Positions 1 to 46,222 of a DNA stretch of 46,222 nt are shown in pieces. Position 1 is the stretch's first letter. Every line of letters begins with the position of its first letter. Below the pieces are notes generated by a model. It was given only the letters and a program-made list of their open reading frames with translations, was not told where the DNA came from and searched no databases. This DNA is from Alphaproteobacteria bacterium (lineage in GTDB: Bacteria > Pseudomonadota > Alphaproteobacteria > Rhizobiales > Beijerinckiaceae): the NCBI GenBank assembly GCA_016869595.1, contig VGDT01000022.1, forward strand, positions 1 to 46,222, in the 5' to 3' direction. A program made the position numbers and the translations under genes.

Positions 1-628
1 CGGCCAGCGCCGCGCCGGCGTCGCCGAGCGCCTTGGCCACCGTCAACGGCAAAGGCCCGGTGCCGTTCGCGCCGAGTATCGACTCGAACATCAGGATTGG
101 TATGACGGCAAGATCCTGCGCGAGCAGGACAGAGAAGCTCGCCCGGCCAGCGCCGCTCATTAATTCGCCGCGCACCGACAAAACTTCGAGAACTATCGCC
201 GTCGACGAAAGCGCGAGGCAAGCGCCTAAAATCATCGCGACCGAAGGAGCGTGACCCGCAAACGCTATTATGAGCGAGAGAATGGCGGCGGTTACGAGAA
301 ATTGCAGGCCGCCCATCCCGAAGACGAGCCGGCGCATCGACATCAGGCGCGTGAAGGATAGCTCGAGCCCAACGAAGAATAGTAGGAATACCACGCCGAG
401 TTCGGCGAATCCGCGCACATTCTCGGGTTCGACGACCGTGAACCAATAGAGAAAGGGCGCCCGGTCGATAAATGAGCCGAGGCCCAGCGGTCCAAGGAGA
501 ATGCCGGCGCCAAGATAGCCGAGCACTGGATTGAGGCCGAAATAGCGCACCATCGGCACGACCACGCCGGCCGTTGCAAGGACGACCAGCACATCGCTGT
601 ACACCGTGATATTAATTCCTGCCGACAA
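1..628 (-). CDS. CPA2-family (Kef-type) monovalent cation:proton antiporter, N-terminal part
   Basis: Reading the minus strand from 628 gives about 209 residues of a polytopic membrane protein that runs off the left edge of the window. The start is a TTG at 628-626 with AGGGAG about five bases upstream; no ATG fits the frame. Successive hydrophobic helices carry motifs typical of the Na+/H+ exchanger fold of Kef/CPA2 proteins, such as LGYLGAGILLGPLGLG, ELGVVFLLFFVGLELS and LALSSTAIVLEVL. Such proteins exchange K+ or Na+ for H+ across the inner membrane. The C-terminal half, where a TrkA-N domain would decide between KefB/KefC and a plain antiporter, lies outside the window, so the substrate is open. 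It is divergently arranged with the opgC-like gene to its right. Fold assignment is firm; substrate is not. Confidence 0.85.
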   Translation of the reverse strand, partial: MSAGINITVYSDVLVVLATAGVVVPMVRYFGLNPVLGYLGAGILLGPLGLGSFIDRAPFLYWFTVVEPENVRGFAELGVVFLLFFVGLELSFTRLMSMRRLVFGMGGLQFLVTAAILSLIIAFAGHAPSVAMILGACLALSSTAIVLEVLSVRGELMSGAGRASFSVLLAQDLAVIPILMFESILGANGTGPLPLTVAKALGDAGAALA

Positions 629-695
629 GTGTGCTCCCTGATCGAGCCGAAATTCCAGTTTACTGGCTCTGGCGCAGCTATCCTACCGAGACAAG

Positions 696-706
696 TGACA
701 CTGTCA
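696..706. promoter_or_regulatory. 11-bp dyad between divergent genes
   Basis: TGACACTGTCA is a perfect palindrome around a central base. It lies 68 bases upstream of the antiporter start and about 205 bases upstream of the opgC-like start, in the only gap between these divergent genes. It could be an operator, but no regulator is identified and so short a dyad can occur by chance. Confidence 0.25.
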
Positions 707-910
707 TAGCCGAGTCACGCCGGCGCCGTTGCACCAATTCCGACCGTAGTCGCCAAGCTTGGTTCATTCCCAACATTTACTTTCGCGCAGGTCGATTTTC
801 TGTTTGGTTGACGGTTCAATTTTATTGATCGGGCTGGCGCAAGAATGCTAGGTTCGCGCCTGCGGCTTGGCAATTCCTGCGAATAAGCAGAGAGGTGGCT
901 GACGACCCCG

Positions 911-2007
911 ATGCATGAACGGATCGAGGCGATAGATTTCTGGCGCGGCGCGGCGCTCGTCACCATTCTCATCAACCATATCCCGGGGAACATACTCGGG
1001 AACTTCACCCCACGGAATTTCGGCTTCTCCGACTCAGCGGAGGCCTTTGTCTTTCTTTCGGGCCTGTCGGTGGCTCACGCCTATCGGAGACGCTTCGAGG
1101 CGGAAGCGCCGATGGCCGCAACCTTTCCCTCGTTTTGCGCGCGGTGCGACTCTACAATATCCATCTGATGCTGACCGTCGTCGCCGTTTTGCTCTTCGGC
1201 GCTGCTGCGGCGATTACTGGACGCGACGCCTTGCTTGCCGAACATGGGCGCGGGACGCTGTTCTCCGACCCCCTGAGAGGAGCAATAGGCATCCTGACGC
1301 TCTCCCATCAGATTGGCTATTTCAACATCCTACCGCTCTACGTCATCTTCATGGTTGCCACCCCGGCGCTCTTCGTCCTCGGCCTGCGTGATCGCTGGAA
1401 GATGCTCACGGCGTCCATCGGCATGTATGCAATCGCCCGCGTTTCTGGGCTTAACCTGCCGTCGTGGCCCGACGGCGGCGTGTGGTATTTCAACCCGATG
1501 TCTTGGCAGTTGATGTTTGCCCTTGGAATGTTTTGCGGCTTCGGCGCGCAGCAGGGTGGCATCTCAAAGTATCGGGCTGTTTATTGGTCCGCGCACACCT
1601 TTACGTTGGCTGCTGCCGTCATCGTCTCGAACGCCTTCGGCCTCATGCCCGGTTTGGTGGATGCCGCAGGTCAATATCTCGACTGGGACAAGACCCAACT
1701 CGGCACCATCCGCATCCTCGACTTCACGGCGCTCGCTTACGTGATCTATTGTTCCCGTATGACGGCCCGCCTCAAGGCGCTTACCATCTACCCCGCCGCG
1801 TCATTGCTCGGACGGCACGCGCTGCCGGTCTACTGCATTGGTAGCGTGCTAAGTGCGGTCGGCCAGATCATGACCGAGACCTTTCCGGCCTCGCCGTTGT
1901 TCGACGTCCTGCTCATCGGCATGTCCCTCAAGGTGCTCCATGAGTTCGCATTGCTGATGGAACGTAGAATGGTTGGCGGACTTACGGTGAGCGTCCATAT
2001 TTCTTAA
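911..2007 (+). pseudogene. opgC: OpgC-like acyltransferase membrane protein, split by a frameshift
   Basis: Two overlapping reading frames together give one OpgC-family (acyltransferase-3-like) membrane protein of about 365 residues, the usual family length. The first frame (911-1168) carries the N-terminal signature: RIEAIDFWRGAALV, then NHIPGN and FGFSDSAEAFVFLSGLSVA. It ends in a tail unlike the family. The second frame (GTG/TTG codons open from about 1135 to 2007) continues with the expected RAVRLYNIHLMLTVV and several membrane helices. The switch must lie at about 1105-1131, consistent with one gained or lost base. OpgC succinylates osmoregulated periplasmic glucans at the inner membrane. 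The ATG at 911 is followed directly by family sequence, so the start is credible although its ribosome site is weak. A sequencing indel would explain the split as well as true decay. Confidence 0.75.
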
Positions 2008-2013
2008 GACGCA

Positions 2014-2112
2014 TCACATTTTTGGTCGATTCCAACGCTGAAGCGTGAAGGCGCAGAGAACGACGGCTATGAAACTCGCGATGATAACAATAAGCGCAAT
2101 TTCCCTGCTCAT
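2014..2112 (-). CDS. Possible 32-residue single-span membrane protein
   Basis: A short minus-strand frame begins with ATG at 2112 and stops with TGA at 2014. It starts MSREIALIVIIASFIAVV, a clear membrane helix, and ends in a short basic tail (QRWNRPKM). The topology would place a few residues on one side, one helix, and a charged tail on the other. It resembles tiny single-helix accessory subunits in general layout, but no family is recognised. The ribosome site (AAAAAG, a few bases upstream) is weak. It sits just past the end of the opgC-like gene, on the opposite strand. Presence rests on composition only. Confidence 0.35.
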   Translation of the reverse strand: MSREIALIVIIASFIAVVLCAFTLQRWNRPKM

Positions 2113-2555
2113 GGCTTTTTCATGTTAATGCAAGCCGCGGTAACCGTCTACAGGCTGCTAAGGCAAGAGCAAGCTCTAAGCATCATGATGTATCACGATG
2201 GTGTTGCTAAAGCTGATGATGACATGCGTTCTTATAGTCGTTCTAAGCGTCCCAAGGCGTTCCATGCGTCTGCGCCCGCGATGGAACGGTACGCGCTCAT
2301 AATTCGATAACGGATGTTAAGCGCGACCAACACGATCGTTTAGGATAATGGCTCATGTTTGGCTTCCTCTGAAACGTCCTTCTACCACAGGTTTCTCCAT
2401 CGCGCCGCAGCGGGAAGTCCCTACTCACGCCGCGCGGCATGCACTCGCGAAGCCTAAGGAGCCGTCTCTCAAATGACGGCCCGATGTCGGCTTAACTTTG
2501 CACGCCGAGAGCCATTTCTTCTTACGCTGACGCCAACCCGGTGTAAGTCACTTTC
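2113..2555. other. Intergenic stretch without a recognised gene
   Basis: About 440 bases between the short membrane ORF and the small secreted protein. The left half is less GC-rich than its surroundings. Short frames here have no signal peptide, ribosome site or family resemblance. No terminator or repeat was found. Confidence 0.5.
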
Positions 2556-2792
2556 TTATCTCGTGGGATGCACCCATTCCGAATCCGGCGGCGTTGGCGG
2601 ATTATTGGTTGGCACGGATTCGCTAGGTAGGTTTGGAACGGCACTTGTGTCCGTAGGCATCGCAGGTGCGGTCAGATTATTTGGCGCACTATGCTCTGAG
2701 GTTGCCGGATTGGACTGGTCTTCTGCGCGCAAGGACGTGCTTGCAACGGTGCAAGCAGCAAGAAGGGCGGCACATGACAGGAATTTTCTCAT
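2556..2792 (-). CDS. Small exported protein, possible lipoprotein, Pro/Ser/Thr/Asn-rich
   Basis: The ATG at 2792 follows AAAGGGAGT at about eight bases, a good ribosome site; the longer upstream frame lacks one. The 78-residue product begins MRKFLSCAALLAAC and continues TVASTSLRAED. This gives two readings: a lipobox LAAC with the cysteine at residue 14, or signal peptidase I cleavage after LRA. The mature part is short and low in complexity (many Pro, Ser, Thr, Asn), as in unstructured envelope proteins. No family is recognised. It lies about 150 bases downstream of the frameshifted smbP copy on the same strand, and may be co-transcribed with it. Export is well supported; function is unknown. 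Confidence 0.6.
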   Translation of the reverse strand: MRKFLSCAALLAACTVASTSLRAEDQSNPATSEHSAPNNLTAPAMPTDTSAVPNLPSESVPTNNPPTPPDSEWVHPTR

Positions 2793-2945
2793 ATGAGTTG
2801 ACTCCCTTTGTATCGAAGACCGTTCAGATTTTGGGCTACTTCGCCTCGCCGCCGCCGACTTCCAACTTAGCGGCTTATGCGAAAAATAATTGCGCCGTGA
2901 GTGGCGCGTCGCCTCAGGCACGAGCGCGCAGTTTACCGCCGTACA

Positions 2946-3288
2946 TCATCGCGCATGTGGCGCACGTTCCAGTTCCTGCAGGGCGCGATCGGCGATTGTC
3001 GTCGCGGACCGCCGCTTCGCTTTGCCAAACTTAACGGCCTCTTTGAGACGGGTTATCGCCTTCACAACATGTCGGTCAGGCGTTTGACGTTGAACGGCTT
3101 GCGCGTGCTCCAAAGCGTTCGTAGCGTGGAGTACAAGCGAATTCGGCTTCCCCTCACGCCCGGCAACGACAGCCTCTCGCGCGTGGGCGATCGCCTCCGA
3201 AAGATGATTTTTGTGCAGCCGCGGAACCACTTGGCGCGGCCAAAAATGAAAGAGCTATGCCAAGTAAAGGCGCGACGAACCGACGCAT
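2946..3288 (-). pseudogene. smbP: SmbP-like small metal-binding protein, frameshifted copy
   Basis: An ATG at 3288 preceded by GGAGGAAACG opens a clean signal peptide (MRRFVAPLLGIALSFLAAP, then AAAQ). After this the frame turns to nonsense. The next frame then reads NHLSEAIAHAREAVVAGREG and continues to 2946 as a SmbP-like protein. The switch falls on a run of five bases (3208-3212, T on plus, A on the coding strand); removing one restores AQNHLSEAIA and a 113-residue protein, the size of the copy at 24375. SmbP (known from Nitrosomonas) is a small periplasmic helical protein of repeated His/Asp/Glu-bearing segments that binds Cu and other divalent metals. Either this copy is dead or the homopolymer was misread. 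It is one of three copies in the window. Confidence 0.8.
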
Positions 3289-3713
3289 CGTTTCCTCCCG
3301 ACATTTTGGTTGATCGCTAGATAGCGACCTATGCGTTGAAGGCGCAACTTCAAGTGTCTTTCAGTCACCAGCATGCGTATCTAATCCAGTTCACAAGTTC
3401 GTAGTGCGTTTGCGTGAGGCACATTCGCCGTCACCGGCTACTAAGAGAAATAGAAAAAAGGAATAGCAGCTATAGACGCGAGCGCCCTGGCGAGCCGCAG
3501 CCTCTGCGATCACATCGCGAGACCTCCGTCCATCACATTCCTGTAGCGATCGAGGCGCACCAGTAAGCATGCGTTTGAGGTTAACGGCAGTTGCAATAGC
3601 TGCATTAGAAAATTTCAAATTTTTCCCGGCGCGGCGACATGTTTTTCTTCGCAGAGTGCGTAGGCGTGCTGCTCTGCAGCTACCGAAACGTTTCCAGAGA
3701 AGGCTGTCGCGGC
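3289..3713. other. Intergenic region upstream of the frameshifted smbP
   Basis: No convincing gene. A 12-base dyad CGCTAGATAGCG lies at 3315-3326, about 27 bases upstream of the smbP start and so within its likely promoter region. An AT-richer patch (3435-3475) follows. Longer frames crossing the region on either strand have no ribosome site or family resemblance. Confidence 0.4.
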
Positions 3714-3947
3714 ATGTATGGCAGGGCGGTTGCAGTCGCCGTTTCGATCTTCGTATCAGCGCCCGCCGGCGCAGCTGAGCCATTTCTCGATGGCCCGCGA
3801 GGAAACTGTTTGCTTTGCGACTTATTCGGCAATCGCGTCAGCAAGGCCCGGCGCGACAACTGCCCGCCCGCCGCGCCCTCGATTTCGGAACAGCGCAACA
3901 AGGAAGCGCCACAGGAGGCGGAATCCAAAGCGCCTGTGACGTTTTGA
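3714..3947 (+). CDS. Small putative exported protein
   Basis: From the ATG at 3714, with GAGAAGG about eleven bases upstream, a 77-residue product starts MYGRAVAVAVSIFVSAPAGA followed by AEPF, a typical signal peptide with cleavage after AGA. The mature part has two Cys-containing segments (GNCLLCDLFGN and RRDNCPP) and a charged, proline-containing tail. No family is recognised. It lies 100 bases upstream of the SulP gene on the same strand. A long frame on the other strand overlaps it fully, so the call depends mainly on the signal peptide. The reading could be chance in GC-rich DNA. Confidence 0.4.
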   Translation: MYGRAVAVAVSIFVSAPAGAAEPFLDGPRGNCLLCDLFGNRVSKARRDNCPPAAPSISEQRNKEAPQEAESKAPVTF

Positions 3948-4046
3948 TTAAACGCAATCGGTCGATTCCCCCGTCCAGTCATAGGCGCACGTGTTCGAGG
4001 CGCTTCGCTTACCCCGGCCAAAGCGAGGAAAAGGCGAAACATAAAA

Positions 4047-5084
4047 ATGGACGCCCTTGACAACAAGAGTTCCCCAACATTGACCTCCGTCGATGTCGCG
4101 CCGGCGTTTCCCTCGCAGACGTCGACGATCGGGAGCCGCTTTCGGTTGTTTCTGACCCTTTGGGACAGCCGATTCGAAGATCTGAAGCGGGAAACCTGGG
4201 TTCAGACCACTTATCGCGATTTCAGCGCGGGCCTGATCGTGGCGCTCACCGCGATCCCCATGGCCATGGGGTTCGCCATGGCCATGGGTCTGAGGCCCGA
4301 GCAAGGCATCATCGCCGGGGCGCTGGCCTGCATGGTCGGACGCACCTTCGGCGGCTCGAAATATCAGGTTTACGGCCCGACAGCCGCCTTTATCCCCGTG
4401 ATCGCGGCGCTCGTAAAAAAATACGGCGAAGCCGGGGGCGGCACACTCCCCGAGGCGCACGGCTTTCTCGTATTCGTTTCGATCCTTTCCGGCGTCATTC
4501 TCATGTTCATGGGTCTTTTCGGCCTTGGGAAATACGTCAAACAACTCGTCCCCAACTCTATCATCGTCGGATTTACGGCGGGCATTGCGGTAGCTATCGC
4601 CGCCTCGAACATCGAGTCCGTGCTGGGATTGCGGGACTTTACCGAGCTTCTGGGCGAGGAAGGCGACTTTTTCGGCAGTTTCGAAACGACCATGTCGAGC
4701 CTTTTCAGCAATCTCGACAAGATTAACATTTGGGCCGTCGTACTCGGCCTGTCGACTTTCGCGCTGACGAAAATCCTGTTGCGGATTTCCATCTTCATTC
4801 CGGCGCCGGCGATCGCGATCGCCGTCTGCACGGCGCTGACGGCGACGGTTCTGTCCGGCAAGGGCGTCATCGTCGTGCGCGATATCTACGGCACGATCCC
4901 GAACAACTTTTTTGTGTTCACGCCGCCTGTCCTGCCGGCGATGAATTCAGGCGTGTTGTTTGACATCGTCTATTTCACATTCGCCATTGTTTTCGTTTCC
5001 GGCGTCGAAAGTCTCCTCTGCTCCTCGATGGCGGACCGTCTCGCCGACAAGAGCTATGGCGGAAACTGGGTGATGACGGCGTGA
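4047..5084 (+). pseudogene. SulP transporter (SulP-UspA-UspA fusion), N-terminal part cut by an IS
   Basis: This is the first part of a SulP-family anion permease: YRDFSAGLIVALTAIPMAMG in the first helix, KYQVYGPTAAFIPVI in the substrate region, and further helices to SMADRLAD. SulP proteins carry sulfate, bicarbonate or other anions across the inner membrane. The native sequence ends at the Asp-Lys junction at 5050; codons from 5051 to the TGA at 5082 come from the end of the inserted IS256 element. Joining 5050 to 6452 restores RLADNRGTPFNPDKEFWGQG, an uninterrupted SulP sequence, in frame. The start ATG at 4047 has AGGAAAAGG upstream. The fragment lacks the last helices and is unlikely to work as a transporter alone. 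The remainder is at 6452-7829. Confidence 0.9.
5042..5050. repeat. Target-site duplication, left copy
   Basis: CGCCGACAA, directly next to the left inverted repeat; an identical copy lies at 6443-6451 directly after the right inverted repeat. A duplication of 8-9 bp is normal for the IS256 family. Confidence 0.9.
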
Positions 5085-6442
5085 GGCGAGCGGCGTAACG
5101 GGATTGGTGTGTAGCCGACCCGAACCTCCAGGAAGGAGCGTTACGCCATGAACGAGAATAGAGTTGTCGCTCTCCGGCAGGAAGGCAAAATCGACGATCC
5201 GCTCACGGAAATCCTGCGGGCGGGGGCGAAACGGCTGATTGCGCAGGCCATCGAAGCCGAGTTCGAGACGTTTCTTGCCGCACATACTGATCTTGTGCTG
5301 CCGGACGGGCGGCGGCGGATCGTTCGGCACGGGCGTGAACCGGCGCGCACGATCCAGACCGGGATCGGCCCGGTCGCGGTAGAAAAGCCGAAAGCTCGCG
5401 ACCGCGGGGCGCCGAATTCCGAGGCGCGCATTCGCTACTCCTCATCGATTCTGCCGCAATGGGCGCGGCGCACGAAGAGCCTGGACGCGCTCTTGCCGGC
5501 TCTCTATCTCAGCGGCGTTTCGGCCGGCGATTTTCAGGACGTCCTGACAGCCTTGCTCGGCAAGGATGCGCCCAATCTTTCGCCGGCTGTGATCTCGCGG
5601 CTGAAAGGCGAGTGGGAGTACGAATATCGGCGCTGGCAGGCCCGGGACTTGTCAGCGAGGCGCTATGTCTACCTGTGGGCCGACGGCGTCTATCTGCAAG
5701 CGCGCATGGAGCCGCAGGCCGAGTGCATGTTGGTGCTGATCGGCGCGACGCCCGAGGGCCGGAAGGAGCTGGTCGGCTTTCAGACGGGCATGCGCGAGAG
5801 CGCGCAGAGCTGGAAGGAGTTGCTCGTCGATTTGAAGGCGCGCGGACTTGTCATCGCGCCGGAAATCGCCGTCGGTGACGGCGCGCTCGGCTTCTGGAAG
5901 GCTCTCGACGAGGCGTTCCCGACGACGCGCCATCAGCGCTGTTGGGTTCACAAGACGCTGAACGTCCTCGACAAGCTGCCGAAATCCGTTCAACCGAACG
6001 CGCACAGGGACCTGCGCGACATCTGGCAGGCGCCGAACCGGACGGCGGCCGAGGCGGCGATGACGACCTTCGCCGAGAAATACGCTCCGAAATACGAGAA
6101 GGCCGTCGACTGCCTGCTCAAAGATAGCGGCGCGCTGTTGACGTTCTTCGACTTTCCCGCCGAGCACTTTGCGCATCTGCGCACGTCGAACCCGATCGAG
6201 AGCATATTCGCGACGGTGCGGCATCGCACGGTGCGCATGAAAGGCGCGCTCTCGCAGGACACTGCCCGCCTCATGGTGTTCAAACTCGTGATGGCGGCGT
6301 CGAAAAACTGGCGTCGCCTGAAAGGACAAAATCAGTTGCCGAAAATCATCGAAGGCGTAACATTCCGTGACGGAATCGAGATCGCCCGCGAAACCAAAAC
6401 CGCCGCTTGATCCGCGCCGTCACCCAATATCAGCGATAGCTC
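5051..6442 (+). mobile_element. Complete IS256-family insertion sequence, 1392 bp
   Basis: The element has imperfect 23-bp terminal inverted repeats at 5051-5073 and 6420-6442. Both begin GAGCTAT and end TGGGTGA, and 19 of 23 positions match. It contains one transposase gene and is flanked by the 9-bp direct repeat CGCCGACAA. Removing the element plus one repeat copy (1401 bp, a multiple of three) restores the SulP reading frame. The intact ends and exact duplication point to a fairly recent insertion. No second copy is seen in the window. Confidence 0.92.
5148..6410 (+). CDS. IS256-family transposase
   Basis: The ATG at 5148 has AAGGAG about eight bases upstream. The 420-residue product is a Mutator/IS256-type DDE transposase (Transposase_mut family) at the usual length. 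The N-terminal region (LTEILRAGAKRLIAQAIEAE) is family-typical. The catalytic acids fit YLWADGVYLQAR, VGDGALGFWKAL and the Glu of SNPIESIFATVR. HQRCWVHKTLNVLDKLPKS is the family's conserved CWVHK segment between the second and third acids. It catalyses cut-and-paste or copy-out movement of the element that interrupts the SulP gene. No truncation is visible, so it may still be active. Confidence 0.96.
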   Translation: MNENRVVALRQEGKIDDPLTEILRAGAKRLIAQAIEAEFETFLAAHTDLVLPDGRRRIVRHGREPARTIQTGIGPVAVEKPKARDRGAPNSEARIRYSSSILPQWARRTKSLDALLPALYLSGVSAGDFQDVLTALLGKDAPNLSPAVISRLKGEWEYEYRRWQARDLSARRYVYLWADGVYLQARMEPQAECMLVLIGATPEGRKELVGFQTGMRESAQSWKELLVDLKARGLVIAPEIAVGDGALGFWKALDEAFPTTRHQRCWVHKTLNVLDKLPKSVQPNAHRDLRDIWQAPNRTAAEAAMTTFAEKYAPKYEKAVDCLLKDSGALLTFFDFPAEHFAHLRTSNPIESIFATVRHRTVRMKGALSQDTARLMVFKLVMAASKNWRRLKGQNQLPKIIEGVTFRDGIEIARETKTAA

Positions 6443-6451
6443 CGCCGACAA
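6443..6451. repeat. Target-site duplication, right copy
   Basis: CGCCGACAA, identical to 5042-5050, directly after the right end of the IS256-family element. Confidence 0.9.
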
Positions 6452-7829
6452 TCGCGGCACGCCCTTCAACCCGGACAAGGAATTCTGGGGCCAGGGACTC
6501 GTGCAGATCATCACGCCGATGGTCAATGGCTTCCCCTGCACCGGCGCGCTAGCGCGCACGGCGACGAGCATCAAAGCGGGCGCGGTGACGCCGCTCGCCG
6601 GCTATTTCAAGGGCATTTTGAAACTGACGCTGGCTTATTTCATCGCGGACTATCTGGAGATGGTCCCCATGGCCTGTATCGGCGGCATCCTGCTCTGGGT
6701 CGCCTCGAACATGATCAAAATCTCCGAGATCAAGGAGGTTTTCGCGCACAACAAATTCCATGCCGGCCTGATGATTTTCACGGCGGTGATGGTGCCGGCG
6801 ACGGACTTTCTCACTGGCGTGCTTTCGGCGCTCGTCCTGTATTTCTCGACGCGCGGTTTTCTGGACAAGCCCGCCGCCGCGCGCGCGCCGGTCGCGGCCC
6901 CGGCGATCGCCCCCGAGCGGGAAATTTTTCGCCCCGGCATATTCAACCATGTTGCGGTCGCGCTATCGCTTACCGATGAGGACGACGAGTTGCTCCGTTA
7001 TGCGGAGCGTCTTGCGAGACTGGGTATTTTGCGCGATCTGCATTTCGTCCATATCGTCACCCCCGGCAATGGAGTGATTTCCGTCGACGAGGCGCGGCGG
7101 CTTGCAAACCAGTTGGTCGGTTCGCGCTTCAGGGACGTCGGACATAAAGGCAAGGTCACTGTCGCGGCGGTCGCGGGCGTCAGCCGTCTCGACGAGCTTG
7201 TGAAATTCACGCTAAACGGCGCCGATCTCATTCTGCTTGGTCATCGCAAGGGACGCAGCGGCGCCCGCTTGCTCGCGACAAGGCTCGCGCAAATCACGCA
7301 TTGCTCGGTTTGGATGGTCCCCGCGGGCGGCCCAACGGCCGCGACGAACATCCTCGCGCCGATCGATTTTTCCGAGCGCTCCGCGGACGCGCTGGGACAG
7401 GCCGTCGCCATCGCCCGAACGGCGAAAGTGCCCGCAGTGACGGCGCTACATGTTTATTTCGACCCGTCCGTGCTGCGCTATGAAGAGCATGAATCGCTCG
7501 TCATTGACGATGAAGACGCCCATTTCCGACAATTTATGGGCCGCATCGACACCGATGGCGTCGCGGTTCATCCCGTTTATGTCGAGAGCAGTCGCGCCGC
7601 CGACGCGATTCTGCGTCAGGTGGACGCGGATGGTGTGGATCTCATCGTGCTTGGAACGCGCGGTCGAAGCCAAGCGGCGACGATTCTTCTCGGCTCCGTC
7701 GCTTCCGAAATCATCCGCCGGTCGCCCGTTCCCGTGCTGGCCATAAAGCATTTCGGCGATCAAATGACGATCAAGGACGTGCTGCTATCGGGAAGTTTCT
7801 GGCGCGGCCCCGACATGAAGGCAAACTGA
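6452..7829 (+). pseudogene. SulP-UspA-UspA fusion, C-terminal part displaced by an IS
   Basis: This continues the SulP protein after the IS: RGTPFNPDKEFWGQGLVQII, then ALARTATSIKAGAVTPLAG and the last helices to ALVLYFSTRGFL. Instead of the usual STAS domain there is a linker and two universal-stress-protein domains in tandem. The first runs from HVAVALSLTDEDDELL to ITHCSVWMVPAG and contains LILLGHRKGRSGARLL. The second runs from NILAPIDFSERSADAL to SPVPVLAIKHFG, with the ATP-loop type LIVLGTRGRSQAATILLGSV. Codons are open from the IS border; the first usable start is a GTG at 6501, which would give a truncated permease with both UspA domains. The intact protein would link anion transport to nucleotide-sensing stress domains. 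Whether this half is still expressed, for instance from IS-derived transcription, cannot be told. Confidence 0.88.
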
Positions 7830-7913
7830 AGCAGCAAGGAAAAGTTTATTATGCCGCCGGCCTCAACCGGGCGATGCGCATATGGAGGCGGTCAAGCTTG
7901 TCGCGCCGATGCT

Positions 7914-8882
7914 TCAAATTTGAGCCAGATCGCAAACATCCGCTTCCTTAGTAGAATAATTGTTGACCGCGCCGCTTCCGTGCGATTCGCGGACGCCATG
8001 AATATGCTCCTTGAGAATCGCGGCGACAGCGGCGTTTTTCGATTTCCGTTGGGTCGTGATTGCAAAGAACTGTTCGGTCACGTCTTTGATTTCACCGACA
8101 AACTCCAATCCATATTGACGCTCGACCGTGTCACGGACAACCGAAGGGGCGACGATGAGGCTGATTCCTTCCGACGCAAATGTCTTTAGAAGCGCGCTGT
8201 CTTCAATTTCAGCGATAACATCGGGGCGAATTTTATGATCCTCGAACCACTCGTCGAGAGAGCGTCGGACTTCAATGTTTGCCGTTTGCAGAAGCAGCGG
8301 CGCTCGATCGAGAGACAAGGGAAAGTCGTTACGGTATCTTCCCGCCGTCTCTGGTGATCCAAAGACGGAAATCGATGATTGGGCGATCAGGTGGTTGTAT
8401 ACACGCGATCCGTTGGCGCTTGTCACGGGCGCGTCTGACAAGACGAGATCGACGCCATGCAAGGTGAGTTCCGCCAGCAGTCGCTCGCGCTTGTCCTCAT
8501 AGCAATGCATCTGAAAGGGTTGACCGAGGCCAAATACCGGCTTGAGCAGCCGATAGACAACAAGCTTCGGCAATGAGTTTACCACGCCCACGCTCAGTCG
8601 AGAACGATTCGCCGTCGAGCGATCCTGTATCGACGAAGCAAGTTCTTCGCCGAGCCTGAATATCTGTTCGGCATATTCGAAAATCTGCCTGCCGGCGTCA
8701 GTCAGCGTCAACCGTCGGCCGTCCTTGTGGAAGAGCTGAGAGTCGATCGCCTTTTCGAATGCCGCGATCTGGCTGCTCATCGTCGGTTGCGACAATGCCA
8801 AGCGTTCGGAGGCGCGCGTGATCGTGCCGGATTTTGCGACCGTCCAGAAGTAGTACAGATGCTGGTAGTTCAAATGAGCCAA
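7914..8882 (-). CDS. LysR-family transcriptional regulator, NhaR type
   Basis: The 322-residue protein starts HLNYQHLYYFWTVAKSGTIT, then SQPTMSSQIAAFEKAI, the winged helix-turn-helix of the NhaR branch of LysR regulators (residues about 3-62). The rest is the usual two-lobe effector domain. I place the start at the TTG at 8882, which has GGGAG seven bases upstream and gives MAHLNYQ, matching MDRLNYQ of the second regulator in this window. A TTG 30 bases earlier has no spaced ribosome site. It is convergent with the SulP-UspA gene and divergent from the glycosidase gene at 9352, either of which may be its target. Its C-terminal tail (after about residue 290) is divergent and hydrophilic. The regulatory ligand is unknown. 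Confidence 0.88.
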   Translation of the reverse strand: MAHLNYQHLYYFWTVAKSGTITRASERLALSQPTMSSQIAAFEKAIDSQLFHKDGRRLTLTDAGRQIFEYAEQIFRLGEELASSIQDRSTANRSRLSVGVVNSLPKLVVYRLLKPVFGLGQPFQMHCYEDKRERLLAELTLHGVDLVLSDAPVTSANGSRVYNHLIAQSSISVFGSPETAGRYRNDFPLSLDRAPLLLQTANIEVRRSLDEWFEDHKIRPDVIAEIEDSALLKTFASEGISLIVAPSVVRDTVERQYGLEFVGEIKDVTEQFFAITTQRKSKNAAVAAILKEHIHGVRESHGSGAVNNYSTKEADVCDLAQI

Positions 8883-9351
8883 CGGCGTCTCCCGTTGATT
8901 GAGCCACGGCAACCCTTGCGCCGAGCTGTTGGGGTGAGAGCGACTTCTGCGTTGCCCTAGCTGGAACCCTCCTGAAACGCCTGAATCTCGATCGGGAGCG
9001 CAAACGAGCCGATAGCTCGATTGCCTTCTTGACTAACTGGTAAGCACACAAGGGGTGGTTGGCAATCCGCCCCAAGCTATACCAGATATTTGTTTTCTCG
9101 ATTTCCGGGCGGAACGCTTTCTCAGAGCTGAAGTTCAGGCAAGTTTCACCCTAAATTTAAGCTGCGGAGCGCGATCTCGCGGACTTCACGGCCGCCAACG
9201 TGCGTGGCTTTATGGGCATTGAGGCGCGCACGCGCTTGGGGGGTAACGGCCGAGTTCGTTTCCACTGCCCCAACCGTCGTCATTCCTTCGTCGCGCATGG
9301 CGACGCTGCTAACGCGTGGTATTCATCACCGAAGCCACGAGGGAGCGCGCC
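8883..9351. other. Divergent intergenic region, lysR / glycosidase-like gene
   Basis: About 470 bases holding the promoters of two divergent genes. No frame in it looks real. An AT-richer patch lies around 9075-9100. No clear T-N11-A dyad like those at 29386 and 29838 was found here, so the two LysR regulators probably see different sites. Confidence 0.4.
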
Positions 9352-12225
9352 GTGGACGTGCCGCACAAAAGCCAGTGGAAGGTAACCGCCGACAGCGGCG
9401 ATCCCGGTCTTGCGATTGATGACCACTACGCGACGACGTGGCGATCCGACCCATCGACGACGCCTTGGCTGGAGATCGACCTGGGAGTGACTGCGACGCT
9501 TGGTGGGCTCGAGGTTTATTGGGGCAAGCAAACGCCGATAAGCTATGGGTTCGAGTCGTCGCTCGACCGCAAAACCTGGGCGCATCTTTGCCGCACTGAC
9601 CATGGCGAGGGCGGACAGGAGGTTTTTGCCTTCCCGCCGGTCGAAGCGCGCTTCGTGCGTTGGCAGTGCGCCAACCCGGAACCCCTACGCACGCCGGAAA
9701 TCATTGAGATCAATCTTTTCGGCCCGGTCAACGCCGCCTCGGTGATGGAGGAGGGTCGCGTTGCGGCCCTGGGCTACGCCCCAGTAAACCTTTTCCCCGG
9801 CGAAAGCATCACGGTTGATTTCGGCTATGTCAGGTTTCCCCTCGGCGCCTTCATCAAATGGGGCGAGACTCACGGAACCGTTTTTTCGGTTTATCTCTCC
9901 GACGATGGCGCAAACTTTCGCGAAGTCGGCCGGATCGCCACCGGCGATGGCGACAAAGACAACTTCTGGTGGCGCTCCACCACCAGCCGCTATTTTCGCT
10001 TGACGGTGCATGAGGCGAGTTCGCCCGAGGGCGCCGTCGTCAACGAGCTCAAGCTCCGCCTCTTGAACAAAGATCGTATGCCATTCGGGCAATTCGAGCG
10101 CGCGGCTCAAGCCGGGCGCGGCGACCTCTACCCGCAGTCTCTCCTGGGTCGCCAGGTTTATTGGACAGTAGTGGGGGAGCGGGAGCGACCGGCAGAAGCG
10201 CTCTTCGATGAATACGGCAATCTCGAGCCGCAAGCCGAGGCCGCCCAGATCACTCCCCTCCTTAGGTTGGGTGGCGTCCTGCACGGAGCGCCGGCAAGCG
10301 CAGCCGTCGACCACTCGCTACTCGATGGCGCGTTGCCCATTCCGTGCGTCACCTGGTCTATGCTGGGCGTCGAGCTCAGGGCGACGGCCATCGCTCATGC
10401 TGGCGAAGCGCTGGTGGAATACTGCATCACAAATAGGAGCAGCCTGCGGCATGATGGAGCGCTCGTCCTCGCGGTGCGGCCTGTCCAAATCAATCCTTAC
10501 TGGCAACATGGTGGTCACGCGGCCATCGACGCCATCGCCGTCGACGGCCGGCAGGTGTGGGTCAATGATCGAATCTTCGCCGCCTTTTCGCGCGAACCGG
10601 AAATTGTGTCCGTTGCGGACTTCGACAATGGAGACGTGATAAGACTGATCGAGAACGAGCCCCGACAAACCGTTCGCAGCGTTCGTTCAGTCTCCGGCCT
10701 GGTCAGCGCCGCCTGCGAATTCCGTTTTTCTTTGGAACCCGGCCGGAGCGTCGCCCTCATCCTGTCGTCGCCCATGTGGGACGGCGTCGAGCCGCGCCCG
10801 GACATAAATTTTCGGGCCATTTACGAGGAAGTCGCCCAAGGTTGGCGGAAGAAGATCGGCCCGCGGAAGATCACCGTGGGGGATCGAGAAGTCGGCGACA
10901 CCATTGAGGCGCAGACGGCGCTTATCCTCGTGAACGCGACGCAACACGCCTTCAAACCCGGTCCCCGCAATTACGACCGCACCTGGATTCGCGATGGTTC
11001 GTCGCAGGCGCTTGCGCTGCTCTGGTCTGGCTTGATAGACGAGGCGAAATCTTATGTCCTCTGGTATTCGGGACGCATCTATGAGAACGGCATGGTGCCG
11101 CCGATCCTCAATTTGGACGGAAGCGTCAACCGAGGATATGGAAGCGACATTGAATTCGATGCGCAAGGCCAATTCGTCGGCATCGCCGCAGATATTTATC
11201 GCATTACCCGAGATCGCGACTTTCTGCGGGCCGTTTTCGAACCTGTGGTCCGGGCGACTAGGTTCATTGAGGAGCTAAGCGCAAGAACAATCGCACGGCA
11301 CGGCCCGGAGAGTTGGCTCCATGGCCTCTTGGCTCCATCCATAAGCCACGAGGGCTATAGCAAACCTTCATACAGTTACTGGGACAACTTCTTTGCCTTG
11401 AGCGCGTGGCGGAACTGCGAGTACCTTGCAATTGAGATGGGCGACATGGGCGTTGCTACGCAGGCGAAAGCGAAGGGCCAGGAGTTCGCCACGAATCTTG
11501 CTCGCTCCCTTCGCATGACCTCCGAACGATTGGGCTCGAGATATATACATGGGTCGGCGGATCGCGAAGACCTAGATCCGAGTTCAACCTCGATCGCCTT
11601 CGAGCCTTGCCGGGTGGAAGACGTCCTTCCGAGAGATTTCCTTTCGGCGACATATGACCTCGTTTCCCACCAGATCGAGCTGATCGGAAAGCCGGAATTC
11701 ATGGAAAGCTATACCCCGTACGGCATACGTAATCTCAACGCGTTCGTGTCTCTGGGCCGTTTGGAGGACGCTTTCCGACTGCTCTCGGCCGCGCTCGCGT
11801 GTCGGCGACCGAGCAGATGGCGATCCTGGGCCGAGGTCGTCTGGGGCGAGCCGCAATCGCCGGAATATATTGGCGACATGCCGCACACCTGGATAGGAGC
11901 GGAATTCGCCACAGCAATCCGTCGGATGCTGCTGCGAGAAAACGGCGACACCCTCGAATTGTTTCGCGCGGTTCCCGACGGCTGGTGGGAGGGTGAGGGC
12001 ATCACGCTGCATGAACTGCCGACCACTTTCGGGACCGCTAATCTTCGCGCTCGACGCGATCAATCCCAGGCGACGGTCGATCTCAAACTGAGCGGTCCAG
12101 CACCAAAACGGATCACCTTCCGATATCCTGGGGCTAAGCAAGCGCGAGCGGACGGCAGGCTATGCGACATCCATGGGGATGTTATCTCGGCGCCGAACTT
12201 TCATCGGCTGGTCATCGATTCCTGA
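9352..12225 (+). CDS. Discoidin-domain protein with six-hairpin glycosidase-like catalytic region
   Basis: This large protein (957 residues) has two discoidin (F5/8 type C)-like beta-sandwich domains at about residues 8-130 and 145-245. The first contains DDHYATTWRSDPSTTPWLEI, a common discoidin pattern. A beta-supersandwich-like middle part follows, then from about residue 510 an (alpha/alpha)6-type region with PRNYDRTWIRDGSSQALAL, WYSGRIYENGMVPPI and WAEVVWGEPQSPEYIGDMPH. These acid-rich motifs resemble GH15/GH63/GH65-like or glycogen-debranching hydrolases, so a role in cleaving an alpha-glucan or related glycan is inferred; the family is not settled. There is no signal peptide. A GTG at 9352 with AGGGAG six bases upstream is preferred to the longer GTG frame at 9316, which has no ribosome site. 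A stop at 9310 excludes any longer form in this frame. Confidence 0.75.
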   Translation: MDVPHKSQWKVTADSGDPGLAIDDHYATTWRSDPSTTPWLEIDLGVTATLGGLEVYWGKQTPISYGFESSLDRKTWAHLCRTDHGEGGQEVFAFPPVEARFVRWQCANPEPLRTPEIIEINLFGPVNAASVMEEGRVAALGYAPVNLFPGESITVDFGYVRFPLGAFIKWGETHGTVFSVYLSDDGANFREVGRIATGDGDKDNFWWRSTTSRYFRLTVHEASSPEGAVVNELKLRLLNKDRMPFGQFERAAQAGRGDLYPQSLLGRQVYWTVVGERERPAEALFDEYGNLEPQAEAAQITPLLRLGGVLHGAPASAAVDHSLLDGALPIPCVTWSMLGVELRATAIAHAGEALVEYCITNRSSLRHDGALVLAVRPVQINPYWQHGGHAAIDAIAVDGRQVWVNDRIFAAFSREPEIVSVADFDNGDVIRLIENEPRQTVRSVRSVSGLVSAACEFRFSLEPGRSVALILSSPMWDGVEPRPDINFRAIYEEVAQGWRKKIGPRKITVGDREVGDTIEAQTALILVNATQHAFKPGPRNYDRTWIRDGSSQALALLWSGLIDEAKSYVLWYSGRIYENGMVPPILNLDGSVNRGYGSDIEFDAQGQFVGIAADIYRITRDRDFLRAVFEPVVRATRFIEELSARTIARHGPESWLHGLLAPSISHEGYSKPSYSYWDNFFALSAWRNCEYLAIEMGDMGVATQAKAKGQEFATNLARSLRMTSERLGSRYIHGSADREDLDPSSTSIAFEPCRVEDVLPRDFLSATYDLVSHQIELIGKPEFMESYTPYGIRNLNAFVSLGRLEDAFRLLSAALACRRPSRWRSWAEVVWGEPQSPEYIGDMPHTWIGAEFATAIRRMLLRENGDTLELFRAVPDGWWEGEGITLHELPTTFGTANLRARRDQSQATVDLKLSGPAPKRITFRYPGAKQARADGRLCDIHGDVISAPNFHRLVIDS

Positions 12226-12614
12226 TAATGCGTTTCGCCAGCTTTATTTATCGCGCATTTGCTGACCCGGAGCGAACGCCGCTTGAATGGATGCTTCTCG
12301 CGATTTCGACTGGGCGATTTTCGCATGGCGCCGCGCCGCTTTGAGCCGCCACGCGTCCTGCCGGCGCCTTCAAGGATGTCCTCTCGCGCCAAAGCAACGG
12401 AAAAGTGGATGCGGCAAAAAGCGGAATTGACTGTCTCCGGCTTCCGGCGGCTCAATGCCCTGGCATCCTGTTGCGGAGATGTCGCCGCCCCTATTACGCA
12501 GGACCAAGAGGACAGGCTCAGTCAAAGTTCAAATTGTCAATTCCTCCTTGTCGTCGCCTGCCCGCAGAACAACAAGAAACAGGGCGTTTTCGGCGCCCGA
12601 GAGGGGGAAACGCG
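12226..12614. other. Intergenic region with no convincing gene
   Basis: About 390 bases. Frames cross it on both strands (for example from ATG 12376 on plus) but none has a ribosome site, signal peptide or familiar composition. A GAGGGGGAAA motif at its right end is the ribosome site of the gene at 12615. Confidence 0.4.
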
Positions 12615-13043
12615 ATGATTGCGCTTCAGCAACTCCCAGCCTTTGCAGGCCTTGCGGCCAGCGAAATGGTCTTGGGCGTCACGCCGTCTGCCAGGCACGA
12701 TCGGCTTCTTTACAGCTATATGTTCAACATCGAGAGGCGGCCGGCTGCGGTGCGCGACATGATGGTCGCCGATCTCCGCCGTTTTCTCGATCTCGGAGCG
12801 CGGCGCGAAGCAGCGGATAGGCTCATCGTGCTGCGACGTTTCCTTTCCGAGCATCCGCAAGCAGGAAAGGTTCCGCCCGAGCGCAAGCGGGAAGGCGTTG
12901 CTTCGATCCCACTTTCTTCGAGCCGCTGCCGCGAACGCGAGGATCGGATTCGAACGGGAGAGGCCGGCGCCCGCGTTCTGATAAGAGGCGCGCCTCAAAA
13001 ACTGTCGCCGATGGTTTGGAGCGGGCTATGTCCGAATCGTTGA
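12615..13043 (+). CDS. Conserved-looking hypothetical protein
   Basis: The ATG at 12615 lies about eight bases after GAGGGGG, a strong ribosome site, so the longer upstream frame is not used. The 142-residue product begins with an alpha-helical, hydrophobic-patterned part (residues 1-80): ALQQLPAFAGLAASEMVLGV, then VADLRRFLDLGARREAADRL and LIVLRRFLSEHP. The C-terminal 60 residues are Arg/Ser/Pro-rich and look disordered. No family is recognised. The regular N-terminal half suggests a real folded domain. Its end overlaps the start of the next gene by 16 bases, so the two are probably co-translated. Confidence 0.55.
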   Translation: MIALQQLPAFAGLAASEMVLGVTPSARHDRLLYSYMFNIERRPAAVRDMMVADLRRFLDLGARREAADRLIVLRRFLSEHPQAGKVPPERKREGVASIPLSSSRCREREDRIRTGEAGARVLIRGAPQKLSPMVWSGLCPNR

Positions 13044-13378
13044 CCGCTATGGACACTGGCGCGGGGATACTGACCCTGCCGTCGAATTCCCGGCTGTGCG
13101 ACATTGCCGGCGCCGTCCCGAACAAGGGCTGGCAGGCGAATGGCGAACACATTGGCGCGCCCGCGTTTTTCTCCATCGGCGTCGCAAGTGTGAATTCGCA
13201 TACGCCGCTGCCGCGCGACGTCCTCGATTTCTTGATGTCGGCGGTCCAATTCGCGGAAGCAGTTGTCCAGCTCGATTACGCGGGCTCCGACAGAGGCACC
13301 GATAGAGCGGTATACCGTGCGCTCGCGGAAATCAAACACAGCCTCCATAAGGTCACATGGTCCCGCGAATTGGAGTGA
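13028..13378 (+). CDS. Hypothetical protein, overlaps the preceding gene
   Basis: The ATG at 13028 has GGAG six bases upstream, within the end of the previous gene, which points to translational coupling. The 116-residue product contains VLDFLMSAVQFAEAVVQLDY and ends with an amphipathic helix (YRALAEIKHSLHKVTW). There is no signal peptide or membrane span. No family is recognised. It lies convergent with pfkB, only about 50 bases from that gene's end. Confidence 0.5.
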   Translation: MSESLTAMDTGAGILTLPSNSRLCDIAGAVPNKGWQANGEHIGAPAFFSIGVASVNSHTPLPRDVLDFLMSAVQFAEAVVQLDYAGSDRGTDRAVYRALAEIKHSLHKVTWSRELE

Positions 13379-13430
13379 AGCAACCGACATTCCTCTATTT
13401 TTTTTGCGCACGCTCAACGCCTCTTGGTGT

Positions 13431-14369
13431 TCAAAGCAACTGCAAGCCGACGTCTGGGTAGAGGCGTTCAACATCTTCCATGCGGCACAGCCCGGTCCCC
13501 GGCGAAAGCAAGGCGGCCGATCCCGCCGCGACCCCATAGCGAAAAGCGTCCTCGATCCTCAGCCCCTCGGCGAGACCCCACACCATGGCGCCCAGAAAGC
13601 TGTCGCCTGCGCCGACAGTGCTGACTGGCTTGATCGGCAAAGCGGGCGCGCGCCATGCCCGGTCACCCGCGACCAGAAGCGCGCCGCGATCTCCTAAGGT
13701 CAGAGCCACGTGCTCCGTGCGTCCCGCTTCTGTAAGCCGACGACAGGCGTCGACCCAGGCGTGTTCCCCCTCGATCGGACCGCCCGCGAGTTCGCTCAAC
13801 TCACGTAGATTCGGCTTGATGAGGTAAACGCCTTCCTCCAACGCGGCCGCCAATGGCGGCCCCGACGTGTCGAGAAGGAATCTCGCGCCGCATCCCTTGG
13901 CGATACGAGCGGCGTGCGCGTAATAATCCGAGGGAACTCCCGGCGAGAGGCTGCCGCTGGCGACAATGAAGCGCGGATCGGCATCAAGGCCGGCGAGCGC
14001 GCCGAGGCATTGGCGCCATTCGTCTTCGCGCAACTCCGGGCCTGGAAGCACGAAACGATACTCGTGTCCGGTCGCCTCCTCGAATACCGTGAAGCTTTCA
14101 CGGGTCTCCTCGGACACTTGGATCACGAAGTTCGGAATTCTTTCGCGGTCGATCAGACGGCGCAGCAGTTCGCCCATTACGCCCCCCGCGGCGCAAAGCG
14201 CTATGACGTCTGCGCCGAACCGAACAGCGACCCGAGCGACGTTGACTCCGCCGCCGCCGGGATCGCGATGCGGCGGAGCGCAGCGGAGTTTGTGAATGGG
14301 CGCCATTCGATCAACCGCGGTCGACGTGTCGATCGAGGGGTTGATGGTGAGGGTGACAATGTCGGCCAT
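13431..14369 (-). CDS. pfkB: PfkB-family phosphofructokinase-type sugar kinase
   Basis: The 312-residue protein is a ribokinase-fold kinase of the 6-/1-phosphofructokinase branch. It opens IVTLTINPSIDTSTAVDRM, has the sugar-binding DPGGGGVNVARVA, and ends with the ATP and catalytic-base motif VSTVGAGDSFLGAMVWGLAE, where Asp of GAGDS is the base. It should phosphorylate fructose-6-phosphate, fructose-1-phosphate or tagatose-6-phosphate in the cytosol; the exact substrate is not fixed by sequence. It begins 12 bases after the end of ftsH on the same strand, so both are likely in one transcript. A similar pairing of PfkB-type kinases with stress genes occurs in low-oxygen gene clusters of other bacteria, which supports a fermentative or starvation role by analogy only. 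Confidence 0.93.
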   Translation of the reverse strand: MADIVTLTINPSIDTSTAVDRMAPIHKLRCAPPHRDPGGGGVNVARVAVRFGADVIALCAAGGVMGELLRRLIDRERIPNFVIQVSEETRESFTVFEEATGHEYRFVLPGPELREDEWRQCLGALAGLDADPRFIVASGSLSPGVPSDYYAHAARIAKGCGARFLLDTSGPPLAAALEEGVYLIKPNLRELSELAGGPIEGEHAWVDACRRLTEAGRTEHVALTLGDRGALLVAGDRAWRAPALPIKPVSTVGAGDSFLGAMVWGLAEGLRIEDAFRYGVAAGSAALLSPGTGLCRMEDVERLYPDVGLQLL

Positions 14370-14381
14370 GGCCGCCTGAGT

Positions 14382-16304
14382 TTAGGAACCGAGTTGCTGA
14401 CCGCCCACAACAATCCGCGCAGCGGCGCCCGGCGTCGCCGTTGCCGGATTGCCGGCGCGCTCTTGCACCGCGACTCGTATCGGAGCGAGATCCTCCTCGC
14501 TAAAGGTTTCCTTCTCGAGCAGCCGCTGCGCCGACTCCCGATGAACCGCGGCGCAGGTCTGCAATATGGAGATCGCGCGGTCAAAGGCATCGTCGACGAG
14601 CTTGCGGATGGCAGCGTCGATCTTGGCGCTGGTCTCGTCGCTCGCTTCGGACTGCATGGGGCCGAGACCCGGAATATCGAGATAGCGCGGACGCTCCGAG
14701 GCGAACGAGGCCTGCCCGATTTCCGGCTCCATGCCGTAACGCGTGACCATGGCGCGCGCCATCTCGGTCGCGCGCTGGAGGTCGTCGGCGGCGCCGGTCG
14801 TCGCTTCGCCAAAAACCGCCATCTCCGCCGCGCGCCCGCCGAGCAGGACTGTGATGCGGTTCAAGAGTTCCGTGCGGGTCATCAGATAGCGGTCTTCCGT
14901 CGGCATTTGCATCGTATAGCCGAGCGCGCCCATGCCTCTCGGAATAATCGAGACTTTTTTTATCGGGTCGGTGTCTGGCAACGCCATGGCGACGATCGCA
15001 TGGCCCATCTCATGATGAGCGACGATCCGGCGCTCGCGCGAATTGATCAGCCGCTTGCGTTTTTCCGGGCCGGCGATGACCCGCTCGACAGCGGCGGTAA
15101 AATCGTCGAGCGACACCGCTTGCGCATGACGGCGCGTCGCCAGCACCGCCGCTTCATTGACCAGATTGGCGAGATCGGCGCCCGTGAAGCCCGGCGTCAG
15201 CGCCGCGATCTGAGAGGTGTCGACGTCGGCGTCGAGCTTGATTTTCTTCAGGTGCACGAGAAGGATCGCGACGCGCCCATTCTTGTCGGGGCGATCGACC
15301 GAAACTTGCCGATCGAACCTCCCGGCGCGCAGCAGCGCCGGATCGAGCACTTCGGGACGATTGGTCGCCGCGAGCAGAACGACGCCGATGGTCGGGTCGA
15401 AGCCGTCGAGTTCGCTCAAGAGCTGGTTGAGGGTTTGCTCCTTTTCGTCATGCCCGCCGCTTAACCCCGAAATGCCCCGCACACGCCCCAGCGCGTCGAG
15501 TTCGTCGATGAAGATGATGCAGGGCGTGTTGGCGCGCGCCTGGGCGAACAGGTCGCGCACGCGCGCCGCGCCAACGCCGACGAACATTTCGACGAATTCT
15601 GAGCCGGTGATCGAAAAGAACGGCACGCCGGCCTCGCCTGCGACGGCGCGCGCCAGAAGAGTCTTGCCGGTTCCCGGTGGCCCGACGAGGAGAATGCCTT
15701 TCGGAATCCGCGCGCCAAGGCGCCCATGCGTCGCCGGATCTTTCAAAAAGGCGACAATCTCCTGCAATTCTTCCTTGGCTTCGTCGACGCCCGCGACGTC
15801 AGCAAAGCTGATTTTTATGTCTGTCTCGACAAAAACCTTGGCCTTGCTCTGGCCGACCGACATCATCGAACCGAGGCCCTGCTGCATACGTCGCGCGAGC
15901 AGACTCCAGAAGAAAAAGAAGATCGCAACCGGCACGATCCAGGAGAGCAGCGTGGTGATCCACGTTTGCTCAACGAGCCCGGTATATTTGACGTGCGCGG
16001 CCTCCAGCTCCTGGGCGAAGTTGGGCTCGACGCGCACCGCGAGCACCTGCTTTTGTCCGTCCGGCATCGGCTCCTTCAGGGTGGCGCGGACCGCCTGATC
16101 GCTCACGAAAACCTCGGCGATCTTGTCTTCACGCAAGAGGTTCGCGAATTCGCTATAAGGAATGACTTGCGTTTGTTGGTGGATGTCCCACATTCGATGC
16201 AAAAGCAGGATGCCGATCAGCGCGAAAAGCAAATAGCCGATATTGAAACGCCAATTCCGGCCGGCAGGCTTTTCCGCGTCCTCGCCGCGTTGCGACATGC
16301 TCAT
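14382..16304 (-). CDS. ftsH: ATP-dependent zinc metalloprotease FtsH
   Basis: The 640-residue protein has the full FtsH layout: a first membrane span near residues 18-37, a periplasmic part, a second span near residues 115-140, and a AAA+ domain with Walker A GPPGTGKT (about residues 205-212), Walker [12 protein letters not shown] and the second region of homology [20 protein letters not shown]. The zinc protease domain has HEMGH at about residue 430; most FtsH proteins have HEAGH, and the HExxH ligands and catalytic Glu are intact. It degrades membrane and some soluble proteins. The ATG at 16304 has GAGGA five bases upstream and is preferred to a longer frame. The Met in HEMGH and the stress-gene context suggest a second, specialised FtsH rather than the housekeeping one, but that is inference. 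Confidence 0.96.
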
Positions 16305-16652
16305 TCTTGTCCTCGCACCCGTCAAGAAGCGGTCGCTACCGCCGCGTCGGCGATCCAATGGCCCGGCCAACGAAAGCGGTAGCTGCGTTAGTCGCCTTAT
16401 GTCATCCTCGCGTCACGGCCCAAGGACGAAGTCGCCCCATCTTGACGCTTGAACGCGCATATACCCGCTTCTTGCACCGAGTTTAGCGGCGCACAAGTCT
16501 TCGAAAGCGCCGAACCCATTTCGTCAGGGGCGGCTGCGCCGTCAAATGGACGAAAGACGCGGGCCCCTGATTTCGCGCCGCTCACCGCCTAACCTGGCGA
16601 CCCACTTGGCGAAAAAAGAAAGCCCGCGTCCCCTTCGTTCACCCATCCTACA
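16305..16652. other. Intergenic region upstream of ftsH
   Basis: About 350 bases between the end of smbP (minus strand) and the ftsH start (minus strand). It should contain the ftsH promoter. No gene, repeat or clear terminator was recognised. Confidence 0.4.
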
Positions 16653-17006
16653 TTATTTCGCCGCTTCAAAATGGGTCAAAGCCGTCTCGGCGTGTTTGAC
16701 CGCCCTCGCTACGCGGCGGCTCGAATGCGTGTGTTTCGCGGTCTTGATGGCTCTCTTGAGATGCGTGACCCCGGTCTTGATATGCTCGCTGGGCTTTTCC
16801 TTCTGGGCCGCATTGGCGTGATCGAGCGCATTGACGGCGTGCTCGACGAGCGAAGCTGGCTCGTCTCGCTTCCCCTCGTGGATCGCTTCCTTTGTCTCCG
16901 CGATCGCCTGCTCCAAATGGCTGGCCTGAGCGAGCGCCATGCGCGGCGCGACGGCCAACCCCACTGCGGAAGCCACAAGGGCGACCATTAGTCTTCGTGT
17001 CAGCAT
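16653..17006 (-). CDS. smbP: SmbP-like small periplasmic metal-binding protein
   Basis: The ATG at 17006 follows GAGGAGGAAACG, an excellent ribosome site. The 117-residue product has a signal peptide (MLTRRLMVALVASAVGLAV to MALAQ), then repeated helical segments of the SmbP type: HLEQAIAETKEAIHEGKRDE, LVEHAVNALDHANAAQKEKP, GVTHLKRAIKTAKHTHSS and VKHAETALTHFEAAK. His and Asp/Glu recur along the helices, the pattern thought to bind Cu and other divalent metals in SmbP. It should act as a periplasmic metal store or buffer. Relative to the copy at 24375 it has more His and a different C-terminal part, so the copies may differ in metal affinity. Upstream, a possible FNR-type site lies at 17153. 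Confidence 0.85.
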   Translation of the reverse strand: MLTRRLMVALVASAVGLAVAPRMALAQASHLEQAIAETKEAIHEGKRDEPASLVEHAVNALDHANAAQKEKPSEHIKTGVTHLKRAIKTAKHTHSSRRVARAVKHAETALTHFEAAK

Positions 17007-17524
17007 ATTCGTTTCCTCCTCGATCGGGACTCCTTGCGCACAAGCGGGCGTTCAGGCCGTCCATTTTGATCCGCCCCTACCGGGCGCTTTCTCAAGCTAA
17101 GACGCGGGCGATCTCATTTCCAGAAGTCGCGGCGGCATTTCAGTGCGCTGTCTTGACACAGCTCAACAAGGGGCCTTCTTGATGAGTCGAACCTGAATTG
17201 GCCCGCATCTGCAATAGTCGCCATGTGCATTCGCTGGCGATCTATCGCAACAGCGAGATCGCAACGGCCTTCATTCTCCTGAGCTATCTGTGGGATCTTA
17301 TCTCGTGCGTCGCATTGACGCGCCGGGCGATGGTCTGCGCGCAGGTTGCGGTCGCGTATCCTACGCAATACTTCTGTCGCGCCAAACACACGTCACAATC
17401 GGGACATGTGCTTCGTCGGGCGAGCGCGAATATTGTTGCAGCGATAGCTGCCGTCGGCGGCGTCGATACCTTGACGTGATCGGCTAGACGCCGCTTTCGC
17501 GGAAACCGAGGGGAGGCCAATATA
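17007..17524. other. Intergenic region between divergent smbP and membrane-protein genes
   Basis: About 520 bases. It carries the FNR/CRP-like dyad at 17153-17166. Several frames cross it, but none has a ribosome site or plausible composition. GGGGAGG at its right end serves the gene at 17525. Confidence 0.4.
17153..17166. promoter_or_regulatory. Candidate FNR/FixK-type binding site
   Basis: TTGACACAGCTCAA has the TTGA-N6-TCAA half-sites of the FNR/CRP family (consensus TTGAT-N4-ATCAA; 8 of 10 positions match). It lies 147 bases upstream of smbP and about 360 bases upstream of the divergent membrane-protein/ATPase operon. Oxygen control would fit the stress-gene context. The position is rather far from both starts. 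Confidence 0.3.
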
Positions 17525-18175
17525 ATGACGAATGCTCAAAACCCCATCGAACAACAAAACGGGGCCACCGTCACGAAGGAAGACGAAACCGGCCTTATGA
17601 CGACGCTCGAACATGGGCTGGAAGAAATTGCCACGCAGCCGCCGGCGGTATTGGTCGTCGACGTTGTCAAACTGGATATGCCTTACATCGTGATGTTGTC
17701 CTTGGCGGTGTTCGGCATCGGCCTCATCACTTTCACGGGACAGCCGGCGCCGCTCTATTGGGAAGTTTTAACTCCCATCTATTGCGGCATCTGCATATAT
17801 GTCGGTTGGCGTCACGCCGACAGCCGGGAAAAGCGCGTCGAACTCGTCTGGACCCAGGTTCTGCACTGGTTTGCGGTTCTTCTCGCCATGTGGTTCGTGC
17901 ATCTGGACCTGGTGCGCGACGTGGTCAACAACAACGCCACCGGCCTCAACTTGATGACCGTTCTCGCCCTCGCGACGTTCCTGGCTGGCGTTCACGCCAA
18001 GGCGTGGCAAATCTGCCTCGTGGGCGTGGCGCTCGCGCTTTGCGTTCCCGCGATGGCCTTCGTTCAGCAATCGGCCTTGTTCCTGCTGGTCGCCTTTGGC
18101 GGGATCATTCTCGCCGGCGTCATGCTGTGGGCGTCGACTCATGCTCAAAGACGCAAGGTCGAACAAGCGGCGTGA
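17525..18175 (+). CDS. Polytopic inner-membrane protein of unknown function
   Basis: The ATG at 17525 follows GGGGAGG at eight bases. The 216-residue protein has a soluble N-terminal 50 residues (TLEHGLEEIATQPPAVLVVD) and then about five membrane helices, for example YIVMLSLAVFGIGLITF, LHWFAVLLAMWFVHL and ALFLLVAFGGIILAGVMLW. A short basic tail ends it (HAQRRKVEQAA). No enzyme or transport motif is seen. It precedes the fused P-type ATPase by about 260 bases on the same strand. Common transcription is possible, and it may be a partner of that pump. No family is recognised with confidence. Confidence 0.72.
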   Translation: MTNAQNPIEQQNGATVTKEDETGLMTTLEHGLEEIATQPPAVLVVDVVKLDMPYIVMLSLAVFGIGLITFTGQPAPLYWEVLTPIYCGICIYVGWRHADSREKRVELVWTQVLHWFAVLLAMWFVHLDLVRDVVNNNATGLNLMTVLALATFLAGVHAKAWQICLVGVALALCVPAMAFVQQSALFLLVAFGGIILAGVMLWASTHAQRRKVEQAA

Positions 18176-18433
18176 TGAAGTAAAATGGCGCCAGCGACAG
18201 GGGTGCCTTTCTCCGGACAGGCTCGCTCGAAGAGAGGCGCCCTGATCGCCTCATCCTCGAAATTGTCGCTCGGACGCGCTCGAGACCGCTCCTCGGGAAA
18301 CCTTGGCGAAGGCTGGACACTCCGCATCCAAGGCGCTCCAGAGTATGTTTATCTTGTCTATCCCGGTAAAGCTCCAAATAAGATCGCCGTCGCTCCTCCC
18401 CGCTTCGCTTCCTCGAACCAAGGTCTTCAACAA

Positions 18434-21400
18434 ATGAACAAGCCGATCGATCATTCTGAAAATTGGTCGGCTCTACCCACCGACTCCGTTCTTCAGCGTT
18501 TCGATTCGTCCAGCGGAGGATTGAGCGCCGCCGAGGCCACGCGACGGCTCGCCCAATATGGCCCCAATCGGCTGCCGGGCGGAAGGCGACGAAGCCCGCT
18601 TACCCGTTTTCTGTTGCAGTTCCACAATGTCCTCATCTACGTGCTTATTGCCGCGAGCGTCGTCACCGCCTTCCTCGGACATTGGGTAGACACCGGCGTT
18701 ATCGTCGCGGTAGTCGTGATCAACGCAATCATCGGATTTATTCAGGAAGGCAAAGCGGAACAGGCCATGGACGCCGTCCGCAAAATGCTCTCCCTCCATG
18801 CGACCGTCATTCGTGACGGGTGCCGGCTTGTCGTGGACGCCGACTCGGTTGTTCCTGGCGACATCGTATTTGTTCAGTCCGGGGACAAGGTTCCGGCCGA
18901 TATGCGTCTCATTCGCGTGAAGTCGCTGCAGGTTCAGGAAGCGGCGCTTACCGGCGAGTCGTTGCCGGTCGACAAAGACGTTTCGGCGGTCGCCCCCGAC
19001 GCGCTTCTCGGCGACCGTGCGTCTATGGCTTACTCTGGCACCGTCGTGACATACGGCCAGGGCACGGGCATCGTTGTCGCGACAGGCTCCACGACGGAAA
19101 TCGGCCGCATTAGCGCCATGTTGTCCGAGGTCGAGGAACTGACCACGCCTCTGCTTCAGCGCATGGCCGATTTCGCGCGATGGCTGACAGTCGTCATTCT
19201 TCTTCTGGCTGCGGCGGTGTTTCTTTTCGGAACTTTCGTATGGAGTTTTGCGCCTTCCGAAATGTTCATGGCGGCGGTCGGACTGGCCGTATCGGCGATT
19301 CCGGAAGGCCTCCCGGCAATCATCACGATCACGCTCGCCATCGGCGTCGAGCGCATGGCGCGTCGCAACGCCATTATTCGCCGCCTTCCCGCCGTCGAAA
19401 CACTAGGGGCAGTGACGACCATCTGTTCGGACAAGACCGGCACCCTCACGCGCAACGAGTTGACTGCGCGGACCGTCGTCACCACGAATTCGATCTATGA
19501 AACCTCCGGCTCTGGTTACGATCCGCACGGCGGCTTCACCAAGGACGGGCAGGACGTCCTGGTCGACGGCGCGCCGGATCTCGCTGAAATTCTGCGCGCC
19601 GCCGCTTTGTGCAATGATGCGGTCTTGCACGAGAAAGACGATGTCTGGAGTATTGACGGCGATCCGACCGAAGGCGCTCTGCTAACCGCAGCTGTCAAAG
19701 CCGGCGTCGATTTGCGCTTGCAGTCGCAGGGGCTTCCAAGAACGGATGAAATTCCCTTCGAGTCCCAGCACCGCTTCATGGCGACGTTGCATCACGATCA
19801 CCTCGGGAACGGCTATATTTTCGTGAAGGGCGCGCCTGAGCGCCTGCTCGAAACGTGCTTTTGGCAGCGTGACGGTGGTGAGGAGCAACGACCGCTCGAC
19901 AGCAGTTGTTGGCTCGCGCGTATCGACGAAATCGCGGCGAAGGGACAGCGCGTGCTGGGCATCGCTGCGAAACGCACCGTCGCCGACCATTGCGAGCTTA
20001 CATTTGGCGACGTCGAGACCGGGCTGACATTCCTTGGCCTCATCGGCTTGATCGACCCGCCGAGGGAAGAAACCCTTGACGCCGTCCGTCAATGCGCCGG
20101 GGCAGGAATCGGCGTGAAGATGATAACGGGCGATCACGCGGCGACAGCGGTCGCGATCGGCCGGGAGTTGGGGCTCAAGAATCCAGGCGCGGTTCTTACG
20201 GGCCGAGATCTCGACGCGCTGTCAGATGAAGAATTGGGCGATGCAGTCTTGAACACGAGCATTTTCGCCCGCACGAGCCCCGAGCACAAGCTGCGTCTCG
20301 TGAAGGCGTTGCAAAGTCATGGCCAGATCGTCGCCATGACCGGAGACGGCGTCAACGACGCCCCGGCGCTCAAACGCGCCGATATTGGCATCGCCATGGG
20401 CGTGAAAGGTACGGAGGCCGCGAAAGAAGCGGCCGAAATGGTGCTGGCAGACGACAATTTCGCCTCGATCGTGCACGCGGTGCACGAAGGCCGCGTGGTC
20501 TATGAGAATCTGAAGAAGACGATCCTCTACATTCTGCCGACAAATGGCGGCGAAGCCATGACCGTTGTTTCGGCGATTGCGCTCGGCGAAGTTCTGCCGG
20601 TGACGCCGGTGCAGATACTCTGGATCAATCTTATCACCGCGGTAACGCTGGGTTTGGCGCTGGCTTTTGAACCGCCCTCGCCCGGCATTATGGCGCGTCC
20701 GCCACGCGGTGCGAAGGAGCCGATTCTATCAGGATATTTCGTGTGGCGGATTGTTTTTGTCTCCTTCCTGATGCTTATCGCGACTTTCGGCCTTTACGAA
20801 TTCGAAAAAGCGGAAGGAATGGGGCTCGACAGCGCCCGCACGGTTGCGGTCAACACGCTGGTCACGTGTGAAGTAACCTATCTCTTCAATGCGCGGTTCC
20901 TATCGGAGCCGTCGATATCCTGGCGAGGTTTCTTCGGCAGTCGGGCGGCGCTCGTCGCCGTCGGCCTCGTCGTTATATTTCAAGCTCTGTTCACTTACGC
21001 GCCGTGGATGCAGACATGGTTCGGCACAGTGGCGTTAGACTTCGAAACCTGGGTTCACATCATCGCCGCCAGCATCGCGCTATTTTGCTTCGTGGAAATC
21101 GAGAAAGCTCTTTTTCGTTCCAGTGCGACGCGAGAATTTTGGCGCAGGATGTTTTCTTTTTTGCTCCCGTTGCGCGCCAACCGGCGCCGCTGGGTTCGGC
21201 CACTGAGCGCCGCCTTGCTCGTCGCTCTCGTTCTTGGCGGCGGATGGGCGTACCGTTCTTTTTATCTGGGCGGCGAGCGTTACGTGACGCACAAGATCGC
21301 GCGCGTCGTGACCACCGCGGGCGTCGTCAACCCCATCGCCGTCGCTCCGCTAGGAGCGCAGGCTTCGGGCGTCGTCCAAGCGATCTACTGCGATCGCGGA

Positions 21401-22087
21401 ACGAAAGTGGCGAAGGGCCAGCGTTGCGCGAAGCTTGATCCGCGTCCCTTTGAAAACGCCATCAAACGGGAGAAAAACGCGCTAACGGCGGCGGAGGCGC
21501 AACTCGCCACAAGCAAGATGAAACTCCTTTCAGCGCAGGCGGATCTGGATTACAAGACCACGCTCTCGAAGCGCCGCGCCATCACTCGCAAGGCGCTTGA
21601 CGCCTCTCAAAGAGCGGTAGAGCGAGCACAGACGCGTGTTAGACTGCATGAGTCAACGATCGTCGCGCGTCGGCAAGCGCTGGCGACCGCCGAGGCGGCG
21701 CTCGCTAAGACCGACGTTCTTGCACCTTCTGAAGGAATTGTGATCGCGCGAAACGTCGAGGCGGGAACGCCGGTTACGGCGGACGTCGACACGTCGCTCT
21801 TCCTCGTTGCAACTGATCTAACGAAGGTGCGAGTAGCGATCGAGGCCGGCGAGAAAGATGCTGACCAGATCAAGGTCGGCAACACGGCTGTCGTCACGGT
21901 CGCGACGCTCCCCGCAAAGAAATACCCCGGCGTGGTCAGCAGCGTGCGACGGGCGGAGGCGCCAAGCGAAAATGGCGTCATGTACGATGTAACGATCGAC
22001 GCAGCCAACCCTGATTTGCTGCTCCAGCCGGGCATGACGGCATTGGCGCGCATCGATGTTGACGGACTTGACGCTTCAACGCAGTGA
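18434..22087 (+). CDS. P-type cation ATPase fused to an HlyD/MacA-like periplasmic adaptor
   Basis: A single frame of 1217 residues from the ATG at 18434. Residues 1-900 are a P2-type ATPase: actuator motif LTGESLPVDK (Thr173-Glu176), phosphorylation motif CSDKTGTLT (Asp333), hinge TGDGVNDAPALKRADIGIAM, and the M4 motif AIPEGLPAIITITLAIG typical of Ca2+/Mn2+/H+ pumps. After the last ATPase helix there is a basic linker (LRANRRRWVRPLS), an extra span (SAALLVALVLGGGWAYRSFY, about residues 924-943) and a complete adaptor. This has a lipoyl-like half (GVVQAIYCDRGTKVAKGQ), an alpha-hairpin coiled coil (about 1005-1090), the second lipoyl half (LAPSEGIVIARNVEAGTPV) and a beta-barrel ending LLLQPGMTALARIDVDG. 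Topology fits: the ATPase C-terminus is cytoplasmic and the extra helix puts the adaptor in the periplasm. Such adaptors normally serve RND, MFS or MacB pumps. No known fused form is recalled. The longer upstream frame (from 18185) lacks the ATPase N-terminal pattern and is not used. Confidence 0.9.
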   Translation: MNKPIDHSENWSALPTDSVLQRFDSSSGGLSAAEATRRLAQYGPNRLPGGRRRSPLTRFLLQFHNVLIYVLIAASVVTAFLGHWVDTGVIVAVVVINAIIGFIQEGKAEQAMDAVRKMLSLHATVIRDGCRLVVDADSVVPGDIVFVQSGDKVPADMRLIRVKSLQVQEAALTGESLPVDKDVSAVAPDALLGDRASMAYSGTVVTYGQGTGIVVATGSTTEIGRISAMLSEVEELTTPLLQRMADFARWLTVVILLLAAAVFLFGTFVWSFAPSEMFMAAVGLAVSAIPEGLPAIITITLAIGVERMARRNAIIRRLPAVETLGAVTTICSDKTGTLTRNELTARTVVTTNSIYETSGSGYDPHGGFTKDGQDVLVDGAPDLAEILRAAALCNDAVLHEKDDVWSIDGDPTEGALLTAAVKAGVDLRLQSQGLPRTDEIPFESQHRFMATLHHDHLGNGYIFVKGAPERLLETCFWQRDGGEEQRPLDSSCWLARIDEIAAKGQRVLGIAAKRTVADHCELTFGDVETGLTFLGLIGLIDPPREETLDAVRQCAGAGIGVKMITGDHAATAVAIGRELGLKNPGAVLTGRDLDALSDEELGDAVLNTSIFARTSPEHKLRLVKALQSHGQIVAMTGDGVNDAPALKRADIGIAMGVKGTEAAKEAAEMVLADDNFASIVHAVHEGRVVYENLKKTILYILPTNGGEAMTVVSAIALGEVLPVTPVQILWINLITAVTLGLALAFEPPSPGIMARPPRGAKEPILSGYFVWRIVFVSFLMLIATFGLYEFEKAEGMGLDSARTVAVNTLVTCEVTYLFNARFLSEPSISWRGFFGSRAALVAVGLVVIFQALFTYAPWMQTWFGTVALDFETWVHIIAASIALFCFVEIEKALFRSSATREFWRRMFSFLLPLRANRRRWVRPLSAALLVALVLGGGWAYRSFYLGGERYVTHKIARVVTTAGVVNPIAVAPLGAQASGVVQAIYCDRGTKVAKGQRCAKLDPRPFENAIKREKNALTAAEAQLATSKMKLLSAQADLDYKTTLSKRRAITRKALDASQRAVERAQTRVRLHESTIVARRQALATAEAALAKTDVLAPSEGIVIARNVEAGTPVTADVDTSLFLVATDLTKVRVAIEAGEKDADQIKVGNTAVVTVATLPAKKYPGVVSSVRRAEAPSENGVMYDVTIDAANPDLLLQPGMTALARIDVDGLDASTQ

Positions 22088-22219
22088 TCGCGCGCCGACA
22101 CGACATCGAAACTGACACTGGGAACCGCCATTCGCCACTCCTGGCTTCAACCACGGCGCCGGAGCATCAATTTCATGGGTGTCGTATCGACCTCGCCCCG
22201 AGGCGAATGGCGACAAGCT

Positions 22220-23071
22220 TCATGGCGTTACGAGCATATCGCAGAAGGGCGCGTTCAAATATTCCTCCGTCCTGCTTCCAATCAGAGCCGCTAATCCGCG
22301 GCCGCTCATCCCCATGGCCATCAGATCCGGCTTTAGTCTCTTGGCGGCCTTCCCGATGCCTGCGGCGACGTCGTCGCGTTCGAGCACGGTTTTGACTTCG
22401 GGAAAGGAGAGATCGGCGTGACGGGTGAGAAAATTGCGCATTTCCTCCTGGACGTCCAACTCGATCTTGGTCGAACGCTCCCGCCCATATTCCTCCAGTT
22501 CTTTTTCGTTGAAATGAATGAAGGCGGGATAAGGCGTCTCGTAGACATGCAAGACATGGAACTCCGCCTGCGGCGCGATCGTCACGGCGGCGCGCAAAGC
22601 GCGCTTGGCGCAGGGCGAAAAATCGGTTGCCGCGAGAACTCGCCGGTAGGGACCCCGAGCTGGATCCTTGACGATCAGGAGAGGCGCGTCGCAGCCCTCT
22701 AAAATGTAATAAGCTGTCGTCTGGAAGAACAGGTCCGCGATCGGGCTTTCCCGATGGGCGCCAAGAACAATCAGGTCCGCGTCAGTTTGGCGCGCCAGCG
22801 CTGCGATTTCGTGGGCCGGATTACCGATAGCGACGCGATAATTGACTTTCAATTCGGCTGGCACCGAGTACTCACGAAGCTTTTGATCAGCGCGCGCCAG
22901 CACCGTCTCGGCGCGGGAGCTTTCAGCTTCATCCCCATGCGCGGCGATATGCGCGAGCGTCAATTCGGTTCCGTGCTGAGTGGCGAGCTGAACGGCCCGG
23001 CCGAAAACATGGTCGGGTTGCGCGTTCAGATCGATAGCGGCAAGGATATGTTTCAGGGCCATCTCCTCCAT
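22220..23071 (-). CDS. Universal stress protein, two tandem UspA domains
   Basis: The 283-residue protein has two UspA domains. The first runs from HILAAIDLNAQPDHVFGRAV to APLLIVKD, with LIVLGAHRESPIADLFF replacing the usual GxxG-9-G(S/T) loop. The second runs from YRRVLAATDFSPCAKRALRA to CDMLVTP, with LMAMGMSGRGLAALIGSRTE. UspA proteins are cytosolic and bind ATP or AMP in some members; they support survival in stress or starvation. The ATG at 23071 gives MEEMALKHI; the second Met (23062) is preceded too closely by GGAGGAG, so the first is used. It is convergent with the fused ATPase gene. The tandem form matches the UspA pair fused to SulP at 6452-7829, but the sequences are not close copies. 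Confidence 0.93.
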   Translation of the reverse strand: MEEMALKHILAAIDLNAQPDHVFGRAVQLATQHGTELTLAHIAAHGDEAESSRAETVLARADQKLREYSVPAELKVNYRVAIGNPAHEIAALARQTDADLIVLGAHRESPIADLFFQTTAYYILEGCDAPLLIVKDPARGPYRRVLAATDFSPCAKRALRAAVTIAPQAEFHVLHVYETPYPAFIHFNEKELEEYGRERSTKIELDVQEEMRNFLTRHADLSFPEVKTVLERDDVAAGIGKAAKRLKPDLMAMGMSGRGLAALIGSRTEEYLNAPFCDMLVTP

Positions 23072-23835
23072 TCACCGGCGTCCGGGACCGAAGCGCATCA
23101 ATCTGGGCGGAACACCGTCGGTCGCTCTTGTCGCACAGATCGCGATTGGCGGGCAATTGTTTGCGAACCGGGTCAATTCCACGCCCGTGGCGAGCGCTCT
23201 GCTGCGAGCATGCAGCGACCGACGCGCAGTTTCTTTGACGTTGCGCGAAAAGCGGCCACACTTGGCGGCTTCCTCCGCCCAGTTCGCTGCACGATTTCCA
23301 GCCGACATGAGACGTGGGCCTCGGAACGAACGATCAGTTGACAGAGACACTGTGACGCTGCCGCCGCCCTCGCGGTCATTGAAGCAGCTGGGGCGACCGC
23401 CATATGACAATTTTTTGTTTTCCCGCCTTGGGCGTCGGCGACTGATGGCGAAGGAAAAGACGACCGTCGCATTTCTTCATGAATTAGTCCCCCGTCATCA
23501 TAGCCATCACGGGCACGGCCGTCATCGAGACGGGTGTTTTGTCACGACGTCGCCTCAACATGCGACGAGGAGTATTCGCCGTTGGCGTTCGCCTTGCCCT
23601 CATCACGATCCCAAACATCTAAACCCTTACCACCCGCATCATCATCGTCACAATCTGCTTCCCCAACATTCGCTGCATCACCATGGGTGATCGGAAATAG
23701 GTCGCCGCGATGAGTGGAAATTCGCGCGCGGACTGAAATTTGGTGCGCAACCCGTTCGTATGGATATGGCCAGGGTGACTGCGGTCTCATCCTTAGTGAA
23801 ACCGCCGGCGCCTCGAGAATAGAAGGAGAACAAAG
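23072..23835. other. Long intergenic region of unusual composition
   Basis: About 760 bases without a recognised gene. Around 23590-23690 the plus strand is rich in CAT/CAC/CCA triplets, giving a His/Pro-rich frame on plus and an Asp-rich frame on minus. Neither has a ribosome site at a sensible distance. TTTTTTGTTTT at 23411-23421 is AT-rich. It may hold the promoters of the usp gene (minus) and the PepSY gene (plus), and perhaps decayed DNA. Confidence 0.35.
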
Positions 23836-24147
23836 ATGTCGAAGCCGCAGTTCACGCAGATGATGAAAATGGTTATCGTGGTCATCAGCCTTGATGCAGG
23901 CGCGGCAAAGGCGCAAAATTTTCTGGATTTCCTGACGCCGCCGAAGACCGAAGCATTAGTCCCCATGGAAACGATTCTCGAAGCGGCGCGCGCAGCCGTT
24001 CCAGGCCAAGTCATAGAGATTGAACTGGAACGCAAGCGGCGCACATGGGTCTACGAAGTCGAGATTCTCCCACAAAGCGGCGGACGCAAGATGGAACTCG
24101 TTTTTGATGCGCAAACCGGTGCGCTTCTTTCCCGGCGAAAGGATTGA
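23836..24147 (+). CDS. Small periplasmic PepSY-domain protein
   Basis: The ATG at 23836 follows AAGGAGAACAAAG. The 103-residue product has an N-terminal hydrophobic export segment (MMKMVIVVISLDAGAAKAQ) and then a single PepSY-like domain: ETILEAARAAVPGQVIEIEL, RRTWVYEVEILPQSGGRK and LVFDAQTGALLSRRKD. PepSY domains are small beta-alpha modules that inhibit or sense in the envelope; isolated ones are often linked to two-component systems, peptidases or metal stress. No partner kinase is seen here. The smbP copy starts about 230 bases downstream on the same strand. Confidence 0.8.
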   Translation: MSKPQFTQMMKMVIVVISLDAGAAKAQNFLDFLTPPKTEALVPMETILEAARAAVPGQVIEIELERKRRTWVYEVEILPQSGGRKMELVFDAQTGALLSRRKD

Positions 24148-24374
24148 ACACGCCTTGGGAAGGCGAGGTCGCTCCGCAAAAAGGAGTTCGGTTTTCTAAA
24201 ACGCGCCACGCTTCGAACAGTTCTTGCGCGAATGTTACGCAGGGGGGAACGGAATATGTCGACGCAAATGGGTTGAATGGGGATCGGCGACTGCTATACC
24301 TGAACCGGCGACAGCCAAGCTGGAAGAACTGGCAAGCGGGCGCCGGAATGACCTTCGGAGCAGAGGAGCACATT

Positions 24375-24713
24375 ATGAGCCGCAGACTAATGATCGCCTT
24401 GTTGAGCCTCGGGCTCGCATGGTCCTTTGCGCCGGGCGGCGCGCTGGCGCAGGAGAGCCACATCGCGCAGGCGATTTCTCATGCGCGCGAAGCCGTCGCC
24501 GCCGGGCGGGCAGGCAAGCCAAGCGCGCTTGTCCTGCACGCCACGGAGGCGCTGCATCACGCCACGGCCGCGCAGCAAGAGCAGCCCAATGCGGAAATCA
24601 AGGAAGCGATCGCTCGGCTAGAGGAAGGGATCAAGTTCGGCAAGAAGAAGCGCCGCGCCGCGACGACGATTGTCTATCGGGCGCTGCAGCAACTTGAACG
24701 CGCGCCGCAATAG
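24375..24713 (+). CDS. smbP: SmbP-like small periplasmic metal-binding protein
   Basis: The ATG at 24375 follows AGAGGAG at six bases; the longer upstream frame has no such site. The 112-residue product has a signal peptide (MSRRLMIALLSLGLAWSF to GALAQ) and three SmbP-type helical segments: SHIAQAISHAREAVAAGRAG, LVLHATEALHHATAAQQEQP and IKEAIARLEEGIKFGKKKRR. The last third (AATTIVYRALQQLERAP) matches the frameshifted copy at 2946 (ATTIADRALQELERAP) closely. The two are paralogues much closer to each other than to the copy at 16653. The putative role is metal buffering in the periplasm. A terminator follows at 24735. Confidence 0.85.
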   Translation: MSRRLMIALLSLGLAWSFAPGGALAQESHIAQAISHAREAVAAGRAGKPSALVLHATEALHHATAAQQEQPNAEIKEAIARLEEGIKFGKKKRRAATTIVYRALQQLERAPQ

Positions 24714-24734
24714 GCGCATTCTGTTCGGTTTCGC

Positions 24735-24763
24735 AGCGGCCTGGAGCGGGCCGCCGCTTTTTT
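24735..24763 (+). terminator. Rho-independent terminator after smbP
   Basis: The stem AGCGGCC / GGCCGC(C)GCT with a seven-base loop is followed by six T residues (24758-24763), 22 bases after the smbP stop. Confidence 0.8.
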
Positions 24764-24868
24764 CTGCGCCACCTATGAATAGCGCAACGGCCAGCCGCGC
24801 AGGACGATCGTGATCAGCATCGAATTCCGATCGGGATCGTCACCTCACGGCGCATAAGACCTTGTAAA

Positions 24869-26467
24869 CTATCCGCTTGCCGTCTCCTCGTCCTCCAGCG
24901 CGCGACGCAGCCGTCTCAGCACGACGGCGCGGCGGCGATCGTCGGCTTGCGCCTCGAGACGGTCGCGAATGTCGAGCAGCAGGCGGGAGAGATCGTTGTG
25001 CCAGTCGAGGCGCACGACCTGCTCCGAGACGAGCCGCGGCGCGCGCCCGGCAATGAGGCGGCTGCGTTCGCCCTGAAGCTCAAAAGCGTCGTCGAGCGAT
25101 GGAATCGTGACCAATTCAGGGGAGATTCCGTCCTGTACGACGCGCGCCGCCATCGCCCGCAGAGCGGGTGGTTCGCCATGAATGAAGAACACGCCGCGCT
25201 TCACGGGGCCGCGCGCGGCGAGCCAACGCGCTGTTTTCTCGCGATCGGCATGCGCGGAATAGTCGTCTAAAGTCTCGATGCGCGCCCGAACGCGGACTTC
25301 GTCGCCCAAAATACGCACAGCGGGCGCGCCGTCCCGTAGCAGCCGACCCAAGGTTCCGTGTGCCTGGTAGCCGACTAGCAACACCGTGGCCCGCGCGCTC
25401 CACAGCCAATGCCTCAAGTGGTGACGGATGCGTCCGGCGTCGCACATGCCGCTCGCGGCGATGACGACGTGAAACCCCTTTAGGCGATGGATCGCTTTGC
25501 TTTCAGTGATTGTTTCCGCCAAGCGTAAATGAGGCGAGCGCATGAGCTCGCGGAAATCCAGCGCTTCATTTAATTCGCCGGCGTGCTCGACGAAAACTTC
25601 CGTCGCACGGATCGCCAGCGGCGAATCGAGGAAAATCGGCGCGGCCGGCACGGCGCCCGCGTGCATGAGCGTGACGAGATCGGCGATCAGTTCCTGGGCG
25701 CGCTCGACGGCGAAGGCGGGAATGATCAGCGCGCCGCCAGCGGTCTGGGCGCGTTTGACGACCTCAGCAAGTTTGCTGCGACGCCCGTCCGCAGTGATGC
25801 GGGCCCGCTCCCTGTCGCCGTAGGTCGCTTCACAAATGACATAATCGAAGCCCTCGGGCGCATCGGGATCGGGATGGAACAGCTTGGCGTCCGGGCCAAG
25901 GTCGCCCGAGACAAGTAGGCGCAACGCCTTCTCTCGGCCGTCAATTTCGATTTCGACCGAGGACGAGCCGAGGATATGGCCGGCGTTCCAGAATCGCGCG
26001 CGGACGCCCGGACCAGGCTCTATCCATTTCTCATAAGCGACCGCGCGAAAGGCGCTCATCGCGTTTTCCGCATCGGCCGCGGTGTAGATCGGCTCCACCT
26101 CGGGCCGCCCACGCATCGCGTTGCGGCGGTTGAGCGTGGCGACCTCCATCTCCTGAATATAGCCGGAGTCCGGCAACATGCAGCCGCAGAGATCCACGGT
26201 CGGCCGCGTGGCGAAGACCGGCCCCGCGAAACCGTCGCCGATCAGTTTCGGGACCAGGCCGCTATGGTCGATATGCGCATGGGTGAGCAGCATGAAGTCA
26301 AGATGCCGGGGCGAAAAGGGAAAGTCTTGGTAATTGAGCGCCTTCAAGGTCTTGGCGCCTTGAAACAAGCCGCAATCGACGAGAAAGCGCGCCTTGGGCG
26401 TTTCAAAAAGTAGGCAGGCTCCCGTCACAGCTTCCGCCGCTCCGCAAAACTTCACCGAAACGCTCAT
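24869..26467 (-). CDS. Beta-CASP metallo-beta-lactamase family protein (putative RNase)
   Basis: The 532-residue protein starts at ATG 26467, ten bases after AAAGGAGT. The metallo-beta-lactamase core has THAHIDHSGLVPKLIGDGF (zinc motif HxHxDH), a downstream NAGHILGSSSVEIEI His and SGDLGPD. The beta-CASP part has ICEATYGDRERARITADGRR, PAFAVERAQELI, AASGMCDAGRIRHHL and YSAHADREKTARWL. This is the layout of CPSF/YsH1-like ribonucleases and of many bacterial MBL-fold RNA-metabolising enzymes. It is probably a cytosolic Zn-dependent RNA-cleaving enzyme. Related genes often sit with UspA and PEP synthase genes in stress clusters, as here. A short copy of its 5' end lies at 27783-27830. Confidence 0.93.
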   Translation of the reverse strand: MSVSVKFCGAAEAVTGACLLFETPKARFLVDCGLFQGAKTLKALNYQDFPFSPRHLDFMLLTHAHIDHSGLVPKLIGDGFAGPVFATRPTVDLCGCMLPDSGYIQEMEVATLNRRNAMRGRPEVEPIYTAADAENAMSAFRAVAYEKWIEPGPGVRARFWNAGHILGSSSVEIEIDGREKALRLLVSGDLGPDAKLFHPDPDAPEGFDYVICEATYGDRERARITADGRRSKLAEVVKRAQTAGGALIIPAFAVERAQELIADLVTLMHAGAVPAAPIFLDSPLAIRATEVFVEHAGELNEALDFRELMRSPHLRLAETITESKAIHRLKGFHVVIAASGMCDAGRIRHHLRHWLWSARATVLLVGYQAHGTLGRLLRDGAPAVRILGDEVRVRARIETLDDYSAHADREKTARWLAARGPVKRGVFFIHGEPPALRAMAARVVQDGISPELVTIPSLDDAFELQGERSRLIAGRAPRLVSEQVVRLDWHNDLSRLLLDIRDRLEAQADDRRRAVVLRRLRRALEDEETASG

Positions 26468-26721
26468 GCGGACACTCCTTTTTGCGATTCTCGCGCGCGT
26501 AAGCGTAGCGAAGCGGCTGCAACGACGCCAGATCGCCTCGGCCCGCGATCGGACGCGTCATCGCAAGTCCGACGAGCCGCCGCTGAGTGAGACGAACAGC
26601 GACGCGGAGCATATAAGGCGGATTCGTGCGGCAAGACCTGCACGCGGAAATCGTCGCACACTGATCGCGGAGTCGGAGTTTCACGACAAAGCTTGCGACG
26701 CTGATCTGCGCGCCGGTCGGC

Positions 26722-27759
26722 TCATTCCGCCTGGGTCCACTCCTTGGCCAGATTAAAGCCTATGCCGAGCAGCGCTGGTCCGAGGAAGACGCCGATCAAC
26801 CCGAAGGTCAGGAGCCCGCCGAGCACGCCAAGGAATGTCAGCAAGAATGGCAGCTTGCCTTCCCGGCTCATAATGTAGGGGCGCAAAAAATTGTCGATAA
26901 GGCTGATCACGCTGACGCCATAAATAAGCAGCCCGCCGCCCGCCCAGATTTTGTCATCAAGAATCAACGAAACACCGGCGGGAAGCCAGATCATCGGCGG
27001 CCCCATAGGCACGAAAGAAAAAAAGAACGTCAGCAGACCGAGGAACAACGCGCCTGGAACGCCAGCGACAAGAAATCCAAGCGTCGCGAGGCCGGCTTGC
27101 GCCATGCCGGAGCCGATCACCCCATAAATGAAGGCGCGCGTCGTTCCGCCAGCGATTTCGATCAAACTGTGCGCGCGCGGACCCGCCATACGCTCGGTTG
27201 TCCTCCACAAACGCTGTCCAAGGTCATGACCGTTGCGATAGACGAAGAACGCAACGAGAAGGCTCAAGGCGACTTCCATCAATCCGCGCCCCAGTCCCGC
27301 CCCGGCTTTCAACAGCCAGTTCACGAGCTGGTTGATATGGGGGCGCAGATCGTTCAGGAGCGCGGTTGAGTCTCGTTGCGCGGCGATCCAATAGTCATAA
27401 AGCGACGCGCCGATCAGCGGCAAATCCTTGATCCACTCTGGCGGCGCTGGTCGGCCTTGCGCGAGCAACTGATTCACAGTGTCGGCAACGGAAAGAATGT
27501 CGCGCGCAAGACTTGGCGCCACCACAGCAAAGGGCAGCAACAAGAGCACAGCCGCCGAAACGGTCATGATGACGGCTGCAATGGCTGGGCGCCTGACAAT
27601 CCGCAAAACCCAAACGTAGACTGGCCAAGTCGAGAAACACAGAATGCTCGCCCAAAGTATCGACGACAGGAAGGGCTTCAGCACAAAGAAGCAGCCGAGC
27701 GCGATCAAGGCGCCGATAGCGAGCGGCAAGATTTGTTCGACGCGTTCGGTTAGCTGCAT
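26722..27759 (-). CDS. AI-2E family (PerM/YdiK-type) membrane transporter
   Basis: The 345-residue protein has about eight membrane helices in the AI-2E/PerM arrangement: two at the N-terminus (LPLAIGALIALGCFFVLKPF), a soluble middle (residues about 90-145) and a C-terminal group. The latter contains FFFSFVPMGPPMIWLPAGVS and LIDNFLRPYIMSREGKLPFL, both family signatures. Members export AI-2 or, in some cases, exchange Na+/H+; the true substrate is uncertain. Start ATG 27759 has AGGA upstream. The gap to the next minus-strand gene upstream (27760-27868) contains the short metallo-beta-lactamase remnant. Confidence 0.92.
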   Translation of the reverse strand: MQLTERVEQILPLAIGALIALGCFFVLKPFLSSILWASILCFSTWPVYVWVLRIVRRPAIAAVIMTVSAAVLLLLPFAVVAPSLARDILSVADTVNQLLAQGRPAPPEWIKDLPLIGASLYDYWIAAQRDSTALLNDLRPHINQLVNWLLKAGAGLGRGLMEVALSLLVAFFVYRNGHDLGQRLWRTTERMAGPRAHSLIEIAGGTTRAFIYGVIGSGMAQAGLATLGFLVAGVPGALFLGLLTFFFSFVPMGPPMIWLPAGVSLILDDKIWAGGGLLIYGVSVISLIDNFLRPYIMSREGKLPFLLTFLGVLGGLLTFGLIGVFLGPALLGIGFNLAKEWTQAE

Positions 27760-27782
27760 TTGACACAGATCCTAACTGGGGC

Positions 27783-27830
27783 GCCGGTCACAGTTTCCGC
27801 CGCTCCGCAAAATTTTCAGGAAACGCTCAT
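27783..27830 (-). pseudogene. 5' remnant of a duplicated beta-CASP metallo-beta-lactamase gene
   Basis: Reading minus from ATG 27830 gives MSVS-stop-KFCGAAETVTGAP. The intact gene at 26467 begins MSVSVKFCGAAEAVTGAC. About 40 of 50 bases agree, including GCGGAGCGGCGGAA, and the ATG context CCGCATGAGCGTTTC is also shared. The stop and loss of everything after about 16 codons show a dead fragment. It lies directly upstream of the AI-2E gene, so an extra copy was probably lost by deletion, or this is a recombination scar. Confidence 0.8.
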
Positions 27831-27868
27831 GCGGCCATCCTACTTGTGGGTCCCGTTCTCGCGTCGAT

Positions 27869-28336
27869 TCAATCGCGCGCCGCCTCGGCGGCGGCGACAT
27901 AGCGTTTCACCGTGATGAAACTGTCCGGCGTCACCGATATCGAATCGATTCCGCACCGAACAAGGAACTCGGCGAACTCCGGATGATCGCTCGGCGCCTG
28001 GCCGCACAGCCCCACTTTGGCGCCGGCTTTTCTCGCCTCGACGATGACGTTTTCAATCATCCATTTCACCGCGTCGTCTTGCTCGTCGAACAGCTCCGAC
28101 AGTTCCGCCGAGTCGCGATCGACGCCGAGAGTAAGCTGCGTCAGATCGTTGCTGCCGATCGAGAAGCCATCGAAACGCTCGGCGAAGGCTTTCGCCAAAA
28201 TCACGTTCGAAGGAATCTCGCACATGACGTAAATTCGTAGTTCGTCGACGTCGCGTCTCAAATGGTTCGCCGCCATTTCTTCGGGCACGCGGTCAAGCTC
28301 TTCGAACCTGATCACATGGGAATTGTTGACGGTCAT
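27869..28336 (-). pseudogene. ppsA: Phosphoenolpyruvate synthase reduced to its ends
   Basis: The frame from ATG 28336, just after GAGGGGGCGAG, encodes 155 residues. The last 110 are the C-terminal part of PEP synthase: IYVMCEIPSNVILAKAFAER, FDGFSIGSNDLTQLTLGVDR, then AKVGLCGQAPSDHPEF with the active-site Cys region, and GIDSISVTPDSF. The first 16 (VIRFEELDR) look like the very start of a PEP synthase. The ATP-grasp domain, the swivelling phosphohistidine domain and most of the barrel, some 600 residues, are missing. The simplest reading is an internal in-frame deletion that kept start and stop. It cannot make PEP from pyruvate and ATP. An independent function for the short protein is possible but unsupported. 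Confidence 0.75.
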
Positions 28337-28389
28337 CTCGCCCCCTCTGCTCAACGGCGACGCGGCAACATTTCATTGTTTGCGTCTTA

Positions 28390-28452
28390 GCGAATTCCAC
28401 GGAATTCGCCATCACGATAAGGCGCGAATGTTCGCGTAATTCAACACGCGAA
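28390..28452. repeat. Cluster of dyads with alternative hairpins
   Basis: GCGAATTCCACGGAATTCGC (28390-28409 region, 9-bp arms) is followed by CGCGAATGTTCGCG (28423-28436) and by TTCGCGT-N8-ACGCGAA (28431-28452). The last two share TTCGCG and cannot both fold. They lie between the end of lysR and the PEP synthase remnant. A terminator or protein site is possible; there is no T-run. Confidence 0.55.
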
Positions 28453-28458
28453 CCAGGA

Positions 28459-29355
28459 TCAAAACAACCAGTCCCGCGCGCTCTCCAAAATAGCAGTCAC
28501 GGCGGGGTGTTTAATCTTCCTGTCGCTGGTGACAGCGTAGAACCGCTCCCTTACGGCGTCGATCATTCCGACGAACTTCACGTCGTATTGTTTTTCGATT
28601 TCCGTTTTCACGGGGGCGGGCGCCACGAACAATCCCAGACCGGAGGAACCGAAGGTCTTCATTAAGGCGCTGTCTTCGATTTCCGCCTTGATATCGGGAC
28701 GCAGCCCCTCCGCGTCGAACCACTGATCCAGCGCGCGCCGCAGCGCGGTGTCGGCGGTCGGCAGCAAAAACGGCGCGCCATCGAGAGACCGAGGGAAACG
28801 TCTGCGATAATGGCCAGCGAGCGACGAGGCTCCGAAAACAGCTACGCCGCACTCGCCCAAGAGATGGTTGAACGTCCGGGCGCCGATCGTGGGCGTCGCG
28901 GGCGTGTCCAGTAGCGCGAGATCGATGCCGTGCAGGGATATTTCGGCCAGTAGACGTTCGGTCTTGTCCTCATAACAGAAGAGCCGCGGCGTCTCGCTCA
29001 AACGGAGCGCCGGCTCGATCAGGCGGAAGACAATCAGCTTTTGGATGACGTTCGCCGCGCCGATGCCGAGACGCATCCCTCGCTGACCTGGACGGCCCTT
29101 GAGCGTGTTGGTCAATTCTCTTCCCAGCGTGAAGATTTCCTCCGCATACTGAAAGACGGCGCGGCCGGTTTCCGTCAGCGTCAGCTTGCGTCCATCTCTG
29201 CGGAACAGCTTCTCGCCGATCGATTCTTCGAACACCGCCAACTGACCGCTGATGGTGGGTTGCGCCAGGCGCAGCTTCTCGCAAGCGCGCGTGACGCTGC
29301 CCTCCCTCGCGACATTCCAGAAATAGAAGAGATGCTGGTAGTTGAGTCGGTCCAT
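28459..29355 (-). CDS. LysR-family regulator, NhaR type, next to carbonic anhydrase operon
   Basis: The 298-residue protein starts MDRLNYQHLFYFWNVAREGS, then LAQPTISGQLAVFEESIGEK, the NhaR-type DNA-binding domain. The effector domain begins near residue 90. It is closely similar along its length to the regulator at 7914 (shared CYEDKTERLLAEISLHGIDL / CYEDKRERLLAELTLHGVDL). It is divergent from the small secreted protein and the carbonic anhydrase operon. A dyad 31 bases upstream of its start (29386) is nearly identical to one in front of the carbonic anhydrase (29838), so it probably controls itself and that operon. The inducer is unknown; CO2/bicarbonate, pH or Na+ are reasonable candidates given the operon and the NhaR branch. 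Confidence 0.92.
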   Translation of the reverse strand: MDRLNYQHLFYFWNVAREGSVTRACEKLRLAQPTISGQLAVFEESIGEKLFRRDGRKLTLTETGRAVFQYAEEIFTLGRELTNTLKGRPGQRGMRLGIGAANVIQKLIVFRLIEPALRLSETPRLFCYEDKTERLLAEISLHGIDLALLDTPATPTIGARTFNHLLGECGVAVFGASSLAGHYRRRFPRSLDGAPFLLPTADTALRRALDQWFDAEGLRPDIKAEIEDSALMKTFGSSGLGLFVAPAPVKTEIEKQYDVKFVGMIDAVRERFYAVTSDRKIKHPAVTAILESARDWLF

Positions 29356-29385
29356 GGCGCTGCATCGTGTTTTCGGATGATTTAG

Positions 29386-29400
29386 ATAGATATATTCTAT
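29386..29400. promoter_or_regulatory. Predicted LysR operator in front of lysR
   Basis: ATAGATATATTCTAT: arms ATAGA and TCTAT, core TAGATATATTCTA in the classic T-N11-A form. It is 31 bases upstream of the lysR start and 81 bases upstream of the small exported protein. It matches 13 of 15 bases of the site at 29838. Confidence 0.7.
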
Positions 29401-29480
29401 TTCGCTATGTCAATGACGCGCCTTATGTTCGGTCGCTGCAAATCTGCCTCGTCAGCGACAAGACCGATGCAGGGCGGAAG

Positions 29481-29741
29481 ATGGTTCGTGAACTTGCCTT
29501 TGCTATGGCGCTCGCAATCGCGACGGCCTTCGCTGCGCCCGCCTTGGCCTTCGATCTCTTCGATTTTTTCGACGAAAAGGGCGGCAGTCAGAGCCGGTCG
29601 AGCGAAACGCCGCTGCGTCATCGCGATGGCGCGAGCCGCGAGGCCGGTCAGCGCCCGAAGGAGGCACGATCGCCCCAGCAGCGTCACTATCATTGGCCCG
29701 ACGCGCGCTATTACGGCCGTCACGGGATGGTGTTGGACTGA
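29481..29741 (+). CDS. Small exported protein, His/Arg/Tyr-rich tail
   Basis: The ATG at 29481 directly follows AGGGCGGAAG. The 86-residue product has a signal peptide (MVRELAFAMALAIATAFA to ALA) with cleavage before FDLFDFF. The mature part is hydrophilic, with EKGGSQSRSSETP and an Arg/His-rich end (HYHWPDARYYGRHGMVLD). No family is recognised. It lies between lysR and carbonic anhydrase, directly behind the first predicted LysR operator, and is closed by a terminator at 29771, so it has its own transcript in the same putative regulon. Confidence 0.55.
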   Translation: MVRELAFAMALAIATAFAAPALAFDLFDFFDEKGGSQSRSSETPLRHRDGASREAGQRPKEARSPQQRHYHWPDARYYGRHGMVLD

Positions 29742-29770
29742 GCGCGCTCCCCCATGCGCGCCGGAACGTC

Positions 29771-29801
29771 GGGTCCCTCCGAGGGAGGCGGAGGGCCTTT
29801 T
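29771..29801 (+). terminator. Rho-independent terminator after the small exported protein
   Basis: The stem CCCTCCG (29775-29781) / CGGAGGG (29789-29795) with a seven-base loop is followed by CCTTTT. It separates the small gene from the carbonic anhydrase promoter. Confidence 0.75.
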
Positions 29802-29837
29802 CTCAGCCAAATCATATATGTTTTTTCGATTTACACA

Positions 29838-29852
29838 ATAGAGATATCCTAT
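29838..29852. promoter_or_regulatory. Predicted LysR operator in front of carbonic anhydrase
   Basis: ATAGAGATATCCTAT: core TAGAGATATCCTA in T-N11-A form, nearly identical to the site at 29386. It is 65 bases upstream of the start codon and directly abuts the predicted -35 hexamer, a normal place for a LysR activator. Confidence 0.7.
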
Positions 29853-29881
29853 TTTACGATGTTTAGATTCAGGTTTATTTT
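29853..29881 (+). promoter_or_regulatory. Candidate sigma-70 promoter of the carbonic anhydrase operon
   Basis: TTTACG (29853-29858), a 17-base spacer and TATTTT (29876-29881). Both hexamers are weak, as expected for an activator-dependent promoter. Confidence 0.45.
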
Positions 29882-29917
29882 TCTCGCGCTTCGACAGCGT
29901 CACGAGAGGCAAGAACG

Positions 29918-30586
29918 ATGCAACGGCTGCTTCAAGGGCTTCATCACTTCCAGACCACGATTTTCGGCTCGCAGCGGGAGCTGTTCGAGCGGCTAGTGAA
30001 GGGGCAGGCGCCCGAAACGCTTTTCATCACCTGTTCCGACTCGCGCATCGACCCGTGCCTGCTCACCCAGACCGAACCGGGCGAGCTCTTTATCCTGCGC
30101 AACGCCGGGAATCTGGTTCCTCCATATGGGGCTTCGCAAGGGGGCGAGGCGGCGACGATCGAGTTCGCCGTGGCGGGTCTGGGCGTCAAGGAAATCATTG
30201 TTTGCGGCCATTCCCATTGCGGCGCCATGAAGGGCCTTCTGGAGCCGCCGGCAGCCAAGGATTTTCCAGCCTTGACGCATTGGCTTTCCCACGCCGAGTC
30301 CACGCGCCGCATCGTTCGCGAGAAATACGCCGACAAGGAGCCTTCGTCGCTGCTCAACGTCGCCATTCAGGAAAACGTGCTGGCGCAGCTGGAGAATCTA
30401 CGGACGCACCCAGTGGTGGCGTCTGGCTTGGCGCAGGGCAAACTCAAGCTCCATGCGTGGGTCTACAAGATCGAGACCGGCGAGGTGTTCGGATACGATC
30501 CACAACGCGGCCAGTTCACGCTCTTGACCGAGCAGCCGGGCGAACGGCCAGCGCCCAAGCGCGATTTGTCGGCCGTCGAAGCATGA
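29918..30586 (+). CDS. Beta-class carbonic anhydrase
   Basis: The 222-residue protein is a beta-carbonic anhydrase. Zinc ligands and active-site pair are visible: Cys39 and the Asp41/Arg43 dyad in CSDSRIDP, then His98 and Cys101 in CGHSHCGAM. It interconverts CO2 and bicarbonate in the cytosol. The start ATG 29918 has GAGAGG about nine bases upstream. The last codons overlap the start of the next gene (ATGA), and the SulP permease follows, so bicarbonate supply or pH control is the likely joint role. In a methylotroph with ethylmalonyl-CoA carboxylation (ccr nearby) bicarbonate and CO2 supply matters, which makes the context sensible. It is controlled in all likelihood by the neighbouring LysR protein. 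Confidence 0.97.
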   Translation: MQRLLQGLHHFQTTIFGSQRELFERLVKGQAPETLFITCSDSRIDPCLLTQTEPGELFILRNAGNLVPPYGASQGGEAATIEFAVAGLGVKEIIVCGHSHCGAMKGLLEPPAAKDFPALTHWLSHAESTRRIVREKYADKEPSSLLNVAIQENVLAQLENLRTHPVVASGLAQGKLKLHAWVYKIETGEVFGYDPQRGQFTLLTEQPGERPAPKRDLSAVEA

Positions 30587-31356
30587 AGAAGCGAGGCGAA
30601 AGTCAGGGAAAGGCCGTCAACAAAGTCGTGACGATCATGGGCGACCGATCACCGTTGGCGCTGTCGCTGCTCTGCCTTTTGGCGCCGGGCCCCGCGGCCG
30701 CCGGCGCGCAGGAGGATTTTCGCATCTGGGGCAATGTGACGTCGATCGCCAATCTGGGCTCGCTGGACCCCCGCCTCGACAGATGGCGGTGGTGGATGGA
30801 GGGACAGGGACGTTGGCGGGACGGCGGAGACGCGCTGGATCAGGGCCTCGTGCGCACGGGCGTGGGCTACGCCCTCACCGACCGCGCGAGCGTCTGGCTC
30901 GGCTACGCCTATGTCCCCACCCTCCCGGAGGCGCGCAGGACGATAAACGAGCACCGCATTTGGCAGCAGCTCACCTTGACGGATTTTGCGCCCTTCGGCG
31001 ATCTGACCAGCCGCAGCCGCCTGGAGCAGCGTTTCATACAAGGGATAGACCCGGTGGAATGGCGTTTCCGGGAGTTCGTCCGCTTCTCGCGGCCGATCGC
31101 CGAGGGCTCGCCATTCAGTTTCATCCTGTGGGACGAGGTCTTCGTGAGGCTGAATTCGACAACGCCCACTGTGCGCACGGGCTTCGATCAAAACCGCGGC
31201 TTCGCGGGGATCGGCTACAGTTTCGATCGACACGCCCGTTTGGAGGTCGGCTATCTCAACCAATTGGTCCAGACCTTTGTCCAGACGAGAACGAGACGGG
31301 CGACGGATCTCCGTATGAACCATATCCTGTCGACGAGCCTGTTTCTCAATTTCTAA
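30583..31356 (+). CDS. DUF2490-family outer-membrane-like protein
   Basis: Translation from ATG 30583 (four-base overlap with the carbonic anhydrase stop) gives 257 residues. A second ATG at 30637 starts MGDRSPLALSLLCLLAPGPA, a better-shaped signal peptide, so the true start may be there. The mature part matches DUF2490: RWRWWMEGQGRWRDGGDALD, LVRTGVGYALTDRASVWLGY, then RSRLEQRFIQG and an aromatic C-terminal residue (SLFLNF), as in outer-membrane beta-barrels. Alternating short amphipathic strands fit a small barrel. Function of the family is unknown. Its place between carbonic anhydrase and a SulP permease is unusual and suggests a link to anion or CO2 passage across the outer membrane. Confidence 0.85.
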   Translation: MKKRGESQGKAVNKVVTIMGDRSPLALSLLCLLAPGPAAAGAQEDFRIWGNVTSIANLGSLDPRLDRWRWWMEGQGRWRDGGDALDQGLVRTGVGYALTDRASVWLGYAYVPTLPEARRTINEHRIWQQLTLTDFAPFGDLTSRSRLEQRFIQGIDPVEWRFREFVRFSRPIAEGSPFSFILWDEVFVRLNSTTPTVRTGFDQNRGFAGIGYSFDRHARLEVGYLNQLVQTFVQTRTRRATDLRMNHILSTSLFLNF

Positions 31357-31406
31357 AATCTTCGTGGGGCGGAGCAAGGAACGCAACCTGACGCTGGAGC
31401 AAAAAA

Positions 31407-33011
31407 GTGACGACACAGGCTTCATTCATCCCCACGCTTCGTCAATCGTGGAAGGAGGATATTCTCGCCTCCATCGTGGTGTTCCTGGTGGCCTTGCCTC
31501 TCTCGATGGGCGTCGCCATCGCTTCGGGCGTTCCTATCGAAAAGGCGGCTTCGGTCGGCCTCATCACCGCGATCATCGGCGGCGTCGTGGTTGGGCCCTT
31601 GTCGGGCAGTCCCTTGCAAGTGAGCGGCCCGGCGGCTGGCCTCGCGGTGATGGTCGCTCTCTTTATCCAGGAACATGGTTTCGAGACTCTGGGGCTCATC
31701 GTCATGTTGGGTGGCCTGATGCAATTGGCGAGCGGCCTGCTGCGCCTGGGCCCAGTGTTTCGCGCCGTTTCGCCCGCCCTGATCCAGGGGATGCTGGCGG
31801 GCATCGGCATCCTGATCTTCGCCTCGCAATTCCACGTCATGGTGGACGATCTGCCGCCGGGCACCGGCAAGGAATTCGGCGGCCTCATCAATCTCTGGTC
31901 GCTGCCGGAGGCGGTCTGGAAAGGCGTTACGGAACCGGTCCATCGTCCTGCGGCGTTGATTGGCCTGCTCACCATCGCGACGGTCACGCTGTGGACTCTG
32001 TTCGCGCCCAAGAAGCTCAAGCTGCTGCCGGCGCCGCTCATCGGCGTTGTCGTCGCCACAGCCGCCGCATGGCATCATGAATTGGACATGAAATACGTCC
32101 CGGTGCCCGACCAACTGCTGGACGCAGTCCGTTGGCCGACGATGGCCGGGTTCAGCCGGCTGAACGAGGGCGCGATCTGGCTGGCGGGACTGTCCCTGGC
32201 CTTCGTGGCCAGCGCGGAGTCGCTGCTCACCGCCACGGCGGCGGATTCGATGCAACGCCATGCCGAGCGCACCAAATACAGCCGCGAACTGGCGGCGCAG
32301 GGCGTCGGCAATATTCTTTGCGGCCTCATAGGCGTGCTGCCGATCACGGGCGTCATTGTCCGCACGTCGGCCAATGTCATGGCGGGCGCCCGCACCCGAA
32401 CATCCGCCTTCCTGCACGGCGTCTGGGTGTTGCTGTTCGTGGCGTTGCTGCCTGGCGTCCTGGCCATGATTCCGGTCGCGGGTCTCGCCGCCATTCTGGT
32501 CTATACCGGCGTCAAGCTGGCCAAGCTGCAATTCGCCAAAAGCCTGTGGGACAAGGACCGGGCCGAGGCCGCTGTTTACGTCGTTACGCTCGCCGGCGTT
32601 GTCGGGCTCGATCTCTTGACCGGCATCATGCTGGGCATAGGTCTGGCGTTCGCCAGACTGCTCTACACCTTCTCCCACCTCGAAATACGGGTGGACGAGG
32701 ACAAGGAATCCGGCGCCGTCGAGATTCGTCTCGAAGGCGCCGCCACTTTCATACGCCTGCCGCAACTGGCGGCGGTTCTGGAGCGACTGCCAGCGAACGC
32801 GCATGTCCAGGCGCATCTGGACAGGTTGACCTATATCGACCACGCCTGCATGGATTTGCTGGTGAATTGGGAAGCGCAGCACAAGTCGGCGGGCGGCGAA
32901 CTGCTTCTGGACTGGGGCGCGCTGCACGGCCTCTTCCAGCGGCACGCCTGGCGCGCGCCAGAGGCGACGTCGGCCGAGCCAAAACGCTCCGAGGAGCGCG
33001 CCGTCGCTTGA
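31407..33011 (+). CDS. SulP-family anion (putative bicarbonate) transporter
   Basis: The 534-residue protein begins at a GTG at 31407 with a GGAG a few bases upstream. Helices follow the SulP fold: DILASIVVFLVALPLSMGVA, GPLSGSPLQVSGPAAGLAVM in the substrate site, ASAESLLTATAADSMQ, and VLPITGVIVRTSANVMAGA. The C-terminal part (residues about 430-515) is STAS-like: EIRVDEDKESGAVEIRLEGA and LDRLTYIDHACMDLLVNW. It shares an operon with carbonic anhydrase, and SulP-carbonic anhydrase pairs are known to handle bicarbonate; that substrate is inferred. The second SulP in the window (4047-7829) has UspA domains instead of STAS and is disrupted, so this may be the only intact one here. Confidence 0.95.
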   Translation: MTTQASFIPTLRQSWKEDILASIVVFLVALPLSMGVAIASGVPIEKAASVGLITAIIGGVVVGPLSGSPLQVSGPAAGLAVMVALFIQEHGFETLGLIVMLGGLMQLASGLLRLGPVFRAVSPALIQGMLAGIGILIFASQFHVMVDDLPPGTGKEFGGLINLWSLPEAVWKGVTEPVHRPAALIGLLTIATVTLWTLFAPKKLKLLPAPLIGVVVATAAAWHHELDMKYVPVPDQLLDAVRWPTMAGFSRLNEGAIWLAGLSLAFVASAESLLTATAADSMQRHAERTKYSRELAAQGVGNILCGLIGVLPITGVIVRTSANVMAGARTRTSAFLHGVWVLLFVALLPGVLAMIPVAGLAAILVYTGVKLAKLQFAKSLWDKDRAEAAVYVVTLAGVVGLDLLTGIMLGIGLAFARLLYTFSHLEIRVDEDKESGAVEIRLEGAATFIRLPQLAAVLERLPANAHVQAHLDRLTYIDHACMDLLVNWEAQHKSAGGELLLDWGALHGLFQRHAWRAPEATSAEPKRSEERAVA

Positions 33012-33176
33012 GCGGACCATCGAGAACCCGCGCGCGGTCTTGTCGCAAGAACGGCGTGCGGATTTTTTGTGAAATCCCGCCAAGCGCGAATCGCCCTCGG
33101 ACCGCTAGCGAGCAAGCAGCCGGTCGCAAAGGTCCGCCGCATCCGTGGCGCGAGAGTAGAGAGAGGCCCCTTACAA

Positions 33177-33815
33177 GTGACGCGTTTCGTCATCGCCGGA
33201 ACGGACACGGGCGTCGGCAAGACAATCTTCTCGGCCGCGCTCGCCCAGGCGCTCGACGCCTATTATTGGAAACCCGTGCAGTCGGGCCTCGACGGCGAGA
33301 CGGATTCGCAAACCGTCGCTCGGCTTTCGGGACTTCCGCCGGCGCGCATCCTGCCGGAGGTGTGGCGGCTGAAGACGCCGGCTTCGCCGCATCTTTCGGC
33401 GCAGATCGACGGCGTCGAGATCGACCCGGATCGTCTCGCGCCGCCCGAATGCGACCGTCCGCTCATCATCGAAACCGCCGGCGGCCTGATGACGCCGCTT
33501 ACAATTTGCGTTCCGACGATAGACGTGGTGGCGCGCTGGAGGATTCCCGCCATTCTCACGGCGCGCACGTCGCTTGGAACCATCAATCACAGCCTCCTGT
33601 CGATCGAGGCGCTGCGGCGACGAGATATTCCATTGCTTGGCATCGCCTTCGTCGGCGACGAGAACGAGAACACGCAGGCCGCGATCGCGACAATGGGCGA
33701 CGTTCGCGTTCTCGGCCGTCTCCCCTTTCTCTCCCTTCTCACGCAGGCAACATTGCGCGCGGCCTTCGAAGCGGGCTTTCGCGTCGCCGATTTCGCGAAG
33801 GCAGCGAAGCAATGA
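33177..33815 (+). CDS. bioD: Dethiobiotin synthetase
   Basis: The 212-residue protein starts at a GTG (33177) with GAGAGAGG ten bases upstream. Its first residues form the ATP-binding P-loop [13 protein letters not shown] (Lys15), followed by [16 protein letters not shown], which carries the conserved substrate Lys. It catalyses ATP-dependent CO2 insertion into 7,8-diaminopelargonate to form dethiobiotin. Usual neighbours bioA, bioB and bioF are absent, so biotin synthesis is split in this genome. Its place just before ccr may be chance, though biotin is needed for propionyl-CoA carboxylase of the same pathway. Confidence 0.94.
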
Positions 33816-33961
33816 AGCCTGTCCTCTTCTCGCGGGAATGGCGGCCTCCCCGTTCCCTGTTTTGACGGCGACGCCATCCGAGTCGGCGTCACCGTATTGC
33901 CGCGACGCCCGCCAGAAGGCGCCGCCGTTCCATGAGAACAACCCGTCAAGGAGACACAAAG

Positions 33962-35212
33962 TTGACCGACAAAAAAGACCTATATGAAATGGGCGAAATC
34001 CCGCCGCTCGGGCATGTGCCGAAGAACATGTACGCCTGGGCCATCCGCAGGGAGCGCCAGGGGCCGCCGGAGATCGCCATGCGGCTCGAAGTGCTGCCGA
34101 CATGGGAGCTCGACAGTCACGACGTGCTTGTTCTCGTGATGGCGGCCGGCGTCAACTACAATGGCGTCTGGGCTTCGCTCGGCGAGCCGGTGTCGATGTT
34201 CGATGTCCACAAGAACCCTTACCACATTTGTGGGTCCGACGCCTCTGGCGTCGTCTGGGCCGTTGGCTCCAAGGTGAAGCGCTGGAAGGTTGGCGACGAG
34301 GTCATCATCCACTGCAACCGGGACGACGGGGACGATGAAGAGTGCAACGGCGGCGATCCGATGTATTCCCCCTCGCAACGCATTTGGGCTTATGAGACGC
34401 CCGACGGCTCCTTCGCCCAGTTCTGCCGCGCGCAAGACCGCCAGCTCCTGGAGCGCCCCAAGCACCTCACCTGGGAAGAGGCGGCCTGCTATACGCTGAC
34501 GCTCGCAACCGCGTACCGAATGCTGTTCGGCCATGAGCCGCATCAATTGAAGCCCGGCGACAATGTGCTGGTGTGGGGAGCCTCCGGGGGATTGGGCGTC
34601 TTCGCCGTTCAGCTCTGCGCGGCGACTGGCGCCAATGCGATTGGGGTCATCTCGGATGATTCGAAGCGCGACTATGTGATGTCGCTCGGCGCCAAGGGCG
34701 TCATCAACCGCAAGGAGTTCAACTGCTGGGGCCAGTTGCCCAAGGTCAACTCGCCCGAGTTCACCGAGTGGACCAAGGAGGCGCGCAAGTTCGGCAAGGC
34801 GATTTGGGACATCACCGGCAAGAAGGACGTGGACATCGTTTTCGAACATCCCGGCGAATCGACCTTCCCGGTTTCCGTGCTCGTGGTGAAGCGCGGCGGC
34901 ATGGTGGTTTTTTGCGCCGGCACGACGGGTTACAATATCACCTTCGACGCCCGCTACGTTTGGATGCGCCAGAAGCGCATACAGGGTTCGCATTTCGCGC
35001 ATTTGAAACAGGCGTCGGCGGCCAACCGCTTCGTCATCGATCGCCGCATCGACCCCTGCATGTCGGAGGTTTTGCCCTTCGAGAAGATTCCGGAGGCCCA
35101 CATGAAAATGTGGCGCAACGAACACGCTCCCGGCAACATGGCCGTGCTCGTTATGTCGCCCAAGCCCGGCCTGCATACGGTCGAGGACATGCTCAAAGCG
35201 GAGAAGGCGTGA
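33962..35212 (+). CDS. ccr: Crotonyl-CoA carboxylase/reductase
   Basis: The TTG at 33962 follows AAGGAG by eight bases and gives MTDKKDLYEMGEIPPLGHVP, a typical Ccr N-terminus; the longer ATG frame (33932) has no such site. At 416 residues it is close to usual length. It is a zinc-free medium-chain reductase with NADPH-binding WGASGGLGVFAVQLC and the Ccr signatures MAAGVNYNGVWASLGEP and RIQGSHFAHLKQASAANRF, where the His is near the CO2 site of characterised enzymes. It converts crotonyl-CoA, CO2 and NADPH to ethylmalonyl-CoA, the committed step of the ethylmalonyl-CoA pathway for acetyl-CoA assimilation or butyryl/ethylmalonyl supply. It marks an alphaproteobacterial or actinobacterial host; the rest of the window favours the former. 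Confidence 0.97.
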   Translation: MTDKKDLYEMGEIPPLGHVPKNMYAWAIRRERQGPPEIAMRLEVLPTWELDSHDVLVLVMAAGVNYNGVWASLGEPVSMFDVHKNPYHICGSDASGVVWAVGSKVKRWKVGDEVIIHCNRDDGDDEECNGGDPMYSPSQRIWAYETPDGSFAQFCRAQDRQLLERPKHLTWEEAACYTLTLATAYRMLFGHEPHQLKPGDNVLVWGASGGLGVFAVQLCAATGANAIGVISDDSKRDYVMSLGAKGVINRKEFNCWGQLPKVNSPEFTEWTKEARKFGKAIWDITGKKDVDIVFEHPGESTFPVSVLVVKRGGMVVFCAGTTGYNITFDARYVWMRQKRIQGSHFAHLKQASAANRFVIDRRIDPCMSEVLPFEKIPEAHMKMWRNEHAPGNMAVLVMSPKPGLHTVEDMLKAEKA

Positions 35213-35338
35213 TCCGCCTCAGCCTGCGGCATTACGCGCTTCTTAGCGTCGTTGTCTTCGCGATCGCAGCCGAATAGTCTGATTTACGGTCGCGACCGCC
35301 GGAAATGTTCAACAACGGCGCATGCCGCTGTTCGTGTG

Positions 35339-37144
35339 ATGGGGCCCCGCGGTCCTCGTTCGGAAACGGAGGCGCCGCTGTCCGACAATGCTACCCGCTA
35401 CGCAACGATTCGCAAGAATTCGGCCTCCTTTGCAGTTCCTCCAAACCTTGTGGACTATCACACCGCTTGCTCCGCGTTCAGTTGGGATCGAGCGCGCAAG
35501 GACTTGAGCGGTTTGCCGTCCGGCGGCCTCAACATCGCTTATGAAGCGGTCGATCGGCATGCGCGCGGGCCCCGCGCGAGGCGTGTGGCGCTGCGCTGCA
35601 TCGGCAAGGCGGGAGAGCGCCGCGATTACACGTATGGCGAACTGGCCGCGTTCACCAATCGCTTCGCCAATGTTTTGCAGTCAATGGGCGTGAAGGCGGG
35701 AGACAGCGTCTTTGTTCTGCTCGGGCGCGTCCCGGAGCTTTACGTCGCGATGCTGGGCGCGTTGAAAGCGAAGTGCGTCGTTTCGCCGCTTTTTTCGGCT
35801 TTTGGGCCCGAGCCGATCGCGACCCGCATGGAGATCGGCGAAGCGCGCGTGCTAATCACGACTGAAGCGCTCTATCGGCGCAAGGTTGAAGCGCTGCGGG
35901 GACGCTTGCCCAAGCTCGACTGCGTTATACTCGTCGACGCCGACGAGTATGGCGAGAGAACGCGCTCCTGGCGCAAGCTGACGCGAGCGGCGTCGGACGC
36001 TTTTGAGACGCCAGCCACCCATCCGCAAGAGGCGGCGCTGCTGCATTTCACCAGTGGCACGACCGGGCGCCCCAAGGGCGTGATCCATGTGCATGAGGCC
36101 GTGGTGACGCATTACGCGACCGGACTCTACGCGCTCGATCTGCATGACAATGATCGCTTCTGGTGCACGGCGGACCCCGGCTGGGTGACCGGCACGAGCT
36201 ATGGCGTCATCGCGCCGCTTACGCATGGCGTGACCAATATTGTCGTCGAGGCGGAATTCGACGCGCCCACGTGGTACGGCCTGCTCGCGCAGGAAAAAAT
36301 CAGCGTCTGGTACACCGCGCCGACGGCCATCCGCATAATGATGAAGCTCGGCGCGTCTGCCGTGAAAAACTATGATCTATCCGCGCTGCGTTTCGCCGCC
36401 AGCGTCGGCGAGCCCTTGAATGCGGAGGCGGTGGTCTGGGGAATGGAGGCGTTTGGCCTGCCCTTCCACGACAATTGGTGGCAAACCGAGGCGGGCGGCA
36501 TCATGATTGCCAATTTCGCATCCATGGACGTCAAGCCAGGTTCGATGGGCCGGCCATTGCCGGGAATCGAAGCTAGCATTGTCAGGAGGAAAGCCGACGG
36601 CGGCGTCGAAACCGTCGCCGCGGGCGAAGAAGGTGAACTCGCACTAAAAACTGGCTGGCCGTCGATGATGCGCGGCTACCTTCATGAGGAAGCGCGCAAG
36701 AAATGCTTCGCCGACGGATGGTATCTCACCGGCGATCTCGCACGTTGCGACGAAGACGGCTACTTCTGGTTTGTGGGGCGCGCCGACGACGTGATCAAGT
36801 CCTCGGGCCATCTCATCGGCCCCTTCGAAGTCGAAAGCGCACTGATGGAGCATCCCGCCGTGGCCGAGGCCGCGGTGATCGGCAAGCCGGACCCCATCGC
36901 GGGTGAGATCGTCAAGGCGTTTGTCGCCTTGAAGCTTGGGTTTGAAGCGGACGAAGCCATACGCAAGGAACTGCTTGGGCACGCGCGCAAGCGGCTCGGC
37001 GCCGCCGTAGCGCCGAAGGAAATCGAGTTTCGCGCCAATCTGCCGAAGACGCGCAGCGGCAAGATCATGCGGCGCTTGCTCAAGGCGCGCGAGCTCGGCC
37101 TGCCGGAAGGCGATCTTTCGACGCTGGAGAGCGACGAGCGATGA
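35339..37144 (+). CDS. AMP-forming acyl-CoA ligase (acetyl-CoA synthetase-like)
   Basis: An adenylate-forming ligase of about 600 residues. It shows the P-loop motif [69 protein letters not shown] and [20 protein letters not shown], and the C-terminal catalytic Lys in [11 protein letters not shown]. These are closest to acetyl- or propionyl-CoA synthetases. The start is uncertain: ATG 35339 has no ribosome site, whereas a CTG at 35381 has GGAGG at six bases. Family sequence is clear from about 35430. Its stop overlaps the E1 alpha start (ATGA), so it is the first gene of the five-gene operon to 40548. It activates acetate or another acid for the operon, or feeds the ACP; which one is unknown. 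Confidence 0.92.
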
Positions 37145-38127
37145 CCAAGAAAGTGCATCTCGATCACGCCCACTTGCTTCATCTCTTGAAAGCGATGATC
37201 CGTATCCGGCATTTCGAGGCAAAATGCGTCGAACTCTATCAGGCGCAAAAAATTCTTGGCTTTCTTCATCTCTACGACGGCGAGGAAGCGGTCTCAGTCG
37301 GCGTCATGGAAGCGCTGACGCCGGAAGACGCCATTCTCGCGACCTATCGCGAACATGGGCAGGCGCTGGCCCGCGGCGTCGATATGAGGTGCCTGATGGC
37401 GGAAATGATGGGCAAGCTCAACGGATGCTGCCGCGGGCGCGGCGGCTCCATGCATTTCTTCGATCGCGCGCGTCGCTTTTACGGCGGCAACGCGATTGTC
37501 GGCGGCGGTCTTCCATTGGCGCTCGGCGTCGCGCTCGCGGATAAAATGCAGGGGCGGCCCGCCGTCACCGCTTGCTTCTTCGGCGAAGGCGCAGTGGACG
37601 AAGGCGAGTTTCACGAGACGCTCAATCTCGCCAAGCTCTGGCGGCTTCCGATTCTCTTCATCTGCGAAAACAATCTCTATTCCATGGGCATGGCGGTCGA
37701 GCGCGCCGAGGCTGATGTCGATTTCGTGCACAAGGCGTCGAGCTACAAGGTCGCCGGCGAGAAAGTGGACGGCATGGACGTCGTCGCCGTCGAGAGCGCG
37801 GCGAGAAACGCCGTCGATAGAATTCGCAGCGAAAGCGATCCCTATTTCCTCGAATGCGCGACTTATCGCTTCCGCGCGCATTCCATGTTCGACGCGCAAC
37901 TCTACCGTTCGAAGGAAGAGGTCGAAGCCTGGCGCAAGAAGGGGCCGATCGAGCGTTTTCAGACTTGGCTGGAATCCAACAAATTGATCAAGCCAGACGA
38001 GCTTTCAGCGATCGAGAAGGAGGTCGACGCCGAGATCGCGGCGGCGGTCGCTTTCGCGGAAGCCGGCCCGCTCGAACCAGTCTCGGAACTCGAGCGCTTC
38101 GTTACGATGGAAGAGGTCCCCGCGTGA
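37141..38127 (+). CDS. pdhA: 2-oxoacid dehydrogenase E1 alpha (pyruvate dehydrogenase-like)
   Basis: The 328-residue protein carries the thiamine-diphosphate motif from [20 protein letters not shown] to ICENN, and [20 protein letters not shown] and [20 protein letters not shown] of the E1 alpha subunit. The substrate is pyruvate or acetoin by resemblance. It decarboxylates the oxoacid and, with E1 beta, loads the acetyl unit onto the E2 lipoyl group. Start ATG 37141 overlaps the ligase stop and its own stop overlaps the GTG of E1 beta, so expression is tightly coupled. No E3 (dihydrolipoamide dehydrogenase) gene is in the operon; it must be supplied from elsewhere. Confidence 0.95.
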
Positions 38128-39130
38128 ACGCGCCGCAAGCAACTGTCGCTTCCACGCGCATGACCTATCGCGAGGCCTGCAAGCAGGCGCTTCGCGAGGC
38201 GCTACTCTCCGATCCACGCGTCTTTTTGATGCGGGAGGACATCGGCCGCTACGGCGGCTGCTATAGGGTGACGAAGGGGCTCTTGGAGGAGTTTGGTGAA
38301 GAACGCATTCGCGACACGCCGCTCTCCGAGAGCGCCTTCGTCGGCGCCGGCGTCGGCGCCGCCATGGCGGGATGCGGCCGATCGTCGAAATCATGACTGT
38401 GAACTTCAGCTTGTTGGCGCTCGATCAGATCCTCAACAATGCCGTCACTATTCCGCATATGTCGGGCGGCCAGTTCGCGATTCCCCTCGTCATTCGCATG
38501 GCCACTGGCGGCGGGCGACATGTCGCCGCGCAGCATTCGCGCAGCCTCGAGGGCTGGTATGCGCATATCCCTGGACTGCGCGTCCTGACGCCGGCCACGG
38601 TCGAGGATGCGCGCTTCATGTTGAAAGGCGCGCTCGCCGACCCCAATCCCGTGATCATTTTCGAACATGTCATGCTCTACAATATGGAGGGCGATTTTCC
38701 ATCGGACATGAAGGAGGTCGATATCGCGTGCGCAAAAGTGCGTCGCGCCGGACGAGACGTAAGCCTCATCACCTATGGAGACAGTCTGTTCAAGGCGCTG
38801 CAAGCGGCCGACGCGCTTTCGTCCGAAGGAATTGACGCCGAAGTCATTGACCTGCGAACGCTGAGGCCGCTCGATACGAAGACCTTTCTGGAATCGGTCG
38901 CGCGAACCCGGCGCTGCGTCATCATTGACGAAGGCTGGCGCAGCGGATCGATCTCCGCCGAAATTGGCATGCGCATCGCCGAAGAAGCGTTGTTTGAACT
39001 CGACGCGCCTCTGCGTCGGGTTTGCGCGCGCGAGACTCCGATACCCTATGCTGCGCATCTCGAAGACGCATGCCTGCCGCAGACGGAAACGATCATTACG
39101 ACGGCGCGCGAACTCGTCAAACCGTCATGA
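38124..39130 (+). pseudogene. pdhB: 2-oxoacid dehydrogenase E1 beta with a one-base deletion
   Basis: The GTG at 38124 (GTGA overlap with pdhA) begins E1 beta: [35 protein letters not shown], and [17 protein letters not shown]. At 38369-38371 (a GGG run before ATGCGG) the frame is lost: family sequence continues as [20 protein letters not shown] in the next frame to 39130. One extra base (GGC ATG CGG or similar) would restore a 335-residue protein of normal size. E1 beta forms the active site with E1 alpha. The rest is well conserved, including [14 protein letters not shown] and [12 protein letters not shown]-type segments, and both neighbours are tightly coupled, so a sequencing error is as likely as true inactivation. 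Confidence 0.88.
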
Positions 39131-40303
39131 GCGAATTCAAGATGCCCGCGCTCGGCGCCGACATGGAAGCGGGCACGCTTGTCGAGTGGCTCGTGAAGCC
39201 GGGCGATCGCGTCAAATCCGGCGACGTTATCGTCGTGGTGGAGACGCAAAAGGGCGCGATCGAGGTCGAGATTTTTCAGGATGGCGTCCTCTCGAACATT
39301 CTCGTTCCGGTAGGGGAGCGTGTCCCGGTCGGGACGGTTCTTGCGCAGATCGCTGGTGCACCGGGCGCCGCGCCGCCTCGCGCCGAAGCGGTCGCCGTTG
39401 CGGCGAAGCCGGCGGCGCCACCACTCGTAGAGGCGCCGCCGCCAAGACCCGCCGTCGCGCCGCCAGGCCAACGAATAAAGGTCACGCCCGCGGCGCGTCG
39501 CCGCGCCGCGGCGCTCAATCTCGGTCTCGCGACGATCCTGAAGGGAACCGGCGTCGAGGGATCGATCCGGCTCGCCGACGTCGAAGCCGCCGCGAGCGGT
39601 GCAAAACTTCCGCCGCCTCCGGCGAAAAGGGGCCTCGACCTTTCGGAAATGCGCAAGGCGATCGCCGCCGCGATGAGTCGGTCGAAGCGAGAAATTCCGC
39701 ACTATTATCTTACCGAAACCGTCGATCTTCAGGCTGCTTGGAGTTGGATCGAACGTTTCAACGCCGAAAAGCCGCCCATCGAACGCATCCTGCCCGCCGT
39801 GCTTTTCCTCAAGGCGGCGGCGCTAGCATTGCGCGAGCAACCGCAACTCAACGGCGCTTATGAGAATGGCGCATTTGCGCCGTCGTCGGACATTCATATC
39901 GGCTGGGCGGTTTCGTTGCGCAGCGGCGGGCTGATCGCGCCGGCGATTCTCGACGCGGACAAAAATATCGCTCGCCCAATTGATGGCGGCCATGCGCGAC
40001 CTCGTCGAACGCGCCAGGCGCGGGAATTTACGAAGCTCGGAACTCACGTCGCCCACGATCACCGTCACGAGCGTCGGTGATCGGGGCGCCGAGACCGTGA
40101 CGGGGATCATCTATCCGCCGCAAGTAGCCATCATCGGTTTCGGCCGTGTGGTTACGCGACCTTGGGCCGTCGAGGGACGGATTGAGAGCCGCTCGCTCGT
40201 GACCCTCAGCCTCGCCGCCGATCACAGGGTCACTGACGGCCATATCGGCGGACTGTATTTGGCGGCGATCGCACGCCTCTTGCAGGAGCCGGAGAAACTA
40301 TGA
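39127..40303 (+). pseudogene. pdhC: 2-oxoacid dehydrogenase E2 (dihydrolipoyl acyltransferase) with a one-base insertion
   Basis: From ATG 39127 (ATGA overlap with pdhB): a lipoyl domain with Lys42 in [15 protein letters not shown], an Ala/Pro-rich linker (residues about 85-115), an E3/E1-binding domain (VTPAARRRAAALNLGLATIL), then the catalytic domain (MRKAIAAAMSRSKREIPHYY). After ILDADKN at a five-A run (39961-39965) the frame is lost and resumes as [20 protein letters not shown], ending with the catalytic [17 protein letters not shown]. Removing one A restores DKISLAQLM and about 391 residues. It transfers the acyl group to CoA. As with pdhB, this may be decay or an assembly indel. Confidence 0.88.
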
Positions 40304-40548
40304 CGGACACCGAAATCAGAGCGCTCATTCTGGAGCTGATTCGCGATATCGCGCCGGAGGCCGATCCCGCAGTCGCTCGCGATCAGGACGACTTGCGCGA
40401 GGTATTCGATCTCGACTCGATGGACTTCGCCAATCTCATCGTGGCGATTCATGACCGCATAAAGATCGCCATTCCCGAGGTTGACTATAACAAGCTTTTC
40501 ACCTTGGGCGGCGCCACTGCTTATCTACGGGACGCGCTCAGCCAATAA
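40300..40548 (+). CDS. Acyl carrier protein
   Basis: The 82-residue acidic helical protein starts at ATG 40300, overlapping the E2 stop. The 4'-phosphopantetheine site is Ser40 in [18 protein letters not shown]. Helices I-IV of the ACP fold are evident ([15 protein letters not shown] at the start, [15 protein letters not shown] at the end). It is distinct from housekeeping AcpP, which has the DSLD motif. Its presence as the last gene of a 2-oxoacid dehydrogenase operon headed by an AMP-forming ligase suggests that an activated acyl group is handed to this carrier, but no ketosynthase or transferase is nearby. The product is unknown. Confidence 0.93.
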
Positions 40549-40650
40549 AATGCGAGCAATGCATAGTCCGTTGTTACGACGAGACCGCGTGGCTCAATAA
40601 CGTGAAGCCGGTGCGGTTTGACCGGTCGCGGAACTGCCAGAAGTCCCGCT

Positions 40651-40767
40651 GGCGGCGCGCATGCCGCACTGCTGCTCGACCAGGCCGGCTGGCACATGAC
40701 CGACAAGCTCGCAGTTCCGGCCAATATCACCATCCCGCCTCTGCCGGCCAAATGCCCGGAACTCAAT
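40651..40767 (+). mobile_element. Remnant of an IS630-family transposase
   Basis: A short plus-strand stretch reads GGAHAALLLDQAGWHMTDKL and then PANITIPPLPAKCPELN. This is the second-Asp region of IS630-type (COG3335) DDE transposases, usually LVLDxAGWH and LPPYSPELNP. The parts before and after are missing. It lies between the ACP gene and the P-type ATPase gene, marking an old insertion and deletion. The same family appears at 46106-46222. Confidence 0.8.
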
Positions 40768-40797
40768 TCGGATCTAAGGTCGACAAGTCGAGTCGAT

Positions 40798-43518
40798 TCA
40801 TGCGGTGAACCGTCGCCGAACGGAACGCAGAGCGACTTGTCCCGCTTTGCGCACTTCCTCGAAGAGCAACACTTGCGCCGCGACGCCGACGGCGACGCCC
40901 CAATCGATCGCGCTCAAGTCGGTTGTCTTGAAGACTTCCTGCGCCGGCGGCCAATGCACCGCGACTGCCTGGAGCGCCAACACGGCGGCCAACGAAAGCC
41001 ACAGCAGTTCGTTATCAAAGAGGTGGGCGTCGAAGGTCGTGCCGTTCTCATTGCGAGCATTGAACAAATTGAAGAATTGGAAAAGCACAAAGGTTGTAAA
41101 GGCCATCGTGAGCGCGCGTTGCTCGCCGCCAGTGCTTACGCCAACAAATAGTACGGCGAGCGTGCCCACCATCATGGTGATCCCGAAGGCAAGGATTTGC
41201 GTCACGCGCGCGCCCGTAAGTATGGCTTCGGTCCGGCTCCGCGGCTTCTCGAGCATGATGCCGGGCCGCGCCGCGTCAAGCGCGAGAGAAACGGCAGGCG
41301 GGCCATCCATGATGATTGCAATCCACAAGATCTGAATAGGCGTGAACGGCTCTGGTAGACCCGCGAGCGGCGCGAAGAAAACCGTGAGGATCGCGGCCAC
41401 CGTGGTGGAAAGTTGAAAGCGAACAAATTTCACGATGTTGTCATAGAGCACGCGTCCCTGCCGAACGGCCCTCACGATCGTCTCGAAGTTATCATCCGTG
41501 AGCACCATGGTCGCGGCCTCTTTAGCGACAGCCGCGCCGCCGCGTCCCATGGCGACGCCGATATCGGCTTGTTTCAAGGCTGGCGCGTCGTTGACGCCGT
41601 CGCCTGTCATCGCAACGACATGGCCCTTCACCTGCAACGCGCGCACGATTTTTACCTTGTGCGCCGGCGTGACGCGGGCGAACACTACGATATCATCAAT
41701 GATGGATGACAGTTCAAGCGAGTCCAGCCGATCGAGGACGGACCCATCGACTGACGCCCCTTCCAAACCAAGCTCTCTGGCGATTGCCGTCGCCGTGACT
41801 TGATGGTCTCCGGTGATCATCTTCACTGCGACGCCAGCTCGCCGACACTGGGCGATGGCCTCCTTTGCCTCGGGGCGCGGCGGGTCCATAAGACCAACCA
41901 AGCCGACGAATGTTAGCTGATCGACCCAAGCGGCCAAGTCTCCAGAGGAATCGAATTTGTTAGTTGGGATGCTTCGCATCGCGACCAGTAGGCCGCGCAG
42001 CCCACGTTCGGCGAGCAAGAGGTACTCGGCATCGATCAATTGCCGAACGCTGTCGCGCAACGACTGTTTCCCGTCTGCTGCAATCCAATCGACGCAGCGG
42101 TCGACCAAGAGCTCGGGAGCGCCTTTGACGAACAACTGGATCTGATCGCCGTCCGAATGAAAGGTGGCCATGAATTTGTGCGTCGTATCGAACGGGATTT
42201 CGGCAAGCCGCGGGAGCCTTCGGACGACGTCGGCTTGCGACACTCCGCCCTTTGCCGCCAAGACCAGCAGGGCGGCTTCCGTCGGGTCGCCCACGAACGC
42301 TCCATCGTCAACATAACTATCGTTACACGCGACGAGCGGAGTTAGAAACGGGGTTAGGTCGGCCAAAATCGGTCGTGATTCCTCACGCCGAATCCCGCCT
42401 TCCGTTTGATAGCCCTCGCCGGAGGCCTCGTATAAATCTCCTTGGAAAAAGAAAGCCCTAGCCGTCATTTGATTAAGTGTGAGGGTTCCGGTCTTGTCGG
42501 AGCAGATAACCGTCGTGCAGCCTAAGGTTTCGACGCTGGCCAGGCGTCTTACAATCGCGCGCTGGCGCGCCATCTGACGCATCCCGAGCGCAAGAGTCAC
42601 GGTGACCACCACCGGCAAGCCCTCGGGGACGGCGGCAACGGCAAGCGCGATTGCGTCCATCAAGACGTGGGCGAGGTCGCTGCCCCGCAACACTTCCAGA
42701 AAGGACAGCAAACCGACAAGGGTCAACGCGATCGCGCCGAGACGCTTTCCGAGGTGGTTGAGTTCAATTTGCAAGGGAGTCGGCGGCTCTTCGGCGACCG
42801 ACAATTCGGAGGACAGCAGGCCCATCTCGGTCTGCGCGCCAATGGCGGTCACAATCAACTCGGCGCGCCCACGCGTGACCATCGTATTCATGTAGGCCAT
42901 GTTCGACCGATCGCCCAAGGGAGTGTCCGCAGAACCGACAGCCGCGACTTGCTTACCGACCGGCTGTGACTCGCCGGTAAGCGTCGATTCGTCGATCTCC
43001 AGCCCGGCTGCGACCCACAACCTGCCGTCCACGGGAACGCGATCGCCAGCTTCGAGCAACACGACATCGCCCAGCACGAGATCGTCGGCGCTTATTTCGC
43101 ATGTGGCGCTTTTCCTTCTCACGCGCGCTCTTGGCGGTAGCATTTTCTTGAGAGCCGCGAGACTCCGTTCAGCGCGGTACTCTTGGAAAAATCCAACGAA
43201 AGCGTTGATGAAGACAACAGTGAGAATAACGGCCGCGTCCTTGAGGTTGCCGATCGTAGCGGCAATGAGAGCGGCGCCGAACAAGATCGCGATCAAAATA
43301 CTCTTGAACTGCGTGTAGAACACGAGCAAGGCCGAGCGCGCCGGCTGCTCAGGTAGCCGGTTCATTCCGTGCAGCTGACGACGCTGCTCAACCTCCTCCA
43401 ACCCGAGACCAGCTTCGGGCTGGACCTGAAGGCGCTCCGCCGTCTCATCAGGCGACAACATATGCGCCGGCGGAATCGCGCTCGGAAGAGCCGTAGAATT
43501 TCGCATTTTGTTTGTCAT
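40798..43518 (-). CDS. P-type cation-transporting ATPase (P2A-like)
   Basis: A 906-residue P2-type ATPase: actuator STLTGESQPVGK, M4 AAVPEGLPVVVTVTLALGMR, phosphorylation site CSDKTGTLTLN (Asp341), ATP site FDTTHKFMATFHSDGDQIQL and KGAPE, hinge MTGDGVNDAPALKQADIGVA. M6 has AIIMDGPPAVSLALD, as in Ca2+ or cation pumps of this group. It has about ten helices and no adaptor extension, unlike the pump at 18434. ATG 43518 (MTNKMRN) is chosen because PAHMLSPDETAERLQ, the usual N-terminal cap, follows; no clear ribosome site precedes it and ATG 43506 is an alternative. Probably exports Ca2+ or a similar divalent cation; the ion is not fixed by sequence. Confidence 0.93.
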   Translation of the reverse strand: MTNKMRNSTALPSAIPPAHMLSPDETAERLQVQPEAGLGLEEVEQRRQLHGMNRLPEQPARSALLVFYTQFKSILIAILFGAALIAATIGNLKDAAVILTVVFINAFVGFFQEYRAERSLAALKKMLPPRARVRRKSATCEISADDLVLGDVVLLEAGDRVPVDGRLWVAAGLEIDESTLTGESQPVGKQVAAVGSADTPLGDRSNMAYMNTMVTRGRAELIVTAIGAQTEMGLLSSELSVAEEPPTPLQIELNHLGKRLGAIALTLVGLLSFLEVLRGSDLAHVLMDAIALAVAAVPEGLPVVVTVTLALGMRQMARQRAIVRRLASVETLGCTTVICSDKTGTLTLNQMTARAFFFQGDLYEASGEGYQTEGGIRREESRPILADLTPFLTPLVACNDSYVDDGAFVGDPTEAALLVLAAKGGVSQADVVRRLPRLAEIPFDTTHKFMATFHSDGDQIQLFVKGAPELLVDRCVDWIAADGKQSLRDSVRQLIDAEYLLLAERGLRGLLVAMRSIPTNKFDSSGDLAAWVDQLTFVGLVGLMDPPRPEAKEAIAQCRRAGVAVKMITGDHQVTATAIARELGLEGASVDGSVLDRLDSLELSSIIDDIVVFARVTPAHKVKIVRALQVKGHVVAMTGDGVNDAPALKQADIGVAMGRGGAAVAKEAATMVLTDDNFETIVRAVRQGRVLYDNIVKFVRFQLSTTVAAILTVFFAPLAGLPEPFTPIQILWIAIIMDGPPAVSLALDAARPGIMLEKPRSRTEAILTGARVTQILAFGITMMVGTLAVLFVGVSTGGEQRALTMAFTTFVLFQFFNLFNARNENGTTFDAHLFDNELLWLSLAAVLALQAVAVHWPPAQEVFKTTDLSAIDWGVAVGVAAQVLLFEEVRKAGQVALRSVRRRFTA

Positions 43519-43716
43519 CTTGATTTGCGGCTGCGCGCACGACTTCACCGCCGACAACAAGTGCGCCGGAGTTTATTTCGGTGCGCTCCAGCCCGCCATT
43601 TGGCATGACGTAACGGTGCCTTCCTCCAGCCTGCTGGAGCAACTGCGAGGCAGGTTAGATTGAATGCCCCGGGGCAAATCATCGCATGCCGATCTCGTTA
43701 TTTCTGGGGCCGAATA

Positions 43717-44355
43717 TCAATGTGGCGCGTGCTTTTCATGGCCGTGTTTTCTCGCCCAGCGCAGCAACCATCGTTCTCGGCCGTATTCGCTCATCTGCGC
43801 CAAATTCTTAGCGTGGTGTATGGGAAAATGGCGCGGGCATTTCTCCAGCCCGGTGTAAAGACAAAATTCGACGACCGTATTTGGATTGAATTTTCCAGCT
43901 TCGTCGAACCAATTAAACGTGTATCCGAAAGGTGTGGCGATCCTTCTCATCCCGATCCACCGTCGCCGAACCGGCCCCGAGATTTGCGCTGAATAGTTTT
44001 TCACGTAAAACTCGCCGCTTTCAGCAGGAAAAGTTATGGCTTGGCGCCACCCCCCTGGCCCAGCCGCGGCGGCAAACATCAGCTTTATTTCCTGACCGTA
44101 TATTTTGCATATTTCGATATAGCTTGCTTTCGCTCCACGTTGAAAAAACATCACTCTAACGTTTGTGCCCGGCAATACATCGAATTCCTGTCTTTCCGCC
44201 GGCGCATCTTGACAAACTTTGGCTTTTGTCGAGGCTGCCCCGCAAACGATAAACAATGATGCGAGAAGAGCGGTTGCCAGACGAAAAATCCGCAGTCTCC
44301 CGAAAGATAGCGACGAAACGATTTTAGAGGTCCAGGGGAAAACGTTCCCGCGCAT
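43717..44355 (-). CDS. Exported protein of unknown function
   Basis: From ATG 44355 (GAGG about ten bases upstream) the 212-residue product has a long N-terminal region with an export helix (LATALLASLFIVCGAAST), then a Cys-containing mature domain: VLPGTNVRVMFFQRGAKASY, CKIYGQEIKLMFAAAAGPGG and FNPNTVVEFCLYTGLEKCPR. The tail is basic and His-rich (WARKHGHEKHAPH). No family is recognised. A TTG 54 bases upstream extends the frame but has no better support. It follows the P-type ATPase with 200 bases between, on the same strand but upstream of it; a common promoter is not evident. Confidence 0.6.
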   Translation of the reverse strand: MRGNVFPWTSKIVSSLSFGRLRIFRLATALLASLFIVCGAASTKAKVCQDAPAERQEFDVLPGTNVRVMFFQRGAKASYIEICKIYGQEIKLMFAAAAGPGGWRQAITFPAESGEFYVKNYSAQISGPVRRRWIGMRRIATPFGYTFNWFDEAGKFNPNTVVEFCLYTGLEKCPRHFPIHHAKNLAQMSEYGRERWLLRWARKHGHEKHAPH

Positions 44356-44580
44356 GTTCACATCGCCTCGCTGTCGTGGCGCTCCGAACGGACGGCGCCC
44401 GATATTCAATCCCTATCCACGTCGGTCCCTCGTCAAGATACGAGTATCCCGTCAACCGGCCGCTGTTGCGTAAAACCCCTATATAGCCCATTATGAGCTA
44501 GTTGTGAGCCGCCGTTCGCGTCGCGGCGTCGGCGCAAGGGCGGTCGCGTAAGCTGAACCAGCCGCTCAAGGGAGGTTTAC

Positions 44581-44805
44581 ATGGAAAGACGCGAATTCCT
44601 TACAGCTCTTTTCGCAGGTCTGGGGGCGTCGCTTGCTGCCTCGGGCGCGCAGGCCTTCGCGCCTACCGCGGTTCCATTGGCGCGACAGGCGGGCGTCGCC
44701 TCGGACGAGGATTTGAATGGGGCGAAGATCGAGAAGGCGTTCGGCCGCGGATATTGGCGCCATCGCAAGCGCCGGACTCAGCGCTACGGTCGTGAGCACT
44801 ACTGA
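44581..44805 (+). CDS. Small protein with a twin-arginine-like signal
   Basis: ATG 44581 follows AAGGGAGGTTTAC, a strong ribosome site. The 74-residue product starts MERREFLTALFAGLGASLAA and SGAQA, with an RR-x-F-L pattern like a Tat signal. The mature part is about 50 residues and strongly basic near its end: RGYWRHRKRRTQRYGREHY. A cofactor-binding site is not evident, which is odd for a Tat substrate; Sec export is possible. No family is recognised. Confidence 0.65.
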   Translation: MERREFLTALFAGLGASLAASGAQAFAPTAVPLARQAGVASDEDLNGAKIEKAFGRGYWRHRKRRTQRYGREHY

Positions 44806-45120
44806 TATCTGCCCCGCCTATCCTTGCGATCGCTTCCCTTATAATGTTCTCGGGCGCGCGCCGAGTCGGGCGCCCGACAACTAACGAAATGCTCGCGACG
44901 TTATTCCTTGTCGCCGGGACTTCGGCGCGTTTTTCCCTTCTGCTCGGTCCGAGAACCAAGGATCGGGAATTCGTCTAAAGCACATATGCAGCCGTATTGC
45001 CGCTTGAGGTTTCTTACGACCACGAGTTCAATCGTCTTCCATTACGTCTGCATGCTCAACGTCTCCGGCGCCAAACCGCAAGATACTATCGAGATCGGTT
45101 TCGGTCGCAGGCCGCTGTAG
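44806..45120. other. Intergenic region before the decayed tract
   Basis: About 315 bases with no convincing gene. It ends at a stop (TAG, 45118) directly before the TetR-like fragment, so the missing regulator N-terminus is not here in another obvious frame. Confidence 0.4.
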
Positions 45121-45468
45121 CAGTCCGGCGTTGTCACGCTGCCCCTAACTGCGCGAATCCAGGGCGCGCATCCGAAGATCGCCATGGCGACGTTGATGCG
45201 CGCGCTTGCGACCGACGTTGCGGCGGAAGCGCCTGCGGGGCGCGCCTCTTTCCGCGCTATCGTGCGCGACGTTCTTGCGCTCGGCCAGAAGCAGGGCGCG
45301 GTTCGCTCCGATCAGGATGCGACGCCGCTCGCTTTCATCGTGATCGGCCTGTTCATAACCACCGTTCTCTATGCGCTCAAAATCGGCAAGCCGGTCACCG
45401 CGCATCAAATCGATTGGCTGTTGCAGCTGGTTTTCGAAGGCATTGGTGCAAGGAGCGCGCTCAAATGA
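45121..45468 (+). pseudogene. C-terminal fragment of a TetR-like regulator
   Basis: From 45121 to 45468 one frame reads AHPKIAMATLMRALATDVAA, then FRAIVRDVLALGQKQGAVRS and VIGLFITTVLYALKIGKPVT. The helical pattern matches the ligand-binding half of TetR-family regulators. The DNA-binding N-terminus is missing, and a stop precedes the frame. An ATG at 45184 could start a short protein but has no ribosome site. It appears as a broken gene. Confidence 0.5.
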
Positions 45469-45469
45469 A

Positions 45470-45658
45470 TTGGATCGTTACGTCGGCGCCGTGGAGGCAG
45501 GCCCTGCGCGCGTCGGGGGCAAGGCCTGGAACCTCGTTCGACTCGCGCGATGGGGGTTCGTCGTCCCGCAAGGTCTTGCCATCGAAGCCGCGATTTACGA
45601 CGCCGTGCTGGGCGGTGAAGCCATTGCGCCGCTCGTCGCGGTCGCCAAGGGAATCTAA
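45470..45658 (+). pseudogene. N-terminal fragment of a PEP synthase / pyruvate phosphate dikinase-like protein
   Basis: From a TTG at 45470 the frame reads LDRYVGAVEAGPARVGGKAW and NLVRLARWGFVVPQGLAIEA, the start of a PEP/pyruvate-binding (ATP-grasp) domain, with VGGKxxNL and G-F-x-VPxG as hallmarks. It stops at 45656 after about 60 residues. An ATG at 45465 with AGGAG nine bases upstream is in another frame, so start and body no longer match. The rest of the enzyme is absent here. It is not simply the missing part of the fragment at 27869, which keeps its own N-terminus. Confidence 0.65.
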
Positions 45659-46032
45659 TTGAAGCGCTTCCGAATGCGGCAAGCGTTCGCGATGCCGACG
45701 GTGGACTGCCATATCTCACATACCGTGACGATCTGTCCGGTGAAGAGCTGCTGGTTGGCTACAAGCTCAAGGAGAACTCGTCCACCCGGAGGATGATGGC
45801 GTCGTGCTGCAACTCCGCTATGTTCCTGAAATACGCGCTGGGCTTTTGGGTTTCGACGTATCGCGCGCGCTTCAATGAAACCGATTTGCCGCCGCTAGAA
45901 ATGAAGATTCAGATCGAACATCGGCGAGCAGATAGCCCCCTTCCAAACGATGCGCCGTGCTATCGCGGCATTCCAATGCGCCTCTACATGACAGGCGCCT
46001 TAGCGCGCGTCGCCATGCTGCTGGGTTTGTGA
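45652..46032 (+). pseudogene. C-terminal fragment, possibly a GFA-like protein
   Basis: The frame reads NLIEALPNAASVRDADGGLP, YLTYRDDLSGEELLVGYKL, then RRMMASCCNSAMFLKY and ALARVAMLLGL. The SCCNS segment and general pattern recall glutathione-dependent formaldehyde-activating-like (GFA/DUF6151-type) proteins. I recognise it only tentatively. The start of the gene is missing; an ATG at 45793 would encode only the last 79 residues. It overlaps the end of the previous fragment in another frame. Confidence 0.35.
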
Positions 46033-46105
46033 GCCACGGTCATTGCCTTTGTTGGCGCGCGGAACTTGCACACTCCAAGCCGCATTGGACGCCTCATACC
46101 AAAGG

Positions 46106-46222
46106 TCATGACGATTGACCGATATGCGCCCAGTCTCGCATTCCGACTGAAGAGATTGTTGGCGGCTGGGCGATGAGGTTTCGCCATGCGTCGCAAGCGG
46201 CGTCGATGATGGCGTCGTAATT
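46106..46222 (-). mobile_element. IS630-family transposase, C-terminal end at window edge
   Basis: Minus strand from the window edge: NYDAIIDAACDAWRNLIAQP, then TISSVGMRDWAHIGQSS and TGA at 46108-46106. This is the conserved C-terminus of IS630-type (COG3335) transposases. The rest lies beyond the window. It bounds the decayed tract on the right. The nearby end of the element (inverted repeat) should lie between 46033 and 46105 but was not identified. Confidence 0.88.

Follow-up and report, generated by a model that had tools for sequence, protein, structure and literature searches.

The transporters with which periplasmic adaptors are known to work belong to the ABC, RND and MFS families. 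Among described proteins, the adaptor considered here comes closest, by sequence and structure, to MacA of the MacAB-TolC system (PDB 5nik, 9qgy), while the ion pump to which it is joined resembles the P2A Ca2+-ATPases of the LMCA1 (6zhf), PMR1 and SERCA types. As far as the cited account goes, the inner-membrane transporter of tripartite efflux systems belongs to the ABC, RND or MFS family (PMC8277102); the carrier at this locus is a P-type ATPase and falls in none of them.

Anatomy of the ATPase-adaptor fusion

The fusion gene lies at 18434..22087 on the plus strand of the window (the whole 46,222-nucleotide stretch that was analysed) and encodes 1217 aa, with an alternative in-frame ATG at 18185. 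The P2-type ATPase part (residues 11–895; 18464..21118; delimited by Pfam, the 6zhf alignment and a family alignment) displays the actuator, phosphorylation and nucleotide domains with TGES, DKTGT and GDGVND, the P2 membrane core (Pfam, NCBIfam) and D333 as the aspartyl-phosphate site. A basic linker and an extra transmembrane helix (21119..21274, helix residues about 924–944) lead to the MacA-like periplasmic adaptor (residues 955–1210), which comprises a first lipoyl half with the conserved Cys986 and Cys998 (21302..21436), a coiled-coil hairpin with a basic tip (21443..21706), a second lipoyl half (21713..21793, Pfam) and a beta-barrel domain (21800..22060, Pfam), all on the plus strand. 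The first-pass annotation had read the locus as a genuine single-frame fusion with this domain order and a periplasmic adaptor; the 1217-residue frame was confirmed in the window, Pfam and structure matches bear out the anatomy, and the transmembrane helix ahead of the module agrees with the topology. The full-length AlphaFold model had a mean pLDDT of 61 over the ATPase part and was not used for that part.

That an assembly error or a frameshift joined two genes has next to no probability. Frames are seen to differ only in the split copies from Methylocystis. The junction reads through in 30 genomes of that genus and in others from two more genera, complete genomes among them, and a single CDS is annotated for the copy on the M. 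rosea plasmid pGW6_1. The two outcomes that had been named as fatal to the fusion did not materialise: no stop separating two genes was found, and homologues are not always two proteins, as at least one intact single-frame fusion is present in each of 30 of the 37 Methylocystis genomes. Separately, the many assemblies with an open junction led us to reject a splitting of the fusion by sequencing error, and we also rejected an adaptor translated on its own from within the frame: the window gene has an ATG in frame near residue 907, but no internal start is conserved across six homologues.

Directly upstream of the fusion is a gene for a 216-aa hydrophobic protein of no known family (17525..18175, plus strand), preceded by one for the small metal-binding protein SmbP (16653..17006, minus strand), and a universal stress protein gene lies downstream (22220..23071, minus strand). 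Relatives of the 216-aa protein were found near fusions at 6 of 43 loci scanned (L038, L039, L040, L053, L120, L122), as were those of SmbP (6/43; L053, L056, L120, L122, L152, L153).

Like the P2A Ca2+-ATPases, the ATPase part has their domains and motifs and most of the SERCA-type ligand positions (E291, N704, E707, N732, T735 and E813, by alignment to the Listeria Ca-ATPase 6zhf). Unlike these pumps, it has an alanine (A736) in place of the M6 aspartate of PMR1/SERCA-type pumps (D800 of SERCA), it scores below the cut-offs of the PMR1 equivalog TIGR01522 (646.8 against 798.3 bits) and the SERCA equivalog TIGR01116 (625.5 against 703.4 bits), and it carries the extra helix and the adaptor. 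The carrier is a P2-type cation ATPase that by these measures lies outside the PMR1/SERCA-type Ca2+ pumps. The same alanine occurs in several unfused relatives in the family alignment. Unfused cation-transporting P-type ATPases from other families of the order belong to the same subfamily, are 54–57% identical and have a similar M6 motif, but unlike the window fusion they stop after TM10; no adaptor frame was seen beside them in any of six loci of 12–15 kb, nor at L051 (38%).

The adaptor part shares with MacA its fold of lipoyl, hairpin and barrel domains, their order and the transmembrane anchor in front of them (domain and structure matches), and its hairpin measures 92 residues in this comparison. 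It differs from MacA in sitting within the chain of an ion pump, in having no MacB beside it within the window and in lacking the membrane-proximal C-terminal part: the window fusion ends right behind the barrel, and most fusions compared lack this part too; L050 runs 82 residues further. Such a missing domain also suits a transporter without periplasmic domains (PMC4446572). Its absence speaks against the fused modules being MacA copies parked on other proteins and serving a MacB-like ABC transporter whose gene lies elsewhere. Four free relatives with the Cys pair in common do lie beside ABC genes of MacB-like size and motifs (L128–L131), but of nine fusion loci mapped only L119 adjoins a frame with a P-loop and LSGG, apparently a spurious one, and we regard such a partnership as very improbable.

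One module on unrelated carriers

The same cysteine-paired module was found at the C-termini of P2, P3A (H+) and P1B ATPases, and also on an F-type ATPase alpha subunit, bo-oxidase subunit IV (CyoD), a 4-TM protein and an AHSA1 protein. Curated cut-offs identify the carriers as H+-ATPase (TIGR01647; L112, L149), heavy-metal ATPase (TIGR01525; L116) and CyoD (TIGR02847; L117), and the carrier in L162 has ATP-synt_ab and ATP-synt_ab_C (F-type ATPase alpha subunit). P1B-type ATPases with a hemerythrin domain carry the module in L116, L121, L123 and L163, whereas that of Methylocella tundrae is unfused and a remnant of the module adjoins its gene (L139). Since one module lineage occurs on P1B, P2 and P3A ATPases, F-ATPase alpha, CyoD and two other proteins, the module is mobile. 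Mobility of the adaptor module, not a peculiarity of P-type ATPases, is what the locus exemplifies; the first-pass annotation overlooked both this mobility and the missing membrane-proximal part.

Genome searches gave best matches, and among the matches listed fusions occur only in Methylocystis, Methylosinus, a third genus of the same family and one Methylocapsa plasmid. Seven carrier queries gave no match within the adaptor frame in the 11 listed frames of at least 680 residues outside the family (order search), in the longest class-level frame (G697), in six of the eight listed frames of at least 700 residues from pmoA-negative genomes (G216 and G186 left out), or in the adaptor frames at the loci of G009, G134 and G003.

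In a tree that omitted L072, L099, L024, L029, L034, L039, L053 and rows with a weak adaptor score such as L127, 43 fused modules lie on one side of a branch and 41 free ones on the other (SH-aLRT 100). A larger set of 136 rows excluded near-copies, fragments and modules of fewer than 200 residues, and hence the window fusion, L036 and the barrel-less rows. For this set a tree keeping the 78 fused rows together was better by 61.8 log units (p-AU 0.944); the unconstrained tree did not hold them together (three changes), which counts against single-lineage support. L183, a module without recognised carrier, nests among the fused modules in the 136-row tree. The Cys pair, counted with the window fusion put back as for the tip motif and tip charge below, is present in 78/78 fused modules and in 12/12 of the nearest free MacA-like relatives, and in 0/46 other free modules.

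Over 14 chosen pairs the module has a dN/dS of 0.22–0.67, against 0.08–0.16 for the ATPase; it is under purifying selection, weaker than that on the ATPase. Of the 13 fusions in which a transmembrane helix is expected ahead of the module, hydropathy identified one in 8, and the other five show a hydrophobic stretch by eye. In L115 and L117, both fusions to CyoD, the module comes after the third helix of the carrier with no further helix between them, which suits the orientation of CyoD in the membrane. Module topology fits each carrier where tested. These data bear on the idea that the module was spread by recombination and is a tolerated C-terminal appendage without specific function, in slow decay. 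Its rapid evolution (dN/dS up to 0.67) and the diversity of carriers would suit such a passenger, as would the M. tundrae remnant, one Methylocystis copy whose ATPase and adaptor lie in two different, overlapping frames (L072 = L168, G017:C15) and another with a broken ATPase upstream of the adaptor part (L160, G021:C2). Hairpin length is retained in most rows, and forms without a tip or barrel, again as expected of a passenger, are represented by shortened tips (L125, L126, L042, L043) and by L020, L038 and L040, from which the barrel is absent. Against it stand a dN/dS below 1 in 14/14 pairs, the invariant cysteines of the fused modules, the intact fusions across Methylocystis and the fitting topology, and we consider it unlikely.

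Hairpin tip and outer-membrane factors

Within the RLS motif, the leucine that contacts TolC is present in 22/78 fused modules versus 55/58 free ones (12/12 near relatives and 43/46 far ones), and RL[ST] in 5/78 versus 44/58. The window module reads Y-L-T (Y1040, L1044, T1051) where MacA has RLS, and the leucine is kept in 5/6 rows of its own subclade. The tip of the fused modules has turned polybasic, with a charge of +4.4 versus +1.1 in near free and +0.6 in far free modules. This altered tip argues against an export channel of the usual kind across the outer membrane, although loss of RLS is not decisive because some TolC-binding adaptors are described as lacking it (PMC4446572).

Outer-membrane factors (PF02321) had been proposed as something to look for elsewhere in the genome, and 12 matches were indeed found in the own genome, off the fusion contigs; matches were present in 12/12 genomes examined. 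None was found on the window's contig, nor on the own-genome fusion contigs C22, C46 and C90 or on C86 (ATPase fragment), which are short. Among the matches listed, some such genes lie about 2–13 kb from fusions in G250, G021, G010, G136 and G019. Those near L113 and L144 look, on inspection by eye, to be parts of separate RND sets.

The first-pass annotation envisaged that a cation might be exported through both membranes in a single step, by a built-in tripartite pump in which an adaptor hexamer around ATPases docks to TolC. The MacA fold with its mostly retained hairpin length, the periplasmic topology, the plentiful outer-membrane factor genes, the full RLS in L004 and L056 and the metal-binding SmbP near some fusions are all in line with this proposal. 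It is at odds with the absence of the TolC leucine from 56/78 fused modules, the shortened tips and missing barrels, the lack of an outer-membrane factor match on the short fusion contigs, and the same module on proton pumps, CyoD, F-ATPase alpha and AHSA1. Such carriers cannot all feed a conduit, and CyoD or an F-ATPase alpha subunit would have nothing to pass into one. TolC export is unsupported as a general function, and we hold the built-in pump to be rather unlikely.

From sequence, we favour, with about even confidence, a reading in which the module is a periplasmic oligomerisation and tethering device rather than the usual TolC-gated conduit. The ATPase part would pump its cation in the ordinary P2 manner, while the lipoyl, barrel and hairpin parts would cluster ion-pumping complexes; alternatively, the basic tip would dock the pumps to an acidic partner, such as a membrane, a constituent of the outer membrane or part of the cell wall. 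The module would not serve as a TolC-gated export path. Weighing against this reading are the TolC-binding adaptors without RLS, the leucine kept in the window module's subclade, the full RLS of L004 and L056, the hairpin length retained in most rows, the alternative explanation for the missing membrane-proximal domain and the unconstrained 136-row tree. One common function is an assumption, given how widely the carriers differ; AHSA1 is not a pump.

Methane oxidisers and the organisation of ion pumps

Methylocystis and related bacteria are a group known for methane oxidation. In a 199-genome sample of the family, pmoA was found in exactly Methylocystis, Methylosinus and the third fusion genus. 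Within Methylocystis (n = 37), 26 genomes have both a fusion and pmoA, four a fusion without pmoA (G001, G017, G023, G028), three pmoA without a fusion (G002, G009, G013) and four neither (G003, G008, G015, G020), G008 being scored negative with an adaptor match that contains a stop. These mixed counts mean that there is no one-to-one link.

More than once, it appears, one adaptor lineage has become attached to primary ion pumps, and these come from several superfamilies unrelated to one another. Each component is familiar; in the open-access literature searched, the arrangement matches no known kind of system, and no description of such a fusion was found, as the first-pass annotation had supposed. 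It is possible, if doubtful, that certain methanotrophs of the Alphaproteobacteria use a plug-in periplasmic module that would gather unrelated primary ion pumps (P-type and F-type ATPases, cytochrome bo oxidase) into assemblies that are ordered or tethered and may be connected with the stacks of internal membrane; this would be a hitherto undescribed way of organising bioenergetic complexes. Methylosinus trichosporium OB3b, a laboratory model, opens the function to direct test because it carries fusions to a P2 ATPase (L127), CyoD (L201) and AHSA1 (L202). The finding is relevant to the way in which methane oxidisers arrange their respiratory enzymes and ion pumps, and to the roles of periplasmic adaptors beyond efflux.

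A P-type ATPase and an adaptor in one chain

The gene at 18434–22087 on the forward strand is read as a single frame of 1217 residues, with no stop across it. P2-type ATPase models of Pfam match residues 11–892, HlyD_D23 and HlyD_3 match the C-terminal part (968–1203 and 1095–1200, respectively), and two NCBIfam models, one of a P-type ATPase and one of an RND-type adaptor, score above cut-off on the same chain. These matches bear out the first-pass annotation's description of one ATPase-adaptor frame with an HlyD/MacA-like C-terminal part. Among solved structures the ATPase part comes closest to 6zhf, a Ca2+-ATPase from Listeria (E 6.7e-161), and, for the family of cysteine-paired adaptor parts to which this one belongs (hereafter the module), the closest solved adaptor is MacA (9qgy, E 1.3e-43), which is also the top structural match of the AlphaFold prediction for residues 905–1217 (28 sequences, pLDDT 88). 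P2 ATPases have 10 transmembrane (TM) helices and an inside C terminus; here a basic linker (residues 893–925, net charge +8) and one more helix come after TM10, and the adaptor is therefore predicted to be periplasmic.

Residues E291, N704, E707, N732, T735 and E813 coincide in the alignment with SERCA ligand positions, while A736 occupies the place of an aspartate needed by SERCA. Several unfused relatives have the same substitution, which makes it a trait of the subfamily and no result of fusion. A second P2 ATPase in the window (40798–43560, reverse strand) is unfused, about 41–43% identical to the fused one and above the cut-off of a PMCA-type Ca2+ pump model.

The window's genome, placed in the genus Methylocystis, is in 152 contigs, and recurrence in related genomes had been named as a check on the fusion. 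A single-frame ATPase-adaptor gene was verified on the fetched locus in 28 of 37 Methylocystis genomes, with two more found in G011 and G034. Full-length class A relatives are 72–76% identical to the window protein in the ATPase part and 36–65% in the adaptor. On the M. rosea plasmid NZ_CP034087 the annotation of the fusion gene reads only HAD-IC family P-type ATPase. The counter-case is a Methylocystis locus (L072, identical to L168; 3120–6717), in which a 993-aa ATPase frame overlaps a separate 252-aa adaptor frame. The closest ATPases outside the family (54–57%) stop after TM10, with no adaptor frame in 6/6 loci of 12–15 kb, and that of L051 (38%) likewise ends after TM10 with no adaptor frame. 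The fusion is not an accident.

Near the fusions, SmbP and a 216-residue hydrophobic protein each occur in 6 of the 43 loci scanned, a recurrence that hints at metal or stress physiology, not at a substrate. In the window, a 216-residue hydrophobic protein without family is encoded at 17525–18175, with relatives near Methylocystis and Methylosinus fusions. Elsewhere in the window, a gene (4047–7829) for a sulfate permease that has a universal stress domain at its C terminus is apparently split by a Mutator-family transposase gene (5148–6410), and AMP-binding and E1 dehydrogenase genes (35252–38127) have copies of 89–91% identity on contig C90 of the same genome (L036), where they adjoin another ATPase-adaptor gene. 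On contig C57 (L034, 3–2792, reverse strand), TPR repeats lie N-terminal to another P2 ATPase in a gene cut by the contig end.

Distribution of the fusions and of pmoA

A pattern-based scan of named genomes gave 53 loci, ten of them single-frame ATPase fusions (nine from Methylocystis or Methylocystaceae, plus L060) and one the split copy L072; the remaining 42 had no recognised carrier, that is, no recognised protein bearing the module. Genome searches added fusions in Methylosinus (g66, including G201, strain OB3b, and G136, strain C49) and in genus g64. On Methylocapsa polymorpha plasmid pRX1, a gene joins a P1B ATPase to the module, with the ATPase N-part in another frame. In searches of 397 order-level and 385 class-level genomes, the matches listed from outside the family were mostly frames of 380–560 residues, and the 12 longer ones checked matched none of seven carrier queries.

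The pmoA gene (PF02461) was present in 20 of 199 family genomes sampled, in exactly the three fusion genera, and 17 of these 20 carry fusions (8/8, 7/8 and 2/4). The other 179 had no fusion among the matches listed, with six long-frame loci checked. Within Methylocystis the match is looser (both in 26 genomes, fusion only in 4, pmoA only in 3, neither in 4); the association may therefore stem from common descent or from exchange, and not from function.

Origin of the module and its carriers

In a tree of 84 rows, one branch (SH-aLRT 100) parts 43 fused modules from 41 free-standing adaptors. A noisier 136-row tree, from which the window was excluded, has three changes of fused state, while constraining 78 rows to stay together (77 fused plus L183) gave a tree 61.8 log units better, with p-AU 0.944. 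The cysteine pair of the first lipoyl half (C986 and C998 in the window) is present in 78/78 fused modules and, among free adaptors, in 12/12 from the nearest clade and 0/46 others, and four free relatives (L128–L131) adjoin ABC genes of MacB-like size and motifs. The fused state changes five times on a P2 tree of 34 ATPases, three of these changes being forced by well-supported branches. The module trees, the cysteine pair and the changes on the ATPase tree make it probable that a single capture of a MacA-type adaptor was followed by its transfer from carrier to carrier; losses could imitate part of this pattern. On a Methylocella tundrae plasmid, a P1B ATPase gene that is itself unfused is closely followed by a remnant resembling the first lipoyl half (L139, 9297–10028).

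The module is mobile among carriers. P2 ATPases of further subfamilies are fused as well, some of them (L041, L052) carrying an AI-2E transporter at the N terminus; in L113 an AI-2E-like sequence (by eye) is a gene of its own, next to the ATPase-adaptor gene and with a four-base overlap. Other carriers are a P3A H+-ATPase (L112, L149), a P1B ATPase with a hemerythrin domain (L116, L121, L123, L163), an AHSA1 protein in Methylosinus genomes (L119, L202 from OB3b, L204) and a 4-TM protein without family (L114). CyoD, subunit IV of bo oxidase, bears the module in L115, L117, L144, L164, L190, L192, L196 and L201; in L115 and L117 there is no extra TM helix, and cyoA/cyoB-like genes lie upstream (by eye) in L115, L117 and L201. 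In Methylocystis, the carrier is also the F-type ATPase alpha subunit (L162, 5291–7864, reverse strand; L169, 3245–5830; L170, 3233–5746). Among the F-ATPase subunits the family test covered alpha in L162, where PF00006, PF00306 and HlyD_D23 fall in one protein; in L169, the alpha-module gene is clustered with a, c, b and gamma genes in the manner of an N-ATPase operon (by eye). Forty more loci, their carriers assigned by similarity to carrier queries, added two alpha, two AHSA1 and one 4-TM fusion together with further CyoD, P1B, P3A and P2 ones. Pooling modules of at least 200 residues, with identical ones removed and near-copies kept, gave 82 fused modules (P2 40, P1B 17, CyoD 12, P3A 5, AtpA 3, AHSA1 3, 4-TM 2) and 66 without a recognised carrier, some of which are cut fragments. 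In agreement with the first-pass annotation, which knew of no described case, the best matches in open-access full text, with few subscription journals covered, included none that we recognised as describing the fusion of such an adaptor with a P-type ATPase, F-ATPase subunit or CyoD.

Conduit or tether

The first-pass annotation had envisaged cation export across both membranes in one step. The leucine of the RLS motif at the MacA hairpin tip, which contacts TolC, is present in 22/78 fused modules versus 12/12 near and 43/46 far free adaptors, and mean tip net charge is +4.4, +1.1 and +0.6, respectively; because the rows are related, significance values for these contrasts are approximate. 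Moreover, tips are shortened in some fusions and the barrel is absent in three from Methylocystis. With this leucine mostly lost, and with CyoD, F-ATPase alpha and AHSA1 offering no substrate for a conduit, such export is unlikely as the general function of the module. TolC-linked export by some P-type fusion members is possible; in the window's own subclade the RLS leucine is found in 5/6 rows. According to a passage of PMC4446572, membrane-proximal domains are confined to the adaptors of transporters with large periplasmic domains; the lack of such a domain here fits P-type carriers, which have no large periplasmic domains. Values of dN/dS (14 chosen pairs, a Nei-Gojobori script of our own) are 0.08–0.16 for the ATPase and 0.22–0.67 for the module, which by this measure is under constraint, though a loose one. 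Since a general conduit is unlikely, we favour a role in tethering or oligomerisation.
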